From: Deltaproteobacteria bacterium
Lineage (GTDB): Bacteria; UBA10199; DSSB01; JACPFA01
Length of the DNA stretch: 63,467 nt
Assembly: GCA_016183235.1 (NCBI GenBank)
Contig: JACPFA010000008.1
Span: 1 to 63,467 of the forward strand
Direction of reading: 5' to 3'
Shown here: in pieces, positions 1 through 63,467 of the stretch
Layout of the letters: the number at the start of each line of letters is the position of its first letter
Numbering within the stretch: the first letter of the stretch is position 1
Notes under the pieces: generated by a model
Told to the model about the DNA's origin: nothing
What the model saw: only the letters and a program-made list of their open reading frames with translations
The model's database searches: none
Position numbers and translations under genes: made by a program

Positions 1-138
1 CCCCTATGCCTACATGAGGCACTTGCTGACTGAACTGCCCCGATGCCAAACCGCCGATCAAATCGAAAAACTCGTGCCCCACAAAATTGATTCCAAGATT
101 TTAAGGTAAGGTGTAGGGTGGGTTTGGTGATCGCTTAC
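1..138 (+). mobile_element. Right end of an IS66-family insertion sequence
   Basis: The window opens inside an insertion sequence. The reading frame at 2-109 matches the extreme C-terminus of IS66 transposases. It is followed by about 29 bp whose reverse complement begins GTAAGCG, the usual start of IS66 terminal inverted repeats. The element therefore appears to end at 138. The next 8 bases (139-146, gggacaaa) would be the target duplication expected for this family, but the left end is outside the window so this cannot be confirmed. It interrupts the nuclease gene that resumes directly after it. Confidence 0.75.
2..109 (+). CDS. tnpC: IS66 family transposase, C-terminal 35 residues (partial)
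   Basis: Only the last 35 residues are in the window. They begin PYAYMRHLLTELP, the typical end of IS66 TnpC transposases, where a helical tail (YLRHVLTELP and similar) follows the DDE catalytic core. The catalytic residues lie upstream of the window, so activity cannot be judged. The stop codon is at 107-109, just before the terminal inverted repeat, as usual for this family. Confidence 0.75.
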   Translation, partial: PYAYMRHLLTELPRCQTADQIEKLVPHKIDSKILR

Positions 139-152
139 GGGACAAAGATGGT

Positions 153-758
153 GTGATGAATTTGATCCGCAAGGGACACATCATCGCAACGCCGACTGAT
201 ACCATTAAGGATCCCTATATCCTCGATTTTCTCGGCCTGCCTGACTCTTCAAAATTCCATGAAAGAAATCTGGAAACGGCAATTATTGATAATCTGCAGT
301 CGTTTCTTCTTGAGCTTGGAAAGGGGTTCGCTTTCATCGGGCGACAAAGGCGCCTACAATTTGATGACAACTTTTTCTACATCGATCTAGTTTTCTATAA
401 CTGCATTTTGAAATGCTATCTCTTGATCGATTTAAAAATTGGCGAATTAACCCATCAAGATGTCGGACAGATGGATAGCTATGTCAGAATGTTTGATGAG
501 AGATACCGTACTGAAGGAGACAACCCAAGTATTGGCTTAATTCTTTGTACTAAGAAAAATGAAACGATTGCTCATTATTCGATACTGAAAGATAGCAAGC
601 AGCTTTTTGCGTCCAAGTACATGCTCTATTTGCCCACAGAAGAGGAATTGCGTCAGGAAATCAATCGGGAGCGGAGATTGATTGAAAGCAGAAGCATTCC
701 TCTTCCTAAAAAAGTTTTAGCAAAGAGAAACAAGAGGCGAAGCAAAAAGATAAAATAA
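153..758 (+). pseudogene. DUF1016/YhcG-type PDDEXK nuclease, 3' half cut by IS66
   Basis: The 201 residues match the C-terminal PD-(D/E)XK nuclease domain of the DUF1016 (YhcG) family: KDPYILDFLGL, LELGKGFAFIGRQ, then the catalytic core FYIDLVFYN and LIDLKIGELTHQDVGQM (Asp plus D-x-K). Full family members also carry an N-terminal winged-helix domain, which is missing. The frame stays open upstream from the GTG at 153 to the end of the IS66 element at 138 (DKDGVMNLIRKG, matching the linker of full-length homologues), so the insertion split the gene in frame. A shortened protein could still start at the GTG at 153 or the ATG at 156. I call it a disrupted gene; such proteins are often associated with restriction or defence loci. 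Confidence 0.8.
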
Positions 759-893
759 CAAACAAAATTTTATGACAGAAGAAAATGAACTTATTGAAAT
801 TATCTTATTTTTTATTCCCTCCTGCCGGATTCAGAATGACACCTTACAAATAAGTGGAAACTCAATCACTAATCGGCTAACAGCTGAAAGGAT

Positions 894-2459
894 ATGGAGG
901 TTCTAACCAGTAAGCGTGCCATGGCCAAACGGGCCGGGGTGATGAGTTTTTTTACTTTCTTAAGCCGCATAACGGGGTTGGCACGAGACACGGCGATTGC
1001 CTATTTTTTGGGGGCGAGGGAAGCCGCCGATGCCTTTTATGTGGCCTTTCGTATTCCCAATCTGTTGCGGCGCTTGTTTGCCGAAGGTAATTTGACCGTT
1101 TCCTTTGTTCCCATTTTTACCGAATATCTCAAAAAATCTGAAAGCGAAGCCAAGCGGGTGAGTGACATAACCTTTACCTACTTAACTTTGTTTCTCATTT
1201 TATTAGCGGTAAGTGGAGTGGTAGGGGCGAGTTGGTTTGTTAAAGCAACGGCTTATGGTTTTAATCAAAACCCCGAAAAATTTGCCTTAACCGTTGCCCT
1301 TACTCGAATTACCTTTCCTTATATTTTAACGATCAGCCTTGCGGCCTTGTGTATGGGCATCCTCAATGCGCGCTTTCGTTTTGGGCCCAGCGCCGCCAGC
1401 CCCATTTTTATGAATTTGGGGATTATTCTCTTTGCCTTTGGTTTTCAAAAATTTTTTGATCTGCCCAGCGTGGCCATTAGTTGGGGTGTGTTGTTGGGGG
1501 GCGCCTTACAGCTATTGGTGCAAATTCCCTACCTCATTAAAGAGGGTTTTTTGTTTAAGCCTTCGTTTAATTTATTGCACCCCGGGGTTCGGCGGATTGG
1601 TAAATTAATGGTGCCAAGTATTATTGGTTCAGCGGTGTATCAAATCAATATTTTTGCCATTACTTTTATGGCCTCTTATTTACCCACCGGCAGTGTGAGT
1701 TTTCTTTGGTATGCCGACCGAATTGTAGAATTTCCGATGGGGGTTTTTGCTATTTCGTTTGCTACGGTGGCTTTGCCTTCTTTTTCTCACTTGGTGGCAG
1801 AGCAAAAGACTGATGCTTTGAAAAAAAGTTTACGCGATGCTTTAAGTCTTAATTGGTTTATCAATATTCCCGCAAGTGTAGGTATTGCGGCTATTGCCTT
1901 GCCCATTGTGGTGTTGCTCTTTCAGCGGGGTGGGTTTGACGCCGAGGCCTCTCATCAAACTGCTCGAACGGTTCAATACTTTGTGTTGGGCCTACCCTTT
2001 GTGAGTGCCAATCGTATCCTCACTGCCTTTTTTTATTCAGTACAAGAATCGCGCAAACCCGTGATTGCCGCAGTGGCGGCTATGATCGTTAATATTGCGG
2101 TGGGTTATTCACTCAAAGATACATGGTTACATTATGGTTTGGCCTTTGGGGTGGCGATGGGGTCGGTGACTAATTTCATTGGGCTTATTTGGCTATTACA
2201 TCGGCAAGTAGGCGCTTTGGGTTTAGGCCAGCTAGGGTTGCCTATTTTCAAGATGAGCTTAGCTTCGGCCTTCATGTGGCTGGGTTTATGGGGCGCTGAA
2301 AATCAACTCATTCGATTTTCTTTCTCTGGGCTTTGGGGGCATTTGATCTTGGTGCTTTTACTGATGGCCCTGGGGGTATTGATTTATTTAGCCTGCGCCT
2401 TACTTTTTAAGATAGAAGAATTAACCCCCGTTTTAAGGCGCCTTAAACGCAATAACTAA
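894..2459 (+). CDS. murJ: Lipid II flippase MurJ
   Basis: MurJ (MviN) moves undecaprenyl-linked lipid II across the inner membrane for peptidoglycan synthesis. The 521-residue protein has the family length and a membrane-spanning pattern of about 14 helices. The N-terminal signature is clear: SFFTFLSRITGLARD, then DAFYVAFRIPNLLRRLFAEG, holding the conserved arginines of the MOP-exporter fold. The start is uncertain: the ATG at 894 has its purine-rich stretch almost touching it, and an in-frame ATG at 921 follows a GGAGG at 896-900 that is further away than usual. It leads the plus-strand housekeeping run and is followed 46 bp later by lysS. Confidence 0.93.
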   Translation: MEVLTSKRAMAKRAGVMSFFTFLSRITGLARDTAIAYFLGAREAADAFYVAFRIPNLLRRLFAEGNLTVSFVPIFTEYLKKSESEAKRVSDITFTYLTLFLILLAVSGVVGASWFVKATAYGFNQNPEKFALTVALTRITFPYILTISLAALCMGILNARFRFGPSAASPIFMNLGIILFAFGFQKFFDLPSVAISWGVLLGGALQLLVQIPYLIKEGFLFKPSFNLLHPGVRRIGKLMVPSIIGSAVYQINIFAITFMASYLPTGSVSFLWYADRIVEFPMGVFAISFATVALPSFSHLVAEQKTDALKKSLRDALSLNWFINIPASVGIAAIALPIVVLLFQRGGFDAEASHQTARTVQYFVLGLPFVSANRILTAFFYSVQESRKPVIAAVAAMIVNIAVGYSLKDTWLHYGLAFGVAMGSVTNFIGLIWLLHRQVGALGLGQLGLPIFKMSLASAFMWLGLWGAENQLIRFSFSGLWGHLILVLLLMALGVLIYLACALLFKIEELTPVLRRLKRNN

Positions 2460-2505
2460 TAGTATTGCTTGATAGTTTTGTTGCTTCCGATTAAACGGAT
2501 TATCC

Positions 2506-3987
2506 ATGTCTGAAGAAAATCAATATTATTTACAACGCAAAGAAAAGGCCCAGCAGTTAGCAGAAAAGGGCATCAACCCTTACCCCAATGGGTTAAAGCC
2601 AAGCCATCCCTTAGGTGAATTGGTCAGGGCTTACAATGATAAAACCAAAGAAGAACTTGAACAAAGCAAAGTTCAAGTTCAAGTGGCAGGGAGGGTGTTA
2701 TTGATTCGTTCTTTTGGTAAGGCGGCGTTTATCACCCTGCGGGATCGTAGTGGCGACCTGCAGTGTTATGTTCGTAAAGATCAAGTGCCCGAAACAGAAT
2801 TTGAAGTCTTTAAAACCCTTGATATGGGCGACTTTGCTTATTGTGAGGGGTATTTATTTCGCACCAAAACCAATGAACTCAGTGTGCATGTCGAGCATTT
2901 TCATTTAGCCGGCAAAGGCTTAAGAAATCTTCCGGAAAAATGGCATGGGCTCACCGACATTGAGGCCCGCTATCGGCAGCGTTATGTTGATTTGATTGTC
3001 AACCCTGGTGTGAAAGATGTTTTTCGCAAGCGCGCCCAAATCATTGCCGAGATGCGCAAATTTTTTATCGAACGCGATTTTCTCGAATGTGAAACTCCCA
3101 TGATGCATCCCATTCCCGGTGGGGCTAAAGCAAAACCCTTTGTGACCCATCACAATGCGTTAGGTATGGACCTCTATTTAAGAATAGCCCCCGAGCTTTA
3201 TTTGAAACGCTTGGTAGTGGGTGGCTTTGAACGAGTTTTTGAGGTCAATCGCAATTTTCGGAACGAAGGCATTAGCATTCAACATAACCCTGAATTTACC
3301 ATGTTAGAATTTTATCAAGCCTATGCCACTTATGAAGATTTGATGACCCTAACCGAAGACTTGTTAGAAAAGTTAGCCACAACCATTGTGGGTAGCAGCA
3401 GCGTGACTTATCAAGGCGAAGTTTTACAATTTAAAAAACCTTTTAAGCGGCTACCCCTTTATCAATCACTGCTTGAAATAGGCAAGGTGCCACCCGAAAT
3501 CATGGGCTCACGCGAAAAGGCCCTGCAATTTGCCGAAGCCAAAAACATCAAGCTCACTAGCCCCAAAGAAAGCCTGCCCGTTTTGTTAACCGAAATTTTT
3601 GAAGACATCGTAGAACCCAAACTCATTCAACCCATGTTTATTACCCATTATCCAACCGAAGTGTCGCCGCTGTCCCGCCGCAATGCCCAAGATCCCGATC
3701 TCACCGATCGTTTTGAATTATTTATTTTTGGTCGTGAAATTGCCAATGGCTTTAGCGAATTAAACGACCCGGTCGATCAACGCGGGCGTTTTTTAGAACA
3801 ACTTAAAGCCAAAGAAGCCGGTGATGAAGAAGCGATGGGGCTCGATGAAGATTTTATCAATGCTTTGGAATATGGCATGCCCCCCACCGCAGGCGAGGGT
3901 ATTGGCATTGATCGATTGGTGATGTTATTAACCGACCAACCTTCGATTCGTGATGTGATCTTGTTTCCTCACATGAGGCATAAATAG
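2506..3987 (+). CDS. lysS: Lysyl-tRNA synthetase (class II)
   Basis: Charges tRNA-Lys in the cytoplasm. The 493-residue protein has the normal LysS length: an N-terminal OB-fold anticodon-binding domain (about 60-150, VAGRVLLIRSFGKAAFITLRD) followed by the class II catalytic domain. Motif 2 is visible as FEVNRNFRNEG followed by HNPEFTMLEFYQAY, and motif 3 as GEGIGIDRLVMLL near the C-terminus. It starts at the ATG at 2506. The next gene, a lipoprotein-transport permease, begins 6 bp after its stop; lysS next to lolC is a common arrangement in Gram-negative genomes. Confidence 0.96.
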   Translation: MSEENQYYLQRKEKAQQLAEKGINPYPNGLKPSHPLGELVRAYNDKTKEELEQSKVQVQVAGRVLLIRSFGKAAFITLRDRSGDLQCYVRKDQVPETEFEVFKTLDMGDFAYCEGYLFRTKTNELSVHVEHFHLAGKGLRNLPEKWHGLTDIEARYRQRYVDLIVNPGVKDVFRKRAQIIAEMRKFFIERDFLECETPMMHPIPGGAKAKPFVTHHNALGMDLYLRIAPELYLKRLVVGGFERVFEVNRNFRNEGISIQHNPEFTMLEFYQAYATYEDLMTLTEDLLEKLATTIVGSSSVTYQGEVLQFKKPFKRLPLYQSLLEIGKVPPEIMGSREKALQFAEAKNIKLTSPKESLPVLLTEIFEDIVEPKLIQPMFITHYPTEVSPLSRRNAQDPDLTDRFELFIFGREIANGFSELNDPVDQRGRFLEQLKAKEAGDEEAMGLDEDFINALEYGMPPTAGEGIGIDRLVMLLTDQPSIRDVILFPHMRHK

Positions 3988-3993
3988 CTCGTC

Positions 3994-5226
3994 ATGAAAA
4001 TTGAGCGCTATCTAGCTAAAAAAATCTTACTCGGTAAAAAACAATCGAAAATTCTTTCTTTCTTATCGTGGATGGCCATTTTAGGTGTGGGGGTTAGTTG
4101 TGGGGCCTTCTTTTTTATTCAAGCGGTCATGGGTGGTTTTTTTAGTGATATTCAAAAAAAAGTCATTGGGTTTAATGCCCACTTGGTGATGGAACTAAGC
4201 AGCAACGGTGCAAGCCAACCTATCTTAAACACGATTCAAAAACTTTATCCCGAGGCAAAGCTGGCCTTTTATCAAGAGGCCGAAGGGATATTGCAATCGG
4301 TTTTCAGTGAAGGTGATAGCGGGCAGGGCGTTTATATTCGTGCGATCGATTTGGCAAAGCCAGGCACTTATGCTGACATGAACCTTCGCTTTTATCGCGG
4401 TTTAAGTTGGGAAGATTTAGGCAAAACCATCGAAGGTTTGCCCACTGTGATCGTGGGCGAAGAACTTGCCAATCAAATGGGTTTGGCCCCAGAACTTTTA
4501 GAAGAAGTCGATCTTATTTATCCATTCTCCGATGTCGACCCCTCGGGGGAGGCTATTCCTTCGATTAAACAATTTCGTTTGATCGGTACTTTTCGCACCG
4601 GGTATCTCAATTATGATGGTAAATACCTCATGGTTTCTGCCCAAAACACAAAAAGTTTTTTTGAAGAAGATTTGCCTTGGCAAGTGGCCTTATGGTTTCC
4701 CAATCCCGATCAAGCGCCTGCTGCCAAGAAAAAATTGGCCCAATTACCTGAATTAAAAAATATTCAAACCTGGCAAGAAATGAACACCAAACTATTTCAT
4801 GCGTTAAAATTAGAACGCTTAGCCATGCAGATTGTTTTGGTCATGATGGTGGTGTTTGCGTCTTTTAATATTGTGTCGATGCTCACCCTCATGGTGGCCG
4901 AATATTTCCCAGACATAGCAGTTTGGAAATCTTTGGGCCTGCCATCAACCAAGGCGGCAGGCGTGTTTAAACAGGTGGGGCTTTTTATTGGCATTGTTGG
5001 TTCTTGTGTGGGGCTCATTTTAGGTTGGGGAGCGGTTTTATTGGTGCAGTGGGGGCATATTCAATTGCCTCAACCTTACGACATTGAAACGCTGCCTGCG
5101 ATGGTGCATCTGCCGTTGATTTTGATAACCCTTTGCCTTGGCCCGGTAGTGAGCATGTTGGCCGCCATTCTGCCCGCCCGCCAAACCGCACGTTTAAATG
5201 TCATGGATGCCCTGCGTTATGAATAA
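3994..5226 (+). CDS. lolC: Lipoprotein-releasing permease subunit, LolC/LolE family (first copy)
   Basis: Inner-membrane subunit of the LolCDE transporter, which extracts outer-membrane lipoproteins and hands them to LolA. The 410 residues show the FtsX-like layout: one N-terminal membrane segment (about 24-46), a long periplasmic domain, and three C-terminal segments (about 270-400). The start MKIERYLAKKIL is family-typical. It is followed by a second, related permease and by the ATPase lolD, so transporter function is well supported. Which of the two permeases corresponds to LolC and which to LolE cannot be settled by eye. Confidence 0.85.
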   Translation: MKIERYLAKKILLGKKQSKILSFLSWMAILGVGVSCGAFFFIQAVMGGFFSDIQKKVIGFNAHLVMELSSNGASQPILNTIQKLYPEAKLAFYQEAEGILQSVFSEGDSGQGVYIRAIDLAKPGTYADMNLRFYRGLSWEDLGKTIEGLPTVIVGEELANQMGLAPELLEEVDLIYPFSDVDPSGEAIPSIKQFRLIGTFRTGYLNYDGKYLMVSAQNTKSFFEEDLPWQVALWFPNPDQAPAAKKKLAQLPELKNIQTWQEMNTKLFHALKLERLAMQIVLVMMVVFASFNIVSMLTLMVAEYFPDIAVWKSLGLPSTKAAGVFKQVGLFIGIVGSCVGLILGWGAVLLVQWGHIQLPQPYDIETLPAMVHLPLILITLCLGPVVSMLAAILPARQTARLNVMDALRYE

Positions 5227-6433
5227 ATTGAAGATTTTTTTTAATCTGCCGTTACGCAAAGGCCCCTTTCGGTTGGTGACAGCTATTGCAGTGGGTGGCG
5301 TTGCCTTAGCGGTGATGGTTTTATTGGTTACTCAGTCGGTGGTGCAGGGGGTTGAAAAATCTTTTTACAAGGCCTTGTTGGGGTTCAATGCCCATTTGGT
5401 GGTGTTTAACCCGCTGACTTGGCAATCCGATCCCGACTTGGCAGATCAAATTGCCGCCCATCTAGGTGACTCTTTACAGGCCACCACCCCTTATCTTTAT
5501 TTAGAGGGGATCCTCGCTCACCAAGGCAAAAAGAAAGGCGTGAGTATTAAAGGGGTCGAGTCAAAAACTTTTCATCAGGTTTACGATGTCAATATTTTCT
5601 CTCATTTAACCCCGCCAAAACTTTCTTCCGTTCCAGCCATTTTTAATGCTACCGATGGCAGTAGGCCGGTGATCTTAGGCTCTAAGCTAGCGAGGGAGTT
5701 GGGTATTCAAGAGCCAGGGCAATCCCTTAAAATTTTTCTTCCGCAAAAAGATACAAAACTTAAATTAAATGCTTTTCGTTCTTTAACCGTCGTTGGTTTT
5801 TTTGAGTCTGGCTATTATGAATACGATGCCAATGTCGCCCTCATGCCTTTGGCCACTTTACAAAACATGGTGGGGGTTCAAGATAAAATCACCGGAATAG
5901 AAATGAAACTTCGCGATCCTATGCAAAGTATGCAGTTTGCCAAAAAATTAGAAGAAGATTTGGGTTCGTCATACCGAGTTTTGAGTTGGATGCAACTCAA
6001 TGGCGAACTCTTTTCGGCCTTACGTTTAGAGAAAAAAGTGTTTTTTTTCATCATGGGGGCCTTGGTGTTGATTGCTTGCTTTAATATCTTGGGTGTGTTG
6101 GTGCTCATGATTCACGAACGCAAACGTGAAATCTCTATTTTGCGGGCGTTAGGGTTGAATATGCGGCGAGTTAAAAATATTTTTGGTTGGATTGGGGTTT
6201 ATTTAGGCCTTTTCGGGTTGGTTTTTGGGTTTATTTTTGCAGGCATTGTTTTATTTTCCCTCAAACATTGGTTAGTCCTTCCGGTGAGTGCCGAAGTTTA
6301 TATGGTCGATAAAATCCCGGTGGCCTTTTCCTATGCCATGGCCTTGTTGGTGGTGGGGTGGACTTTGCTGCTTGCCTATTTTGCAGGAAGGCTGGCCTTG
6401 TTTCGCCTCAAAAATTTACGGGTGGAATTTTAA
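5219..6433 (+). CDS. lolE: Lipoprotein-releasing permease subunit, LolC/LolE family (second copy)
   Basis: Second FtsX-type permease of the same transporter, about 404 residues, with the same architecture: one membrane segment near residues 17-40, a periplasmic domain, and three C-terminal segments. I chose the ATG at 5219, which gives an 8-bp overlap with the upstream stop and a natural N-terminus (MNKLKIFF). In-frame ATGs at 5198 and 5207 would only add residues overlapping the end of the first permease. Translational coupling is likely. LolC or LolE identity is not resolved. Confidence 0.82.
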   Translation: MNKLKIFFNLPLRKGPFRLVTAIAVGGVALAVMVLLVTQSVVQGVEKSFYKALLGFNAHLVVFNPLTWQSDPDLADQIAAHLGDSLQATTPYLYLEGILAHQGKKKGVSIKGVESKTFHQVYDVNIFSHLTPPKLSSVPAIFNATDGSRPVILGSKLARELGIQEPGQSLKIFLPQKDTKLKLNAFRSLTVVGFFESGYYEYDANVALMPLATLQNMVGVQDKITGIEMKLRDPMQSMQFAKKLEEDLGSSYRVLSWMQLNGELFSALRLEKKVFFFIMGALVLIACFNILGVLVLMIHERKREISILRALGLNMRRVKNIFGWIGVYLGLFGLVFGFIFAGIVLFSLKHWLVLPVSAEVYMVDKIPVAFSYAMALLVVGWTLLLAYFAGRLALFRLKNLRVEF

Positions 6434-6436
6434 TTT

Positions 6437-7108
6437 ATGACAATCCTTTATAATGTCGTTGGGCTTAGCAAATCTTTTATCAAAGAGCGCCAACCCATTG
6501 CGGTGCTAAAAGGTGTCCATTTTCAATTACAAGAACAGGAGGCACTGGTGGTGCTGGGCGCTTCTGGGGCTGGCAAATCAACCCTTTTACATTTATTAGG
6601 CACCTTAGATACCCCAACCGCAGGGCAAGTGTTTTATCGGGGGGAAGAGCTTTTTTTAAAAAATGATAAACAATTGAGTGAGTTCAGAAATAATAAAATT
6701 GGGTTTGTGTTTCAATTTCATCATCTCATTTCAATTTTAACTGCTTTAGAAAACGTGATGTTACCTTTATTAATTAGAAAATCAGATGAAGAAAATGCTC
6801 GCGCGAAAGCCTTAGAGATGCTAGCCAGGGTGGGTTTAAGTCACCGCAAGGATCATCGGCCCGGAGAACTCTCTGGGGGGGAACAGCAACGAGTAGCAAT
6901 CGCAAGGGCTTTGGTCGGCTCCCCTGAAGTATTATTAGCCGATGAACCCACCGGTAATTTAGATAGTAAAACTGGCGAAGAAATTGCTCAAATCATGATA
7001 GACCTACAACGTGAATCCAATATGGCCCTTCTTTTAGTGACCCATAACGAAAAAATTGCGAACCATTTTTCTAACCATCGCGTGATGGAAGATGGAGTGT
7101 TGTTATGA
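6437..7108 (+). CDS. lolD: Lipoprotein-releasing ABC transporter ATPase LolD
   Basis: ATP-binding subunit that powers the two permeases just upstream. At 223 residues it has normal LolD length and all ABC motifs: Walker [10 protein letters not shown] (about 42-50), Q-loop FVFQFHHL, signature LSGGEQQRV, Walker [12 protein letters not shown] and the switch histidine in LLLVTHNE. It starts 3 bp after lolE and its stop overlaps bamA by 4 bp, so lolC-lolE-lolD-bamA is very probably one transcript. LolD is told from other MacB-type ATPases mainly by this context. Confidence 0.93.
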
Positions 7109-9366
7109 GGTGGTGGTTAGCTCTGCTTACCATGTTGTTATGGCTACCTTCCGCATGGGCAGCCCCGCGCATTGTCGATATTAAAGTAGAGGGTTTAACG
7201 ACCATTGAAGCCAGCCAAGTCAAAGCCGCCATGGTAAGCAAGGTAGGGGGTGCTTTTGTTCCTGAAAAAGTCAGTGAAGATATTAAGGCCATCTACAAAC
7301 TTGGCTATTTTGGTGATGTGGCGATTGATAAAGTAGCTTCGGGTGGAGGCGTGGTGTTGGTGGTTCGGGTTACCGAAAAACCACCTATTTATGGGGTTAA
7401 AATTGAAGGCGCAAAAAAAATCAGTGAAAAGAAGATCCTTGAGGTTGTCACCATCCGGCCCCTGCTGCCGGTGAGCGAGGCCAAAATTATCGAATCGAAA
7501 GATAAAATCCGCGAGCTTTATGCCGAAGAGGGCTATAGCCGGGCCAGCATTCACACCGAATTGGTCGATACTGCCCAGGGGCAAATTTTAATTTTTAAAA
7601 TTAGTGAAAATGAAAATGTTAAAATCAAAGGCATTCATTTCGAAGGCAATAAGGTTTTTAAAGATCGCAAATTAAAGGGCATGCTAGCGACCAAGAAAAA
7701 GAGTATTTTGTCGTTTCTTACCGGTTCGGGGAAATTAAAAGATGAGTTGCTCGAGCGCGATGTAGCTTTTGTTACCTATCATTATCTCAACAAGGGCTAC
7801 ATGCGAGTGCAAGTGAGCCCGCCCGATATTGAATATTCTGAAAAGAAAAAAGGGTTAGTGCTAACCTTCCACATTCAAGAGGGCGACCCCTACAAAGTAA
7901 GTGAGGTGGGTGTTGCAGGGGATATTCTTACCAGCAAAGAAGAAATGCTTCGCTATCTCAAAGTGAAGCCAGGCCAATTTTATAGTCAGCAAAAAATCGA
8001 AACCGATATGGCAAGATTTCAAGAGCTTTATGGCAACCAAGGTTATGCTTTTGCCGATATTAAGCCACTTACTCGGGTTAACGATGAAGACAAGACCGCA
8101 AGTGTTGAATATACGATCGATCGGGGTAATAAAGTTTTTGTAGAACAAATCACTATCTCAGGTAACGATATCACTCGCGACAAGGTCATTCGTCGTGAAT
8201 TAAAAATCAAAGAAAATAGTCTTTATAATGAAAGTTTAGTGCGTTTATCCAAACGCAAATTGCAACAATTAGGGTATTTTGAAAATGTTGAATTTTCAAC
8301 CCCCCGTGGCAGTTCAGACAATCAGCTCAATCTTAATGTGAACGTAAAAGAGCGTCCCACTGGCACCTTCAGCGTAGGCGCTGGGTTTTCTTCTATCGAA
8401 AATTTTATTTTAACCGCATCGGTTTCTAAACAAAATTTTCTAGGTTTAGGGATTAGTGGGTTTTTATCGGCCGAGCTTTCCAGCCGGCGGCAACAGTTTA
8501 TTTTAAATTTTGCAACCCCCTATTTTTTAGATTCTGATTTTATGTTGTCGGTTAATGCCTTCAAAATGCTTTCAGAGTTTGATGAATTCCGTCGCGATTC
8601 TTTGGGCGGAGAAATCAATTTTGGCCGAAGGCTTTTTGATTTTACTTCTTTTTCTCTGGGGTATCGCATCGAAGATGTTTCGCTTAAAAACTTTTCAATC
8701 ATTGTGCCGGAGTTATTTACACGCAATAAAGATGGTCTAACTTCAAGTGGGGTGTTTACCGTCAACCACGATACGCGCGACAATGCCTTATCTCCTACCA
8801 AAGGGGACTATGAGAGTTTTTCTCTAGAGTATGCGGGTAATGGTTTGGGTGGCGACAATGATTTTATTAGGCTGATTGGAAATGCACGTTACTATTTAAA
8901 CCTGCCTTTAAAAACCGTGTTAAAAGCCAATGTAAGAGTAGGTTGGATCAAATCTCTCAACGATAACCCCATCCCTTTATTTGAAAGGTTTTTTACAGGC
9001 GGGATTAACTCACTAAGAGGTTACGAATTACGAGCCGTTGGGCCAAGAGTGCAGATCCCGGGTTCAGCCACCGGAGCTGATGAAGAATTTGTGTATGGAG
9101 GCAATAAACTCTTTGTTTTTAATTTAGAATATGAATTTCCCATTTATCCATCTGGGGGGTTCAGAGGGGTAGTTTTCTTTGATGCGGGCAATGCTTATTC
9201 AGAACATGAAGACCTAAATCCCCTCAAAGTTCGTACTAACGTGGGAGTAGGTTTCAGATGGGTGTCTCCGTTTGGGCCATTACGCTTTGAATGGGGGTTC
9301 CCTTTAAATCGTAGGCCTGGGGAAGACCGCAGCGTGTTTAATTTTACGATTGGTTCGTCTTTCTAG
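7105..9366 (+). CDS. bamA: Outer membrane protein assembly factor BamA (Omp85)
   Basis: Central component of the BAM complex, which folds beta-barrel proteins into the outer membrane. The 753-residue precursor has a clear signal peptide (about 1-19, ending AWA before AP), then POTRA-type repeats with alternating beta/alpha pattern to about residue 420 (for example GNDITRDKVIRRELKIKE), and a C-terminal Omp85 barrel. Barrel landmarks include FFTGGINSLRGYE (the lid-loop arginine motif RGYE) and the FGPLRFEWGFPL strand. The last residue is Phe, as required for barrel recognition. It overlaps lolD by 4 bp and precedes the periplasmic chaperone gene skp. Confidence 0.95.
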   Translation: MRWWLALLTMLLWLPSAWAAPRIVDIKVEGLTTIEASQVKAAMVSKVGGAFVPEKVSEDIKAIYKLGYFGDVAIDKVASGGGVVLVVRVTEKPPIYGVKIEGAKKISEKKILEVVTIRPLLPVSEAKIIESKDKIRELYAEEGYSRASIHTELVDTAQGQILIFKISENENVKIKGIHFEGNKVFKDRKLKGMLATKKKSILSFLTGSGKLKDELLERDVAFVTYHYLNKGYMRVQVSPPDIEYSEKKKGLVLTFHIQEGDPYKVSEVGVAGDILTSKEEMLRYLKVKPGQFYSQQKIETDMARFQELYGNQGYAFADIKPLTRVNDEDKTASVEYTIDRGNKVFVEQITISGNDITRDKVIRRELKIKENSLYNESLVRLSKRKLQQLGYFENVEFSTPRGSSDNQLNLNVNVKERPTGTFSVGAGFSSIENFILTASVSKQNFLGLGISGFLSAELSSRRQQFILNFATPYFLDSDFMLSVNAFKMLSEFDEFRRDSLGGEINFGRRLFDFTSFSLGYRIEDVSLKNFSIIVPELFTRNKDGLTSSGVFTVNHDTRDNALSPTKGDYESFSLEYAGNGLGGDNDFIRLIGNARYYLNLPLKTVLKANVRVGWIKSLNDNPIPLFERFFTGGINSLRGYELRAVGPRVQIPGSATGADEEFVYGGNKLFVFNLEYEFPIYPSGGFRGVVFFDAGNAYSEHEDLNPLKVRTNVGVGFRWVSPFGPLRFEWGFPLNRRPGEDRSVFNFTIGSSF

Positions 9367-9451
9367 TGGCGATAAAACACTTGTTTTCACAGACCCTATG
9401 GTTTATAGGGGCGAGCAATTAACTTTAAAAAAAATGGAGTAAAAAAATCGT

Positions 9452-9970
9452 ATGCGTAAAATATTTTTTGGGGTTTTATCTTTAAGCCTGGTGGTCATTT
9501 TCAACCCATTGGTGGTTAAAGCAGAAAACCTTAAGATTGGTATCGTCGATTTTCAAAGGGCCCTCAATGAAGTCAATGAAGGCAAGACTGCTAAAGCAAG
9601 GCTTAAAGCGGAGTTTGAAGAAAAACAAAGATCGTTAACGGCAAAACAAAACGAACTCAATACCCTCAAAGATAATTTACAAAAACAGGCCACGGCCCTA
9701 AGCAAAGAAGCTCTCCAACAAAAAGAAAAAGAATATCGTGATAAGTTTGTTGAATTACAAAAAACCCTTGGCCAATTCCAAAAAGAAATGGCTACCAAAG
9801 AGGGTGAAATTACCAAAAATATCATTGTTAAGCTCAAACAAGTTACCAGCGAAATAGGCAAAAACGAAAGTTTCACGATGATTTTCGAAAAATCCCAAGA
9901 CACATTGGTTTATGCCCCTGCAGCTGAAGATGTAACTGGGAAAGTCATCGCTAAATTCAACGGAAGATAA
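9452..9970 (+). CDS. skp: Periplasmic chaperone Skp/OmpH family
   Basis: Skp holds unfolded outer-membrane proteins on their way to BamA. The 172-residue protein has a signal peptide (about 1-24, ending VKA before EN), a first beta strand (LKIGIVDFQRALNEV) typical of OmpH, and a long charged coiled-coil middle rich in Lys, Glu and Gln that forms the tentacles. It ends in the family-typical short beta region. The position just after bamA is the usual one. A GGAG lies upstream of the start at a somewhat long distance. Confidence 0.9.
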   Translation: MRKIFFGVLSLSLVVIFNPLVVKAENLKIGIVDFQRALNEVNEGKTAKARLKAEFEEKQRSLTAKQNELNTLKDNLQKQATALSKEALQQKEKEYRDKFVELQKTLGQFQKEMATKEGEITKNIIVKLKQVTSEIGKNESFTMIFEKSQDTLVYAPAAEDVTGKVIAKFNGR

Positions 9971-9986
9971 TAAGGCCTAATTCAAA

Positions 9987-10640
9987 GTGGTCGACTCCAA
10001 ACTTTTAGAAATATTAGCTTGCCCAAAGTGTAAAGCGGGAATTAGAATGCATAGTAGTGGGGAAGGCCTGTACTGTGAGCCCTGTGGTTTAGTTTATCCG
10101 CTACGTGATGGTATTCCCATCATGCTAGAAGAAGAGGCAATTCCCGTGCAAAAGGGAGGCGTTGTGTCGGCCAAAAGTCGTAAGATCGTTGAATTTGATA
10201 TCACCGAAGGAAGAAACAAAGGGCAGAAGCTCAAACTTCCGGTTGGCACGTGTAAGGCCATTGGGCGAAGTATTGAAGACAATACCAAAACCCAAGTCTT
10301 TAGCATGGATTTTACCACTTCTCTTGATGATTTTACTAAAAAAGTGGTCATGAATTATATTTCGCAACGGGCCAAGGGCTCAAGTGAAATAGGTGGGTTG
10401 GAAGGGGAAAAGGATCGTATTGGGGCCTTTAAACGCTTGCCCGACTTAATTTTAAATGACCCCGCCATTAGCCGTTTGCATGCCATGATTTTTCACGATG
10501 ATCATGGTGCCGGCATTTTAGATTTAGTGAGCAAAAATGGCACCTTTGTGAATGGGGTTGAAGTAGAAAGTGTGAGCCTTAAACCTGGCGATGTGGTTGA
10601 AGTGGGTAGCACGAAATTCGTCGTTGGGGTTAAAGAGTAA
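9987..10640 (+). CDS. Trm112-like zinc domain fused to an FHA domain
   Basis: 217 residues in two parts. Residues 1-50 are a Trm112-like small zinc domain (LLEILACPKCKAGI, then YCEPCGLVYPLRDGIPIML, with two CxxC pairs). From about residue 60 comes an FHA phosphothreonine-binding fold: FDITEGRNKGQKLKL, IGRS, then DPAISRLHAMI and KNGTFVNGVEV. About 55 residues separate the GRS and DPAISRLHA motifs, which are normally close together, so the FHA fold carries an insertion. The GTG at 9987 is the only suitable start. It sits downstream of skp and may recognise a phosphorylated partner; no kinase is nearby. Confidence 0.75.
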   Translation: MVDSKLLEILACPKCKAGIRMHSSGEGLYCEPCGLVYPLRDGIPIMLEEEAIPVQKGGVVSAKSRKIVEFDITEGRNKGQKLKLPVGTCKAIGRSIEDNTKTQVFSMDFTTSLDDFTKKVVMNYISQRAKGSSEIGGLEGEKDRIGAFKRLPDLILNDPAISRLHAMIFHDDHGAGILDLVSKNGTFVNGVEVESVSLKPGDVVEVGSTKFVVGVKE

Positions 10641-10648
10641 CGCTACCC

Positions 10649-10685
10649 TGTCATTGCGAGGCAAGCTAGCCGAAGCAATCTCTCT
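10649..10685 (+). repeat. REP-like dispersed repeat (TGTCATTGCGAG type)
   Basis: The stretch beginning TGTCATTGCGAGG and ending CGAAGCAATCTC has a small internal palindrome and matches copies at 52276-52319 and inside 60843-60924. These dispersed intergenic repeats probably form hairpins in DNA or RNA. The copy lies between the FHA gene and yicC. Confidence 0.6.
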
Positions 10686-10753
10686 TATTAATTCCAAAAA
10701 TTTCTTTTACTCTTTTTGAATTCCGAGTTATTTCGTACAGCTAGGAGTTCATC

Positions 10754-11629
10754 ATGAAAAGTATGACCGGGTTTGGTACTGCTCAATTTAAGCTAGGTGC
10801 CAAAAAGGTAATCATTGAAGCCAAGAGTGTTAATCATAAATTTTGTGAAATTAATGTCCGTTTGCCAGCCCGATTCGGTGTGTTGGAAAGTAAAGTTTTT
10901 GAGTTGGCAAAAAGTTTTTTTACCCGGGGCAGAATCGATATCTTTTTTAAAGACGAAATCAATGGGGCTAAGAATCACCCAGTTCACTTGGATGTTCGGC
11001 AAATCAAGCAATACTTAACTCAACTCAAAAACTTAAAAACCCAATTAAAACTTCCCGGTGAAATCAACCTTGATGTATTGCTTGGGCTCCCCAATGTTAT
11101 TGTTGCCGAAGAAGAAGCCAATGTAGAAGCACATTGGGATATTATTAAAAAAGCTTTGTTGAAGAGTTTTAAAGAGTTGGAAAAGATGCGTTTGCACGAA
11201 GGGCAAAACTTAAGCAAGGCCTATGGCAACTATTTAAACCAAATCGGGGTTAGTATAAGTGAAATTGAGACCTATATTCCTGAAAACCTTGAGCAGTATG
11301 AAAAAAAATTAAAGGAACGTTTGGCAAAATTAATTCCTTCAGAAATTGCCTTAGATCCCTCTCGTTTAGCCCAAGAAGTTGCCTTTTATGTAGACCGCAG
11401 TGATGTTGCTGAAGAATTAGTTCGATTAAAAAGTCATATTCATCATTTTAGAGGGATTTTAAAAGAAGATGCTCCGATTGGGAGAAAACTCGATTTTCTG
11501 TTACAAGAGATCAATCGTGAGGTCAACACCTTGGGTTCAAAATCAGCGAGCGCAAAGATTAGTCAAGAGACTGTTGCACTTAAACAGACCATTGAGAAGA
11601 TGAGAGAACAAATTCAAAATGTCGAGTGA
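10754..11629 (+). CDS. yicC: YicC family protein (endoribonuclease-like)
   Basis: 291 residues with the family hallmarks at both ends: MKSMTGFGTAQ at the N-terminus and the C-terminal DUF1732 part (GRKLDFLLQEINREVNTLGSKS). YicC proteins have been described as RNA-cleaving enzymes involved in stationary-phase physiology; that function is family knowledge, not visible here. An AGGAG lies 8 bases before the ATG. It overlaps gmk by 11 bp, a very common pairing. Confidence 0.9.
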   Translation: MKSMTGFGTAQFKLGAKKVIIEAKSVNHKFCEINVRLPARFGVLESKVFELAKSFFTRGRIDIFFKDEINGAKNHPVHLDVRQIKQYLTQLKNLKTQLKLPGEINLDVLLGLPNVIVAEEEANVEAHWDIIKKALLKSFKELEKMRLHEGQNLSKAYGNYLNQIGVSISEIETYIPENLEQYEKKLKERLAKLIPSEIALDPSRLAQEVAFYVDRSDVAEELVRLKSHIHHFRGILKEDAPIGRKLDFLLQEINREVNTLGSKSASAKISQETVALKQTIEKMREQIQNVE

Positions 11630-12182
11630 CCGTTTATTTATCTTATCGGGCCCTTCGGGAGTTGGAAAAACAACTCTTTGCCAAGCAGTGGCCAAAAAAT
11701 TACACCTTTATTATTCCATTAGCACTACCACCCGCCCCATCCGTAAAGGGGAAAAAGATGGCGAGAATTATTTTTTTGTTTCGGAAACCAAGTTTCAAAA
11801 AGCAATTAAGCGTGGGGCTTTTTTAGAACATGCCCAAGTGCATGGTTCTTATTATGGCACCCGGAAAGACTTGGTAGAACAGCATTTGCAAAAAGGGCAG
11901 GGGGTTATTTTAGATTTAGACCCTCAAGGCGCCTTGCAGATTAAAAAAATTTTCCCTTTGGCCGTACTTATTTTCATTAAACCACCTAATCTAGATAGTC
12001 TCAAAGCCAGGATCGCTTCACGCCGAACCGATAGCCCTGAAACCATTGCTAGAAGAATGGCTAACGCAACTCAAGAATTGGCCTTTGAGCAACACTACGA
12101 TCACGTGATTGTGAATCATGAATTAAGCGAGACGGTCCAGGTAGTTGCGGATATCATTGAATCTTACCGAAAAAATGGGTAA
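11619..12182 (+). CDS. gmk: Guanylate kinase
   Basis: Phosphorylates GMP to GDP. The 187-residue protein has the P-loop LSGPSGVGKTTL (about 8-19), the GMP-binding region STTTRPIRKGEKDGENYFFV, and the Asp-rich strand GVILDLDPQGALQIK. Many homologues have VDVQG in place of LDPQG, a mild variation. Overlap with yicC by 11 bp and close spacing to rel suggest one operon. In many proteobacteria rpoZ lies between gmk and the Rel gene; here there is no room for it. Confidence 0.95.
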   Translation: MSSDRLFILSGPSGVGKTTLCQAVAKKLHLYYSISTTTRPIRKGEKDGENYFFVSETKFQKAIKRGAFLEHAQVHGSYYGTRKDLVEQHLQKGQGVILDLDPQGALQIKKIFPLAVLIFIKPPNLDSLKARIASRRTDSPETIARRMANATQELAFEQHYDHVIVNHELSETVQVVADIIESYRKNG

Positions 12183-12192
12183 TTTAAGTATA

Positions 12193-14343
12193 ATGGTTGA
12201 ACTCTCAGACATTCTACAGAGTATCAAGGCTTATGGCCCTGAAGCCAATATCCCCCTTATTGAACAAGCCTTCCATTTTGCTAAAAAGATGCATACTGGG
12301 CAAAAGCGGGCTTCCGGTGAGCCTTATTTTATTCATCCCTTGGAGGTGGCGGCCATCTTGGTTCAGATGAAGATGGATGTTCCTACCATCATTGCGGGGC
12401 TCTTGCATGATACGGTAGAAGACACTTCTACCAGTCTTGATGAAATTCGCAAAAACTTTGGCCATGATGTGGCTTATTTAGTGGATGGGGTTACCAAGAT
12501 TAGCAAAATTCAATTTACTTCTTCGCAAGAAAAACAGGCCGAAAATTTTCGTAAGATGATTTTGGCCATGGCCACCGATATTCGGGTCATCATTATTAAA
12601 CTGGCCGATCGGTTAAATAATATGCGCACCCTAGATCACCTCGAAGAAGATCGCCGTGTAAAAATTGCCGAAGAAACAATGGAAATTTATGCGCCGCTGG
12701 CCAATCGCTTGGGGATTCAATGGATGAAAGTTGAATTGGAAGAACTGAGTTTCAAATATCTCAAGCCCGATATTTATCAGATGATAGAATCAAAGGTCTC
12801 TGATTTAAGAGTCAATAAAGAAAGCTATGTTGAAAAAATTCGCAGCATTGTGAGTGAGAAGTTAAATGAGTTTGGTGTTCCTCACGATATTTATGGCCGC
12901 ATCAAACATAATTTTAGCATTTATCGTAAAATGGAATCACAAAATATTTCCTTTGATCAGGTGCATGATTTGCTGGCCTTTAGGGTGATCGTGAATTCCA
13001 TTAAGCAATGTTATGAGGTGTTGGGCGTTATTCATGAATTATGGAAGCCGGTGCCGGGGCGATTTAAAGATTACATTGCGATGCCCAAGGTCAATGGTTA
13101 CCGTTCACTTCACACGACGTTGGTATGTTTAGATGGCGAGCGAGCCGAGTTTCAAATCCGCACCCGAGAAATGCATGAAATTGCAGAAAAGGGGATTGCT
13201 GCCCATTGGAAGTACAAAGAAGGCGGTAATATCCATGAAGACGACACCAAAAAATTCCAATGGTTGCGTGAACTCTTAGATTTAGAAAAAGGGATTTTAG
13301 ACCCCAGCGAGTTTTTAGATACCGTTAAATTAGATTTATTTGCCACCGATGTTTATGTGTTTACCCCGCAGGGTGATTTAAAAGAATTACCCTATGGGTC
13401 TACCCCGATCGATTTTGCTTATAGTATTCATAGCGAGTTGGGCAACACCTGTGCAGGGGCAAGGGTCAATGAAACGTTGGTTCCGCTCGATTATCAACTT
13501 AAAAGTGGAGATACGATCGAAATTGTTTCGAACAAAAAACAAAAACCCAATAAAGATTGGTTGAAATTTGTTCGTACTTCCAGGGCTAAGGCGAGGATTC
13601 GGCTTTTCATTAAACATGAACAACGGGATCGCAGCGTCAACATTGGAAAAGAACTTTTAGAAAAAGAATTTTCAAAATTTCATGAAGTGCCCACCAAATT
13701 TTTAAAGGGGGCCACTTTAAAATTAGTGCTGAATAAATTTGAGCTGGAAGATTTAGAGCACCTTTATTGCCAGTTAGGTTATGGCAAGTTAAGACCCTTT
13801 GATGTTGTTTCAGTGGTGTTGCCGCCCGAACAATTATTGCAACCGACCAAGGAAAAAGAAACCATCCTTGGAAAAATTTTCAGAAAGATTCAAAAACAAC
13901 ATCGCACTGCCGTAAAAGTAGGTGGCTACAATGACATTTTAATCACCTTGGGTAAATGTTGTTGCCCGCTACCCGGAGAACCCATCATTGGCTTTATTAC
14001 CCGCGGGCGTGGGGTTACCGTTCATTATCATCAATGTCAAAAGGTGTTAGACAGTGACCCGGAGCGGCGAGTCGATGTAGAATGGGATAACGATGCAGCG
14101 ATTAATCATAAGGCAAAGATTAAAGTTGTTTCGGAGGATCGCCCTGGAGTTTTGGCCTCGATGACTAAAACTATTTCTAACAGTGGGATAAATATTTCGC
14201 AGGCTAGTATTCGAACCAGTGGGGATGCCAAGGCCATTAATATTTTTCATTTGGAGATTAACGACCTCCAACAGTTACAGCATGTCATGCGTTCGCTCGA
14301 AAAAATGAAGGGCGTTATTTCCGTCGAGCGAATCAGATCCTAA
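12193..14343 (+). CDS. rel: RelA/SpoT family (p)ppGpp synthetase/hydrolase
   Basis: Controls the stringent response by making and degrading (p)ppGpp. From the chosen start the protein has about 716 residues with the full multidomain order: HD hydrolase (about 30-170, with HPLEVAAIL and LLHDTVEDT), synthetase (about 230-340, with GRIKHNFSIYRKM and GYRSLHTT), TGS (about 380-440, VYVFTPQGDLKELPYG), a helical/zinc-finger-like part (GKCCCPLPGEPIIGFITRGRGVTVH) and a C-terminal ACT domain. The intact HD motif suggests a bifunctional enzyme. I chose the ATG at 12193 (MVELSDIL) because it fits family N-termini; the ATG at 12175 is possible. No strong ribosome site is seen. Confidence 0.92.
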   Translation: MVELSDILQSIKAYGPEANIPLIEQAFHFAKKMHTGQKRASGEPYFIHPLEVAAILVQMKMDVPTIIAGLLHDTVEDTSTSLDEIRKNFGHDVAYLVDGVTKISKIQFTSSQEKQAENFRKMILAMATDIRVIIIKLADRLNNMRTLDHLEEDRRVKIAEETMEIYAPLANRLGIQWMKVELEELSFKYLKPDIYQMIESKVSDLRVNKESYVEKIRSIVSEKLNEFGVPHDIYGRIKHNFSIYRKMESQNISFDQVHDLLAFRVIVNSIKQCYEVLGVIHELWKPVPGRFKDYIAMPKVNGYRSLHTTLVCLDGERAEFQIRTREMHEIAEKGIAAHWKYKEGGNIHEDDTKKFQWLRELLDLEKGILDPSEFLDTVKLDLFATDVYVFTPQGDLKELPYGSTPIDFAYSIHSELGNTCAGARVNETLVPLDYQLKSGDTIEIVSNKKQKPNKDWLKFVRTSRAKARIRLFIKHEQRDRSVNIGKELLEKEFSKFHEVPTKFLKGATLKLVLNKFELEDLEHLYCQLGYGKLRPFDVVSVVLPPEQLLQPTKEKETILGKIFRKIQKQHRTAVKVGGYNDILITLGKCCCPLPGEPIIGFITRGRGVTVHYHQCQKVLDSDPERRVDVEWDNDAAINHKAKIKVVSEDRPGVLASMTKTISNSGINISQASIRTSGDAKAINIFHLEINDLQQLQHVMRSLEKMKGVISVERIRS

Positions 14344-14393
14344 AATAGTGCGCTAAATACTTTTGCTAAACAGCCTTAAAAAACCGGAAACTC

Positions 14394-15211
14394 AGTGCCT
14401 ATTCTACGTTTCCATGCTATTTGGTCCGTTACGTTAGTGGTGTTGGGGGGGTGGAATTCCGAAAACATATTCATAAAGGGAGTCGATGATTCTGCATTCA
14501 TATTGTTGTACATCCTTTGGCTTAGATAAATTTTCCATGCCCGTGAGTGAATGAGTATGTGGATAAAGGCCGATGCGTACTTCGCAAAATGCATCTTCCT
14601 GAACTGTTCCCTGTTGAGTGAGAGTAGGAAAAGGAAATTTATTAGCAGTCCAACTGCAATACATCAGGCACCCCTCTATTCCTTGTGCATCTGGCGGAAG
14701 TGGAACATCTGGTGGAGGTGGAATAATCATGCCATAGTGTTTAAACTCATCTGGAAATGGAATATAAAGGCTAGCACTTGAAGGACCTGTAGCTGCTTGA
14801 GGATATTTTCCAACTCCACATGCTGGTTGCTGACTAAGATAAGCAGCTGTTCCTTCACACTTATCCGTATATGATTTCACAAAAATGTCATATTCGTCTT
14901 GTGGGGGTAATGGTTGAGGCTGCTCTGTTTCTGGTTCCGTTTCTGGTTCGGGCTTGTCACACCCGCTGGCGCAGCCAATGCCTAATGTAGCAGCGCACCA
15001 AAGAATGCCTAGGATAGTAGAGTCGGCCATATTATCACCCCTTTGAGTTCATCCCATCCTAAATTTTACCCTCATCCCTCTTATCGAGATTAAAGTTAGT
15101 AAGTTGTTCTGGATAATCTTTCGAATGTAGGAAAATGAATACTTTTAGTATACAGCTGTACCCTGCGTAAATTAATTTTTTGTATTAAATTCAATCAGGA
15201 TTAGACGGCTT
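14394..15211. repeat. Duplicated block, copy A
   Basis: This block recurs at 16372-17167 in the same orientation. Both ends are strongly conserved: about 140 bp upstream of the encoded gene (15071-15211) are identical by eye to 17027-17167, and the 3' end (from 14394) is nearly identical to the start of copy B. The coding middle has clearly diverged. Copy A abuts the 3' end of an rpmB fragment. Confidence 0.85.
14434..15030 (-). CDS. Cys-rich secreted protein, paralogue A
   Basis: A 198-residue protein of unknown function. The N-terminus (MADSTILGILWCAATLGIGC) is a hydrophobic segment followed by cysteines (GCASGCD), which could act as a lipoprotein signal, although it lacks the usual positive charge. 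A Pro/Glu-rich linker (about 26-45) leads into a compact domain with several cysteines (CEGTAAYL, ACGVGKYP, GCLMYCSWTANKFP, FCEVRIGL, YECRIIDSLYEYVFG). The ATG has AGGGG seven bases upstream. Paralogue B at 16412-16990 shares the layout and both termini. It may be exported and disulfide-bonded; I recognise no named family. Confidence 0.75.
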   Translation of the reverse strand: MADSTILGILWCAATLGIGCASGCDKPEPETEPETEQPQPLPPQDEYDIFVKSYTDKCEGTAAYLSQQPACGVGKYPQAATGPSSASLYIPFPDEFKHYGMIIPPPPDVPLPPDAQGIEGCLMYCSWTANKFPFPTLTQQGTVQEDAFCEVRIGLYPHTHSLTGMENLSKPKDVQQYECRIIDSLYEYVFGIPPPQHH

Positions 15212-15224
15212 ATGAAAGGCGGTG

Positions 15225-15371
15225 TCAGGCGGCTTTTTGGATTTTGCCGGAGCGTAGGCAGCGGGTACAAACAGTAACTCGTTGCACTTGCCCTTTAACC
15301 AGGGCACGAACCTTTTTAAGGTTGGGTAAATTACGGGTTTTTAGCCGGTTATTGGCGTGGCTGACCGTATT
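15225..15371 (-). pseudogene. rpmB: rpmB C-terminal fragment (ribosomal protein L28)
   Basis: Read on the minus strand these 48 codons are the C-terminal part of ribosomal protein L28: NTVSHANNRLKTRNLPNL, then RVTVCTRCLRSGKIQKAA and a stop. The usual N-terminal part (about 15 residues with the first CxxC) is missing, because the sequence runs into a transposase fragment at 15368-15371. A separate N-terminal piece lies at 17147-17239. The two pieces share NTVSHANNRLK but differ at a few bases there, so they are not simply two halves of one copy. No intact rpmB was seen in the window. Confidence 0.85.
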
Positions 15372-16345
15372 TTGAGGCAGAAGATGAAGACGACCTACGC
15401 AAAATTGGCTTTTCCAAAGATGGCAAGTTTCAACATCCGCAGATTATGCTCGGATTGTTGGTTGGGAAAGGTGGGTATCCCATTGGTTATGATATTTATG
15501 AAGGCAATACCTTTGAGGGCCATACGCTGCTCCCAATTCTTGAAAAGATTGAAAAGAAATACCATTTTAAACCCCCAACGGTCATTGCTGACGCTGCACT
15601 GCTATCCAAACAAAATCTCGAGAATCTGAGCAATGCCAAATACCGATTTATTATTGGTGCACGGATCAAAAATGAAACAGACACCATAAAGGCCAAGATT
15701 TTAAAACAAAGCAAGGGGATGCAAGATGGTGATCATTTCGTTGTAAAAAAACAGGATGAAACCCGGTTGATTGTGACCCATTCCATTTCTCGAGCAAAAA
15801 AAGACGCCCATAATCGTGATCGGGGTCTAAAAAAATTAAGAGAACAAATCCGTTTTGGCAAATTGACCAAGCAACACATCAATAGCCGTGGTTACAATAA
15901 ATTCCTCAAACTTACCGGTAAGGTTGAGGTGGCAGTCGATGAAGCCAAAGTGACCGCTGATTCCCAATGGGATGGGCTCAAAGGTTACATTACCAACACA
16001 CGACTTTCTCCCAAATCCATCGTTGAGAACTATCGGGAACTTTGGCAAATAGAAAAAGCGTTTCGAATTTCCAAAACTGATTTGCGCATTCGTCCTATAT
16101 TTCACTACCGAAAACGACGTATAGAAGCCCACATCTGCATTTCTTTTGTCGCTTATACCATTCTCAAAGAACTTGAACGCCTTTTGATTAAACACGAAGC
16201 TGGGTTAAGCCTGAAACGGGCTGCTGACATTACTCAAACAATGTATGAACTCGAATGTTTATTGCCAGGCGAGATGCTACCCTCAAAACACTTGCTTAAA
16301 ATGGACCCTCAACAACAACTTCTTCATGATATTATCAAACCATAA
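15368..16345 (+). pseudogene. IS1634-like (IS4 superfamily) transposase, N-terminally truncated
   Basis: About 325 codons that resemble the C-terminal two thirds of IS1634-type DDE transposases: FEAEDEDDLRKIGFSKDGK, then HPQIMLGLLVGKGGYPIGYD, TVIADAALLS (second catalytic Asp), GYITNTRL and ENYRELWQIEKAFRISKTDL (Glu region). The first Asp, in a DVTTLY-type motif just upstream of FEAED, is missing because the reading frame enters from the rpmB fragment. An internal ATG at 15446 could start a shorter protein, but without the first Asp it should be inactive. No terminal inverted repeats are evident. Confidence 0.85.
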
Positions 16346-16371
16346 ATGGGTGCTGCATCGAGAAAGTCAGG

Positions 16372-17167
16372 AGTGCCTATTCTACGTTTCCATGCTATTT
16401 TGTTCGTTACGTTAGTGGTGTTGGGGGAGTGGAATTCCGAAAACATATTCATAAAGGGAGTCGATGATTTTGCATTCATGTTGTTGTGTGCCTACTGGCG
16501 TAGATAAATTTTTAATGCCTGCGGGTATAGTTTCTTTATATGGATTAACTTCGATCCGTACTTCGCAAAATGCATTTTTCTGAAATGTTCCCTGTTCATT
16601 GATAGTAGGAGAAGGATATTTATTAGCAGTCCAACTGCAATCTATCAGGCACCCCCCTGTTGCTTCCGGCCCACCATCTGGTAGGGGTGGAATATGAAAG
16701 CTAGAGTTTTTAAACTCATCTGTGGATGGAATATAAAGGCTAGCGTTTGAAGAACCTATAGCTAATTGAGGATATTTTCCAACTCCACATAGTGGTCTAT
16801 GACTAAAATAAAGAGCTGTTTGTTCACACTGACTCACATACAACTTCACAAAAATGTCATATTCGTTTCGTGGAGGTAATGGTTGAGGCGGTTCTGCTTC
16901 TGGTTCGGATTCGGGCGTGTCACATCCGCTGCTGCAGCCAATACCCAATGTAGCAACGCACCAAACAATACCTAGAATAGAATCAGCCATATTATCACTC
17001 CTTGTGTGTCCATCCTAAATTTCCCCCTCATCCCTCTTATCGAGATTAAAGTTAGTAAGTTGTTCTGGATAATCTTTCGAATGTAGGAAAATGAATACTT
17101 TTAGTATACAGCTGTACCCTGCGTAAATTAATTTTTTGTATTAAATTCAATCAGGATTAGACGGCTT
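16372..17167. repeat. Duplicated block, copy B
   Basis: Second copy of the block at 14394-15211. It begins with the same AGTGCCTATTCTACG sequence and ends with the same 140 bp upstream region, which joins directly to an rpmB N-terminal fragment at about 17165. The coding part is diverged from copy A, whereas the flanks are not. Confidence 0.85.
16412..16990 (-). CDS. Cys-rich secreted protein, paralogue B
   Basis: A 192-residue paralogue of the protein at 14434-15030. Shared features are MADS-ILGI, the LGIGCSSGCD cysteine cluster, the Pro/Glu-rich linker ending in PQPLPP, NEYDIFVK, CGVGKYPQ, CSWTANKYPSPT, FCEVRIE and the end IIDSLYEYVFGIPLPQHH. The middle of the domain differs, including short gaps. 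The cysteine positions are largely kept, which supports a real, folded, probably exported protein. A CTCCTT on the plus strand, AAGGAG on the coding strand, precedes the ATG. Function unknown. Confidence 0.75.
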   Translation of the reverse strand: MADSILGIVWCVATLGIGCSSGCDTPESEPEAEPPQPLPPRNEYDIFVKLYVSQCEQTALYFSHRPLCGVGKYPQLAIGSSNASLYIPSTDEFKNSSFHIPPLPDGGPEATGGCLIDCSWTANKYPSPTINEQGTFQKNAFCEVRIEVNPYKETIPAGIKNLSTPVGTQQHECKIIDSLYEYVFGIPLPQHH

Positions 17168-17239
17168 TAGCCGGTTGTTGGCATGGCTGACCGTATTTCC
17201 AACTCGGGTGCGTTTTCCACAAATATTACAGTTCCGCAT
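17147..17239 (-). pseudogene. rpmB: rpmB N-terminal fragment (ribosomal protein L28)
   Basis: Starting at the ATG at 17239 on the minus strand, the first 25 residues are the L28 N-terminus: MRNCNICGKRTRVGNTVSHA followed by NNRLK, with the first CxxC zinc pair. The frame then leaves L28 sequence (PSNPD and stop) where it joins the end of duplicated block B at about 17165. The rest of the gene is missing here; a C-terminal piece from a slightly different copy is at 15225-15371. Confidence 0.82.
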
Positions 17240-17311
17240 AGTGGGGCAGTGGGTAACACAGGGATTTTTCAATGACAAGCCCAAATAACTATTTGTTGAT
17301 TGTAAAAATTT

Positions 17312-17337
17312 AGCTATACTTATTTTTAAGTATAGCT
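17312..17337. promoter_or_regulatory. Perfect palindromic operator upstream of abiEi
   Basis: Two 11-bp arms, AGCTATACTTA and TAAGTATAGCT, flank a TTTT spacer. The palindrome lies 13 bp before the abiEi start, where AbiEi-type antitoxins are known to bind inverted repeats and repress their own operon. No consensus promoter with good spacing was identified. Confidence 0.6.
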
Positions 17338-17350
17338 TATATTTTACACA

Positions 17351-17950
17351 ATGCAGAAAGATAAAATTATCCAATTTATGAAGGAACATCATGGTTATGC
17401 CCGCACGTCGGATCTCCTAAAAAATGGCATTTCCTTCCGGGATGTGAAGAAGCACGTCCAAACAGAACAAATTGAACAAATCAAATGGGGTCTCTATCGC
17501 CTTAAAGATACAGATTCCACTTCAACTCGGGATTTTGTCGATATTTGCAAGGCAATCCCAACGGCAGTCATTTGCCTATATTCCGCACTTTCGCATTATG
17601 GCCTTACCACTTTCATGCCCACGGAAATCATGATCGCCATTCCCCAAGGGTACCATTCCCCAAAAATGACTTATCCTCCTTTTCGTGTGTTTAATTTTTC
17701 AAAAGATCAATATAAAGTTGGTATCGAAACTATACATACCAAGGCAGGTAACTACAGGATTTATTCTCCCGAAAAATCGGTGTGTGATGCCTTTCGATTC
17801 AGGCGAAAACTGGGAGATGATACGGCCAAGGAAGCTCTATTCACCTATCTGGACAAGAATGACAAAGGATTCAAGAAGCTACTGGATGCAGCTCAAGTTT
17901 GCCGTATGAGCAATGTGATGAAACCCTATATTGAGGCTCGAATGGCATGA
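17351..17950 (+). CDS. abiEi: AbiEi-family antitoxin/transcriptional regulator
   Basis: 199 residues matching the AbiEi antitoxin family of type IV toxin-antitoxin systems. The N-terminus is a winged helix-turn-helix (HHGYARTSDLLKNGISFRDV, about 13-32) followed by the family motif WGLYRLKD. The C-terminal antitoxin domain includes YSALSHYGLTT, YSPEKSVCDAFRFRRKLG and the end KPYIEARM. Such proteins repress the operon and neutralise the partner nucleotidyltransferase. The gene overlaps the toxin by 4 bp (ATGA) and follows a perfect palindromic operator. There is no clear ribosome site before the ATG. Confidence 0.85.
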   Translation: MQKDKIIQFMKEHHGYARTSDLLKNGISFRDVKKHVQTEQIEQIKWGLYRLKDTDSTSTRDFVDICKAIPTAVICLYSALSHYGLTTFMPTEIMIAIPQGYHSPKMTYPPFRVFNFSKDQYKVGIETIHTKAGNYRIYSPEKSVCDAFRFRRKLGDDTAKEALFTYLDKNDKGFKKLLDAAQVCRMSNVMKPYIEARMA

Positions 17951-18858
17951 CCAAGGAAGTCAAAAATATTACTGCTTCAGTCAAAGCAAGATTACTCAAT
18001 TATGCCAAGAAGGAAGGGATCGCTTTCAATCGTATCTTGGTTTATTACTTCCAAGAACGATTCCTGTATCGTGTTTTCCTTTCAAAATATAAAAATAAAC
18101 TCATTCTCAAAGGAGGGGCCCTTCTCCTGACATTGAACATCAACAAAGGCCGCTCTACTCAGGACATTGATTTCTTGGCAAGGCTTGAAAAATTAGATCA
18201 TCCAATGGCAGAAAAGATTGTTCGAGAAATCGCTGCCATTCAGTCTGAGGACGGTGTTATTTTTTATCCCGATTCTGTAAAATGTTCCAACATCCGGGAA
18301 GACGGAACGATTAACACCCTGAGAGTTCATTTTGATGCCACGCTTGGGTCGGCAAAAGGCGTCATGCAAATTGACATCAGTTTTAAAGACATAGTCATTC
18401 CCGATCCCATATCTTTTCAATACCCAACCCTTCTCGACTTTCCTGCACCAACGTTGGAGGCTTATTGTTGGGAAACGGTGATTGCAGAAAAATTTGAGGC
18501 TATGGTTAAACTCCACACGCTCAACAGCCGTCTCAAAGACTTTTATGACATCCTCTTTTTGGCGCAAAGACAAGATTTTGATGGAAAGAGTCTGAGGAAA
18601 GCTATTGTTGGCACTTTTAAGAAAAGAAATATCGCATTGGAGACGACGCCCAATGTATTTACCCCTATCTTTATGGGGGATGAGACCAAGAAGGTTCAAT
18701 GGCAAGCCTTTTTGAGGAAAACACAAGTGACGGCTAATCAGGATTTTCAAAAAATTATTTCTTTGATCAGGGATTTTTTGGAGCCCGTGGCTACAGCCAT
18801 TGCAGAGAATCGTGATTTTGAAAAACAATGGGACCCAAAAAAATTTGCATGGTTATAA
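17947..18858 (+). CDS. abiEii: AbiEii/AbiGii-family nucleotidyltransferase toxin
   Basis: 303 residues of the AbiEii family, toxins of type IV systems that act as nucleotidyltransferases and cause growth arrest or phage abortive infection. The catalytic core is visible: LILKGGALLLTLN (about 51-63) followed by RSTQDIDFLA (about 68-77), the GG...DxD signature. Later RLKDFYDILFLAQRQDFD is the family helix region. It is intact, unlike the toxin of the second AbiE module at 42792. It overlaps abiEi by 4 bp and is followed by a third overlapping gene, so one mRNA is expected. Confidence 0.85.
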   Translation: MTKEVKNITASVKARLLNYAKKEGIAFNRILVYYFQERFLYRVFLSKYKNKLILKGGALLLTLNINKGRSTQDIDFLARLEKLDHPMAEKIVREIAAIQSEDGVIFYPDSVKCSNIREDGTINTLRVHFDATLGSAKGVMQIDISFKDIVIPDPISFQYPTLLDFPAPTLEAYCWETVIAEKFEAMVKLHTLNSRLKDFYDILFLAQRQDFDGKSLRKAIVGTFKKRNIALETTPNVFTPIFMGDETKKVQWQAFLRKTQVTANQDFQKIISLIRDFLEPVATAIAENRDFEKQWDPKKFAWL

Positions 18859-19697
18859 AAATTTCAACTCATGACACTTTTAAAACTTCATTTCTTCATT
18901 CACATAAAACTTCGAACGGTGCGATTGAACAAGAGGTTTTATTTTGTAATATGTTGGCGGAGTCCAAAAGTATGGGAAGAGAAACACCTTTTGACAAGCT
19001 GATTACTGAACTTTATAAAAACACCCGTAAATCACAAGTAAATTTGATTCGCTCTTTCTTGCAAGAAATAAGAACAATTTACCTCATGATGACAGAGGTG
19101 TCTGAAGCTTTTTCAGAAAATATAAAAATAGCCCAGCGATTTAAGAAATTAGAAACTGAAACACCTCCTCCAGGAGACATAATTAGACTCACCGACCCTG
19201 ACTTAGCAATAAGAGTACGATTGTTTTACAATTTGCTAGTTTCAACAATTGTGAGCTATGGCGAAAAAAGTGAATTTTTTCAAAAAATTATACCAAATTA
19301 TTTCAGAATAAAAATGTTTAGAAACACCTTTGTGGCACATTGGAGTGAGTATTTAGATGTTCCATCCTATGGTTGCTACTTTAATGGTTTAAAAAAATTT
19401 CCGATTCCTCGGTATGTTAGGCAGGACTTCAAAGTTTCTGAGGTAAATGACATTTTCAAAAAGTATGAATTGCAAATCAATTTAGGTGATAACTTCATAG
19501 ATGAATTTGATAAAATCTATCAAGCCTTTGAAGAAAAGTGGGAAAAACAATTAAAAACTGAAAAGGGAAGTAAAAAAACTGATTTGGGAAAATTAATTTC
19601 AGAGTTAGACCAACATCTTTTAATTATTCCAATCAGCGATCTAGGAAAATTTTTTACGGATCTTGCTAAGCAATCTTTCTTTCCAAGTGAAAAATAG
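18849..19697 (+). CDS. Uncharacterised HEPN-like protein, third gene of the AbiE operon
   Basis: About 282 residues from the ATG at 18849, which overlaps the toxin's last codons; an in-frame ATG at 18828 is also possible. No family is recognised with certainty. The sequence looks mainly alpha-helical and charged. Around residues 158-164 it has RNTFVAH, an R-x5-H arrangement that fits the Rx4-6H motif of HEPN ribonuclease folds, within a region (FRIKMFRNTFVAHWSEYLD) reminiscent of HEPN and AbiU2-like proteins. The overlap with abiEii makes it a likely operon member. Composition is more AT-rich than the housekeeping genes. It could be an extra toxin, an accessory factor or unrelated cargo. Confidence 0.55.
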   Translation: MVIKISTHDTFKTSFLHSHKTSNGAIEQEVLFCNMLAESKSMGRETPFDKLITELYKNTRKSQVNLIRSFLQEIRTIYLMMTEVSEAFSENIKIAQRFKKLETETPPPGDIIRLTDPDLAIRVRLFYNLLVSTIVSYGEKSEFFQKIIPNYFRIKMFRNTFVAHWSEYLDVPSYGCYFNGLKKFPIPRYVRQDFKVSEVNDIFKKYELQINLGDNFIDEFDKIYQAFEEKWEKQLKTEKGSKKTDLGKLISELDQHLLIIPISDLGKFFTDLAKQSFFPSEK

Positions 19698-19722
19698 CAG
19701 GGCGATTAATCGCAAATTTGGG

Positions 19723-20031
19723 TTATTTGAACCAGTGGGTGATAAGGTTGAAATGCTCTTTGGATACGGGTTGGACGGAAAGACGCATGGCGCGTTTGAG
19801 GACGAGCATGCCGGTTAGGCCGGGGTGTTCTTTTAATTCGGTGAGGCTAATGATTTTGGGGAATTTTTCTACAAATTCTACATCGACCATATACCACAGG
19901 GGCTTTTGCGGGGTCGATTTAGGATCGTAGTGGTGGTCTTGAGGGTCCCAAAAAGTTTGGCGATCCTTTTTTAGGTTATCGATGGAGTAAGAGCTGGGTT
20001 CAGATTTCATTAACCAGTATTGAGTGCTCAT
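19723..20031 (-). pseudogene. EVE-domain protein with an internal in-frame deletion
   Basis: From the ATG at 20031 the 102 residues begin (STQYWLMKSEPSSYSIDNLK) and end (KPLWYMVDVEFVEKF, SVQPVSKEHF) like EVE-domain proteins, which usually have about 150 residues and bind modified bases. The central part of the domain, which normally runs from W-D-GVRNYQARN through the FYHS and G-I-A strands, is missing: RQTFW joins directly to DPQDHHYDPKS. The frame is kept, so a shortened protein could be made, but it would lack most of the binding pocket. Its start overlaps the oppC stop by 4 bp. Confidence 0.7.
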
Positions 20032-20828
20032 AACATTTTGTCGTTTAGCCAAGTTCCAATCCTTTGAAAACTAAAAATCGTCATAAAAATGAATAAAGCA
20101 GGAAATAAAATCAAATGGGGATAAAAGGCTAAGGCTTGATAGCCATCCCCGGCGAGGGTCCCCCAACTGGCGTGGGGAGGTTTTAGCCCAAGACCAATGA
20201 AAGACAAGGTAGACTCTGCTAAGATAAGTGCGGGAATGCGTAAAAATAATGCAGCTTTGAGTGGCACAAAGGTTTGGGGGAGTAAATGAATAAGAAAAAT
20301 TCTCCAAGGTTGGGTTCCACAAGACCTGGCACCTTCAATGAAAGGCATGGCTTTGTATTTAAGAAATTCACCTCGCGTTAAACGGGCAATGCCTACCCAG
20401 TTTAGACAAGAGAGGGCTATGACCATGCCCCAAAAATCTCGGCCTAAGTAAAGACCCAGCAAAATGAAAAAGAGCAAATCAGGGATAGAGTAGAGCATGT
20501 CTAAGATCCGCATGAGTAAAGCATCTACTTTGCCTCCTAAAAAGCCTGAGATACCGCCATAGAGAACGCCCAATCCTAAAGCAAAGCCCGTAGCGATGCC
20601 GGCGCAAGCCAAGGAGATTCGGGCGCCAAAGAGGGTCCTGGCTAACAAGTCACGACCTAGTTCATCGGTGCCAAACCAGTGTTTGGCATTGGGCGTGACT
20701 AAAATAGCGTCGAATAATTGTGCGTTAGGGTCGTAAGAGGTTAAGAGCGTGGGTAGGAGGGAGCCAAGGAATAATACGCCAATAAAAGCAAAACAAAATA
20801 AGATTGAGATGGGGAATTTTTTATTCAT
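20028..20828 (-). CDS. oppC: Peptide ABC transporter permease (OppC/DppC type)
   Basis: Inner-membrane permease of an oligopeptide-type ABC importer. From the ATG at 20828 it has 266 residues, a first membrane segment (about 7-30), the OppC-like motif HWFGTDELGRDLLARTLFGA, and the cytoplasmic EAA loop (EGARSCGTQPWRIFLIHLLP). The start overlaps the upstream oppB stop by 4 bp (ATGA), so I preferred it to the longer frame opening at 20879. No ATPase subunits (OppD/F) are next to it; they must be encoded elsewhere. Confidence 0.9.
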   Translation of the reverse strand: MNKKFPISILFCFAFIGVLFLGSLLPTLLTSYDPNAQLFDAILVTPNAKHWFGTDELGRDLLARTLFGARISLACAGIATGFALGLGVLYGGISGFLGGKVDALLMRILDMLYSIPDLLFFILLGLYLGRDFWGMVIALSCLNWVGIARLTRGEFLKYKAMPFIEGARSCGTQPWRIFLIHLLPQTFVPLKAALFLRIPALILAESTLSFIGLGLKPPHASWGTLAGDGYQALAFYPHLILFPALFIFMTIFSFQRIGTWLNDKML

Positions 20829-21760
20829 GTTGCCTTTAGCCTCGGGTCTAACCAAACATAGAGCAGATCGACGATCCAATTGAATGCTATTAAGATACTC
20901 GAATAAACCAAGGTGATTCCCATCACTAAAAAATAATCTCGATTAATGATAGCACTGACAAAATGTCGCCCTAGGCCTGGGATTGAAAAGATGATTTCTA
21001 CTACAAAAGATCCGGTGATGAGATGAGCGGTGAGTGGGCCTAGCAATGTTAGTACGGGGGGACTAGCATTTTTAAAGGCATGCGAGACGAGGGCTTGTAT
21101 GAGCGTTAATCCTTTTGCTCTTGCGGTGCGCATGTAGTCTGACTTTAGTTGATCGATTAGTACATGGCGCGTGAAGATAGCAAGATAGGCCGTTGGGTAA
21201 AGGCTTAGGGTTAACACCGGAAGTATGCGAAAATTGGGGCCTTCCCAAAGGGCAGGGGGCAATAATTTTAAATAAATCGAAAATACAAAAATAACTCCCA
21301 CCGCGAAAATAAAACTGGGCCAGGAAATGAGCAGAGTGGCTAAAGATTGAAGGCTTGAATCAAACCAATGGTTTTGAAAACGTGCCGATAAGATTCCCAT
21401 CAGGCATCCAACCATGACGCTAACCAGTAGTGCCCAAAGGCCCAATTCAAAAGATACAGGCAAGGCCTGAAGAATAATGATACTAACATCTTGGTCTATA
21501 AAAGTAAGCGATGGGCCTAAGCGGCCTTGTGGTAAATATTTAAAATAGGCGCCCAAGTCTTTACCTAACCAAACCAGAAAAGAATCATTTCCCTTAGGAT
21601 GCAGCCCATATTTTTCGTAAAGATTAGCTTGAATAACTTTAGGCAATTGCTTTTCGGTGTCAAAGGGGCCACCGGGCAGGGTGTGAAGGAGAAAAAAAGT
21701 GCCTATCAGAATGGCTAAAAGCGTTACCAGATTGGTTAAAGATCGTTTGATGAAAGGCAT
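20825..21760 (-). CDS. oppB: Peptide ABC transporter permease (OppB/DppB type)
   Basis: 311-residue partner permease. It shows the OppB layout: an N-terminal membrane segment (LATLLAI-like, about 9-27), a loop with LPGGPFD near residue 30, five further membrane segments and the EAA loop (YMRTARAKGLTLIQALVSHAF). The end (IFSIPGLGRHFVSAIINRDY) is typical. It lies 3 bp after the binding-protein gene and overlaps oppC, forming oppA-oppB-oppC. Confidence 0.92.
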   Translation of the reverse strand: MPFIKRSLTNLVTLLAILIGTFFLLHTLPGGPFDTEKQLPKVIQANLYEKYGLHPKGNDSFLVWLGKDLGAYFKYLPQGRLGPSLTFIDQDVSIIILQALPVSFELGLWALLVSVMVGCLMGILSARFQNHWFDSSLQSLATLLISWPSFIFAVGVIFVFSIYLKLLPPALWEGPNFRILPVLTLSLYPTAYLAIFTRHVLIDQLKSDYMRTARAKGLTLIQALVSHAFKNASPPVLTLLGPLTAHLITGSFVVEIIFSIPGLGRHFVSAIINRDYFLVMGITLVYSSILIAFNWIVDLLYVWLDPRLKAT

Positions 21761-21763
21761 GCT

Positions 21764-23308
21764 TTAATTATCCTTACTGACAAGTTTGTAATAAACAAAA
21801 TCCAAGGGGAGGGGTTTGAAATTGCGCACCGATTTTTTAACTAAGATATTTTGCGTAGCAATAAATAGCGGAATAATTACGGTTTGATCTTCTAATAATA
21901 ACTTTTGGGCTTGATGGTAAGCTTGAATTCTTTTTTGCACATCTTTTTCTACGGCCGCTTGGGCAATCAACGTATCGTATTGCGGATTTTTCCAACCCGT
22001 ATGATTGTTGCCTGAATATTGGGTAAAGAGATTCATAAAATTATCGGGGTCGGGGTAATCAGCCCCCCAGCCCAAGCGAAACAAGGCCGGGGGGTCTTGG
22101 GCTAATTGAGCCAGGTAAGATTTCCATTCCTGATTTTCTAATTCAACGTTGAGGTTTAAATGTTTTTTCCATTGGGCTTGGGCCCATTCTGCAATTTTTT
22201 TATTAAGGGGGTCGCTATTAAAAACCAAAGTGAGTGGGGGAAGAGATTTTGAACTTGCTTCTGCCAATAAGGCCTTGGCCTGTTCGGGATCAAAACGGAT
22301 TCCTGCATTTTCTTCATATCCCAACAATCCAGGTGGGATCCAAGCGGAGGTTATTTGTTCACCGCCTTTCAAAATTTGCGGTAAGGGTGATTTATCAAGA
22401 GCCATGCTTAAGGCACGACGAATTCTTACATCATGAACCGGGGATTTACGAATATTGAAACCTAAGTAATAACCTCGTAGTTTGGTTTGGCTTATTAATT
22501 CAGGGTGATGACGATATTGCGATAAAGCAATGGGTGGCAGTAGCGCAATGTCAAGTTGCCCGCTTTCATAAAGGGCCAAAGTGGTGCTGGGATCTTGCAC
22601 CACATAAATACGAAGTTTTTCAATTTTAGGCTTAGGCAAACCACCATAATGCGGGTTGGTTTTAAGTTGCAATCGATATTGGTGCCACCATTCTTGCAAT
22701 TGATAAGGTCCGCAAGTTTGAATATTTTTCGGGTCTGTCCAGTGAGAACCATGTTGTTCAACAATATCCTGGCGCAACGGAAAGGTTACCATGAACGTGG
22801 TAAGGCTGGGGAAAAAGACAATGGGTTTATGAAGGCGCACTTCAAGGGTGTGGGCATTCAAGGCTTTAAAGCCAAGTTGAGTCGCATCTTTTAATTTGTC
22901 TTGATTAAACTCTTGCGCACCTTCGACGTCAAAGAGGTAATACGCATATTCAGCGGCCGTTTTAGGGTCTAATAACCTGGTCCACGAGTAAACAAAATCA
23001 TGGGCCGTTACCGGTTTGCCATCCGACCAACGATAATTGGGGTTCAAATAAAAAGTATAAATTTTACCATCTGGGCTAATCTTCCAAGATTGAGCAATAG
23101 CGGGGGTGGGTTTTAAATTTTCATCAAAGGCAGTTAATCCCTCCATGAGTTGGTTTAAAATTTGATAACTAACATTGTCAGTGGCCAAGTTCCAATCGAG
23201 GGTAGGGGGTTCAGAGGCCACTGAAATATTAAGCGAGGGGAAATTTTGAGAAGTAAGGGATGTACAAGCAAATAATAATAAACATAATAGGAGGCTCATT
23301 TTTGCCAT
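21764..23308 (-). CDS. oppA: Peptide-binding lipoprotein of an ABC importer (OppA type)
   Basis: 514-residue solute-binding protein of family 5. The N-terminus MAKMSLLLCLLLFAC carries a lipobox (LFAC, Cys about 15), so the mature protein should be lipid-anchored in the periplasm. Family landmarks are SEPPTLDWNLATDNVSYQIL, WKISPDGKIYTFYLNPNYRW and ALSMALDKSPL. It is the first gene of the minus-strand transport operon. Substrate is probably peptides; precise specificity cannot be read from the sequence. Confidence 0.9.
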   Translation of the reverse strand: MAKMSLLLCLLLFACTSLTSQNFPSLNISVASEPPTLDWNLATDNVSYQILNQLMEGLTAFDENLKPTPAIAQSWKISPDGKIYTFYLNPNYRWSDGKPVTAHDFVYSWTRLLDPKTAAEYAYYLFDVEGAQEFNQDKLKDATQLGFKALNAHTLEVRLHKPIVFFPSLTTFMVTFPLRQDIVEQHGSHWTDPKNIQTCGPYQLQEWWHQYRLQLKTNPHYGGLPKPKIEKLRIYVVQDPSTTLALYESGQLDIALLPPIALSQYRHHPELISQTKLRGYYLGFNIRKSPVHDVRIRRALSMALDKSPLPQILKGGEQITSAWIPPGLLGYEENAGIRFDPEQAKALLAEASSKSLPPLTLVFNSDPLNKKIAEWAQAQWKKHLNLNVELENQEWKSYLAQLAQDPPALFRLGWGADYPDPDNFMNLFTQYSGNNHTGWKNPQYDTLIAQAAVEKDVQKRIQAYHQAQKLLLEDQTVIIPLFIATQNILVKKSVRNFKPLPLDFVYYKLVSKDN

Positions 23309-23394
23309 AAGGTCTATTTAAGATTTTTATGCTTTTATTAACAAGCATTTTAAGTATATCGCTAAATGATATCAATCAGCTCAAAGGAGTTTTT

Positions 23395-24282
23395 ATGAAA
23401 AGGAAGCTGCGCTTAGTTTTAATTTTGGGGGTTTTCTCGGTATTATTTTTCTCTTTTTCCAATGTTCAAGCCGAAGAATCGACAAAACATTTTATTTGGA
23501 AAATGCATTCTACCCAAGGGCAGGCCTACTTGATGGGGTCCATGCATATTTTAAAAGAAGGAGATTACCCTCTCCCTAAGGTTTATGACGAAACCTTTAA
23601 AGCGGCCGATGCCTTAGTGTTTGAAATTGATCAAATGCCTAATTCTAACGAGAGTGCAGAGCTTATTAAAAAGTATGGGTTGCATGAAGCGCCCACCACC
23701 CTTCATAACTCTGTTTCTAAAAACACCTTAAAGCTGCTGCAAGATTGGCAAAAGAAAAACAACCTACCTCCTGAGATGTTTAAGCAATTTAAGCCATGGC
23801 TAGTATCGGTTTTATTACCACTGCTTGAATTCAACAAATTAGGTTTTGATAGCAAATATGGGCTCGATGCTTATTTTTTAAAATTGGCTAAACAAGCAAA
23901 AAAGCGGGTATTAGCTTTAGAAACGGCAGAAATCCAATTTGGATTTTTTAATGCCCTTAGCGCGAAGGTTCAAGAAGCCATGTTAAAAGAAAGCTTGGTT
24001 GAGATAAATCTCATGGGGAAAAAGATTAATGAATTATCACAGGCTTGGAAGGGTGGTGATGTTAAAACTATGGCCTCATTAACCAATGAAAGTTTGAAAG
24101 AATTTCCTGAAGTTTACGACATTTTATTGGTGAAGCGAAATCGAGATTGGACGGGTAAGATTGAAAATTTGATGAAAAGCCAGCGTAGCCCGTTAATTAT
24201 TGTAGGGGCAGCCCATTTGGTGGGGCCAGATGGTTTGCTCAAAATTTTTGAAAGCAAGGGATATACCATCGAACAACTATGA
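23395..24282 (+). CDS. TraB/GumN family secreted protein
   Basis: From the ATG at 23395, with AAAGGAG about 6 bases upstream, the protein has 295 residues, a signal peptide (MKRKLRLVLILGVFSVLFF, cleaved after VQA) and the TraB/GumN (PF01963-type) signature: GQAYLMGSMHIL near the N-terminus and IIVGAAHLVGPDGLLKIFESKG at the end, both carrying the Gly-His motifs of this presumed metalloprotease-like fold. An earlier ATG at 23329 lacks a ribosome site and would hide the signal peptide. It is convergent with ubiA, with a 6-bp overlap. Cellular role in bacteria is uncertain. Confidence 0.85.
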   Translation: MKRKLRLVLILGVFSVLFFSFSNVQAEESTKHFIWKMHSTQGQAYLMGSMHILKEGDYPLPKVYDETFKAADALVFEIDQMPNSNESAELIKKYGLHEAPTTLHNSVSKNTLKLLQDWQKKNNLPPEMFKQFKPWLVSVLLPLLEFNKLGFDSKYGLDAYFLKLAKQAKKRVLALETAEIQFGFFNALSAKVQEAMLKESLVEINLMGKKINELSQAWKGGDVKTMASLTNESLKEFPEVYDILLVKRNRDWTGKIENLMKSQRSPLIIVGAAHLVGPDGLLKIFESKGYTIEQL

Positions 24283-25140
24283 TGGTACGTGCAGAAACAG
24301 ATCTAAGCTTACCATCACAAAATAAACCACGCTTAAAAGCCCGTTAGCAGTAAAGAACGAAGCCGTTATTTTTTTAGGCTGGTCTAGTTTGAGTAAGCCA
24401 TGTTCGGCCATTAAAATTACCCCGACGAATAGGCTGCCTATCCAACCTAACCAATACAGATTCATAAAATAGGCAAAGAGCCCTAAGCTTACCCAAAAAA
24501 TAAAGTGAAACAGGCGAGATAAGAGCAACGCCCGTTTTGGCCCCATGAGCACCACCAGGGATTTAAGAGAATTTTGCCGATCAAACTCGTAATCTTGAGT
24601 GGAATAAATAATATCAAAACCTGCTACCCAAAAAAACACCGCAACCCCTAAAAGCAGAGCAGGGGGTTCAACCTTTCCCGTTACAGCAATCCAGGCGGCA
24701 ATAGGCGCGATACCTAAACTCAAGCCTAAAAAAAGTTGGGTGTAATGAGTGAAGCGTTTAGTGAGAGAATAACCCAACACGATCATCAAAGCCAACGGCG
24801 AGAGCCAAAACGAGAGTGGATTAATAAAATAAGTTGTGACGACGAATAATAAGCCGGGAATGATGACCAGCCCTATAACGTAGGGTTTTGAAAGAATGCC
24901 AGTGGGTAGATGGCGATTAGCCGTGCGGGGATTTTTTGCATCGAAAGGTGCATCAACTAAGCGATTAAAAGCCATGGCCGCTGTGCGAGCTAAAATAAGA
25001 CAGGCAAAAATTTTTAAAAAAAGGGGCCAAGGGGGCATTTGTTTTTTGGCGTAAAACATAGCCGTTAAGGCAAAGGGCATGGCAAAAAGGGTATGAGAAA
25101 ATTTTACCAGTTCAAGGGTATGTTTAACAATCTTGACCAT
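24277..25140 (-). CDS. ubiA: UbiA-family prenyltransferase, probably MqnP-like (menaquinone)
   Basis: 287-residue membrane protein with about eight membrane segments. The first Asp-rich motif is AFNRLVDAPFDAKNPRTANR (about 58-77) and the second is YSTQDYEFDRQNSLKSL, as in 4-hydroxybenzoate polyprenyltransferases. In a genome that makes menaquinone by the futalosine route, the UbiA homologue attaches the isoprenoid tail to 1,4-dihydroxy-6-naphthoate (MqnP). The neighbouring ubiX-, ubiE- and ubiD-like genes and the mqnA/mqnC/mqnX genes nearby support this. It overlaps the ubiX-like gene by 17 bp. Confidence 0.88.
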   Translation of the reverse strand: MVKIVKHTLELVKFSHTLFAMPFALTAMFYAKKQMPPWPLFLKIFACLILARTAAMAFNRLVDAPFDAKNPRTANRHLPTGILSKPYVIGLVIIPGLLFVVTTYFINPLSFWLSPLALMIVLGYSLTKRFTHYTQLFLGLSLGIAPIAAWIAVTGKVEPPALLLGVAVFFWVAGFDIIYSTQDYEFDRQNSLKSLVVLMGPKRALLLSRLFHFIFWVSLGLFAYFMNLYWLGWIGSLFVGVILMAEHGLLKLDQPKKITASFFTANGLLSVVYFVMVSLDLFLHVPS

Positions 25141-25675
25141 AGCGAATTTTTAAATCGTGTTGGATGCCCATGTGATCTAAGATTCGGGCCGTGACTGTGT
25201 CAACGGCTTCCACTAGATTTTTGGGTTTAGAATAAAAAGAAGGATTGGCGGGTAAAATCACGACACCCAAATTTGATAATTTCAACATATTTTCCAAATG
25301 AATCGAAGAAAAGGGGGTTTCCCTGGGAACGAGAATGATTTTGCGCCGTTCTTTAAGAAACACATCAGCCGTGCGGGTGACTAAATCGTCTGAGATCCCT
25401 GTGGCGATGCGACTTAAGGTCCCCGTGCTGCAAGGGATGATGGCTAATAAATCATATTGCGCCGATCCACTAGCAAAGGGAGCGGTGAAATCATCATTGG
25501 CATAAATTTTATAATCCCATTCTTTTAAAGATGCGCCAACTTCTTGTTGGTAAATCTGAGTTCCATTACGGGAAGCAATAATTTCTACTTGATGGTTGGT
25601 TTTGCGTAAAAAAGCTAACACCCGTTGTGCATAAACAGCGCCGCTTGCCCCTGTGATAGCTAAAACAATTTTCAT
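25124..25675 (-). CDS. ubiX: Flavin prenyltransferase UbiX/MqnM-like
   Basis: 183 residues. UbiX-type enzymes prenylate FMN to make the cofactor for UbiD decarboxylases. Motifs: VLAITGASGAVYAQRVL at the N-terminus (FMN-binding), CSTGTLSRIATGISDDLVTR, and LVPRETPFSSIHLENMLKL. The UbiD-like partner lies two genes upstream in the same operon. It overlaps the ubiE-like gene by 4 bp and the ubiA-like gene by 17 bp, so the genes are translated from one message. Confidence 0.93.
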   Translation of the reverse strand: MKIVLAITGASGAVYAQRVLAFLRKTNHQVEIIASRNGTQIYQQEVGASLKEWDYKIYANDDFTAPFASGSAQYDLLAIIPCSTGTLSRIATGISDDLVTRTADVFLKERRKIILVPRETPFSSIHLENMLKLSNLGVVILPANPSFYSKPKNLVEAVDTVTARILDHMGIQHDLKIRYGQDC

Positions 25676-26352
25676 ACGGCCTCGGCTTCAAGCAGGTGGG
25701 CAATGCCACCTGACAGTGGTTTGCTAGAACGAAGCGAAAAATGATGCTTTTGTAAAAGGGCTTCGTACTCTTCGAGCGTGACAAATTGTTGAATGGAACG
25801 AAAGAGGTAGCGATAGGCATCGGGGTTTTTTGAAATAAGGCCACCTAAGGTTGGTAAAATATATTTTCCATAGGTTTGATAAAAGAGTTTAGAAAGCCCG
25901 GTGTTGGGTTTGAAAAATTCTAAGATCACAAAAGAACCCCGTTGCTTTAGAACTTTTCTAATTTCTTGCAGGGCCTGTTCTCGCAATTCGAGATTGCGAA
26001 TCCCAAACCCGCAAACTATAACATCAAAAGATTCAGACTGGAATGGCAACGAATGTCCATCCCCACAAGTAATTTGAATATTTTTGGCCGTCGTCTTGTG
26101 CAAGCCTTCTCGCAGCATGGGCAAAGAAAAATCGCAGGCTACAATAGAGAGGTAAGGTGCCTGTTCATAGAGTGCCACCGACAAGTCCAGGGTGCCAGCG
26201 CATAGATCTAAAATCGAGGTGGGATTTTTCTTAAGGCAGGCCTCCACCGCCAACTGCCGCCAACGCACATCGGTGCGAAAACTCAAAATCCGATTGGCCG
26301 CATCATAGGTGTCGGCAATGCTAGAGAACATTTTTTGAATCTCTTTCGACAT
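25672..26352 (-). CDS. menG: Demethylmenaquinone methyltransferase (UbiE/MenG)
   Basis: 226-residue SAM-dependent methyltransferase for the last step of menaquinone synthesis. The SAM-binding motif I is ILDLCAGTLDLSVAL (about 42-56), followed by VACDFSLPMLREG, CGDGHSLPF and the family motif FDVIVCGFGIRN. The C-terminal end (PLSGGIAHLLEAEAV) matches UbiE (GG..a.H). It lies between the ubiD-like and ubiX-like genes, fitting a menaquinone operon. Confidence 0.93.
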   Translation of the reverse strand: MSKEIQKMFSSIADTYDAANRILSFRTDVRWRQLAVEACLKKNPTSILDLCAGTLDLSVALYEQAPYLSIVACDFSLPMLREGLHKTTAKNIQITCGDGHSLPFQSESFDVIVCGFGIRNLELREQALQEIRKVLKQRGSFVILEFFKPNTGLSKLFYQTYGKYILPTLGGLISKNPDAYRYLFRSIQQFVTLEEYEALLQKHHFSLRSSKPLSGGIAHLLEAEAV

Positions 26353-26399
26353 ATCTAAATTGCACCTTACAAATAACTATCAGAAGATGTCAATATGAC

Positions 26400-28283
26400 C
26401 TAAATAATGCCGTGGAGGGGCTGCCCTTGTACTCCCCACGCGTCCACGCGTTTTTCAATGGCAGGATCAGGCATAAGAACAGGGGCGTGGTGAGGTTTGG
26501 CCCTAGCATCGATGACAAGAGAACCAGCGCAGCCCCAATGTTTTTGCTGGGTGAAGCTTTCAATACCATCAATATCGGTGGCAGGGTTGGAGCGGGTGAA
26601 GGTTACCCACAAAAAATTGCGCAATGATTCACTTAAAAAGTTGGTGTTGTCGGCGATGATGATTAACGGAAATTGATTAATGGGGTCATGGGCTTTAAAG
26701 ACTTGGCAAAAGTCAGTGGTTGTTTGGGAGGTGGCACCTTCAATTCCTAAAATGCCAGGCAAGATGACGCGAGGATTTTTAAATCCGTTGGGTAGATTTA
26801 AATTGCTGGGAAGTTGGGTGGCCAATTTTCTTTTGCTTAAGCCTACTGCGGCCAAAACAACCTTAGACCCTTTATTGAACCCATGTCCTGAATAATCTAA
26901 AGTGTCGATGGTGGTTTGAGTTTGAAAATGCACATCGCGACGGAAATCAATTCTAGAAAGCATGTGTTCAAAAAATGCCGGAATATTTTCAAGATCAAGA
27001 TGGGGATTGTCTTGCTGGGCCGCGATGAATAGATATTTTGCCAGTGATAATTGGCCTTGTCCTAAGATGGCAAGGCTTTGGGTTAAAATTTCTTGGGGTT
27101 CGGTTAAGGGTTTATAGGGAGTGTAGCGTTCGCTACCAATGGCTAGAAGCAGAGGATGCACCCCGGCTTCATCAACCGCATGCACACGACGCACTCCCGG
27201 AACCACGCTTGGAATAAGGGGTGCCGTGAGTTCGTGGATAAATTTGCCAAAAGTACTGTCTTCTTGCGGGGGGCGCCCTACGGTAGTGAAAGGCCAAATG
27301 GCGCCTGGGCGATGGTAGACATTTTCAACTTTCAGCACAGGGTAATCGTGGGTTAGGCTGTAATAACCCAAGTGGTCACCAAAAGGCCCTTCAGGGAGTA
27401 GTTTCCCTGGGATGACCGTTCCGGCAATACAAAAATCGGCCTCGGCATAAATGGGAAGTGGGCTTGCTCCCATAATCATCGGGACACGTCGGCCACCTAA
27501 GAGCCCGGCAAAGGTTAATTCCGACATATCCTCCGGCATGGGCATCACGGCTGCAACCGATAGAGCCGGTGCGCCTCCTACAAAAATATTAACTCGAAAA
27601 GGAAGTTTGGCCTCGGTGGCTAAGGTTTGGTGTATGCCAATCCCACGATGGATTTGATAATGCAGACCGATTTCTTCATCGGGCACATACTGCCCACCCG
27701 ATAGTTGAATGCGATACATCCCTAAATTAGCATGTTGCAAGCCAGGCTGGGCAATGCTTTCGGTGTAAACAATGGGCAAGGTGATAAAGGCGCCGCCATC
27801 TTGAGGCCAAGAAACTTGGTGGGGGAGTTGATGAATTTTAATGGAATGGGCTAAAATCGGGCCTTTTTTAACTTTTTTGGGTAAGAGGTGCAGGGCGGCG
27901 CGAGGGAGTTTTAAAAGTTGGCCAGGGTGTTTCAATAATTGAGTAGGGTCTGCCTTAAGCGAAAAAAGCTGTTGAACTCGATCGAGGGTGTCGCGAAATA
28001 AAAAATGGCAGCGTTCTTCGGTCCCAAAAAGATTGCCTAACATAGGAAAAGGGCTATTTTTCACTTTTGTGAACAAAATGGCTGGCCCTCGATTTTCACA
28101 AACCCGGCGTTGGATGGCACTTACTTCGAGGTTTGGATCAACCGGTTCTTCAAATAAAAGCAATTGGTGATGTTTGAGAAGATCTTGTACACAGGCCTGA
28201 AGATTTTTGTAACCCATGGTGTGGCCAATAACAGATTTAAAATTTTTGTGGAGTTTTTTTGAACTTGGGGGTATTTTTAACAC
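26400..28283 (-). CDS. ubiD: UbiD-family decarboxylase, probably MqnL-like (menaquinone)
   Basis: UbiD-type enzymes use prenylated FMN to decarboxylate aromatic acids; in futalosine-type menaquinone synthesis a UbiD homologue (MqnL) removes the ring carboxylate. The protein is about 627 residues, somewhat longer than E. coli UbiD. Visible motifs are AIQRRVCENRGPAILF, the SGGQYVPDEE strand, LPEGPFGDHLGYYS and the conserved PQEDSTFGKFIHEL. The GTG at 28283 has AAGGA 6 bases before it. An ATG at 28217 (MGYKNLQACVQDLL) fits homologue N-termini better but has no clear ribosome site. The start is therefore open. Confidence 0.88.
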   Translation of the reverse strand: MLKIPPSSKKLHKNFKSVIGHTMGYKNLQACVQDLLKHHQLLLFEEPVDPNLEVSAIQRRVCENRGPAILFTKVKNSPFPMLGNLFGTEERCHFLFRDTLDRVQQLFSLKADPTQLLKHPGQLLKLPRAALHLLPKKVKKGPILAHSIKIHQLPHQVSWPQDGGAFITLPIVYTESIAQPGLQHANLGMYRIQLSGGQYVPDEEIGLHYQIHRGIGIHQTLATEAKLPFRVNIFVGGAPALSVAAVMPMPEDMSELTFAGLLGGRRVPMIMGASPLPIYAEADFCIAGTVIPGKLLPEGPFGDHLGYYSLTHDYPVLKVENVYHRPGAIWPFTTVGRPPQEDSTFGKFIHELTAPLIPSVVPGVRRVHAVDEAGVHPLLLAIGSERYTPYKPLTEPQEILTQSLAILGQGQLSLAKYLFIAAQQDNPHLDLENIPAFFEHMLSRIDFRRDVHFQTQTTIDTLDYSGHGFNKGSKVVLAAVGLSKRKLATQLPSNLNLPNGFKNPRVILPGILGIEGATSQTTTDFCQVFKAHDPINQFPLIIIADNTNFLSESLRNFLWVTFTRSNPATDIDGIESFTQQKHWGCAGSLVIDARAKPHHAPVLMPDPAIEKRVDAWGVQGQPLHGII

Positions 28284-28331
28284 TTACGGTCCTTAAAAAA
28301 GTTAGCAAAATATTAAGAAAGAGAGTGAACC

Positions 28332-29132
28332 ATGATAAGAATCCATCGTATTGTTTTAGCTGTTTTGTTTGCCATGGCGTCGTTTCAAGTAAGTGCCCAA
28401 GCCCAAGGTAAATTAGATGAGGCTTTGAGGGATCATAATAAAGCGATTGAGCTTAATCCCAAAGATCCTGTGGCCTATCTCAATCGAGGTGTGACTTATT
28501 ATGATATGGGTAAAATGCCAGAGGCCTTATCCGATTATTCCAAGGCCATTGAATTAAAGCCCGATTATGCCATTGCCTACTATAATCGCGGCCTAGTTCA
28601 TCATGATGGTAAACGCTACCCTGAAGCTATCACCGATTATTCTAAAGCGATTCAATACGATCCAAAATATATCAATGCTTACTACAACCGCAGTATTGTT
28701 TATTATTATTCGGGTCAACAACAAGAAGCTCTTGTCGATATCAACAAGGCCTTAGATTTGGGTTCAAAGGTTTACGATACCTATTATCAACGGGGTCTGA
28801 TTTACCACAAACTTAAACAATATAATCAAGCCTTGGTTGATTATGATAAGACCATTGAACTAAATTCTAAATTTGTTCGAGCTTACAATAATCGCGCCTT
28901 AGTAAGGCACATCTTGGGTCAGATGGCCCCTTCAATTGCAGATTACACCAAGGCCATTATGTTAGATCCTAAATATGCCGATGCCTATTTTAATCGGTCA
29001 CTGGTTTATGAAGACATGAAACAGTATCAAAAGGCCATTGATGATTTAAGCAAGGCCATTGAGCTCAATCCCAACGATTCTGAAGCCTATTCCAACCGTG
29101 CTAAATTGAAGAATAAGTTAGAAAATAAATAA
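28332..29132 (+). CDS. Secreted tetratricopeptide-repeat protein
   Basis: 266 residues: a signal peptide (about 1-25, ending AQAQG) followed by about seven consecutive TPR units of 34 residues, each with the pattern A-x-x-x-Y-x-x-A-I-x-L-x-P (for example YSKAIELKPDYAIAYYNRGL). TPR arrays mediate protein-protein contacts; a periplasmic scaffold role is likely but the partner is unknown. It is divergent from the ubiD-like gene and interrupts the otherwise minus-strand menaquinone cluster. Confidence 0.85.
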   Translation: MIRIHRIVLAVLFAMASFQVSAQAQGKLDEALRDHNKAIELNPKDPVAYLNRGVTYYDMGKMPEALSDYSKAIELKPDYAIAYYNRGLVHHDGKRYPEAITDYSKAIQYDPKYINAYYNRSIVYYYSGQQQEALVDINKALDLGSKVYDTYYQRGLIYHKLKQYNQALVDYDKTIELNSKFVRAYNNRALVRHILGQMAPSIADYTKAIMLDPKYADAYFNRSLVYEDMKQYQKAIDDLSKAIELNPNDSEAYSNRAKLKNKLENK

Positions 29133-29151
29133 AAAAGGGATTAAACAAATG

Positions 29152-30420
29152 TCATCCCCCGGTCTGAAGCCGGGGGATCCATGATGACCCAGGCAAAAGA
29201 ATTTTCCCATTGATCATCGAAAAGTCAACCGATTCACTTTGAAACAGGCTGTGCATTGGGTCTTGGCTGTCATCAACAGAAACACCGATGAGGTCGGCCT
29301 TTTTGCCTGCTTCAAGCGAGCCGATCTCATGTCCCAGTTGTAGGGCCTTAGCGCCATTTTTTGTTGCCATTATAAAAATATCTTCTTCAGAAAGTGCCGG
29401 GTATTTTTCTTTCATACTGCGTAGTACTTCTAACATTGAAAGATTTCGACTACTGGCTAAGCTATCGGTGCCTAAGCCTAGCGTAATATTTCGCTTCAAT
29501 AATTTTTCTAAGGGGAATGGGTCATGATGAAAATATTCATGGCTCAAGGGGCAATGGATAACCGGAATAGACTTCTGAGCCAATAGGGCTAAATCGGCAT
29601 CATTAATATAATTAAGATGAATTGCCATCAGGGGGTGATCTAAAATCCCCAACTCGGCGAGCGTTGCGATGGGGCTTGAATGAGAGGGAGTAGGGTACAC
29701 CCCCCTTTCAACAATAAACTGAAATAATTCACCCGCATTTTTTTCAAAATAGTCGCGCTCTGCGGCGCTTTCCAGCAAATGAATAGAAAGAAGTTTGTGA
29801 TTTTGATCTTTGAAATTTTTTAAAACCAAAGGGTCTAAGGCATGAACAGAATGAGGGGAAGGGTTAAACGTCAAAAGCGAAGTATTTTTTTCATATTCTT
29901 GAGCTAATCGTTGGGTTTGATGGTAAATGCTTTCAGCAATTTCAGGAATAACTCCTAAATTTTCCAAAAAAATTCTACCTCGAAAAGGCATTCGTAAAAG
30001 GGCCTCAAAATCACTGTTAAAGCTGGCGTGATCTCCTAGGGTGGTAACCCCGGCTGCTAAATTTTGCTCAATCCCCCTTTGAATATTGTTGCGCCAAGTT
30101 TTGGTGCTAAAATTATTTTTTGTTTCAAGCAAAACTCGAATCCATTCGGTGAAAGAACCTGGATAGGGCAAAGGTTTTGCTAGGGTTAATTCTAAATGAC
30201 AATGCGCATTCACTAATCCAGGAAAGATGGCAAAATTTTTGAGATGAACTCGATTTTTTTCTTGGTGAGCTTTTGAAGGTAAGCCAGCCGCTTGTCCTGC
30301 ATAGCTGATAGAATCGCCTTGCACCCATACAGCAGCATCTTCAACGATAGCTTGCTGAGGATTCTTTAAAAATTTGGCAAAGACTAAGGAGTTCACAACA
30401 TGCCTTACTAAGGAGGACAT
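29152..30420 (-). CDS. mqnX: Amidohydrolase, probable aminodeoxyfutalosine deaminase
   Basis: 422-residue amidohydrolase-superfamily enzyme. Metal ligands are visible in FPGLVNAHCHLEL (about 67-79), AIHLNYI, IHCPLSHEYF and LGLGTDSLAS. Its position right after mqnC and mqnA points to aminodeoxyfutalosine deaminase of the futalosine pathway; by sequence alone it could be another nucleoside deaminase. The ATG at 30420 lies in the arm of a long inverted repeat and has no ribosome site. A GTG at 30396 has AAGG about 6 bases upstream and may be the true start. The last codons (SSWIPRLQTGG) are supplied by a REP-like palindrome. Confidence 0.8.
   Translation of the reverse strand: MSSLVRHVVNSLVFAKFLKNPQQAIVEDAAVWVQGDSISYAGQAAGLPSKAHQEKNRVHLKNFAIFPGLVNAHCHLELTLAKPLPYPGSFTEWIRVLLETKNNFSTKTWRNNIQRGIEQNLAAGVTTLGDHASFNSDFEALLRMPFRGRIFLENLGVIPEIAESIYHQTQRLAQEYEKNTSLLTFNPSPHSVHALDPLVLKNFKDQNHKLLSIHLLESAAERDYFEKNAGELFQFIVERGVYPTPSHSSPIATLAELGILDHPLMAIHLNYINDADLALLAQKSIPVIHCPLSHEYFHHDPFPLEKLLKRNITLGLGTDSLASSRNLSMLEVLRSMKEKYPALSEEDIFIMATKNGAKALQLGHEIGSLEAGKKADLIGVSVDDSQDPMHSLFQSESVDFSMINGKILLPGSSWIPRLQTGG
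29154..29178. repeat. REP-like palindrome forming the 3' end of mqnX
   Basis: Arms ATCCCCCGG and CCGGGGGAT flank a 7-bp loop. The element covers the last codons of mqnX (WIPRLQTGG) and lies between convergent genes, so it may also end transcription. Similar G/C-rich palindromes are known as dispersed repeats that extend reading frames in some bacteria. Confidence 0.65.
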
Positions 30421-30584
30421 AGTCTACTGCACATATGACACAGGATCATGAGCCGAGACAAGGAAGATGAGCAAAAAATTTGGAGGCGTAGCCTAAGCTA
30501 CGTCGATGAATTTTTTGTGAAATCTGACGCAGTCGTAGGCCATGAGCCGAAGTCAGATGTGTAGTAGACTATGTCCTCCTTAGT
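30407..30584. repeat. Long inverted repeat between mqnC and mqnX
   Basis: Outer arms at 30407-30439 and 30552-30584 pair over 33 bp with two mismatches. The left arm contains the annotated mqnX start and the right arm the mqnC stop. The core (30448-30545) holds TGAGCCGAGACAAGG, a second hairpin (AAAAAATT...CGTAGC/GCTACG...AATTTTTT) and GTGAAATCTGACGCAGTCG. The same core recurs inverted at 47749-47855, but the outer arms do not. Confidence 0.8.
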
Positions 30585-31644
30585 TATGGAGGTATTGATA
30601 AAAGGTATTACGTTGGCGGGGGATTTTTCCAGCTTGGGTGATCACGCGACAAAGTTCGTCCACCGTCGTTTTATTACCAACCCCGGTACTGCGTACTACA
30701 TTTTCCTCCAGCAGGGTGGATCCCATGTCATTGCCGCCAAAATAAATAGCGACTTGGGCTAATTTAATCCCTTGGGTTAACCAGCTTATTTGGATATTTT
30801 TAAAGTTGTCCATAAAGATTCGACTAACAGCCAAGGTTTTAAGATAATCGTGGCCACCTACTGAAGCAAGATTAAGCGGAGAATTTCCTGGCACAAAGGT
30901 CCAAGGGATAAATGCAAAAAAACCTTGAGTGCGATCTTGCAAGGTGCGCAGTAAATTCATGTGTTGGATGCGATCTTCAAGCGTTTCAATATGGCCAAAC
31001 ATCATGGTGGCCGAACCTTGAATGCCCAATTGATGTGCGGTCTCGCATACCTCTAACCATTGAGCCGCACTGCATTTGCCGGCAGATAATTCCCGACGAA
31101 TTTTATCATTTAAAATCTCAGCCCCTCCACCGGGGATACTGTCGAGACCCGCCTTTTTTAATTCGGAAAGTAACTGCTGATAAGAAAGTTTACATAATCT
31201 CGCAATATGATGCAGCTCGGGTGGGCTAAAGGCGTGAATCGTAACTTGAGGATATTTTGCTTTAATATGAGAGAGTAAGTTTAAGTAGTAGTCTAATTTA
31301 AAATCGGGATGATGCCCGCCTTGCATCAGAATTTGAGTGCCACCTGCTTTTAAGAGTTCTTCGATCTTTTCATCAATTTCTGCATGGGTGTGTTCCCAAC
31401 TATTCGTTGCGCCTTTGTCTGCCCGAAAGGCACAAAACTTACAACGTAGCACACAGACATTCGTGTAATTGATGTTACGGTCTACCACATAACTAATCAC
31501 ATCTTGATTTTTACGTTGATTCAATTGATTAGCCCATTGCCCCAAGGTCATGAGATCGACTTCTTTAAATAAAGCCAAGGCTTCTTCGGATGAAATTCTT
31601 TCGCCCGCTTCAATCTTATGCGACAAATTCGATGGGATGGTCAT
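30580..31644 (-). CDS. mqnC: Cyclic dehypoxanthine futalosine synthase
   Basis: 354-residue radical SAM enzyme of the futalosine menaquinone pathway, which cyclises dehypoxanthine futalosine. The [4Fe-4S] motif CVLRCKFCAF (Cx3Cx2C) is at about 63-72, preceded by VVDRNINYTNVC, which together with AFIPWTFVPGNSPL points to MqnC rather than the related MqnE. The family ending GAGKIPRQRN-like (QAGKIPRQRNTFY) is present. It overlaps mqnA by 29 bp, and its stop lies inside the right arm of the long inverted repeat. Confidence 0.92.
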   Translation of the reverse strand: MTIPSNLSHKIEAGERISSEEALALFKEVDLMTLGQWANQLNQRKNQDVISYVVDRNINYTNVCVLRCKFCAFRADKGATNSWEHTHAEIDEKIEELLKAGGTQILMQGGHHPDFKLDYYLNLLSHIKAKYPQVTIHAFSPPELHHIARLCKLSYQQLLSELKKAGLDSIPGGGAEILNDKIRRELSAGKCSAAQWLEVCETAHQLGIQGSATMMFGHIETLEDRIQHMNLLRTLQDRTQGFFAFIPWTFVPGNSPLNLASVGGHDYLKTLAVSRIFMDNFKNIQISWLTQGIKLAQVAIYFGGNDMGSTLLEENVVRSTGVGNKTTVDELCRVITQAGKIPRQRNTFYQYLHN

Positions 31645-32374
31645 GTTCGGTTTGCTCCATTTTCTTAATGTATTGAAAGAAAGTCTTTAAACCATCAAGT
31701 TCGTGGTTGCCAAGCTCATAATAGATGTTTTGGGTAAGGTATTTCCAGGCAAGCTCGGGTCTAATGATTTTTTGGGTGTGGGCAATTTTTTCAAGATTTT
31801 TTAAGCCTTGCGCAAGGGCAGCGTGCAAATCAGCGACCACGTGTGATAAATGATCTAGGTGAGTCATCCAACAGGCATAAACAAATGGTTTTTGGGTCCA
31901 TTGTTGCCAAGCCTCTCCCAAATCAATCATGCGTGTAGATTCGCTCTGAGTTAGACAGGTGTCGCCAATGAGTAATTCCATTTCGAAATCCTTGGGTTCA
32001 TCCCAAGAAATTTCATTAAAACTTCTACCATGATTTTGGGTCAGCAAAATTTGGCATAATTTTCGAGAAGTCAAAGAAGCGGGGTCAAGCTTCATTTTTT
32101 TAACATTTAATAGATTAATTTTAGGGGAGGTTGGAAAGAGTCCCACGCTTTGCACAGGGCCTCGTGAACAAATGCCCATGCCGGGTAAAATCTTTAAAAC
32201 AGGATTTTCTAGATAAGCCACCACGGGTAAAAGCCCAATATCAATTTCACCTTGGGCCAATTTTTTTTGTAGCGAACTTGGGGTATCAAAGCTAATAGAA
32301 TATTGGTTTGGATCAAGGCCATAAACTAAGGCCTTAGAATTAAGATAAGCAGGACAACCCAATCGAATCATCAT
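31616..32374 (-). CDS. mqnA: Chorismate dehydratase MqnA
   Basis: First enzyme of the futalosine menaquinone route; dehydrates chorismate to 3-enolpyruvylbenzoate. The 252 residues have the periplasmic-binding-protein-like fold of the family: RLGCPAYLNSKALVYGL at the N-terminus, then QGEIDIGLLPVVAYLEN and the GDTCL region. Overlap with mqnC and the adjacent mqnX support the assignment. Genes for MqnE, MqnB and MqnD are not in the window. Confidence 0.92.
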   Translation of the reverse strand: MMIRLGCPAYLNSKALVYGLDPNQYSISFDTPSSLQKKLAQGEIDIGLLPVVAYLENPVLKILPGMGICSRGPVQSVGLFPTSPKINLLNVKKMKLDPASLTSRKLCQILLTQNHGRSFNEISWDEPKDFEMELLIGDTCLTQSESTRMIDLGEAWQQWTQKPFVYACWMTHLDHLSHVVADLHAALAQGLKNLEKIAHTQKIIRPELAWKYLTQNIYYELGNHELDGLKTFFQYIKKMEQTEHDHPIEFVA

Positions 32375-32386
32375 AGGTGAGGATTT

Positions 32387-33295
32387 ATGAAGAATAGCGC
32401 TTCAAGTCAAGGGATACGAACCCCCTTTAAGAAGACATTAAAAAATATACGAATTGTGGATTTTTCCCGATTGCTTCCTGGCCCCTTCGCCAGCTCAATC
32501 CTGGCTCAAATGGGCGCAAAGGTCACTTGTGTGCTGCCGCCCACCTCGGATCCCTTGCTTACGGAATATTCGCCCTTTGATTGGTTAAGAAAGGGTAAAA
32601 AATTTTTAACCGCTGATTTAAAAAATAAGACAGATCAAAATAAAGTGCGCAAGCTTATTGCTGAAGCGGATGTAATGTTAGAGGGCTTTCGCCCTGGGGT
32701 GTTAGAACGTTTGGGTTTTGGTTTTAAGCAGGTAAAAAAATGGAATGCGAAGCTGCTTTATTTTAGCATGACCGGTTATCCACAAGGGAGCGCCCAATTT
32801 GAAAAGGCGGGGCATGATTTAAATTTTTTGGTGGAATCGGGGGTGTACCAATATTTTTATGATGCGAGTTCTAATAAAATCCCAGCGCTACAATTGGCTG
32901 ATTTGGCAGGTGGATATTTACTCGCCCTTCAAGTTTTGAGTGGTCTTTTTGAACCTGCCAAAAAACGCAAAGCCAAACATGTTTATAGCAGCATTTTGGA
33001 AGGCATGCAGTTTATGCAAGCCTATTTAGCCGGGGCCGAACATCTCATCCCCATCCTTTCAGGGGGGCTGGCCCGTTATCACATCTATCATACCCTCGAT
33101 CACAAACGCCTGGTAGTTGCGGCCATCGAGCCCAAATTTTATCAAACATTTTTGAAAAATATTGGCCTCACTCATATCAAAAACGACGACCCTTTAGCCA
33201 TTGAAGCCATCACCCAAACCATCGCCACTAAAACTCTGGCCCAATGGAAAGAACAGCTAAAAAACATCGATGCCTGCTTAAGTTTTTTAGAATGA
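32387..33295 (+). CDS. CaiB/BaiF family (class III) CoA transferase or racemase
   Basis: 302 residues of the family III CoA-transferase fold. Landmarks are the N-terminal IRIVDFSRLLPGPFASSILAQMGA, the LRKGKKFLTADLKN strand, DVMLEGFRPGVLERLGFG and the conserved catalytic Asp in LQLADLAGGYL. Members swap CoA between acids or racemise 2-methylacyl-CoAs; the substrate here is unknown. It is a little shorter than most family members (about 360-400 residues). It overlaps the next gene by 4 bp and is divergent from mqnA. Confidence 0.85.
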   Translation: MKNSASSQGIRTPFKKTLKNIRIVDFSRLLPGPFASSILAQMGAKVTCVLPPTSDPLLTEYSPFDWLRKGKKFLTADLKNKTDQNKVRKLIAEADVMLEGFRPGVLERLGFGFKQVKKWNAKLLYFSMTGYPQGSAQFEKAGHDLNFLVESGVYQYFYDASSNKIPALQLADLAGGYLLALQVLSGLFEPAKKRKAKHVYSSILEGMQFMQAYLAGAEHLIPILSGGLARYHIYHTLDHKRLVVAAIEPKFYQTFLKNIGLTHIKNDDPLAIEAITQTIATKTLAQWKEQLKNIDACLSFLE

Positions 33296-34140
33296 AAAAT
33301 AAACTAGGCATTGTTATTGTGGGTTTAGGGCGAGCAGGTTTAGCAAGGCTGCGCGACCTTCAATCGTGCAATGATTGTCAATTAGTAGGCACCGTTTCTA
33401 GGCGAGAAATGGGCAATATGACTTTTGAAGATGCTTTAAGTTCACAAGCTGTTGATGCCATTATTTTAACTACCGAAAATAAAACTCATTATGAATTTGC
33501 TCGTGCTGCTTTGCAGGCAAACAAGCATGTCTTAGTAGAGTTTCCCCTATGCTTAACCCATGCCCAAGGTAGCGAGTTATTCGAATTAGCACATCAACAT
33601 CATCGAGTACTTCAGGTGGAGCAGATCGGTCTTTTGACGCAAAACCATGCTTGGCTTAAAAATCAATGTAAGACACAAGCCATCGCAGCCATTAATTTAG
33701 AAGCGGGGGGCGATTTACAAGGTTGGGTAGAACAAGCTTATCGACAAGGGAGTGTAGGGCATTTGTGTGTTGGGAGATTGCATGTCCTGTTTGATTTAGA
33801 CCATATGGCTCACCTTCAAACAATTGATTATAGCGAAACCCAGGATGGCTTTGATTTAAAAGTTGATTTTATTTCGCAAAAAATTTCTAAACTCAATCTT
33901 CATTATCAGCGGCGAAAAGACCTTACGAGATTCCAACAAGTTTGTTTAACAACAGTTAAGGGTGACAAATTAATTTCACCTCTTAAAAAAGAAACCAAAG
34001 GGCTTTTTTTGCGAGATTTTCAATGTTTTTTAAACCGCCTCCACGGCCAAGGCATGCCCTATGTTTCTGATCAAGCCGTTCTGCAAGTTTTACAATGGGC
34101 CGATGCTATTGATGATGCGGTCAAAAAATTCCGCGATTAA
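33292..34140 (+). CDS. Gfo/Idh/MocA-type NAD(P)-dependent oxidoreductase
   Basis: About 282 residues from the ATG at 33292, which overlaps the CaiB-type stop by 4 bp (ATGA). The N-terminus KLGIVIVGLGRAGLARLRDL is a Rossmann dinucleotide-binding motif, and VDAIILTTENKTHYEFARAAL followed by KHVLVEFPLCLT is typical of Gfo/Idh/MocA proteins. The EFPL in place of EKPL resembles biliverdin-reductase-like members. The C-terminal domain is poorly conserved. Substrate unknown; coupling with the CoA-transferase gene suggests a shared pathway. Confidence 0.75.
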   Translation: MKNKLGIVIVGLGRAGLARLRDLQSCNDCQLVGTVSRREMGNMTFEDALSSQAVDAIILTTENKTHYEFARAALQANKHVLVEFPLCLTHAQGSELFELAHQHHRVLQVEQIGLLTQNHAWLKNQCKTQAIAAINLEAGGDLQGWVEQAYRQGSVGHLCVGRLHVLFDLDHMAHLQTIDYSETQDGFDLKVDFISQKISKLNLHYQRRKDLTRFQQVCLTTVKGDKLISPLKKETKGLFLRDFQCFLNRLHGQGMPYVSDQAVLQVLQWADAIDDAVKKFRD

Positions 34141-34897
34141 CGGCCTCGCACATTCCGGCTTTCCACAAGCATTCTATATCATGAGCATAAACTGAGCTTA
34201 AAAGAATAGGCCGGCTGGTGTTGAAACCTTCTTGATTAAAGAAACTACAACGAATAATTTCGGTAGGTACAAATTGGGTGCGCCATTGGGGGCGTTCCAT
34301 AGGAATGACAATCATGGAGTGAGTTTCTCGTTCATAATTTAAATAGTAGTTTGGGAGATCGCCCAAAAGCTTGGCCTCTTTTTCATTTTTAAAAAGGCTT
34401 CCTTTAGGAAGAGCGGTAGTAGGGTGGTCAAACTTGATCTTCAAATCTAAATTGGCTTGATTGTAAATGGTCTTGAGTTGAATGTGTATTAAATGAGGGT
34501 TTTTGTTGATGCGGGCATCAGCAAGTTGAAAATAATCATGGGTGAAAAAATTTCCAAAGATAGAAAACACTCGTTGATCAGTATCGCTGCGTAACGTTCG
34601 AAAGCCGCGCAGCAGTTTTCCGTTTTTTGTTTTGTAGCGAACTAACAAACCATAACTTGCTAAAAATAAATTTTTGCCTAGCCAACTGGGTAAAGAAGCA
34701 AGCCGTAAGGCTTCCATTTGAAATAGAGTTAAGTAGAGCAATCCATAATTTTTTTTATCACGATGGAGGGTTTCAAGCTTTAGACTCGGTGCCAGCCAAG
34801 GTTCTAAGAGAGCCGCCGGCAGGGCAAAGGTTAAAACTAGAGCTTCCCGTAAAAGTGCCTTGGTGGGAAAGCGGTGCCGCTTAAATAAATAGAGCAT
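34121..34897 (-). CDS. Hypothetical protein, possibly DUF2071/YqjF-like
   Basis: 258 residues without a confidently recognised domain. Hydrophobic segments near the N-terminus (LVLTFALPAALLEPWL) are followed by a mixed alpha/beta region with LGKNLFLASYGLLVRYKTKNGK and FRTLRSDTDQRVFSIFGNFF. The general layout recalls acetoacetate-decarboxylase-like DUF2071 proteins, but this is tentative. It overlaps the end of the convergent oxidoreductase gene by 20 bp. A long inverted repeat starts 61 bp upstream of its start. Confidence 0.55.
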   Translation of the reverse strand: MLYLFKRHRFPTKALLREALVLTFALPAALLEPWLAPSLKLETLHRDKKNYGLLYLTLFQMEALRLASLPSWLGKNLFLASYGLLVRYKTKNGKLLRGFRTLRSDTDQRVFSIFGNFFTHDYFQLADARINKNPHLIHIQLKTIYNQANLDLKIKFDHPTTALPKGSLFKNEKEAKLLGDLPNYYLNYERETHSMIVIPMERPQWRTQFVPTEIIRCSFFNQEGFNTSRPILLSSVYAHDIECLWKAGMCEAVNRGIF

Positions 34898-34957
34898 GCG
34901 AGTTTCTACTTGAGGCTAAGAGTAGGGTCAAGGCGTAACTCTCATCAGAGTCTTGAT

Positions 34958-35195
34958 GTAATGCCTCAGTTTTAGGGGCCTTAGCTTTCTGAAACCCTTT
35001 GTGCGAGAGCGACGAGTCATGAGCGCTTAAAAAACATATGGTTTGTAGAAGCCTGTCCTGAGCCTTAGCGAAGGATCTCCTACGAACAAGGAGATCCCTC
35101 GTAAAACCTCGGGACAAGCTTCTAAACAAACGTGCGAATACGAGGAGCGGAGCACGGGTTGAGGAAAGCTAAGGCCCCTAAAACTGAGGCATTAC
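34958..35195. repeat. Long inverted repeat between divergent genes
   Basis: Perfect 32-bp outer arms at 34958-34989 and 35164-35195. Inside is a core shared with 44314-44519: GAAACCCTTTG, GCGAGAGCGACGAGTCATG, GCGCTTAAAAA, then, on the other side, ATACGAGGAGCGGAGC and GGGTTGAGGAAAGCT. This copy adds an apical hairpin (about 35050-35122) containing GGATCTCC and GGAGATCC. The outer arms are not shared with any other copy. It accounts for most of the 340-bp gap before leuB; nothing else was seen there. Confidence 0.85.
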
Positions 35196-35237
35196 TCCTT
35201 GATAAAATCAACAATTGATGATTTACAAGGCGTTCAT

Positions 35238-36338
35238 ATGGGAAAGATTTATCGATTAGCAATCATGCCCGGTGATTTTATTGGTAAAGAAGTTGTGATC
35301 GAGGAAATGCGGGTTTTAGAGGTTTTAGCCAAAAAATTTGGATTGCAGTATACGACCACACATTATCCTCATGGGGGCGAGCATTATGTCAAAACAGGGG
35401 AATTGCTGCCCGATTCTGTGGTATGTGAGTTGAAAGATCATGATGCCATTGTTTTTGGTGCCGTTGGTCATCCTCATTTGATCAAAGGTGAAGTGGAGCA
35501 GGGGATTTTATTAAAAATTCGTTTTGATTTAGATCAATATGTCAATTTACGCCCCGCAAAATTATATAAGGGCGTAGATGTTCCGATTAAAAAGTTACAT
35601 CCCAGTTTGCCGGATGGCTATGAGCTCATTGTAGTGCGAGAAGGTACCAGTGATCTTTACACCGGCAAAGGTGAAGTTAAAAAAAATCAAGCAGGTGCTG
35701 TGGTTTATGCGACCCAAATCATGGAATATACTGATTTGCAGGTCGATCGAGTAAACCGCTATGCGTTTGAACTAGCTCGTCGCAAAAAATCTGAAACGGG
35801 CCAAGATTACCCCGTGGTGTTGGGTGGCAAATCCAATGTGCTGACCAACGTTTTTGCAAGCCTGTGGCAACCACGTTTTGAGGCCATGGGTAAGAGCGAA
35901 TATCCTGATGTAAAAATACATTATCAACATATTGATGCCCTCAATGGCCCACTGCTGGTGAGCAGTTCGCCCGAGTGGTTTAATATTATTGTCACGGGTA
36001 ATATGTTTGGCGATATAATCACTGATTTAACCGCGAGTTTATTTGGTGGCATGGGAGTGGGGGCTAGCGGTTGTATCAACCCCGAAGGCACTTCGATGTT
36101 TGAGCCCATTCATGGTTCAAGCCCCAAAGATTATGGCAAAGGCACGGTAAGCCCGATTGCCGCAATTTTAAGTGGGTCGCTGATGCTCAAAGAAATCGGT
36201 GAAAAAACCGCCGGCATTGCCCTTGAAAAAGCCGTTGAAAAAGTCTTGGCCTCTGGCAAAATTCCTAATCTTACTATTCACAGTGGTGTTTCTACTCGCC
36301 AGCAAGCCGACCTTATCATTCAAGAGTTACTTGTCTAA
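35238..36338 (+). CDS. leuB: Isocitrate/isopropylmalate dehydrogenase family protein (LeuB-like)
   Basis: From the ATG at 35238 (AAGG upstream) the protein has about 366 residues and starts GKIYRLAIMPGDFIGKEV, typical of beta-decarboxylating dehydrogenases. Key regions are IRFDLDQYVNLRPAKLY, GTSDLYTG, NVFASLWQPRF, MFGDIITDLTASLFGGMGVG and FEPIHGSSPKDYGKG. It resembles 3-isopropylmalate dehydrogenase of leucine synthesis, but tartrate or homoisocitrate dehydrogenases are close relatives and no other leu gene is nearby. An in-frame ATG at 35199 would start only 4 bp after a long inverted repeat and is less likely. Confidence 0.8.
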   Translation: MGKIYRLAIMPGDFIGKEVVIEEMRVLEVLAKKFGLQYTTTHYPHGGEHYVKTGELLPDSVVCELKDHDAIVFGAVGHPHLIKGEVEQGILLKIRFDLDQYVNLRPAKLYKGVDVPIKKLHPSLPDGYELIVVREGTSDLYTGKGEVKKNQAGAVVYATQIMEYTDLQVDRVNRYAFELARRKKSETGQDYPVVLGGKSNVLTNVFASLWQPRFEAMGKSEYPDVKIHYQHIDALNGPLLVSSSPEWFNIIVTGNMFGDIITDLTASLFGGMGVGASGCINPEGTSMFEPIHGSSPKDYGKGTVSPIAAILSGSLMLKEIGEKTAGIALEKAVEKVLASGKIPNLTIHSGVSTRQQADLIIQELLV

Positions 36339-36932
36339 GACTGGCCAGGCTTTAGCCTCAGGGTCATTATAATGCCACCATTCGGTGGGAATAGACTTAA
36401 ACCCGGCCTTCAGCATGGCCTCTTTTAGAATGGCCACATGGTTTTTAGCTAAGTCACTTGCCATGGGGTACCCATGATGGGCCTTTTCATTAAATTCATC
36501 ATATTCCGAGGGCATCTCAACATCTTTGCCATCGAGGGTTACCAGGGTTAAATCAACTGCACCGCCCCTATTGTGCACGGATCCTTTGCTGGGGTTAGCG
36601 ACATAACGGGAGTTGGGCATAATCGCCCACATCTTTTTTTGAACGGTGAGAGGGCGGTAGGCATCAAAAAGTTTGATGCGATAGCCTTGAGTTCGTAAAA
36701 TTTCTGCAGCAACTTTTAATTTTTCAACCGAAGTTTTTCGCAAAAAAGCTACGGGTTCAGGGTAAACTGTTTGTTTCAAAAAATTGTTAGGGGTGGCATA
36801 ACGAATATCAAGTACAATGTCGGGAATGATTTGCTTTACTTCGACTAAGGGGTTGTTATCTAAACCTTTAGTCTGCGCCCAAACGGCAACAGGAATAAAA
36901 AATAAGAGCAACGCGACGAAAATTTTATTCAT
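36327..36932 (-). CDS. ddpX: Secreted D-Ala-D-Ala dipeptidase (VanX/DdpX family)
   Basis: 201 residues with a signal peptide (about 1-19, ending VWA before QT). The M15-type dipeptidase zinc motif is visible: GSVHNRGGAVDLTL (SxHxxGxAxD) and TEWWHYND (ExxH). FDAYRPLTVQKKMW is the substrate-binding region. Such enzymes cleave D-Ala-D-Ala, for recycling peptidoglycan or, in VanX, resistance. Here there is no vanH/vanA nearby and the protein is periplasmic, so peptidoglycan turnover is more likely. It overlaps the upstream gene by 8 bp. Confidence 0.88.
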   Translation of the reverse strand: MNKIFVALLLFFIPVAVWAQTKGLDNNPLVEVKQIIPDIVLDIRYATPNNFLKQTVYPEPVAFLRKTSVEKLKVAAEILRTQGYRIKLFDAYRPLTVQKKMWAIMPNSRYVANPSKGSVHNRGGAVDLTLVTLDGKDVEMPSEYDEFNEKAHHGYPMASDLAKNHVAILKEAMLKAGFKSIPTEWWHYNDPEAKAWPVLDK

Positions 36933-37464
36933 GGTTGTGGCTTGAGGTCATATTGGGGGGTGGCCGGTTGGCATCGACCTCAATAATGGAATGAGTAATG
37001 TCGAGGTGATTGCCAACAAATTCTTTGGCTAGGTTGAGTTCAACCACTCGATACCATACTTCTTTGGGGCCTACTTTAAAGATATGGTTGATACATAGGC
37101 ATTTAAATTTAAAACCTAGAGAAAATTCAGGGGGGTTAACGTAGTGAGGGGCAGCAAAAAAATGAAAGGTTTTATTCGTCGGATTTTGCATCACTAAAAT
37201 AAATGTGGTCGTGCTACCGGGGATTAATCTTAAAGTGGAATCGCTAATTTCTTTTCCCACGGGGGCTAAGCTTAAATTTTTAACCGATTGAGTTTCCCAC
37301 ACAGTGATGGGGCGCCCCGCCGCAGGTTCATAAATTTTGACAGCAGGCAATTTACCAATATATTGCCACAGAATTTTAGTGCTTACGACTTCAGCAAAAC
37401 CCGTCAGCGGAGTAAGTAAGAAAAATAGACTTATTGCAAATTGGCTAAAAAATTTTCGTGTCAC
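36925..37464 (-). CDS. Periplasmic protein, possibly CtaG/Cox11-like
   Basis: 179 residues with an N-terminal signal or anchor (FAISLFFLLTPLTGFAE). The middle, MQNPTNKTFHFFAAPHYVNP followed by FKFKCLCINHIFKVGP, recalls the copper-carrying CtaG/Cox11 proteins, in which a C-x-C pair follows a strand of this kind. The C-terminus ends in His-rich SSHNHE. This resemblance is weak and the protein is otherwise uncharacterised. It sits in a minus-strand group with a glycan-binding-like gene upstream and ddpX downstream. Confidence 0.5.
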   Translation of the reverse strand: MTRKFFSQFAISLFFLLTPLTGFAEVVSTKILWQYIGKLPAVKIYEPAAGRPITVWETQSVKNLSLAPVGKEISDSTLRLIPGSTTTFILVMQNPTNKTFHFFAAPHYVNPPEFSLGFKFKCLCINHIFKVGPKEVWYRVVELNLAKEFVGNHLDITHSIIEVDANRPPPNMTSSHNHE

Positions 37465-37467
37465 AAA

Positions 37468-38826
37468 TTACTCCAGTTTGAGTTCCAATTGTTTAAAGGT
37501 GATTCGTTGTTGAGGCTTGGTGTGAGTGACGATATATTGAGCCCCCATCTTTTTCAAGGTAATGTAGTCAATAAAAATAGATTGCTGTAGGGCTGGATCT
37601 TTATTGAGATTGCAATCGCGGCCACAGCCATTACAATCCATTTCAACTGGCGTTTTGGTGGTTTTTAAAAATCCAAAGATCTTAAGATCAAGTTGGTTGG
37701 TTTGAGATTTAATCACCTCGTAATTACCGAGGGCATAAAAATCGAGGTAATTAGCACCCTTTTCTGATAAACCATCCATGAACATACTGCCATCGCTGCG
37801 TAACCTTAGGTTCCAATTGCCAAAGCCCTTTGAGCCTTTTTCGGCACCCATTAAGTCGTTGTTCAAAATTTCAGCCACCCCTGCTTGGGTGAAAGAATTT
37901 GCATTCGATTGGTTTAAACGCTGAATATTTTGCAAGGGGTTTAACATAAACCACCCTTTGCCATCAAAAAACCGCAATTCGCTAACCACCAGGTCTTGGT
38001 ATTGTTTGCCGGGGTAGGCCTCTTGAACAGTCATGGTTAGTTCTTTGCCAGTAAATGGTTTTGGTAAGGCAACATCTTGGAAACCCATAATATCTTTTAA
38101 AGTGACGGTCTCATGATAGCCATTGTCACCTTCCAATAAAAAAGTCTTAACGCGGGCATTGGAGAAACAATGAATGTCCGAGCGTTGGTAGCCATTCCAT
38201 ATTCTCAATTTTTCAACCGTTTCACCTTGGTCAAAATTAAAGCGCAAAGAAACACCAGTGGTTATTTTTGCTGTTGACCACGCATATTCAAAACGAGAAT
38301 CAAAGAGATTCATCACATCATAATTTTGGTCGTAGGTATGGCTAGCTAAGGCCGTGCCTTTTACGACTCGAGGCACTTCAAAGGTATAGAGCGAGGCCGC
38401 ATCTTCCTTTTCTTTGTAAATTTTGATGGCCTTAAGACAGAGTGGCGCGTTTTTTCTGAAATTAAAAGTGAGAGAGCGTGCAGTGAAAGGATAATTGGAT
38501 TCAACCGTAGGCTTTAACTTAGTTAGTTCCCAACTGCCTTCATCAAAATTACGATAAACAACTATACTGTCATTCCATTCACCATTGCAGGGAATAACCT
38601 CAATTTTTTTAAAAGGAAAACTTTCGTCGGGGTAGAGGTGAACTTTGACGTATTGAGCCTTTGGGTTGGCATGCCAGGGCTTTCCCTGAAAAATTTGCAG
38701 GGGTAGTTCTTGATCAATGCCGTTTGAAGCCACAAGGGACATGGAGATTTTGTTTTCAGCGTGGGAATTGGTAAGTGGAACAATGATGAACAATACAGTC
38801 AACAAACATAACCAAAATATTTTCAT
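37468..38826 (-). CDS. Secreted protein with NADase-type glycan-binding/discoidin-like domains
   Basis: 452 residues with a signal peptide (about 1-23, ending SHA). Two discoidin-like beta-sandwich regions are suggested: residues about 40-145 (YPDESFPFKKIEVIPC) and about 155-290, where ASHTYDQNYDVMNLFDSRFE, WSTAKITTGVSLRFNF and IRIWNGYQRSD-like (LRIWNGYQRSD) fit the NADase-type glycan-binding (F5/8 C) domain. The C-terminal part, with four Cys (CNGCGRDCN), is unassigned. No catalytic domain is seen. It probably binds sugars at the cell surface or in the periplasm. Confidence 0.65.
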   Translation of the reverse strand: MKIFWLCLLTVLFIIVPLTNSHAENKISMSLVASNGIDQELPLQIFQGKPWHANPKAQYVKVHLYPDESFPFKKIEVIPCNGEWNDSIVVYRNFDEGSWELTKLKPTVESNYPFTARSLTFNFRKNAPLCLKAIKIYKEKEDAASLYTFEVPRVVKGTALASHTYDQNYDVMNLFDSRFEYAWSTAKITTGVSLRFNFDQGETVEKLRIWNGYQRSDIHCFSNARVKTFLLEGDNGYHETVTLKDIMGFQDVALPKPFTGKELTMTVQEAYPGKQYQDLVVSELRFFDGKGWFMLNPLQNIQRLNQSNANSFTQAGVAEILNNDLMGAEKGSKGFGNWNLRLRSDGSMFMDGLSEKGANYLDFYALGNYEVIKSQTNQLDLKIFGFLKTTKTPVEMDCNGCGRDCNLNKDPALQQSIFIDYITLKKMGAQYIVTHTKPQQRITFKQLELKLE

Positions 38827-38882
38827 AAAAAACCTTTTTGCAAGGGGTTAAGGTGGTCTAGAATAAGGCGTGCCATTGCTCA

Positions 38883-40748
38883 ATGTCAACAAATTTGGGT
38901 AGGATGCTTAAAATGCCACAAGATTTGCACACAAAAATAAAAAACTTCCCTCGTTCGTCAGGGGTGTATTTGATGAAAGATAAGGCGGGGCATCTTCTCT
39001 ACATTGGTAAGGCGACTTCACTGCGAGATCGGGTCAAAAGTTATTTTCTAAAACAAGCCGGTGATCGGTATCAAATTAAATATTTGATGGCCAAGGTGGC
39101 CGACATTGACTTTATCGTCACCGACAATGAAAAAGAAGCATTGCTGCTTGAAAATACCTACATTAAAAAATATCAACCCAAATATAATTTCTTTTTAAAA
39201 GACGACAAATCTTACGTTAGTCTGGCCTTGTCGGTGCAGCACCCCTTTCCTCGCCTTTATAAGACACGCAAAATTTTAAAAGACGGGACCCTTTATTTTG
39301 GACCTTATTCCAGTGCTTATGCCTGCCAATCGGTGGTTGAATTTGTGGGGCAGCACTTTCGCCTGCGCACCTGCCAAGACCATGACTTTGCCAATCGCAG
39401 TAGGCCTTGCCTTATGTATCAAATTAAAAAATGTGATGCGCCCTGTGTGGGTTATGTTTCTCAAGCAAAATATGCCGAGATGATTCAACAAGTAAAATTA
39501 TTTCTTTATGGTCGAGATCAAGAACTTAAAAATAACGTGAAGGCACAAATGTTCCAAGCCGCTGAGGCAGAAAATTTTGAAGAAGCAGCCAGGCTTCGCG
39601 ATTTGCTAAAAGACATTGAACGTACTTTAGAAAAACAAAAAGTCGTTTCACACCAAGACTACGATTGGGATGTGTTAAGTTATGACCGGCAGCAAAACCA
39701 AGTGGTTATTTGCATCATGATGATTCGAGCCGGAAAGTTAGCCGACACTCATTTTATTCCCTTAAAAGTTTATGAACCCGATGAAGAATTTTTGTCAAAG
39801 GTGGTTGTGCAATACTATGGTGAGACAAAATTTATTCCACCCATTTTATTGTTTTCTCGCTTACCAGCCGATGTTGGTGCATTGGCTGATTTGTTATCAG
39901 AACGGGCAGGTTTAAAAGTTCAATTGCGATTGCCGCAAAAAGGTGAAAAATTAAAAATGGTACAATTGGCAGAAAAAAACGCCAAAACACAATTGATGCA
40001 ACGTCAGCAAAGGCAATCGAATGTTGAACTCATTTTAGAAAACTTAAAACAAGCCTTAAATTTAAAAAATCTGCCACGGGCCATTGAATGTTACGACATC
40101 TCTAATTTTCAGGGGCAAGATTCTGTAGGTTCGATGGTAACTTTTGTGGAGGGTGAACCTTATAAACAAGGCTACCGCCGGTTCAAAATTAAAACCGTTG
40201 ATCAGGCTAACGATTTTGCCATGCTTTATGAAGTATTACAGCGGCGAATTCAAAATATCATTCAGCATCCTAGCGACTCAAAATGGAGTTTGCCTGATTT
40301 GATCATTATGGATGGCGGCAAGGCTCAACTCAATGTTGCTTTGAGGTTATTCAAGGAATTAAATATCATTAATATTGATGTGGTGGGGTTAGCTAAAAGT
40401 CGAATCAAAGAGAAAAAAGGTAAAAAATTTAAAACCCAAGAACGGGTTTTTTTGCCCAATCGGCTTAATCCCGTTGTCTTAGCAAACAACAGCCCTGAAT
40501 TGCATTTATTACAAAGAATCCGTGATGAAGCCCATCGCTTTGGGATTACTTATCATCGTCAATTACGGGATAATACAGGAATGAAATCGCAGCTTAAAGA
40601 TATTAGGCAAGTAGGGCCTAAACGTATGCAAAAACTCTTAACAACCTTTGGCAGTATTGAAGGTATTCAAGCAGCGGATCCTATCGCACTTGCCAAAGTG
40701 GCTCGTGTTTCTTTACAATTAGCCAAAAGCATTAAGGAGCAGCTATGA
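38883..40748 (+). CDS. uvrC: Excinuclease ABC subunit UvrC
   Basis: Makes both cuts in nucleotide excision repair. The 621-residue protein has all parts: GIY-YIG domain (SGVYLMKDKAGHLLYIGKAT, about 23-42), UVR motif for UvrB binding (about 225-245), the RNase H-like second nuclease (AIECYDISNFQGQDSVGSMV, about 400-419) and C-terminal helix-hairpin-helix motifs (DIRQVGPKRMQKLLTTFGSI). An ATG at 38913 has AGGA about 8 bases upstream and gives MPQDLHTK, so the first 10 residues may not be made. It overlaps the next gene by 4 bp. Confidence 0.95.
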   Translation: MSTNLGRMLKMPQDLHTKIKNFPRSSGVYLMKDKAGHLLYIGKATSLRDRVKSYFLKQAGDRYQIKYLMAKVADIDFIVTDNEKEALLLENTYIKKYQPKYNFFLKDDKSYVSLALSVQHPFPRLYKTRKILKDGTLYFGPYSSAYACQSVVEFVGQHFRLRTCQDHDFANRSRPCLMYQIKKCDAPCVGYVSQAKYAEMIQQVKLFLYGRDQELKNNVKAQMFQAAEAENFEEAARLRDLLKDIERTLEKQKVVSHQDYDWDVLSYDRQQNQVVICIMMIRAGKLADTHFIPLKVYEPDEEFLSKVVVQYYGETKFIPPILLFSRLPADVGALADLLSERAGLKVQLRLPQKGEKLKMVQLAEKNAKTQLMQRQQRQSNVELILENLKQALNLKNLPRAIECYDISNFQGQDSVGSMVTFVEGEPYKQGYRRFKIKTVDQANDFAMLYEVLQRRIQNIIQHPSDSKWSLPDLIIMDGGKAQLNVALRLFKELNIINIDVVGLAKSRIKEKKGKKFKTQERVFLPNRLNPVVLANNSPELHLLQRIRDEAHRFGITYHRQLRDNTGMKSQLKDIRQVGPKRMQKLLTTFGSIEGIQAADPIALAKVARVSLQLAKSIKEQL

Positions 40749-41884
40749 ATTTTAAGCGTTGGGTATGGATATTAATTCTCTTTAATTTGATGGGGGTTAA
40801 AACTTGGGCGAAAAATTGGGACCCTCGATTGGCCGAAGCCAATCATTTAGCCTTCCAGGGGAATTATGCATCGGCCTTAAGAGTGATTGAGTCGTATATT
40901 CAAAGTGCACCCGATGATCCTAATGGGTACTTTATTAAGGGGAATATTTTAGACTGGAAAGCTGCATTAACAGGGCAGGGGCGGGCTGCCCAAAAAGAGA
41001 TGGTTGATTTATTAGAAAAAGCCAACGACAAGGCCTTTCATTATTGGGATAAAGATCAAGAAAATGTCGATAAGCTCATTGATTTAGGGCAAAGTTATTT
41101 GTTTTTAGGTCGCAAATATTCGGATGTAGGTTCTTGGATGAAAGCCGTGCTTACGGCCAAAAAGTGTCAAAAACATTTGGAAAAGGCGGTTAAAAAGGAT
41201 CCTAGTCGAGTGGATGCCTTATTGAGTTTAGGTGGTTTTCATTATTTAGCCGATAATATCCCCAGTGGTGCCAGGTCTTTTCGAGGCTTGTTGGGGATTA
41301 AGGGGAGCCGCAGCCAAGGCTTAAGCGAACTCAACAAAGCATTGGGTGGGAACCATCCTTTTGTTTGGGATACAAAGTATGCCTTGTTTAATATTTATTT
41401 AGACTATGAAAAAAATGCGAGCCTTGCGTTTAATTTTATCCAAAATTTAGAAAAAGAGTTCCCCAATAATCCTGAATTTAAATTTCAAAAAGCACGGACT
41501 TATGAATTACAAGATCGAACCAAAGGCATTCAAAGTTTTTTAGAGTTAGCTGATTTTTGTCAAAAAAATCCCTGCCATAAAAATTATCTTTTCTTAGCCT
41601 ATTACCATGCGGGTCGTTTGAACAAAGACTTAGGGAAAAATGAACCAGCCAAAGACCTATTTGCCAAGGCCATTAGCTTTGACACAGGGTTTTACTCTAA
41701 TCTGGCAGCAGAGGCACATTATTGGCCGGGGTTATTAGAAGAAGCTGCAAAAAATTATCCCACCGCCATCAACAAATATAAAAAGGCTAAAGAAGTAAGA
41801 GGCATTTCAAAAGAGCTTAAAAAAAATATTCAAAACTCATTAGAACAGCTTTGTTCTCGCCCTGAAGTGAATCATCAATGTTGA
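40745..41884 (+). CDS. Secreted TPR-like protein
   Basis: 379 residues with a signal peptide (about 1-22, ending VKTWA). Helical hairpin repeats resembling degenerate TPRs run through the protein, for example AEANHLAFQGNYASALRVIE, YFIKGNILDWKAAL and FLAYYHAGRLNKDLGKNEPA. The layout recalls TatT-like solute-transport accessory proteins, but no transporter genes are near. The start overlaps the uvrC stop (ATGA). Function unknown. Confidence 0.65.
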   Translation: MNFKRWVWILILFNLMGVKTWAKNWDPRLAEANHLAFQGNYASALRVIESYIQSAPDDPNGYFIKGNILDWKAALTGQGRAAQKEMVDLLEKANDKAFHYWDKDQENVDKLIDLGQSYLFLGRKYSDVGSWMKAVLTAKKCQKHLEKAVKKDPSRVDALLSLGGFHYLADNIPSGARSFRGLLGIKGSRSQGLSELNKALGGNHPFVWDTKYALFNIYLDYEKNASLAFNFIQNLEKEFPNNPEFKFQKARTYELQDRTKGIQSFLELADFCQKNPCHKNYLFLAYYHAGRLNKDLGKNEPAKDLFAKAISFDTGFYSNLAAEAHYWPGLLEEAAKNYPTAINKYKKAKEVRGISKELKKNIQNSLEQLCSRPEVNHQC

Positions 41885-41937
41885 TGGATCAATTATTCTC
41901 ATCATAAAAATTAGTATTTATAATTAGGCATTATTTT

Positions 41938-41954
41938 GTTACTAAATTAGTAAC
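41938..41954. promoter_or_regulatory. Perfect palindrome upstream of the second AbiEi gene
   Basis: GTTACTAA-A-TTAGTAAC, 8-bp arms around one base, ending 10 bp before the ATG at 41965. The position matches an autoregulatory operator. The sequence differs from the operator of the first AbiE module, so the two regulators would not cross-bind. Confidence 0.55.
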
Positions 41955-41964
41955 TTTATGATAT

Positions 41965-42795
41965 ATGAATAGCATGAGTAACAGGACCCTCTCAAAACGG
42001 GAATCGGACCTCATTTTGGCTCTTGAATGGGAAAAGAAGCAGATCATCAGTTTGAGGGAAATCAGCCAACGTCTCCGGTGCTCATCGGTCTATGCAAGAA
42101 AACTGGCCCATGTTTTATCTAAGAAGGGTTGGTTAGAGCGCCTCTTGCGAGGCCATTATTTACTCATTGGAGCGAATCGTGGGTCCAAAGGTATTCCCGA
42201 GATGAATCCTTATTTTATCGCAAGACTTCTTCGCATACCTTATTTTTTTGCGTATCGCATTGCCTGTATTCATTATGGCTTGCTGACTCAAATTCCATCG
42301 GTTATTCATATTTCTGCCACACGATTGAAGAGGCCTCTTGAGATTAAAAATGTCCGCTTTGAATTTATTACTCTCTCCAAGAAAAGATTTTTTGGATTTG
42401 AAGAGACGACCCTTTTTGGTGAAAAGGTAAAAATTTCGGATCTAGAACGCACTGTTTTGGATGCCTTAGACCGGCCAGATCTGGTGGGTGGTATTGAGGC
42501 TAGTGCGCAAGTTCTATTTGAGGCAAGAAAAGGCCTTAATAGTTCCAAATTGCTCGATTATCTCAAAAAAATGAATAACACTGCCTTGTCTAGGAGATTT
42601 GCCTATTTATCGGCAATGTTCAAAGTCAAGCTGAGCAAAGCTCTTCAAAATTATCTCAAAAGCCAAGTCGCAAGAAACCCGGCCTTTTTGGGTGAACCGA
42701 GCAGATGGGGAATAAAGGGTAGCCATAATAAAGATTGGAACCTGGTAATTAATGTCCCTCAGCAAGAGCTTATAGGGGAGATTCAAATTGTATGA
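41965..42795 (+). CDS. AbiEi-family antitoxin/transcriptional regulator (second module)
   Basis: 276 residues: an N-terminal winged helix-turn-helix (SLREISQRLRCSSVYARKLAHVL, about 31-53), the family-typical LRGHYLLIG, and a C-terminal antitoxin domain (RIACIHYGLLTQIPSVIHIS, ISDLERTVLDALDRPDLVGG). It is longer than the first AbiEi in the window and only distantly similar to it. An ATG at 41974 is an alternative start. It overlaps the toxin start by 4 bp. Because the toxin frame is broken, it may now act alone. Confidence 0.8.
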   Translation: MNSMSNRTLSKRESDLILALEWEKKQIISLREISQRLRCSSVYARKLAHVLSKKGWLERLLRGHYLLIGANRGSKGIPEMNPYFIARLLRIPYFFAYRIACIHYGLLTQIPSVIHISATRLKRPLEIKNVRFEFITLSKKRFFGFEETTLFGEKVKISDLERTVLDALDRPDLVGGIEASAQVLFEARKGLNSSKLLDYLKKMNNTALSRRFAYLSAMFKVKLSKALQNYLKSQVARNPAFLGEPSRWGIKGSHNKDWNLVINVPQQELIGEIQIV

Positions 42796-43683
42796 TGGAA
42801 CAACGTTATGCGGATATGTTTGCTAATGGAGCACAAGTTCCTCTTGAAATAGCTGAAAGGGAAATTACACATAACTTATGTTTTAAAAGTTTTTGAAGAA
42901 ACTCAAATTCTAAAGAAACTTGCGTTTAAAGGGGGTACAGCGCTTCGTAAATGTATCTATGGGAAAGAAACCCGATTTTCCCTTGATCTGGATTTTACAA
43001 GAATAGACCAGAAAACAAATCCAGATGACCTTATTCTCGAAGTGGTCCAAAATTTAAGGAAGTCGGCTTATGGAATTCAATTTAATGTAGCAGTGAAAGA
43101 TTTTTATGTGACCGATGATCAATCTGCCTGTGGTGCAGTAATCCGTTATCGTCATGATTGGCATGAAGCTTTTTTTAAATTGGAAATCAGCCTTAGAGAA
43201 ACACCTTCTTTACCTCTTGTCTCGATGCCACTCAAGGCGCAGGCTTATTTTAAGTATCTTGAGTTTTCTCCATTTTCTGTTCCTTGTTTGCAATTTGAGG
43301 AACTGCTGGCAGAGAAAATTCGAGCAGCCGCCCAGCGCGTTAGATCACGGGACCTTTATGATCTTGCTCAGGCTGCGGAGAAACCCTTTATTGCCAACTT
43401 GATCCGTGCTCTTACTGTGACTAAGTTCTGGAATGTTCGCGATATCTTTGATCCCCAAAGGTTTTTAGAAAAAATACAATCAAGTCGGTATGACTGGGAT
43501 GATTTGAAACAGCTTCTTCGGAGAAGTGGAAGAATCGATTCCAAAAAATTGATTGGCAATTGCCAGCGTCGTTACCAATTCTTAAAAAACCTCACGGAAG
43601 ACGAAAAAAGGATGATAGCCGATGCCAAACGACATCGCCTAAAAGAAGACTTCATTTTATCAAATTGCCATAATCTTTTTTGA
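42792..43683 (+). pseudogene. AbiEii-like nucleotidyltransferase toxin with a frameshift
   Basis: The gene starts at the ATG at 42792 (MMEQRYADMFANGAQVPLEI), but this frame stops at 42894. The rest continues one base further along: TYVLKVFEETQILKKLAFKG, GGTALRKCIYGK and SLDLDFTRID, the GG...DxD core of AbiEii toxins. The change of frame falls at about 42862-42876; removing one base there would restore a complete gene. The C-terminal part (ARDLYDLAQAAE-like, RVRSRDLYDLAQAAEKPF) is intact. A sequencing error or phase variation are other explanations. Confidence 0.8.
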
Positions 43684-43943
43684 TTAAATTTAACTAAAGC
43701 TTCAATGCCATCTTATTGCAATAGGCTGGGTGGGTTGGGACTCCACAAATGTCAAATCTTTGACTCTTCAAAGGCTCGGATTCTTGTACAATTAGCTTTT
43801 TGTATCTCCATTTGATTCATCAAATTATAACTATCTAAAATTATTAGATAAAACAAACCCATTTCACTTAAAACTTTTAGGGTAACTGGTATGATAATTG
43901 CTGTGTCTTATTATTAGGGGGACCAGAGAATGAAGGGGGTTTT

Positions 43944-44312
43944 GTGAAACATATGGACCTAAAAATTTTAAATGTGGATGACCTAGAAGATTCAAGTGAA
44001 CTTGAGCAAGAAACCGTAGCCTCGGTTCCAGCTACAAACCCTTGCAAAGAAATGGCCCAAGAATCGCAAGGCACTTTGTCTTGCGGTGGAGTTTATGTGC
44101 CTCGGGCCTTAGAGCCATCGCCTTTTCAACAAAAATACGGTGCACTTTATTTACCCAATGCTCGCCAACAAGTGATCATGCTAAAAAATACCAAACCCAT
44201 TAGCATTAGCAATCTGCGTGGCCCTTACTTAGAAGCGGAAGAAACAGTTGAACGTTTCGTCGAAGAGGGCAATCCGGTTTTAAAGAAATTCTTTCGCAGC
44301 GATTGTAACTAA
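43944..44312 (+). CDS. Hypothetical small acidic protein
   Basis: 122 residues from a GTG at 43944; an ATG at 43953 is also possible. GGGGG lies a few bases upstream. The N-terminal half is acidic (DLEDSSELEQETVASVPATN); the middle has GVYVPRALEPSPFQQKYGALY. No signal peptide and no recognised domain. A 260-bp gap precedes it, containing ATCTAA/TTAGAT inverted repeats at about 43837 and AT-rich sequence but no other gene. It is convergent with ilvE across a long inverted repeat. It could be a lineage-specific gene. Confidence 0.45.
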   Translation: MKHMDLKILNVDDLEDSSELEQETVASVPATNPCKEMAQESQGTLSCGGVYVPRALEPSPFQQKYGALYLPNARQQVIMLKNTKPISISNLRGPYLEAEETVERFVEEGNPVLKKFFRSDCN

Positions 44313-44313
44313 G

Positions 44314-44519
44314 TCTAATTAACCCAATTCACCCAAGCTTTACGAAACCCTTTGCGCGAGAGCGACGAGTCATGAGCGCTTAAAAAGCGTATGGTTTGTT
44401 GAAGTTAGGGTATGACCGGAGGGAATACACTAACTTCATACAAACCAACGTTTTTTAAGCGCGAATACGAGGAGCGGAGCGCGGGTTGAGGAAAGCTTGG
44501 GTGAATTGGGTTAATTAGA
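44314..44519. repeat. Long inverted repeat between convergent genes
   Basis: Perfect 28-bp outer arms at 44314-44341 and 44492-44519; the right arm contains the ilvE stop codon. Inside, the left half (GAAACCCTTTG, GCGACGAGTCATG, GCGCTTAAAAA) and right half (GCGCGAATACGAGGAGCGG, GGGTTGAGG) also pair imperfectly, so the whole 206 bp is one long palindrome. The core is shared with 34958-35195; the outer arms are unique. It could end transcription from both sides. Confidence 0.85.
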
Positions 44520-45465
44520 CGACTTCCTGCCATTCGGGGAATGGTGTTGCAGCCCCCTGACTTGCTTCTTTAAATAAAGCCTGAACTTTTTTCGTAATAG
44601 TGCCAGGGTTCCCACTCCCAATCATACGATCATCTAATTCACGAATAGGCGTGATCTCTGCGGCGGTGCCGGTTACAAAGATTTCATCAGCGATATAAAG
44701 TTCATCGCGAGTAAGATTCGTTTCAATCACTTGAATTTTTTCTCGCTTGAGCAATTGAATGACCGAATCACGCGTGATGCCTTCTAGTGCGCTAGTAATG
44801 GGGGGAGTTTTGACAATCCCTTTTCTAACCGAGAAGAGATTTTCACCACTGCACTCGCTTACATTGCCTTGCGTATCGAGCATGATGGTCTCTTCATAGC
44901 CAGCCAGCATGGCTTCGCGTTTGGCTAAGATGGAGTTGATATAATTACCCACCGCTTTACTTTTGGTCATGGTGACATTCACATGATGGCGGGTAAAACT
45001 CGAAACTTTAGCGCGAATCCCATTTTTAACACCTTCATCGCCCAAATAAGTCCCCCATTCCCAAGCGATAATGGCCACGCGAATGGGATTATGCACCGCA
45101 TGTAGGCCCATGGCCCCATCGCCCAAGAAAACTAAAGGTCTTAAGTAACCATGTTTGAGTTTATTAACTCGGAAAATTTCTTTACAGGCTTCGATCACTT
45201 CTTCTTTAGAAAAGGGGATTTTAATTAAGAGGATATGGGCAGAGTCATAAAGCCGGTCAATGTGTTCACGCAAGCGAAAGATCACACTTTTGCCGTCTGG
45301 CCGCTGATAGCAGCGGATGCCCTCAAAAACGCCCAAGCCATAATGCAAGGTGTGAGTGAGCACATGAACTTTGGCTTCATCCCAGGGCACCATCTTGCCA
45401 TCGAGCCATATTTTATCGACTTTAGGGACACCGCCTACTTTTTCTTTTTGAGTCATTTGAGCCAT
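44515..45465 (-). CDS. ilvE: Branched-chain amino acid aminotransferase
   Basis: PLP-dependent class IV aminotransferase for the last step of Ile, Leu and Val synthesis. The 316 residues show KIWLDGKMVPWDEAKVHVLT, HYGLGVFEGIRCY, TMTKSKAVGNYINSILAKRE (the PLP lysine region), GNVSECSGENLF and the end EIFVTGTAAEITPIRELDDR. Length is normal. It overlaps mtnA by 13 bp, and its stop codon falls in the arm of a long inverted repeat. Confidence 0.93.
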   Translation of the reverse strand: MAQMTQKEKVGGVPKVDKIWLDGKMVPWDEAKVHVLTHTLHYGLGVFEGIRCYQRPDGKSVIFRLREHIDRLYDSAHILLIKIPFSKEEVIEACKEIFRVNKLKHGYLRPLVFLGDGAMGLHAVHNPIRVAIIAWEWGTYLGDEGVKNGIRAKVSSFTRHHVNVTMTKSKAVGNYINSILAKREAMLAGYEETIMLDTQGNVSECSGENLFSVRKGIVKTPPITSALEGITRDSVIQLLKREKIQVIETNLTRDELYIADEIFVTGTAAEITPIRELDDRMIGSGNPGTITKKVQALFKEASQGAATPFPEWQEVV

Positions 45466-46445
45466 CCTTGTAGTTTCTCTGAAAACGGTTTTTTTGCAAC
45501 TCCTTTTTCAGTAATGATGGCGCTTAGCAGTTCGTGAGGGGTGACGTCAAAACTATAATTGAAGACGTTTATTTCTGCGGGGGCAATGGGGATGCCATTA
45601 AGATGGGTGACTTCTTCGGGGTGTCGTTCTTCGATAATAATCTGTTCTCCACTAGGGGTTTTTAGATCAATCGTAGAAGTAGGTGCCACGGCATAAAATG
45701 GGATGGCATGGGCCTTGGCTAAGGTTGCCACCCCATAGGTGCCAATTTTATTGGCCACATCACCATTGGCTGCAATGCGGTCGCTGCCCACAAAGACCCC
45801 GTGAATTTTCCCAAGCTTCATCAAATGGGCAACCATATTGTCGGTTATCAGTGAGGTGTGAATTCCATTTTTAGAAAGCTCCCAGCAGGTGAGCCTAGCC
45901 CCTTGTAAATAAGGCCTGGTTTCACTCGAGATCACTTGAAAAGTTTTTCCCTGGCGTTTGGCTTCATAAAATACCGAAAGGGCAGTTCCTTGCCCTGCCG
46001 TTGCCAATGCACCGGCATTGCAATGGGTAAGATAGGTTTTGCCATTTTCAATCAATTCAGCGCCCCATTTGCCCATGAGTCTGCACATCTCAATGTCTTC
46101 TGCTTCAATGGCCTTGGCTTCGTTGAGAATAACCTGCAGATTTTTAGGCTTAAGTTTTAAAATTCTTTCCACGGCCCAGGCTAAATTGACTGCGGTAGGG
46201 CGCGTAGATTTTAAGTAAGTAGCGGCTTGTTGAAGGTCTTCAGATTTCAATGCAGCCAAAGCCATGGCATAACCTGCCGCAACTCCAATGGCCGGCGCAC
46301 CTCGTACCACCATATCTTTGATGGCAAGGCCCACTTCTTGGTAGGTTTGATAAGTGTGATAAATTTCTTGGGCCGGAAGTTTGCGTTGATCTAATAAAAT
46401 CAGCTGATTATTTTTCCACTCAAGGGTTTTAAATTTAAGGTTCAT
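45453..46445 (-). CDS. mtnA: Methylthioribose-1-phosphate isomerase
   Basis: Methionine-salvage enzyme that isomerises 5-methylthioribose-1-phosphate. The 330 residues have the conserved VRGAPAIGVAAGYAMALAA (about 47-65), LTHCNAGALATAGQGTALSV (catalytic Cys) and VGSDRIAANGDVANKIGTYG. It may also process 5-deoxyribose-1-phosphate. It overlaps ilvE by 13 bp, which joins salvage and transamination in one transcript; a Phd-type antitoxin gene lies 4 bp upstream. Confidence 0.93.
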   Translation of the reverse strand: MNLKFKTLEWKNNQLILLDQRKLPAQEIYHTYQTYQEVGLAIKDMVVRGAPAIGVAAGYAMALAALKSEDLQQAATYLKSTRPTAVNLAWAVERILKLKPKNLQVILNEAKAIEAEDIEMCRLMGKWGAELIENGKTYLTHCNAGALATAGQGTALSVFYEAKRQGKTFQVISSETRPYLQGARLTCWELSKNGIHTSLITDNMVAHLMKLGKIHGVFVGSDRIAANGDVANKIGTYGVATLAKAHAIPFYAVAPTSTIDLKTPSGEQIIIEERHPEEVTHLNGIPIAPAEINVFNYSFDVTPHELLSAIITEKGVAKKPFSEKLQGWLK

Positions 46446-46449
46446 TAAA

Positions 46450-46710
46450 TTATTTAGATGGGAAAATAGGGCTTTTATAAAATAAATCTAGAATTTCATC
46501 GGGCAAGGGATCATTAAAATCATCAGTAATATTAATCTTACCTTTGGCCAGCCCAATCGGGCGTTGGTTTTTCTTTTTTTTAGGAATAGGGCGCACTTCG
46601 GCCACCGGGATATTATGCTTGCAAATCGTTAACACATCCCCTTCTTTTAGAGATTGTAAGTATTTGGAAAGATTAGTTTTTGCATCATGAATGTTAATAT
46701 GCTTGTTCAT
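46450..46710 (-). CDS. Phd/YefM-type antitoxin without an adjacent toxin
   Basis: 86 residues matching Phd/YefM antitoxins: MNKHINIHDAKTNLSKYLQS at the DNA-binding N-terminus, then GDVLTICKHNIPVAEVRPI. The C-terminus, where the toxin binds, is NDPLPDEILDLFYKS, which resembles antitoxins of VapC (PIN) pairs. The gene that follows, 4 bp away, is mtnA, not a toxin. It is therefore an orphan or has lost its partner. A TTGAAC-like promoter on the minus strand may lie near 46735. Confidence 0.75.
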   Translation of the reverse strand: MNKHINIHDAKTNLSKYLQSLKEGDVLTICKHNIPVAEVRPIPKKKKNQRPIGLAKGKINITDDFNDPLPDEILDLFYKSPIFPSK

Positions 46711-46776
46711 AACGAGTTCAAATGTAGACTAATATTTGAACTAGGTCAAGATAGGCGCTTCTTTTCTAACTACTTT

Positions 46777-47259
46777 TTAGGAGCTTAATAATTTGTTGAT
46801 ACGCTTGATGGTTTTTTGAATGTATTTTTCGTCAAGTTTTTTCCCGAATAACTCTCGTAGTTCTTCAATGTCGCGACGATCTACGCTGCGGTTAGCCAGG
46901 GTTTTAAGAACAATGATGTCTTCAGGTGTGGCAATTCTTACGAATTTATCGCCAAGTTTTTTTTCGACGGCTCGATGAACAACGTCGGATCCTATATAAT
47001 GGTCAGCATATAAAAGATCGATGGGAACTCCATCGACTTTGGCTTGTAGTTGGTATTCTCCTCGGGATTTTACAGGTATTTGGTGATTTGTTAAAAGATT
47101 TTTAATAATCTTTAGATCATCAACTAAGACATAAAAATCAATATCGACGGTATTAGCCCTTCCATTATAAAGCATCATGGCTAACCCACCAATCACGCAA
47201 TAATTAATATCGTTGTTCTTAAAAAGGGTTGTTATCTTGATCAAGGCATTAAGCATCAT
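46777..47259 (-). CDS. Nucleotidyltransferase-fold protein (toxin-like)
   Basis: 160 residues with a minimal nucleotidyltransferase core: YCVIGGLAMMLYNGRANTVD followed by IDFYV (GG...DxD, about 20-44) and a later Asp in PIDLLYADHY. The end has KTLANRSVDRRDIEELREL, seen in DUF6036-type proteins. It overlaps the upstream wHTH gene by 11 bp, forming a two-gene module like regulator-nucleotidyltransferase toxin-antitoxin pairs. It could be a toxin of the AbiEii/MenT type or an antitoxin-like MNT protein; sequence alone does not settle it. Confidence 0.7.
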   Translation of the reverse strand: MMLNALIKITTLFKNNDINYCVIGGLAMMLYNGRANTVDIDFYVLVDDLKIIKNLLTNHQIPVKSRGEYQLQAKVDGVPIDLLYADHYIGSDVVHRAVEKKLGDKFVRIATPEDIIVLKTLANRSVDRRDIEELRELFGKKLDEKYIQKTIKRINKLLSS

Positions 47260-47641
47260 ATTTACTTAAGGCCTTTGAAAGTTTAGGATAGGATAGGTTT
47301 GAATTCCTTAATTCCAGAATCTCATAAACCGCAATGGGGTCTACTTTTCTGTTCAATTGGATTTTAGGAATAATAAGGTTAGATTTAGGGAGGTGCTCGC
47401 TTTTCTTGAGGATTATGCTTATAAGTTCTTCATAGTAAGGGTAGTGGCGATTTAGGACATAGAAAGTGCAGGAGGGTTCTTTCTTGATAATACCCGCCTT
47501 GATCAATTGATTTAAGGCTTTAAAGATCTGCGAGGGGCTTTTTTTTAGAACCTTGGCCAATCTTCTGCCACTGCATCCCCCTCGTAGACCTAAATACAAT
47601 AAAACTTTCTCTTTGGCGGTACTGTTGAGGAGTCCTTTCAT
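47249..47641 (-). CDS. Winged-helix regulator of the nucleotidyltransferase module
   Basis: 130 residues from the ATG at 47641. The N-terminal half is a winged helix (AKEKVLLYLGLRGGCSGRRL followed by AKVLKKSPSQIFKALNQLIK and AGIIKKEPS). An ATG at 47665 would lie upstream of the -10 element, so 47641 is the better start. Its promoter overlaps a palindrome, which suggests self-repression. It is first in a two-gene operon with the nucleotidyltransferase gene. Confidence 0.7.
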   Translation of the reverse strand: MKGLLNSTAKEKVLLYLGLRGGCSGRRLAKVLKKSPSQIFKALNQLIKAGIIKKEPSCTFYVLNRHYPYYEELISIILKKSEHLPKSNLIIPKIQLNRKVDPIAVYEILELRNSNLSYPKLSKALSKYDA

Positions 47642-47642
47642 C

Positions 47643-47678
47643 GTGTATCTATTATATAGGTACACTTAATTTATTCAA
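47643..47678 (-). promoter_or_regulatory. Promoter with overlapping palindromic operator
   Basis: On the minus strand a -35 TTGAAT (47673-47678) and a -10 TATAAT (47651-47656) are spaced by 16 bp. The -10 lies inside an inverted repeat with 9-bp arms (47643-47651 and 47657-47665, one mismatch). Transcription should begin about 47644, only a few bases before the ATG at 47641, so the message would be nearly leaderless. Confidence 0.65.
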
Positions 47679-47748
47679 GGACATTTTATACTGCTCAAAA
47701 AAATGAATTTTCATTTAGTTACTAACAAGTCCGTGGTGTGTCTAACAT

Positions 47749-47855
47749 TTTGCTTCGGCTTTTGGCCTGCGACTGCGTCAGATTTCACGAAAAGTCCTCG
47801 ACGTACCTATGGGTACGCCTCCGGGCTTTTCGCTCATCTTCCTTGTCTCGGCTCA
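47749..47855. repeat. Dispersed repeat adjoining the gatB stop
   Basis: Inverted second copy of the core of the element at 30407-30584: GGCCTGCGACTGCGTCAGAT, TTTCAC, a central hairpin (GTACC...GGTAC, CGAAAAG...CTTTTCG), then GCTCATCTTCCTTGTCTCGG. The gatB stop (47853-47855) is its last three bases. Long unique outer arms like those at 30407 are not seen here. Confidence 0.75.
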
Positions 47856-49277
47856 AAATAATTTTTTCTTCAACAGATCGTTGACTACTTGGGGATTGGC
47901 CTTGCCTTTGGATTCTTTCATTACTTGGCCTACAAAAAAACCAAATAATTTATCTTTGCCCGATTTGTATTGTTGAACATTGTCAGGGTTGGCAGCTAGG
48001 ACTTTATCAATAATGGCTTCAATGGCACTGCTATCCGAAAGTTGGCCACCCATTTTGTTGACAATGGTTTCGGCGCTTTGTTTTTCCGTGTGCATGGCCA
48101 AAATCACATCTTTGAGCATTTTGCCGCTAATGGTGCCTTTGAGGGTCATGGTGATGGCTTTGCCCAGTTCAATGGCTGGGATAGTCTCAAAAGGTTTTTC
48201 TCCTTTGGCAGCTAAGCCCAACATCTCGGTCATAATAATGTTGCTAGCCCTTTTGGCATCACCACATTGTTTCACCACTTCCTCAAAATAGAGGGCAACT
48301 TCTTTTTCAGCCGTTAGAACTTCGGCATCATAATGGGGAATAGCATAATCGCGTTCAAAGCGTTCTGCCTTTTGATGACCCAATTCAGGTAAGTTCTTTT
48401 GAATCTCTTTAAGCCAAGCGTCATCGATGATGAGTGGTAATAAATCAGGATCGGGAAAGTAGCGATAGTCGTGGGCTTCTTCTTTGCTGCGCATAGATTC
48501 CGTGATGCCTTTGGCAGAATTAAATAAGCGAGTTTCTTGTACCACACGGCCACCTTCATTTAATATCGCTTCTTGGCGGGCGACTTCATATTCGATGGCC
48601 TTTTCTACAAATTTAAAACTGTTGATGTTTTTTAATTCGGCACGGGTGCCTAATTTTTCTGAACCCACGGGTCGTAGGGAAACATTGGCATCACAGCGAA
48701 AGCTGCCTTCTTCCATGTTGCCATCACACACATCGAGATAAACTAAAATATTGCGCAAGTGTTTTAGATACGCGCTTGCTTCTTCAGAACTGCGAAGATC
48801 AGGGCTGCTTACGATTTCCACCAAGGGCGTTCCTGCGCGGTTAAGGTCGACATGGCTGGAATCAGGGTGGCCAAAGTCGTGTAGTAATTTCCCGGCATCT
48901 TCTTCCATGTGGATGCGCTGAATTTGCACTCGCTTCTTTTGATCTTTGACATAAAATTCTAAATAGCCATCTAAACAAAGAGGAAATTCATATTGGGAAA
49001 TTTGATAGCCTTTGGGGAGGTCAGGGTAAAAATAGTTTTTGCGGGCCCAAATGCTGCGTTTTTGAACTTTGCAATGAGTCGCCAGGCCTGCTTTGATGGC
49101 ATATTCCACAGCGGTTTTATTCAATACCGGTAACACGCCAGGTAGCCCCAAACAAACTGGGCAAGTGTTTTTATTAGGCGGTTCACCAAAAGTTGTTGGG
49201 CATGAGCAAAAAATCTTTGACTTGGTTTTGAGTTGAGCGTGAACTTCTAGCCCAATGACGGTTTCATATTGCGTCAT
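47853..49277 (-). CDS. gatB: Asp-tRNA(Asn)/Glu-tRNA(Gln) amidotransferase subunit B
   Basis: tRNA-binding and kinase subunit of GatCAB, which converts misacylated Glu-tRNA(Gln) or Asp-tRNA(Asn). The 474 residues begin [20 protein letters not shown] with the zinc-ligand cysteines (C-x-C and later CPVCLGLPG). The cradle domain motif [16 protein letters not shown] and [20 protein letters not shown] are present, as is the C-terminal YqeY/tail domain. It overlaps gatA by 4 bp. Confidence 0.96.
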
Positions 49278-50740
49278 AACGTAGGCCTCCTCTTATGCCA
49301 AACGGTGGCTTGTTCATAAGCAAAAGCTACGTGAAATAATTTTTCTTCGGCAAAGGGGCCAGCAATGAGTTGCATGCCAATCGGTAAATTTTGAGAATTA
49401 AAACCACAAGGCACGCACATGCCTGGCAAACCGGCTAAGTTAACATTAATGGTGTAAATGTCAGACAAATACATTTTTAAAGGGTCGTCGGTTTTTTCTC
49501 CGAGTTTGAAAGCGCAAGTGGGGGAGGTTGGAGTTACCAGGGCATCTACTTCTTTTAAGGCATTTAAAAAATCTTGTCGAATGAGGGTGCGTACTTTTTG
49601 GGCCTTCAAATAATAAGCATCATAGTAACCGGCAGAAAGCACATAAGAGCCGAGCATAATGCGCCGTTTAACTTCACTGCCAAACCCTTGTGTTTTGGAT
49701 TGCTCATATAAATCCAACAAGGTTTCAATATTTTTAGCACGAAAACCATAACGTACCCCATCGTAGCGGGCCAGGTTGCTGCTCGCCTCAGCTGGGGCCA
49801 AGATATAATAAGTGGGTACGCCATATTCGGTGTGAGGCAATTGAACAGGTTTGACAGTAGCGCCCAGTTCTTTCAAAGTTTGTAAGGCTTGTTGCAAGGA
49901 TTTTTCGATTTCTGGGTCCAGCCCTTCGGCAAAATATTCTTGAGGGATACCTAAGCGAATGCCCTTGAGGTCTTTTTTTAAGGCCGCAAGATAGTTGGGC
50001 ACGGGCTGATTGACCGAGGTGGAATCTTTGGGGTCGTAGCCCGCAATGGTTTGCAACATTAAAGCACAATCGCGCACGTCTTTGGCCATGGGGCCCACTT
50101 GATCGAGCGACGAAGCAAAGGCAATAACGCCATAACGCGACACCCGACCATAGGTAGGTTTGAGACCCACAATACTGGTGAGGCTAGCGGGTTGACGGAT
50201 TGATCCACCCGTGTCGGTGCCAAGGGTAGCATAAGAAATCCCTGAGCTGACCGCCGATGCAGAACCACCACTGCTTCCCCCAGGAACACGGTTTAGATCC
50301 CATGGGTTTTTGCAGGGGCCAAAATGTGAAGTTTCGTTACTCGAACCCATGGCAAATTCATCCATGTTCAGTTTTCCCGTGAGAATAATGCCAGCATTTA
50401 AAAGTTTCTGTACGGCCGTGCTGTTATAAGGGGGAATATAATCTCCCAGAATCTTGGAAGCACAGGTGGTGCGAACCCCTTCGGTTAAGAAAATATCTTT
50501 GAGGCCCATGGGTACCCCAAATAGTGGGGGCAAATCGCTAGCAGGATTTTTTGCTAAATGTTGATCAAGCTCTTGCGCCCTAGCCATGGCCTTTTCTGGG
50601 CATAGCGTGATAAACGCATTGAGTTGTGCATTCAATTTTTCAATACGTTTAAGTTGAGCGGCCGTTATTTCTTGGCAAGAAATTTCTTTGGCTTTAATTT
50701 TTTGATGAATTTCAAAAAGGGTGAGGTGAGCTAGTTCCAT
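49274..50740 (-). CDS. gatA: Asp-tRNA(Asn)/Glu-tRNA(Gln) amidotransferase subunit A
   Basis: Glutaminase subunit of GatCAB. 488 residues with the amidase signature and Ser-cisSer-Lys triad: Lys in [11 protein letters not shown] (about 80), and [15 protein letters not shown] plus [14 protein letters not shown] (about 153-185). Length and C-terminal [11 protein letters not shown] are typical. It lies between gatC (15-bp gap) and gatB (4-bp overlap), so subunits C, A and B are made from one transcript in that order. Confidence 0.96.
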
Positions 50741-50755
50741 GGTTGACTCAAAACT

Positions 50756-51037
50756 TTAGATAACTTTGGGGACGCGGAAAAACCGGTCTTCGGTGTCGGG
50801 GGCTACTGCAAAGACTTTTTCTAAAATATCACAAGGGTGGGCGATGTCTTCACGAAAAATGGCTTGGGTATCGACAGCATGAGAAGTGGGTTCAATGTTA
50901 CTCGTATTAAGTGAGTTAAGCTTTTCCACATGGTGTAAAATGTTTTGCAACTGTTCAGTATAAACTTGAATTTCTTCTTCTTTGAGTCGAAGCTTAGCGA
51001 GCTTGGCTGCCTTAATAACATCATCGCGAGAAATCAT
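50756..51037 (-). CDS. gatC: Asp-tRNA(Asn)/Glu-tRNA(Gln) amidotransferase subunit C
   Basis: 93-residue small subunit that wraps GatA and stabilises the complex. Its family pattern is clear: VIKAAKLAKLRLKEEEI at the N-terminus, then QLQNILHHVEKLNSLNTSNI, EPTSHAVD and FREDIAHPC. It lies 12 bp after a small zinc-finger gene and 15 bp before gatA. Confidence 0.92.
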   Translation of the reverse strand: MISRDDVIKAAKLAKLRLKEEEIQVYTEQLQNILHHVEKLNSLNTSNIEPTSHAVDTQAIFREDIAHPCDILEKVFAVAPDTEDRFFRVPKVI

Positions 51038-51049
51038 GGTTGCCTTTCG

Positions 51050-51358
51050 TTATTTGTTTTCAAAAACTTGTAAAACCTTTTTCAAAAAACCACTCTCTTG
51101 ACCCGCTAACTCTTCTAGTTCGCCTTGGTCAAGATAAACTCCACCGCAAGAGAAACATTTGTCAATCGTAACCCCTCGATATAAAATAGCGTGAAGCTCC
51201 ATGCCACATTTGGGGCAATGCATAAAATGAAGGTTTTTTAGCTGGGTTTTTTCTTTTTCAGCCATTTCTTTTTTGATTTTGTCAGTAAAGGCTTTGCGTT
51301 TTTCAATTTCTTGTTTGGCAAAAAATTCTTCTTCGGGGCTCTTTTTGGTGGCATCCAT
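51050..51358 (-). CDS. Small zinc-ribbon protein (zf-TFIIB type)
   Basis: 102 residues. A charged, coiled N-terminal half (FAKQEIEKRKAFTDKIKKEM) precedes a zinc ribbon of the zf-TFIIB kind: MHCPKCGMELHAILYRGV, TIDKCFSCGGVYLDQGELEE (two CxxC pairs, about 50-85). AAAGGAG lies 7 bases before the ATG. It heads the gat operon with 12 bp to gatC. Function unknown. Confidence 0.8.
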   Translation of the reverse strand: MDATKKSPEEEFFAKQEIEKRKAFTDKIKKEMAEKEKTQLKNLHFMHCPKCGMELHAILYRGVTIDKCFSCGGVYLDQGELEELAGQESGFLKKVLQVFENK

Positions 51359-51423
51359 AGGTTGACTCCTTTATGATTGGATAAGAATATACTAAACTCA
51401 GTGAGCTACATACAAGCAAAACT

Positions 51424-52272
51424 ATGTTGATACTTCCATCCCCCTTTGGGCAAATAGGATTTTTTGTTTTAGGCGCGTTGTGGGGTTCTTTTCTTAATGT
51501 ATGTATTGTGCGTATTCCCCAAGAGCAATCCATTGTGTTTCCTGCCTCGCATTGCCCGCATTGCCAGCGGGCTTTAAGCTGGCATGAAAATATCCCACTT
51601 TTTTCTTACTTATTTTTAAGAGGGCAATGTCGCACCTGCCATCAAAAAATTAGTAGCCGTTATTTTTGGGTAGAATTATTAACCGCAGGTTTAGGATTAT
51701 TAACCTATTATTATTTAACCCCTTGGCCGGTGGCCCTGCTTTATTTTCTGTTGTTGGTGTGTCCGTTGATTGTCTTGTCTTTTATTGATCTTGAACATCA
51801 AATTTTGCCGAATGTTATTACTTTGCCCGGTGTTTTGGTGGGATTGGTCGTACGACAGGCCCATCTTTATATACTTCATATAACCGAAGGGCCATTGCTG
51901 GATTTGAATAAGCTCATGCTGCAAACCCTGGTGGATTCTTGCATGGGGGTGTTAGTTGGAGCTGGCACTTTGTTTTTGCTCAGCGTGTTTTATCACAAAA
52001 TTCGCAAGCGAGAGGGTTTAGGTTTTGGCGATGTGAAACTGGCGGCTATGTTGGGGGCATTTTTTGGCTGGAAACCCGTGTTTGTGATTTTTTTAATCGC
52101 ATCGATTACCGGATCCATTGTGGGGCTTATTTATATTTTGTTTTCGAAAAAAGATTTGAAAGCGGCCATTCCCTTTGGGCCTTTCTTAGCACTCGGCGCC
52201 CTTTTTCAACTTTATTGGGGGCAGGCCTTTTTGCAAGCTTACTTCAAGTTTTTTAAAAATTTGATCCATTGA
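51424..52272 (+). CDS. pilD: Type IV prepilin peptidase/N-methyltransferase PilD
   Basis: Inner-membrane aspartic protease that cleaves prepilin leaders and methylates the new N-terminus. The 282 residues include the N-terminal domain with two CxxC pairs (SHCPHCQRALSWHENIPL, CRTCHQKIS), followed by the aspartyl motifs SFIDLEHQILPN and GLGFGDVKLAAMLG (GxGD). About eight membrane segments are evident. It is monocistronic here and divergent from the gat operon; no pilin genes are seen nearby. Confidence 0.93.
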   Translation: MLILPSPFGQIGFFVLGALWGSFLNVCIVRIPQEQSIVFPASHCPHCQRALSWHENIPLFSYLFLRGQCRTCHQKISSRYFWVELLTAGLGLLTYYYLTPWPVALLYFLLLVCPLIVLSFIDLEHQILPNVITLPGVLVGLVVRQAHLYILHITEGPLLDLNKLMLQTLVDSCMGVLVGAGTLFLLSVFYHKIRKREGLGFGDVKLAAMLGAFFGWKPVFVIFLIASITGSIVGLIYILFSKKDLKAAIPFGPFLALGALFQLYWGQAFLQAYFKFFKNLIH

Positions 52273-52275
52273 CGA

Positions 52276-52319
52276 TGTCATTGCGAGCGAGCCCCGTCGG
52301 CGAGCGTGGCAATCTTCCA
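52276..52319 (+). repeat. REP-like dispersed repeat (TGTCATTGCGAG type)
   Basis: TGTCATTGCGAGCGAGCCCC followed by GTCGGCGAGCGTGGCAATCT: the same family as 10649-10685 and the pair inside 60843-60924. It directly follows pilD. Confidence 0.65.
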
Positions 52320-52325
52320 ATTCAT

Positions 52326-52441
52326 CTGCAATTATTTACCACGTCTTTTCGAATCCGGCTTAAGGCTCTCTCAACCCCAAGCAAAGGGGTTTCGAGTAGC
52401 CTCTTCCCGCTTCGAAAAGACTTTTCCGTAAATATTTGCAG
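52326..52441. repeat. Imperfect long inverted repeat
   Basis: Arms at 52326-52358 (CTGCAATTATTTACC...GTCTTTTCGAATCCGG) and 52407-52441 (CCGCTTCGAAAAGAC...GTAAATATTTGCAG) pair with a few mismatches around a C-rich loop holding CCCCAAGCAAAGGGG. It is directly followed by another inverted repeat. Confidence 0.7.
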
Positions 52442-52448
52442 AGATATG

Positions 52449-52637
52449 AAAAGTTTTACTGAAGTCGGCTGAAGCTGGAAGGGGTTTGTCCCTGTCGCTT
52501 TGCTCAGGGTAAACTCCAGCTTTCACCACTATGGCTATAAAGCCGTGAAAGCCGAGACTTTGAGTGCGCCCAGGGGCCGTAACCCCTGGGGCGACTCAGG
52601 ACCCCTGGAAGCTTCTGCCGACTTCAGTAAAACTTTT
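52449..52637. repeat. Long inverted repeat downstream of pilD
   Basis: Arms at 52449-52475 and 52611-52637 pair over 27 bp with one mismatch (the outer 21 bp perfectly). Inner hairpins are GCTTTCAC/GTGAAAGC (about 52531-52553) and CCAGGGG/CCCCTGG (52570-52589). With the two preceding elements it fills the 494-bp gap between pilD and the HTH gene; AT-rich sequence after 52640 may hold a promoter (TATATATAATAAAG). Confidence 0.75.
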
Positions 52638-52766
52638 AAGTTTTATATATAATAAAGTTAAATTATATATAAATTATGCATAATTATATTATTTTTATGG
52701 GATTTTTAATAAAAAGATAATGACTTTCTTGAAATTAAGGCACATTTCGATTAAGATCATGAGTCT

Positions 52767-52997
52767 GTGAATAATCCTAATCCTAAACCTATTTCAAAAA
52801 AATTTAAAAACAATGTTCGGATGTTGCGCGAACAGCAATTGTTGAGCAAGGCAGAATTGGCGCGTAAAGCAGGTTTGTCGGCTTTAACGATCGATCGCAT
52901 TGAATCGGGCATCCCCTGTCGAATGGACACCATGCGAAAAATAATTCTCGCCCTTGGTTTTCAGCTCACCGATAAAGAAAAAGTTTTTCCAGCATGA
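52767..52997 (+). CDS. Small XRE-type helix-turn-helix regulator
   Basis: 76 residues from a GTG at 52767. The protein is essentially one Cro/CI-type helix-turn-helix: RMLREQQLLSKAELARKAGL, then SALTIDRIESG and MDTMRKIILALGF. Its stop overlaps the aroC start by 4 bp, so it is translated with aroC and might regulate that operon. No clear ribosome site precedes the GTG. No second domain for ligand sensing. Confidence 0.75.
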   Translation: MNNPNPKPISKKFKNNVRMLREQQLLSKAELARKAGLSALTIDRIESGIPCRMDTMRKIILALGFQLTDKEKVFPA

Positions 52998-54163
52998 CTT
53001 CATTAAGATATCTCACCAGTGGCGAATCCCATGGCCCAGCTTTAAATCTCATTTTGGAAGGTATGCCAGCAGGGGTGCCCATCACACTTGAAGCCATCAA
53101 TCATCAATTGCTACGTCGGCAAAAAGGTTATGGCCGGGGTGGGCGCATGAAAATCGAAACCGATCAGGCGATTGTGATGTCGGGGATTCGTCATGGCAAA
53201 ACCTTAGGCAGCCCGATTGCTATCCGTATTGAAAATAAAGATTGGAATGTTTGGCAACAAGAGATGAGTCTTTGGCCTATCTCGGGAGATCCAAAACGCG
53301 AAGTAACTTCGCCGCGCCCTGGCCATGCCGATCTTTCGGGTGGGCTTAAATATAATTTTAAAGATTTGCGCAATGTTTTAGAAAGGGCCTCGGCTCGTGA
53401 AACCACGTCGCGCGTGGCCGTAGGGGCCTTGTGTCGCCAATTGTTAGAGCATTTTGGTTTTGTGCTGGCAGGCCATGTGGTGGCAGTGGGAGATATTTGT
53501 TGGGATGGCCTTCGCCCATCGGCCAAAGAAATTCTTGAACGCACCGAAGAGGCCCCTATGCGGTGCTTAGACCCACAAATCGAAACCAAGATGATGGCAC
53601 GAGTCGATGAAGCTAAAAAAGCAGGCGATTCTGTGGGTGGAGTTTTTGAAGTGATTGTAGAAGGTGTTCCGCCGGGTCTAGGCAGCCATGTGCATTGGGA
53701 TCGAAAACTCGATGGGAGGCTCGCGCAAGCGCTTTGTTCTATTCAGGCGGTCAAAGGTGTAGAAATCGGCGAAGCCTTTAGACAAGCTCATTTACCAGGC
53801 AGCCAAGTGCATGATGGAATTTTTTATAACGCACAACAAAAGAAATTTTTTCACAAAACGAATCGTGCGGGTGGTTTAGAAGGGGGCATGACCAATGGTG
53901 AGCCCCTCATTTTACGTGGTGCTCTCAAACCTATCGCCACTTTGTATACTCCACTGCACTCAGTCGATGTGGTCACCAAAAAAGAATTCGAAGCAGCTGT
54001 CGAGCGCTCAGATACTTGTGTCGTTCCTGCGGCTAGCGTGATTGCTGAAAATGTAGTGGCAATCACCTTGGCCGATGCCTTTTTAGAAAAGTTTGGCGGC
54101 GATAGTCTTGATGAAATTCGCCACAACTACGAAGCCTATTTACAACAAATCCATTCCTATTAA
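52994..54163 (+). CDS. aroC: Chorismate synthase
   Basis: Last step of the shikimate pathway, giving chorismate from EPSP with reduced FMN. The 389 residues begin LRYLTSGESHGPALNLILEG (signature 1), then GYGRGGRMKIETDQ, RPGHADLSGGLKY and ARETTSRVAVGAL. Length is typical of longer bacterial forms. The product feeds the menaquinone genes (mqnA) found elsewhere in the window. It is translationally coupled to a small regulator. Confidence 0.95.
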   Translation: MTSLRYLTSGESHGPALNLILEGMPAGVPITLEAINHQLLRRQKGYGRGGRMKIETDQAIVMSGIRHGKTLGSPIAIRIENKDWNVWQQEMSLWPISGDPKREVTSPRPGHADLSGGLKYNFKDLRNVLERASARETTSRVAVGALCRQLLEHFGFVLAGHVVAVGDICWDGLRPSAKEILERTEEAPMRCLDPQIETKMMARVDEAKKAGDSVGGVFEVIVEGVPPGLGSHVHWDRKLDGRLAQALCSIQAVKGVEIGEAFRQAHLPGSQVHDGIFYNAQQKKFFHKTNRAGGLEGGMTNGEPLILRGALKPIATLYTPLHSVDVVTKKEFEAAVERSDTCVVPAASVIAENVVAITLADAFLEKFGGDSLDEIRHNYEAYLQQIHSY

Positions 54164-55380
54164 GAAGGTTCGATGGTTCGCCATAGGCCTTCAAAAATCC
54201 TCGTCATTTGTGTGGTAATATAATTCTCCCATTCGGGTGATTGAAAGCCAGCTTCGCTGCTTCGAATATCAGCGGGTGAAGTGTCAAGATAGAGATCGTG
54301 GCTATAAAGATTCCAAATTGCATCATATTTATTGGCATAACTGGTGTGGGCGAGGGTGTTATGATAATAAAGCGAAAGCCCTAATTCCCAACCCACTAAT
54401 TGGCCAATGTCATTGGCCATGGTTTCTTCTCGAACCGTTCCTTGATTCCCCTGAGGTCTAATGTGGGGTATGGCATGAAAGAGTTCATGACAGAAGACCT
54501 CAACCATCATTTCAGGATTATGTTCTAAATTAATTGGCGAGAGCATGAGACTATAGTTTTTGGGGTCATAATAGCCAACTGTTTGAGGACCGAATTCTTG
54601 CATTTTGGCAGGGGTCATTAGGCTAATTTTCAAAGGCATGCCCCCATCAATTTGTTTTTTTATAGCTTCAAGTAATTTATAACCGGTTTCTGACTGACTT
54701 ATTTGGTCTAAGATTTTATAAACTGATCTTTTGAGCTTAGGATTTTTGATTTTAATGCATTGCCTAATCGCTACCAAGGTGTTGTGGACCCTTAATGGAT
54801 TATCAGGTTTAAAGGCACTTGTATGAAAAGATGGGGCTGGAGTTTTAAGCCCTTGTTCAAAATAAGGTTGGTAATAATCAATCTCTTCTAGGCTTATCCC
54901 AAGGTTTCCATCAGTAGGTTCAATGCGATTATAATTGTGCAGTAGCCACTTGGACTGTTCCAACATTTCTTGTGAAAACTCACTTTCATCGAAAGGCTGA
55001 CCTGATTTTAAATTAGCTTTAAAAGCGAGAAATTGTTCTCTGAAATAAGCCCGTTCTTTGGGTGGAAGCTGTCGGTAAACCGAAAGCATGAGATTAAAAA
55101 ATTTAAAATGGGCTTCGGTAGGTGGAATTTCAAGAATTGGGGTTACACCCGTTGGATTTGCTTGTTGTAACTGATCAAAGGTATCAAGTCGTTCAATGAT
55201 CTTTTCAACGATGGTGGTGAGAAATTTTCGCCGATCATCAACTTGTGGATGAGCAGTTTCTGAAAATTGCAGCAGGGCTAGGGTCGTTTCATGAAATTGA
55301 CTAACAGCATAGATTTCTTCAGGATAAACCGATTCATTGCCATCAATATCAAAAACTGGGAAATAGATTTTATCGTTCAT
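54160..55380 (-). CDS. Hypothetical protein with HExxH metallopeptidase-like motif
   Basis: 406 residues from the ATG at 55380, which has AGGGG 7 bases before it; the frame extends to 55422 but lacks a better site. A zinc-type HExxH motif is present: EVFCHELFHAIPHI (about 310), followed by EETMANDIGQLVGWELGLS with a possible third ligand. The rest is helical with no recognised domain. No signal peptide is seen, so the protein may be cytoplasmic or released another way. It is convergent with aroC, with a 4-bp overlap. Confidence 0.6.
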   Translation of the reverse strand: MNDKIYFPVFDIDGNESVYPEEIYAVSQFHETTLALLQFSETAHPQVDDRRKFLTTIVEKIIERLDTFDQLQQANPTGVTPILEIPPTEAHFKFFNLMLSVYRQLPPKERAYFREQFLAFKANLKSGQPFDESEFSQEMLEQSKWLLHNYNRIEPTDGNLGISLEEIDYYQPYFEQGLKTPAPSFHTSAFKPDNPLRVHNTLVAIRQCIKIKNPKLKRSVYKILDQISQSETGYKLLEAIKKQIDGGMPLKISLMTPAKMQEFGPQTVGYYDPKNYSLMLSPINLEHNPEMMVEVFCHELFHAIPHIRPQGNQGTVREETMANDIGQLVGWELGLSLYYHNTLAHTSYANKYDAIWNLYSHDLYLDTSPADIRSSEAGFQSPEWENYITTQMTRIFEGLWRTIEPS

Positions 55381-55578
55381 CGTTAAACCCCTAGAAAAGC
55401 CCCCGGGGCATTTCCCTTCCATTAGAATTTTCGGTTAGTTAGATGAGTGGAGTTACGGCAAAATACCATGAATATTGCATTTGCCGTATTCTCGCTTGGC
55501 GAGGTGCGTTACAAAAATAATCCGTTGGTAAAGATGGCTAGATTTATGCTAAAATCTCTGCATTAGCTAGGAGGGGTT

Positions 55579-56289
55579 ATGCGGGTGTTTTTAATGATAA
55601 TTCTAGGCGCGGTGTTTTTGTTAATGATTGAACCCTTGGGTCATGCCCTTAAGGTGTCGCTCAGAACCGTTCAAGTTAATCTTTATCACAAACAATTTGT
55701 GCCGAACTCAATAAGTGTGGGGCATAATGATGATATTAAGATTTGCAACCAAGATGACTTTCGGCATCATCCCTTTAGCTTAGATCATTACAATAAATTT
55801 AGTGGAGTTATTTTGCAACCGGGGGAGTGTTATTCTTTTCGGGCTTTTAATCCAACCACAGAAACTAGGCGAGTGATTGTTTACGATGAAATTCATTCAG
55901 AAGAAAGACTAGAACTTCAAGTGTCGCCTGGTGATCCTGGGCCTCCACCAGAATATTCCAATCCTCCCCCTGTTCAAGGATCCTCGGGCAATTCGGGGAA
56001 TGGGCAACCCATTTTTGTTAGCGAAGCAAGCTATGGTATGAATTGCTATAATACTCCTGGGAGTCGTGTGGTACAGGGTAATGCTACGCTCGATATGCGC
56101 GCGGCTTGCGATAATAAGACACGTTGTGAATATCTCATTGACCCGCGTAGTTTGGGTGACCCGGCTCCTAATTGTAGCAAAGAATTTTTTGCTAGCTGGA
56201 GTTGTGGGAGTATTTACTTATCTGAGCCCAGAAGTTACCGAATAAGAGCTGAAGCGGCTAATAGTGTGCTGACGATTACCTGTGAATAG
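55579..56289 (+). CDS. Secreted cupredoxin-like and SUEL-lectin-like two-domain protein
   Basis: 236 residues with a signal peptide (about 1-24, ending GHA). Residues 25-115 resemble a cupredoxin-like fold (KQFVPNSISVGHNDDIKICN, HHPFSLDHYNKFSG, LQPGECYSF). After a Pro-rich linker comes a C-terminal domain with six Cys like bacterial SUEL/galactose-lectin domains: ASYGMNCYN, CDNKTRCEYLIDP, LGDPAPNCSKEFFASWSC. GGAGGGG precedes the ATG. It is probably a surface or periplasmic sugar-binding protein; copper binding is not certain. Confidence 0.65.
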   Translation: MRVFLMIILGAVFLLMIEPLGHALKVSLRTVQVNLYHKQFVPNSISVGHNDDIKICNQDDFRHHPFSLDHYNKFSGVILQPGECYSFRAFNPTTETRRVIVYDEIHSEERLELQVSPGDPGPPPEYSNPPPVQGSSGNSGNGQPIFVSEASYGMNCYNTPGSRVVQGNATLDMRAACDNKTRCEYLIDPRSLGDPAPNCSKEFFASWSCGSIYLSEPRSYRIRAEAANSVLTITCE

Positions 56290-56295
56290 AACTTG

Positions 56296-56341
56296 ACCTC
56301 TTTTGAAAGGGAGATAATGATGAGCTCCTTTTAAAAGAGGT
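56296..56341 (+). promoter_or_regulatory. Hairpin overlapping the aroKB ribosome-binding site
   Basis: Arms 56296-56313 and 56325-56341 pair almost fully (ACCTCTTTTGAAAGG against CCTTTTAAAAGAGGT). The 3' arm includes AAGAGG, the likely ribosome site for the TTG start at 56346. The structure could end transcription of the upstream gene, limit aroKB translation, or both. Confidence 0.6.
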
Positions 56342-56345
56342 TTTC

Positions 56346-57935
56346 TTGGAAGATTCAATTCCTTTACCTAAACGCATTGTATTAACTGGTTTTATGGGCA
56401 CGGGTAAGTCTGGTGTGGGGAAGTTATTAGCCGAAAAATTAGGCTATACCCTTATCGATACCGATCAAATCATTTGTGAAAAATCGGGCTTAAGGGTTGC
56501 TGACCATTTTGCTCAACATGGTGAGGCGAGCTTTCGTACCCTTGAGAGTCAAGTTTTACAAGAAGCCTTAAGCCAAGGGTGTGTAGTGGTAGCGGTGGGT
56601 GGGGGGGCGATTTTATCAGCCCATAATCGGCGCCTTATTCAAAAGTTAAGTCGACCCATTTTATTAACCGCTTCAGTGGCTAGCATTCTGCAGCGCCTCG
56701 TTCATGATACAGGTCGCCCCTTGCTTAAAGGAGATGATAAAGAGGGCCAAATTCGGGCATTGCTGCAAAAACGAGAACCTCTATATTTTGAAATCGAATC
56801 TCAAATCCATACCGATGATTTATCCATTTCCGAAGTTGTAGAAAAAATTCTCAAAATTTTATCGCAAAATCCTCATTGTCATTATGTTGAGTTGGGGGCA
56901 AGGCGTTACCCTATTTATTTTGAACATAATGCCTTGCCAAACTTAAGTCGGCAGTTACGAGAAAATTTTAGCGGTCAAAAATTGATTATCCTCACGAATA
57001 CCACGGTAGGTAAAATTTATCTCAAAGCGGTTGCAACTGCTTTGACCAAGCACTTTGAAGTGGCAGTGATTAAAATCCCTGATGGAGAAAGATATAAAAA
57101 TCTCAATACTGTTTCGAAGATTTATGCTCAGTTAGTGAAGCTTAAAGCCGATCGGCAGTCTTTGTTATTAGCCTTAGGTGGTGGAGTGGTGGGGGATATT
57201 GCTGGGTTTGTGGCGGGTACCTATTTGCGAGGGATTCCTTTTGTGCAGGTTCCAACCACCTTATTGGCGCAAGTGGATAGCTCAGTGGGTGGAAAGACCG
57301 GGGTTGATCTAACCAGTGGGAAAAACCTGGTGGGGGTGTTTCATCAACCCAAATTAGTCTTTATTGATACCCTCTTTTTAAAAACCTTGCCCAAGCGAGA
57401 ACTGTTAGCCGGCATGGCAGAGGTTATCAAATATGGAGCGATAGGAGATGAAGGTTTATTTGCTCGGGTAGAGGCCTTAGCCGAAGGCATTTTGCAAGGG
57501 AAATATGAATTGTTAAAACCCATCATTCGCCGTTCTTGTGAGATTAAGGCCGACATTGTTGAACAAGATGAATTTGAAACAACCGGGCTTAGGTCGTTAT
57601 TAAACTTTGGGCATACGGTGGGTCACGCCGTAGAAACGCTTACGGGCTATAGGCGGTATTTGCATGGCGAGGCGATCGCCATGGGCATGGTGTTTGCGGC
57701 AAAAAAATCTTTAAGTTTGGGCTTTTGCCATGCTCAAGAAATTGAGCGGTTAGAAGGGCTTTTAAAAGTTTTTAATCTTCCTACTGAATTGCCAAAATTG
57801 CCTTTGCCTAAGCTTAAGCAAACCCTATTGGCCGATAAAAAAAGGGTATCTTCTTTTATTAATTTTGTATATTTACAAAAAATAGGCAAAGCCTTTGCGC
57901 AAAAAACCAAGGTGGAGTCGATTTTTGGGAATTAA
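56346..57935 (+). CDS. aroKB: Fused shikimate kinase and 3-dehydroquinate synthase
   Basis: 529 residues joining two shikimate enzymes. The N-terminal shikimate kinase (about 10-165) has the P-loop LTGFMGTGKSGVGKLLA, the Asp-rich IDTDQIICEKSG and GEASFRTLESQVL. The C-terminal 3-dehydroquinate synthase (about 180-529) has ALGGGVVGDIAGFVAGTYLR, PTTLLAQVDSSVGGKTGVD and LNFGHTVGHAVE with the metal-binding His residues. No ATG or GTG lies in frame before the kinase, so TTG at 56346 is the start. aroQ follows two genes later. Confidence 0.93.
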   Translation: MEDSIPLPKRIVLTGFMGTGKSGVGKLLAEKLGYTLIDTDQIICEKSGLRVADHFAQHGEASFRTLESQVLQEALSQGCVVVAVGGGAILSAHNRRLIQKLSRPILLTASVASILQRLVHDTGRPLLKGDDKEGQIRALLQKREPLYFEIESQIHTDDLSISEVVEKILKILSQNPHCHYVELGARRYPIYFEHNALPNLSRQLRENFSGQKLIILTNTTVGKIYLKAVATALTKHFEVAVIKIPDGERYKNLNTVSKIYAQLVKLKADRQSLLLALGGGVVGDIAGFVAGTYLRGIPFVQVPTTLLAQVDSSVGGKTGVDLTSGKNLVGVFHQPKLVFIDTLFLKTLPKRELLAGMAEVIKYGAIGDEGLFARVEALAEGILQGKYELLKPIIRRSCEIKADIVEQDEFETTGLRSLLNFGHTVGHAVETLTGYRRYLHGEAIAMGMVFAAKKSLSLGFCHAQEIERLEGLLKVFNLPTELPKLPLPKLKQTLLADKKRVSSFINFVYLQKIGKAFAQKTKVESIFGN

Positions 57936-57938
57936 AAC

Positions 57939-58235
57939 ATGGGTTTTGAAATCGATAAATTATATTACACCAAAACCATGATCAATATTTTGCGTCGGCA
58001 AGGTCATGTGCATTTAGCCGTTAATTTAACCGAGAAAATTTTAGCCGAAAAACCTAATCAGCCTGAGATTCAAGCCATCCATCAATCTTTAAAAGAAGAA
58101 TTGAAACGTTCTTTTGAAAAATTTGTTAAGGCTGGGCAAAGTGTTTTGGTTGTTACGCCATCAGTTCGCAAGATTGAATTTCTGCAGAATTTATTAACCC
58201 GTGTTCAAGAAAAGAGGGCAGTGCTTGGTGGCTAA
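57939..58235 (+). CDS. Hypothetical small protein between aroKB and aroQ
   Basis: 98 residues, mostly helical; [20 protein letters not shown] followed by [20 protein letters not shown] resembles a single TPR-like hairpin. No catalytic motif. It starts 3 bp after aroKB and overlaps aroQ, so it belongs to the same operon. It could be an adaptor, but no function can be assigned. Confidence 0.6.
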
Positions 58236-58716
58236 GCAGAAAAAAATCTTAGTGGTTCATGGCCCTAATCTTAATTTATTGGGAGCAAGGGAAAAAGACA
58301 TCTACGGTTCTCAAACTTTAGAGGATATTAATCAAACCCTTGCGGCCATAGCCAAAAAAGAAAAAGTCGAGCTGGTTATTTTTCAATCGAATGTAGAAGG
58401 TGAGATGATTGAAAAGATCCAACAGGCTCAAAGTAAGTTTGTGGGGATTTTAATTAACCCCGCCGCCTATACTCATACTTCGGTAGCGTTACGCGATGCC
58501 GTTTTAGCAGCGCAGGTTCCCACGGTTGAAGTTCATTTGTCTAATATTTACCAACGGGAGCCATTTCGGCATCATTCTTATATCGCCCCTGTAGCCATTG
58601 GCCAAATTTCGGGCTTTGGCCCCTATTCTTATGTATTAGGGCTCTATGCCTTGCTTTATCATTTAGATACTCACGGTTCTAAATTGCCCAAGAAAAAAAA
58701 TATCCGAAAAAGATAA
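58228..58716 (+). CDS. aroQ: 3-dehydroquinate dehydratase, type II
   Basis: Third step of the shikimate pathway. From the GTG at 58228 it has about 162 residues and the type II motifs: [51 protein letters not shown] (with the catalytic Asn, His region) and [18 protein letters not shown]. The GTG has GAGGG upstream and overlaps the previous gene by 8 bp. A GTG at 58201 in the same frame would add residues outside the fold. Confidence 0.93.
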
Positions 58717-58722
58717 TTAATC

Positions 58723-59505
58723 ATGAAGACAAATAGATTAGTCACAAAATTGAAGAACCTTTTTGCCAAAGGTCGAGGTGTTGGTGAACTGGTGGAATTG
58801 ATGAAGATGTCAGCAGAAGACCCGACCGACATGCGCATTAAGTTAAAGATCGGAGAAATTTATTTTAAGAAAAAACAAGTCGATCAAGGCATCACGATTT
58901 TTAAAGAGGTGGGTGAACATTATATTAAAGAGGGCTTTTTACTTAAAGCGGTAGCTATTTATAAAAACATTTTAAAATTTTCACCTGGCTCTGTGCAGTT
59001 TAATGAAAAATTAGCCGAGCTTTTTACCAAGTTGTCCATGCCCGAAGATGCCATGACCCAGTATCGCATCGTGATTAATTATTATCAAACTCACCAAATG
59101 AAGGATGATGCGGTTCGAGTGTCTAGGGCTTTAATGCAGCTCAATCCTGAAAATATAGAAAATCGCCTTAAATTAGCTGAGTTACTTAATATTTATGGAA
59201 AATCAGAAGAGGCTTTTGTTGAGTATCAATTGCTTGCCAAAGACTTGCGTAAAGACATGAAACGTTTGGATCTGCTGGTCGATATTTATGAAAAAATTAT
59301 TTTGAAAAAACCCGACGAAAGGGGTTTGCTGCGAGAGCTATGTGTTTTTTACCTTAAACTAAGAGACCCTAAAAAAGTTTTGCGTAAGATTGAAAGAATG
59401 AAATTAAAAGACGATCCTGAATTTGCACCTATCTATGAAAAAGCCTTGTCTTTAGAACAAACTTTGGCCAAAAACCCAGAAAATCCTGAGAGCACGCATG
59501 AGTAA
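58723..59505 (+). CDS. TPR-like cytoplasmic protein
   Basis: 260 residues with no signal peptide. TPR-like helical pairs run from about residue 30 to 220 (MRIKLKIGEIYFKKKQVDQG, FLLKAVAIYKNILKFSPGSV, RVSRALMQLNPENIENRLKL). This type is common in deltaproteobacteria, often near hisS or aro genes, with unknown role. It overlaps hisS by 8 bp, so it is co-translated with it. Confidence 0.75.
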   Translation: MKTNRLVTKLKNLFAKGRGVGELVELMKMSAEDPTDMRIKLKIGEIYFKKKQVDQGITIFKEVGEHYIKEGFLLKAVAIYKNILKFSPGSVQFNEKLAELFTKLSMPEDAMTQYRIVINYYQTHQMKDDAVRVSRALMQLNPENIENRLKLAELLNIYGKSEEAFVEYQLLAKDLRKDMKRLDLLVDIYEKIILKKPDERGLLRELCVFYLKLRDPKKVLRKIERMKLKDDPEFAPIYEKALSLEQTLAKNPENPESTHE

Positions 59506-60760
59506 AATCTTTCAAGCTGTCAAAGGCATGCCCGATATAATTGGAACACAGGCTCAAGCGTGGAGAAGGGTTGAGCAAATGGCCTTTGCCTTATTTGCGA
59601 AGGCGCACTTTTTGGAAATGCGTACTCCGGTTTTAGAAGACTTGCATTTGTTTGAGCGAGGCATTGGTACTTCTACGGATATTGTAGAGAAAGAAATGTA
59701 TACCTTAGTTGATCGCAATGAAAGGGCGCTGGCTTTAAGGCCAGAAGGCACAGCCCCCATTGTGCGGGCCTATTTAGAACATTTTAGTAAGCGAGAGGGG
59801 TCTGCTGAAAAACGTTTGTGTTATTTTGGGCCCATGTTTCGCTATGAGCGTCCGCAAAAAGGGCGGTTTCGCCAATTCTATCAATTTGGTGCTGAGATAT
59901 TGGGGGTCGATGATCCAACCCTTGATGCCGAACTTATTCAACTCATTGTGCAACTTTTGGAAAAGCTAGAGGTGAGAGATTATCAGCTTTTGATCAACTC
60001 ACTGGGCACACCAGAAGTTAGGCAAAAGTATAAAAGCAAACTTCTAAACTATCTCGATCAAGTCGAATCGCAATTATGTGAAAAATGTCAGAACCGGAAA
60101 ATAAAAAATCCTTTGCGAGTTTTGGATTGTAAAACTCAAAGCTGTATTGATTTATTGAAACAAGCACCTAGCTTGTTAGACGATCTCGACGATATTTCAA
60201 AATCTCATTTCGATCGCTTGCAAAATTATTTATCGATTGCGGGGATTCCTTGTCAAGTGAATCCACAATTGGTGCGTGGGCTTGATTATTATGATAAAAC
60301 AGCCTTTGAATTTACCTCAACCAAATTAGGCGCTCAAAATGCCTTTGCCGGCGGGGGGCGCTATAATAACTTAGTGCAAGAGCTAGGGGGGCCGGTCATT
60401 CCTGCGGTAGGGTTTGCTTTAGGGATGGAACGTTTAATGGATCTCGTGGGGCAAAATGTTTTTCCCCAAAAACCTAATTTACTTATATTGATTGCCTTGG
60501 GGGAAGAGGCCAATCAGTTTTTTTTCAAACATTTTTGTGAATTACGCAATGAAGTGAAACTTTCGGTGATGTTAGAAGGTTCTGAGAGATCGTTAAAAGC
60601 AAAACTTAAAATAGCCGACCGGCAAGAGGCTCGCTACGTTCTCATTTTAGGCGAACAAGAATTACAAGCAGGCCTGATGTTATTAAAAGATATGCAAGCC
60701 GGTACCCAACAAGAGTTGTCGCTCCAAAATTGGATCAACCAAATTAAGTTGTTAAATTGA
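59498..60760 (+). CDS. hisS: Histidyl-tRNA synthetase
   Basis: Class II synthetase for tRNA-His. 420 residues with motif 1 (FLEMRTPVLEDLHLFERGIG), motif 2 (FGPMFRYERPQKGRFRQFYQ), the His-specific LVRGLDYYDKTAFEFT and motif 3 (PAVGFALGMERLMDL), followed by an anticodon-binding domain. Length is normal. Its stop codon (TGA at 60758-60760) lies inside the left arm of a perfect long inverted repeat. Confidence 0.96.
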   Translation: MSKIFQAVKGMPDIIGTQAQAWRRVEQMAFALFAKAHFLEMRTPVLEDLHLFERGIGTSTDIVEKEMYTLVDRNERALALRPEGTAPIVRAYLEHFSKREGSAEKRLCYFGPMFRYERPQKGRFRQFYQFGAEILGVDDPTLDAELIQLIVQLLEKLEVRDYQLLINSLGTPEVRQKYKSKLLNYLDQVESQLCEKCQNRKIKNPLRVLDCKTQSCIDLLKQAPSLLDDLDDISKSHFDRLQNYLSIAGIPCQVNPQLVRGLDYYDKTAFEFTSTKLGAQNAFAGGGRYNNLVQELGGPVIPAVGFALGMERLMDLVGQNVFPQKPNLLILIALGEEANQFFFKHFCELRNEVKLSVMLEGSERSLKAKLKIADRQEARYVLILGEQELQAGLMLLKDMQAGTQQELSLQNWINQIKLLN

Positions 60761-61001
60761 AATCTCTAAAAATTGCGAACCGAGATGCCCTTGTTGGCAA
60801 ACGTTGCGCAGGAGAGAGCCCGCATGAAGGCTGTATAAATGCTGTTATTGCGAGCCCAACGGGCGCGGCAATCCCATCGCTTAAACAGAAGAGATTGTTT
60901 CACCCTGCTGGGTTCGCAATGACAGATGAGCATCGCAGGGCGAACGGTGCGCGTTTGCCAACAAGGGCATCTCGGTTCGCAATTTTTAGAGATTTCAATT
61001 T
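60754..61001. repeat. Long inverted repeat with perfect 50-bp arms
   Basis: Arms at 60754-60803 and 60952-61001 are perfect inverted copies over 50 bp. The stop codons of both convergent genes, hisS and the beta-helix gene, lie in the outer ends of the arms. The centre holds a pair of inverted REP-like repeats (60843-60875 and 60891-60924, TGTTATTGCGAG and CGCAATGACA). The structure is large enough to end transcription from both sides. Confidence 0.9.
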
Positions 61002-62215
61002 CCTAATTCAATGAGTGCGTTGGGATTGTCGACATCGGGTTCAGTAGAAGGAGTGCCTTTGCCTTGGGTATCGAAATAGGTTTCTTCTTCCGGTTCAATC
61101 GAAGGTTTAGGTGAAGATTTTACTGGAATGGCATCTGAGATAGCAGGGGACTTGTCAGTAGTGGATGGGTTTTCCAAGCTAGTTTCGGCTAACTTATTGG
61201 GTACAGTACTTTCAGTATAGAGTGTAGCATTCGAAAAGATACTGGTGTTAGCCCGCGAGTCATGACTAATGGCCACGACTTTAGATTGGCCTGGGATTAA
61301 GCTGCTCCAGCTCCCTGAAGTTACAAATTTCCCGGTGGCATTAGCCTGAGTTTCGCTAAGCTTTTGTGCAATATGTTGATCGTTTTTGCCCACTAAGTAT
61401 AACTCTACCTTGGCGAGTGGGCTCACCCTCCCTTCTAAACTAAAGCTCTCAGAATTTTTTTGGAATTTTTCAATTTTGGGGATGATGGCACTATAAGCGC
61501 TTGAATCATGGATCGGCAGCCCACGATTTTCAGCAAATAAATTATGAGAAATTTTGTTTTGAGACCCTGCGCTAGACTGAAGCAAAATAGCACCTTTTTG
61601 GTTAGCAATCAATTCGTTGTTTACAATCGAATTTTCACTAGCCCCATCTTCTAATAAAATACCGATGCCGCTATTGGTCTTGGGGGTACCATAATAACTG
61701 ACGTGAGTTTCTTTGTAGCTGCCTGGCAGATAACCAATAATGTTATGTTGAATCGTATTGTGATGCCCATGTAGCGCCAGGGCTGCTTTATCAAAACCTG
61801 TCAAATGGCAATTTTGAATGGTGGCGCGATTTCCGGTTACGACTAAACCTGAACTATCAATTAATTCTGAGCCATCGATCAAAACTTTACGATCTTTTAA
61901 TTGGCAATCGAGTGTAATGAGCGAGGCTTCAATTTCAGGGAGAGGAAACTTGAGCACAATGCGATGTACATGGTCAGCAAATTGAATGGAAACAAGTTTG
62001 AAAGGATTTTGATTACGTAAGGTATTAACTGCTAATAAAACCGTTCGCAAGGTGCCAGGTTTAAAACCATCGTCTTCGCTTGTTACTGTAAGGGTTTCTT
62101 TGGTGAAGAAACCATCGTAGTAAGTGGATTGAGGCCCCTGGGTATTAGGCTCGGCGTAGACGACCGAACCCATCAACCACAAACCTAAAAATATCCAAAA
62201 ATGCTTTACCTTCAT
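60995..62215 (-). CDS. Secreted right-handed beta-helix protein (NosD-like)
   Basis: 406 residues with a signal peptide (about 1-22, ending VYA before EP). Repeated PbH1-like strands suggest a right-handed beta helix (about 95-220): VVTGNRATIQNCHLTGFDKA, HGHHNTIQHNIIGYL and GAILLQSSAGSQNKISHNLF. A beta-sandwich-like part follows, then a Pro/Glu/Ser-rich tail. Such folds are common in surface carbohydrate-binding or modifying proteins; no catalytic set is evident. Its stop lies in the arm of the long inverted repeat. Confidence 0.7.
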   Translation of the reverse strand: MKVKHFWIFLGLWLMGSVVYAEPNTQGPQSTYYDGFFTKETLTVTSEDDGFKPGTLRTVLLAVNTLRNQNPFKLVSIQFADHVHRIVLKFPLPEIEASLITLDCQLKDRKVLIDGSELIDSSGLVVTGNRATIQNCHLTGFDKAALALHGHHNTIQHNIIGYLPGSYKETHVSYYGTPKTNSGIGILLEDGASENSIVNNELIANQKGAILLQSSAGSQNKISHNLFAENRGLPIHDSSAYSAIIPKIEKFQKNSESFSLEGRVSPLAKVELYLVGKNDQHIAQKLSETQANATGKFVTSGSWSSLIPGQSKVVAISHDSRANTSIFSNATLYTESTVPNKLAETSLENPSTTDKSPAISDAIPVKSSPKPSIEPEEETYFDTQGKGTPSTEPDVDNPNALIELGN

Positions 62216-62318
62216 AAGGCCTTCCCAAACTGTGCTTATAAAGTTATCGGCTAAAATGTAAATAAGTTTCTTCTTTATTAGGTTAGAAAATTTAATGATT
62301 TTGATTAGTTATATGGTC

Positions 62319-63242
62319 TTAGGCCAAGAGGGAGGGCCTATTTTCTTTATCTTTCTGCAGGGCCAAAGGCTCCAGGCTGCGCTTAAGCCGGCGTAAAACT
62401 TCTTCAGCTAGTTCTTGGTAATTATTGGCACCCGTACTACTGGGTTCAGTATCAAAAATAGGTTTGCCTTCAAGTTGTGCCTTGTTGAGGGCGGTGTTAA
62501 CAGCAATTTGAGTTTTTAAGACTTTACCCCGAAAATAATTTCTCATGTTTTCTTCAATCACTTGATTCATATTAGTATTGCGACCGTCAACCCGAGTGAA
62601 GAGCACACCCAAAATTTTTAAGTGTTTGTTAAGTCTTTCATTAACGGTCTCTAAGGTTTCGATGAGATCATTAACCCCTTCAAAGGCCAACACACTCATT
62701 TCGCAAGGGACTAGACAATAGTCAGAGGTAACCAGTGCATTGATGGTTAAATTGCCCAAATTGGGTGGACAATCAAAAATAATAAAATCGTAAAGGGTTT
62801 TAGCTGTTTTTGCAGCATGAGAGAGCAAAAATTCTTTTCCGATCTTGCTAGCCAGCACACCTTCAGATTCATAGAGGGCCTTATCGCCAGGGGTGATGTT
62901 GAAGCTAGGTTTTTCGGTTTGAATGACCCCATCCATTAGGTTTCCCTTTTTGGAAGATAAAATCGTGGAAAGGGGGAGATATTCAACTCCTTCTGGGATC
63001 ATGGCCCCAATGGATTTTTCCACATGGCCTTGGGGATCTAGGTCAACCACGAGAACTCGTTTGTTATGAAATTTAACCAAGGCAGCACTTAAGTTAACAG
63101 CGGTCGTGGTTTTACCCACGCCACCTTTTTGTGAACAGATGGCAATGCTGATAGCTCGCCGATCACCCTTTTCATAATGGGCGTATTTGCTCGACGTTTC
63201 AATGGTGATCAATTCTTTTATCTTGTCCGTTAACAAGGACAT
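62319..63242 (-). CDS. parA: ParA-family ATPase
   Basis: 307 residues of the ParA/Soj type. The deviant Walker A is CSQKGGVGKTTTAVN (about 36-50), then VLVVDLDPQGH (A') and IIFDCPPNLGNLT (Walker B). ParA proteins move DNA or other cargo on the nucleoid. The N-terminus is about 30 residues longer than minimal Soj. No parB or parS site is nearby, so the cargo is uncertain; chromosomal or accessory roles are both possible. GGGGTG lies about 5 bases before the ATG. Confidence 0.85.
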   Translation of the reverse strand: MSLLTDKIKELITIETSSKYAHYEKGDRRAISIAICSQKGGVGKTTTAVNLSAALVKFHNKRVLVVDLDPQGHVEKSIGAMIPEGVEYLPLSTILSSKKGNLMDGVIQTEKPSFNITPGDKALYESEGVLASKIGKEFLLSHAAKTAKTLYDFIIFDCPPNLGNLTINALVTSDYCLVPCEMSVLAFEGVNDLIETLETVNERLNKHLKILGVLFTRVDGRNTNMNQVIEENMRNYFRGKVLKTQIAVNTALNKAQLEGKPIFDTEPSSTGANNYQELAEEVLRRLKRSLEPLALQKDKENRPSLLA

Positions 63243-63324
63243 TTAACACCCCAATCTGAAAGGAAAGATTTAAGCCTTGCATACTTTAGATACAAAGCCT
63301 ATTTTTATCAACAAAAATATGTAA

Positions 63325-63380
63325 TGTGTCATCTAAAAATTAAAAATGCACTAGTTTAAAGATTAAAAGTGCACTTTAAG
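63325..63380. repeat. Direct repeats at a possible insertion-sequence end
   Basis: ATTAAAAATGCACT (63339-63352) and ATTAAAAGTGCACT (63362-63375) are direct repeats 23 bp apart, with TGTGTCATC just before. Such repeated sites just upstream of a transposase-like gene start are typical of insertion-sequence ends. The other end is outside the window. Confidence 0.45.
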
Positions 63381-63403
63381 GGGTCTCAAAAAAAGGAGGC
63401 CCT

Positions 63404-63467
63404 ATGGCAGAACAATTACATAAAAGGTTTTCGAGTAAAGAAGTAATGGAAGTTTTTGAGAAGTACA
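63404..63467 (+). CDS. Start of an unidentified protein, possibly a transposase (partial)
   Basis: The first 21 codons (MAEQLHKRFSSKEVMEVFEK and Tyr) are in the window. AAGGAGG lies 5 bases before the ATG, a very strong ribosome site. The N-terminus resembles integrase-core transposases of the IS481/ISNCY kind that begin in a similar way, but 21 residues are too few for certainty. The direct repeats upstream support a mobile element. Confidence 0.5.
   Translation, partial: MAEQLHKRFSSKEVMEVFEKY

Follow-up and report, generated by a model that had tools for sequence, protein, structure and literature searches.

Inverted-repeat arms private to single loci around dispersed hairpin cores in a deltaproteobacterial genome: probable copies of local gene-end flanks

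The window analyzed here is a 63,467-nucleotide stretch (contig JACPFA010000008.1, positions 1–63,467, forward strand) of a 2.61-Mb deltaproteobacterial genome assembled in 51 contigs, and it holds two hairpin elements built on a common core, core 1. In the first, a left arm (34958–34989, plus strand) and a right arm (35164–35195, minus strand) form a perfect inverted repeat (32/32) with 174 bp between the arms. The interval (34990–35163, plus strand) is a core 1 copy whose middle is replaced by another hairpin repeat (35046–35124), and the flanks, GTCTTGAT on the left (34950–34957) and TCCTTGAT on the right (35196–35203), match at six of eight positions and are a likely target-site duplication. 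The left arm of the second element (44313–44341, plus strand) follows immediately on the stop of an open reading frame (ORF; 43944–44312), and its right arm (44492–44520, minus strand) takes in the final codon and stop (GTC TAA) of an ilvE-like gene (44515–45465). These arms are complementary at 29/29 positions, lie 150 bp apart and enclose a core 1 copy (44342–44491, plus strand) with 96% identity to L002, a copy with shared arms. Core 1 spans GAAACCC to GGGTT in both elements, which agree at 93% over 61 nt on the left and 97% over 37 nt on the right. Perfect outer inverted repeats around a common core, as described for both loci in the first-pass annotation, were thus borne out.

Shuffled sequence contained no such inverted repeats, and about 2 × 10−8 perfect 28-bp pairs at such spacing are expected in the genome. 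Both elements folded far better than their shuffles (z = −13.8 and −17.9), each as one long stem when folded as DNA; in the 44313 element a conserved internal loop with unequal sides, GAGAGCGACGAGTCATGA facing GAATACGAGGAGCGGAGC, breaks the stem, which then carries on as an imperfect inner stem. An Rfam scan of the window returned no RNA family at gathering score. A third element (60754–61001, unstranded), built on core 4 with arms complementary at 50/50 positions, lies between hisS (ending at 60760) and a convergent gene (ending at 60995), both of which end AAT TGA inside the arms. A core 5 element (30407–30584) overlaps the ends of both adjacent minus-strand ORFs by 5–14 bp, and its arms differ among copies, with paired changes. 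Nested hairpins were seen as well, as TGTCATTGCGAG... and CCTGTCCTGAG... repeats in core loops (35046–35124 and 60804–60951 in the window, and many loci of the larger sample described below).

About 24 copies of core 1 were found in the genome, and comparison of their flanks separated them into two classes. Core 1 was absent from all 59–60 relatives searched; one match in a genome collection and two viral matches proved to be chance 20-base matches in unrelated sequence. Class A, with about 14 of the copies (three cut at one end), includes the 34958 element and carries the arm GTAATGCCTCAGTTTTAGGGG..TTAGCTTTCC, which recurs nearly identical around about 13 core copies besides 34958. The outer 17–19 bp of these arms also terminate elements with unrelated interiors, and the 8-bp flanks of 21 such elements matched at a mean of 6.05 of 8 positions, compared with 2.39 after shuffling (maximum 3.67 in 2,000 shuffles). 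Shared terminal inverted repeats and a target-site duplication were thus both found at 34958 and in class A. By these sequence features the 34958 element is a MITE-type insertion that brought its own arms, and class A would have needed a transposase to move, which we infer. IS66 was considered as the source of the GTAATGCC elements on account of their GTAA ends and 8-bp duplications, and was set aside when no IS66-type transposase was found in the genome. One intact Y1 transposase match (C16:12320–12646) and one broken match (C2:3406–3534) are present; this enzyme may be what mobilizes the TGTCATTGCGAG repeats, and as a mover of the core hairpins it was rejected, nothing tying the intact gene to the cores.

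Class B comprises the other 10 of the approximately 24 copies (44313, L007, L010, L011, L012, L014, L015, L016, L017 and C33:7423), whose arms resemble neither class A nor, except for L014 and L017, one another. In a genome-wide search with nine arms (eight class B loci and the window element at 60754; the C33:7423 arm lay outside the query), each found its own locus only, plus the related thiC-linked L014/L017 pair, with a best further match at E = 0.06. We call such arms private, meaning outside any shared-arm family. Private elements showed no target-site duplication, with a mean of 2.2 of 8 flank matches over 23 elements and 1 of 8 at 44313, where neither shared terminal repeats nor a duplication was found. 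The point at which the core gives way to the right arm also differs among copies: it follows GGGTT in L012 and L015 and, elsewhere, GGGTTGA to GGGTTGAGGAAAGCT. A tree of the cores mixes private with shared-arm copies and requires at least four changes of arm type, with mostly weak branch support. The first-pass annotation had taken both loci to have private arms formed after arrival. For 34958 this fails: its arms are a fixed set of dispersed terminal repeats and, with the flanks GTCTTGAT and TCCTTGAT, mark a transposon carrying its own arms. For 44313 the private assignment stands, its arms belonging to no such set and occurring nowhere else in the 51 contigs. The genome-wide comparison that it had proposed, asking for a different palindrome around each copy, divided accordingly, with 10 copies privately armed (L014 and L017 alike) and about 14 sharing one arm.

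Elements of this kind were then surveyed in an 861-kb sample consisting of the window and the stretches L094–L133. With arm length set at 24 bp or more and spacing at 80–260 bp, the sample yielded 75 inverted repeats (8.7 per 100 kb), and the same arm and spacing criteria gave none in 288 kb from two relatives. Clustering of interiors, followed by reading, resolved several core families, with one large cluster joined by nested repeats and split by eye. Shared arms are combinatorial, the GTAATGCC, GTCTTTTCGA and TAAAAAG arms each occurring with more than one core. Private arms surround several cores, in 22 elements of the sample. This list was made by eye after the gene positions had been seen, and the counts drawn from it, those on gene ends below included, carry that bias; the genome-wide search covered nine private arms. 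Ten of these 22 arm pairs are perfect; together they have 23 mismatches in 897 positions, and their edges are abrupt. TAAAAAG-armed and GTCTTTT-armed elements were repeatedly found in tandem about 25 bp apart (L105, L116, L127, L131, L132 and L133; for example L127:13068–13511), and in many cases the next ORF lies about 100 bp away; the two may belong to a single larger composite element.

Private elements are closely associated with gene ends. Where a gene points at the element, its stop codon lies at most 12 bp from the arm end in 19 of 20 private elements and in 14 of 43 other elements. With genes called simply as long ORFs, private elements occupied 11 of the 94 gene pairs that converge, 6 of the 440 in tandem and 1 of the 69 that diverge, and hisS, ilvE, thiC, carA, nadB, pyrE and clpA are among the adjoining genes. 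In three convergent pairs (60754, L107:16378 and L110:7423), the two genes have an identical final codon and stop, which lie within the arm. Median gene gaps are 24.5 bp for convergent and 22 bp for tandem pairs. The proximity of arm ends to stop codons is partly explained by these short gaps and by the loss of any copying event that destroyed a gene end.

Two sets of loci are informative as to how private arms were added. The short core 6 is the clearest example: five copies stop at the family end GTCTT..., and in these the two flanks differ immediately. Two further copies (L133:15278 and L117:4104) reach the normal end and then continue with private mirror sequence, 27 bp in the one and 26 bp in the other, that the five lack. 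Their inner stems retain the old mismatches of the family; therefore, new sequence was added only outside the existing hairpin. The second set is a pair of elements at thiC (L116:7651–7882 and 8748–9003), of which one follows thiC itself and the other a short duplicated stretch of its end. The arms are complementary at 43/43 positions in each, and the two copies differ at six arm positions, every one mirrored in both arms. Between the two cores there are 3 differences in 131 positions, and their orientation relative to the gene is inverted. Judged from these sequences, the pair may have arisen by homogenization of the arms and flipping of the core, or by two insertions that each copied its own diverged flank; either route would require arm-to-arm copying. 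The surrounding region (L116:7620–9003, equal to C34:47620–49003) carries about 70 bp, made up of the thiC 3′ end and a palindrome arm, twice, flanking a pair of genes with matches to Gp49-like PF05973 and HTH_3 PF01381; these look like a toxin–antitoxin pair inserted at the thiC end.

The reading that we favor, with a probability of roughly 0.6, is that private arms are local flank copied across the core hairpin by replication template switching, the other copies moving as non-autonomous transposons. The genome holds several families of short hairpin cores; some copies, 34958–35195 among them, lie inside non-autonomous transposons that have shared terminal repeats, and others, such as 44313–44520, lack those ends. 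At the latter, a polymerase replicating a hairpin would switch from the template to its own nascent strand, and the switched strand would be held by the complementary core ends (GAAACCC...GGGTT). About 25–45 nt of the flank on one side would then be copied outward from the core before the polymerase returned to the normal template, so that a conserved imperfect core ends up between sharply bounded, perfectly inverted copies of the local flank. Polymerase activity on its own nascent strand makes inverted repeats more perfect in Escherichia coli quasipalindromes (PMC7202029), the same self-templating switch produces RNA hairpins (PMC8794818), and arm homogenization and spacer inversion are the two reported outcomes of switching at yeast inverted repeats (PMC8604942). 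The private-arm class has the long, near-perfect inverted copies with abrupt edges that template switching leaves; variable switch points would also give core–arm junctions that vary from copy to copy, as they do here. Arm homogenization and spacer inversion are both seen in the thiC pair, although two independent insertions into diverged flanks would produce an identical picture. That a core makes a palindrome from its local flank, the rule put forward in the first-pass annotation, is accordingly the best-supported account of 44313, nine other core 1 copies and several other cores, and does not apply to 34958.

We infer the switching event, the direction of copying and the presence of the flank before the core arrived. 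No relative with an empty site was found among the 59–60 relatives or in the genome-collection search, and the event itself was therefore not seen. At the element adjacent to carA, left-to-right copying is suggested by the perfected inner stem, so that the last carA codons would be the copy. Terminal codons of carA and comparable genes had been considered as proof of direction; this was dropped, since C-termini vary and carA speaks for the opposite direction. The match between stop codons and arm ends (19 of 20) is not fully predicted by template switching, and rejoining at the complementary stop codons of convergent genes may add to it. Template switching also gives no account of how a core reaches a new site without terminal repeats. 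A bolder proposal, possible but on balance doubtful, is that the core is mobile DNA that uses no transposase at private sites: caught by a switching polymerase at a gene 3′ end, it would copy the spacer up to the stop codon as its own terminal repeats and rejoin at the stop of the facing gene.

Other origins of the private arms were weighed against the same observations. Whole palindromes could have arrived at gene ends as complete units with their arms; each set of private arms would then be all that survives of an element pool that was diverse or old, and arm-to-arm correction would have kept it perfect. Shared-arm elements do often sit at stop codons (the 14 of 43 above), gaps with medians of 22–25 bp in tandem and convergent pairs would place any unit near a stop, and arms and cores are already combinatorial. 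Unit insertion is nevertheless unlikely, as the private arm ends show no duplication, the tested arms have no second copy, the cores are nearly identical to shared-arm copies, and in core 6 normal family ends are followed by private mirror sequence. The preference of private elements for convergent over tandem pairs, together with the terminator-like appearance of some arms (L007: ATAAAAAAATAGC...GCTATTTTTTTAT), would suit a history in which cores entered the loops of palindromes already in place, for instance bidirectional terminators separating convergent genes. However, 78 convergent gaps without an element contained only two hairpins scoring at least 20, both of them dispersed repeats, and the next best scored 14. 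The 28–50-bp stems are longer than such naked sites show, and the core ends bear no direct duplication. With element-free gaps nearly devoid of strong hairpins, the private arms are unlikely to come from ready-made palindromes, and we hold this origin to be quite improbable.

Selection for a bidirectional terminator or an RNA end-protecting hairpin, with paired substitutions making the arms complementary, would fit a position between convergent stops. It would also leave stepwise intermediates, whereas closely related cores have dissimilar arms, edges are abrupt and inner mismatches stay uncorrected. Near-identical cores with dissimilar arms and sharp similarity edges indicate that the private arms did not arise by slow drift, and this explanation has little to recommend it. 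An assembly or amplification artefact generating fold-back sequence is a concern in a 51-contig assembly judged from its assembled sequence; yet the ends of both flanking genes are undamaged, the families agree with one another, as do the duplications, and sequence continues correctly for hundreds of bases on both sides, which makes an artefact very hard to credit. A reverse-transcription model was rejected, there being no RVT_1 domain in the genome.

The repair background may bear on template switching. SbcD gave no match above cut-off in the genome or in 14 relatives, the exonuclease I C-terminal domain was not found in any of these 15 genomes, and exonuclease VII is present. In E. coli lacking SbcCD and RecA, an interrupted palindrome gives inverted duplications (PMC3315005). 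Absence of SbcD and exonuclease I would be expected to let hairpins be tolerated; it is permissive at most, because relatives that also lack both show no elements in 288 kb.

If template switching is correct, replication slips at repeat hairpins supply long, perfect gene-end stems repeatedly in one genome, the variable ends of bacterial hairpin repeats are accounted for, and palindromes at gene ends need not await slow paired substitution. In that case the genome would be a natural test bed, every private arm preserving where one switching event began and where it returned. Terminal inverted repeats alone are no proof that an element carried them in.

The first-pass annotation knew of no named family with this rule; hairpin formation by template switching is a described precedent, and the nearest named elements are the QMITEs of Coxiella burnetii (PMC5896051). 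QMITE1 and QMITE2 are hairpin non-autonomous repeats at gene 3′ ends with overlaps of a few bases, as here. Full-size QMITE2, with approximately 24-nt terminal repeats and 7–11-nt direct repeats, resembles the shared-arm class, and QMITE1 is described with variable ends and a conserved core, as in the private-arm copies. Flank-copied arms are not reported for QMITEs in the sections consulted, and here several cores share arm sets. Among bacterial MITEs more broadly, 34958 and the shared-arm copies are alike in having terminal inverted repeats, short duplications and no coding capacity, whereas 44313 and the private-arm copies have neither shared ends nor duplications. The inverted duplications of E. 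coli lacking SbcCD and RecA likewise place an inverted flank copy at an interrupted palindrome, but on a chromosome scale, whereas here copying is confined to tens of bases (PMC3315005). In published template-switch hairpins (PMC8794818, PMC7202029 and PMC8604942), one event makes a perfect reverse-complement stem, as proposed here, and arm homogenization and loop inversion occur, for which the thiC pair is a candidate case. The examples consulted have short loops and scattered loci, whereas arms of 28–50 bp here lie repeatedly around dispersed hairpin cores with spacers of mostly about 100–250 bp. The best explanation is a known mechanism, template switching, operating here at an unusual scale.
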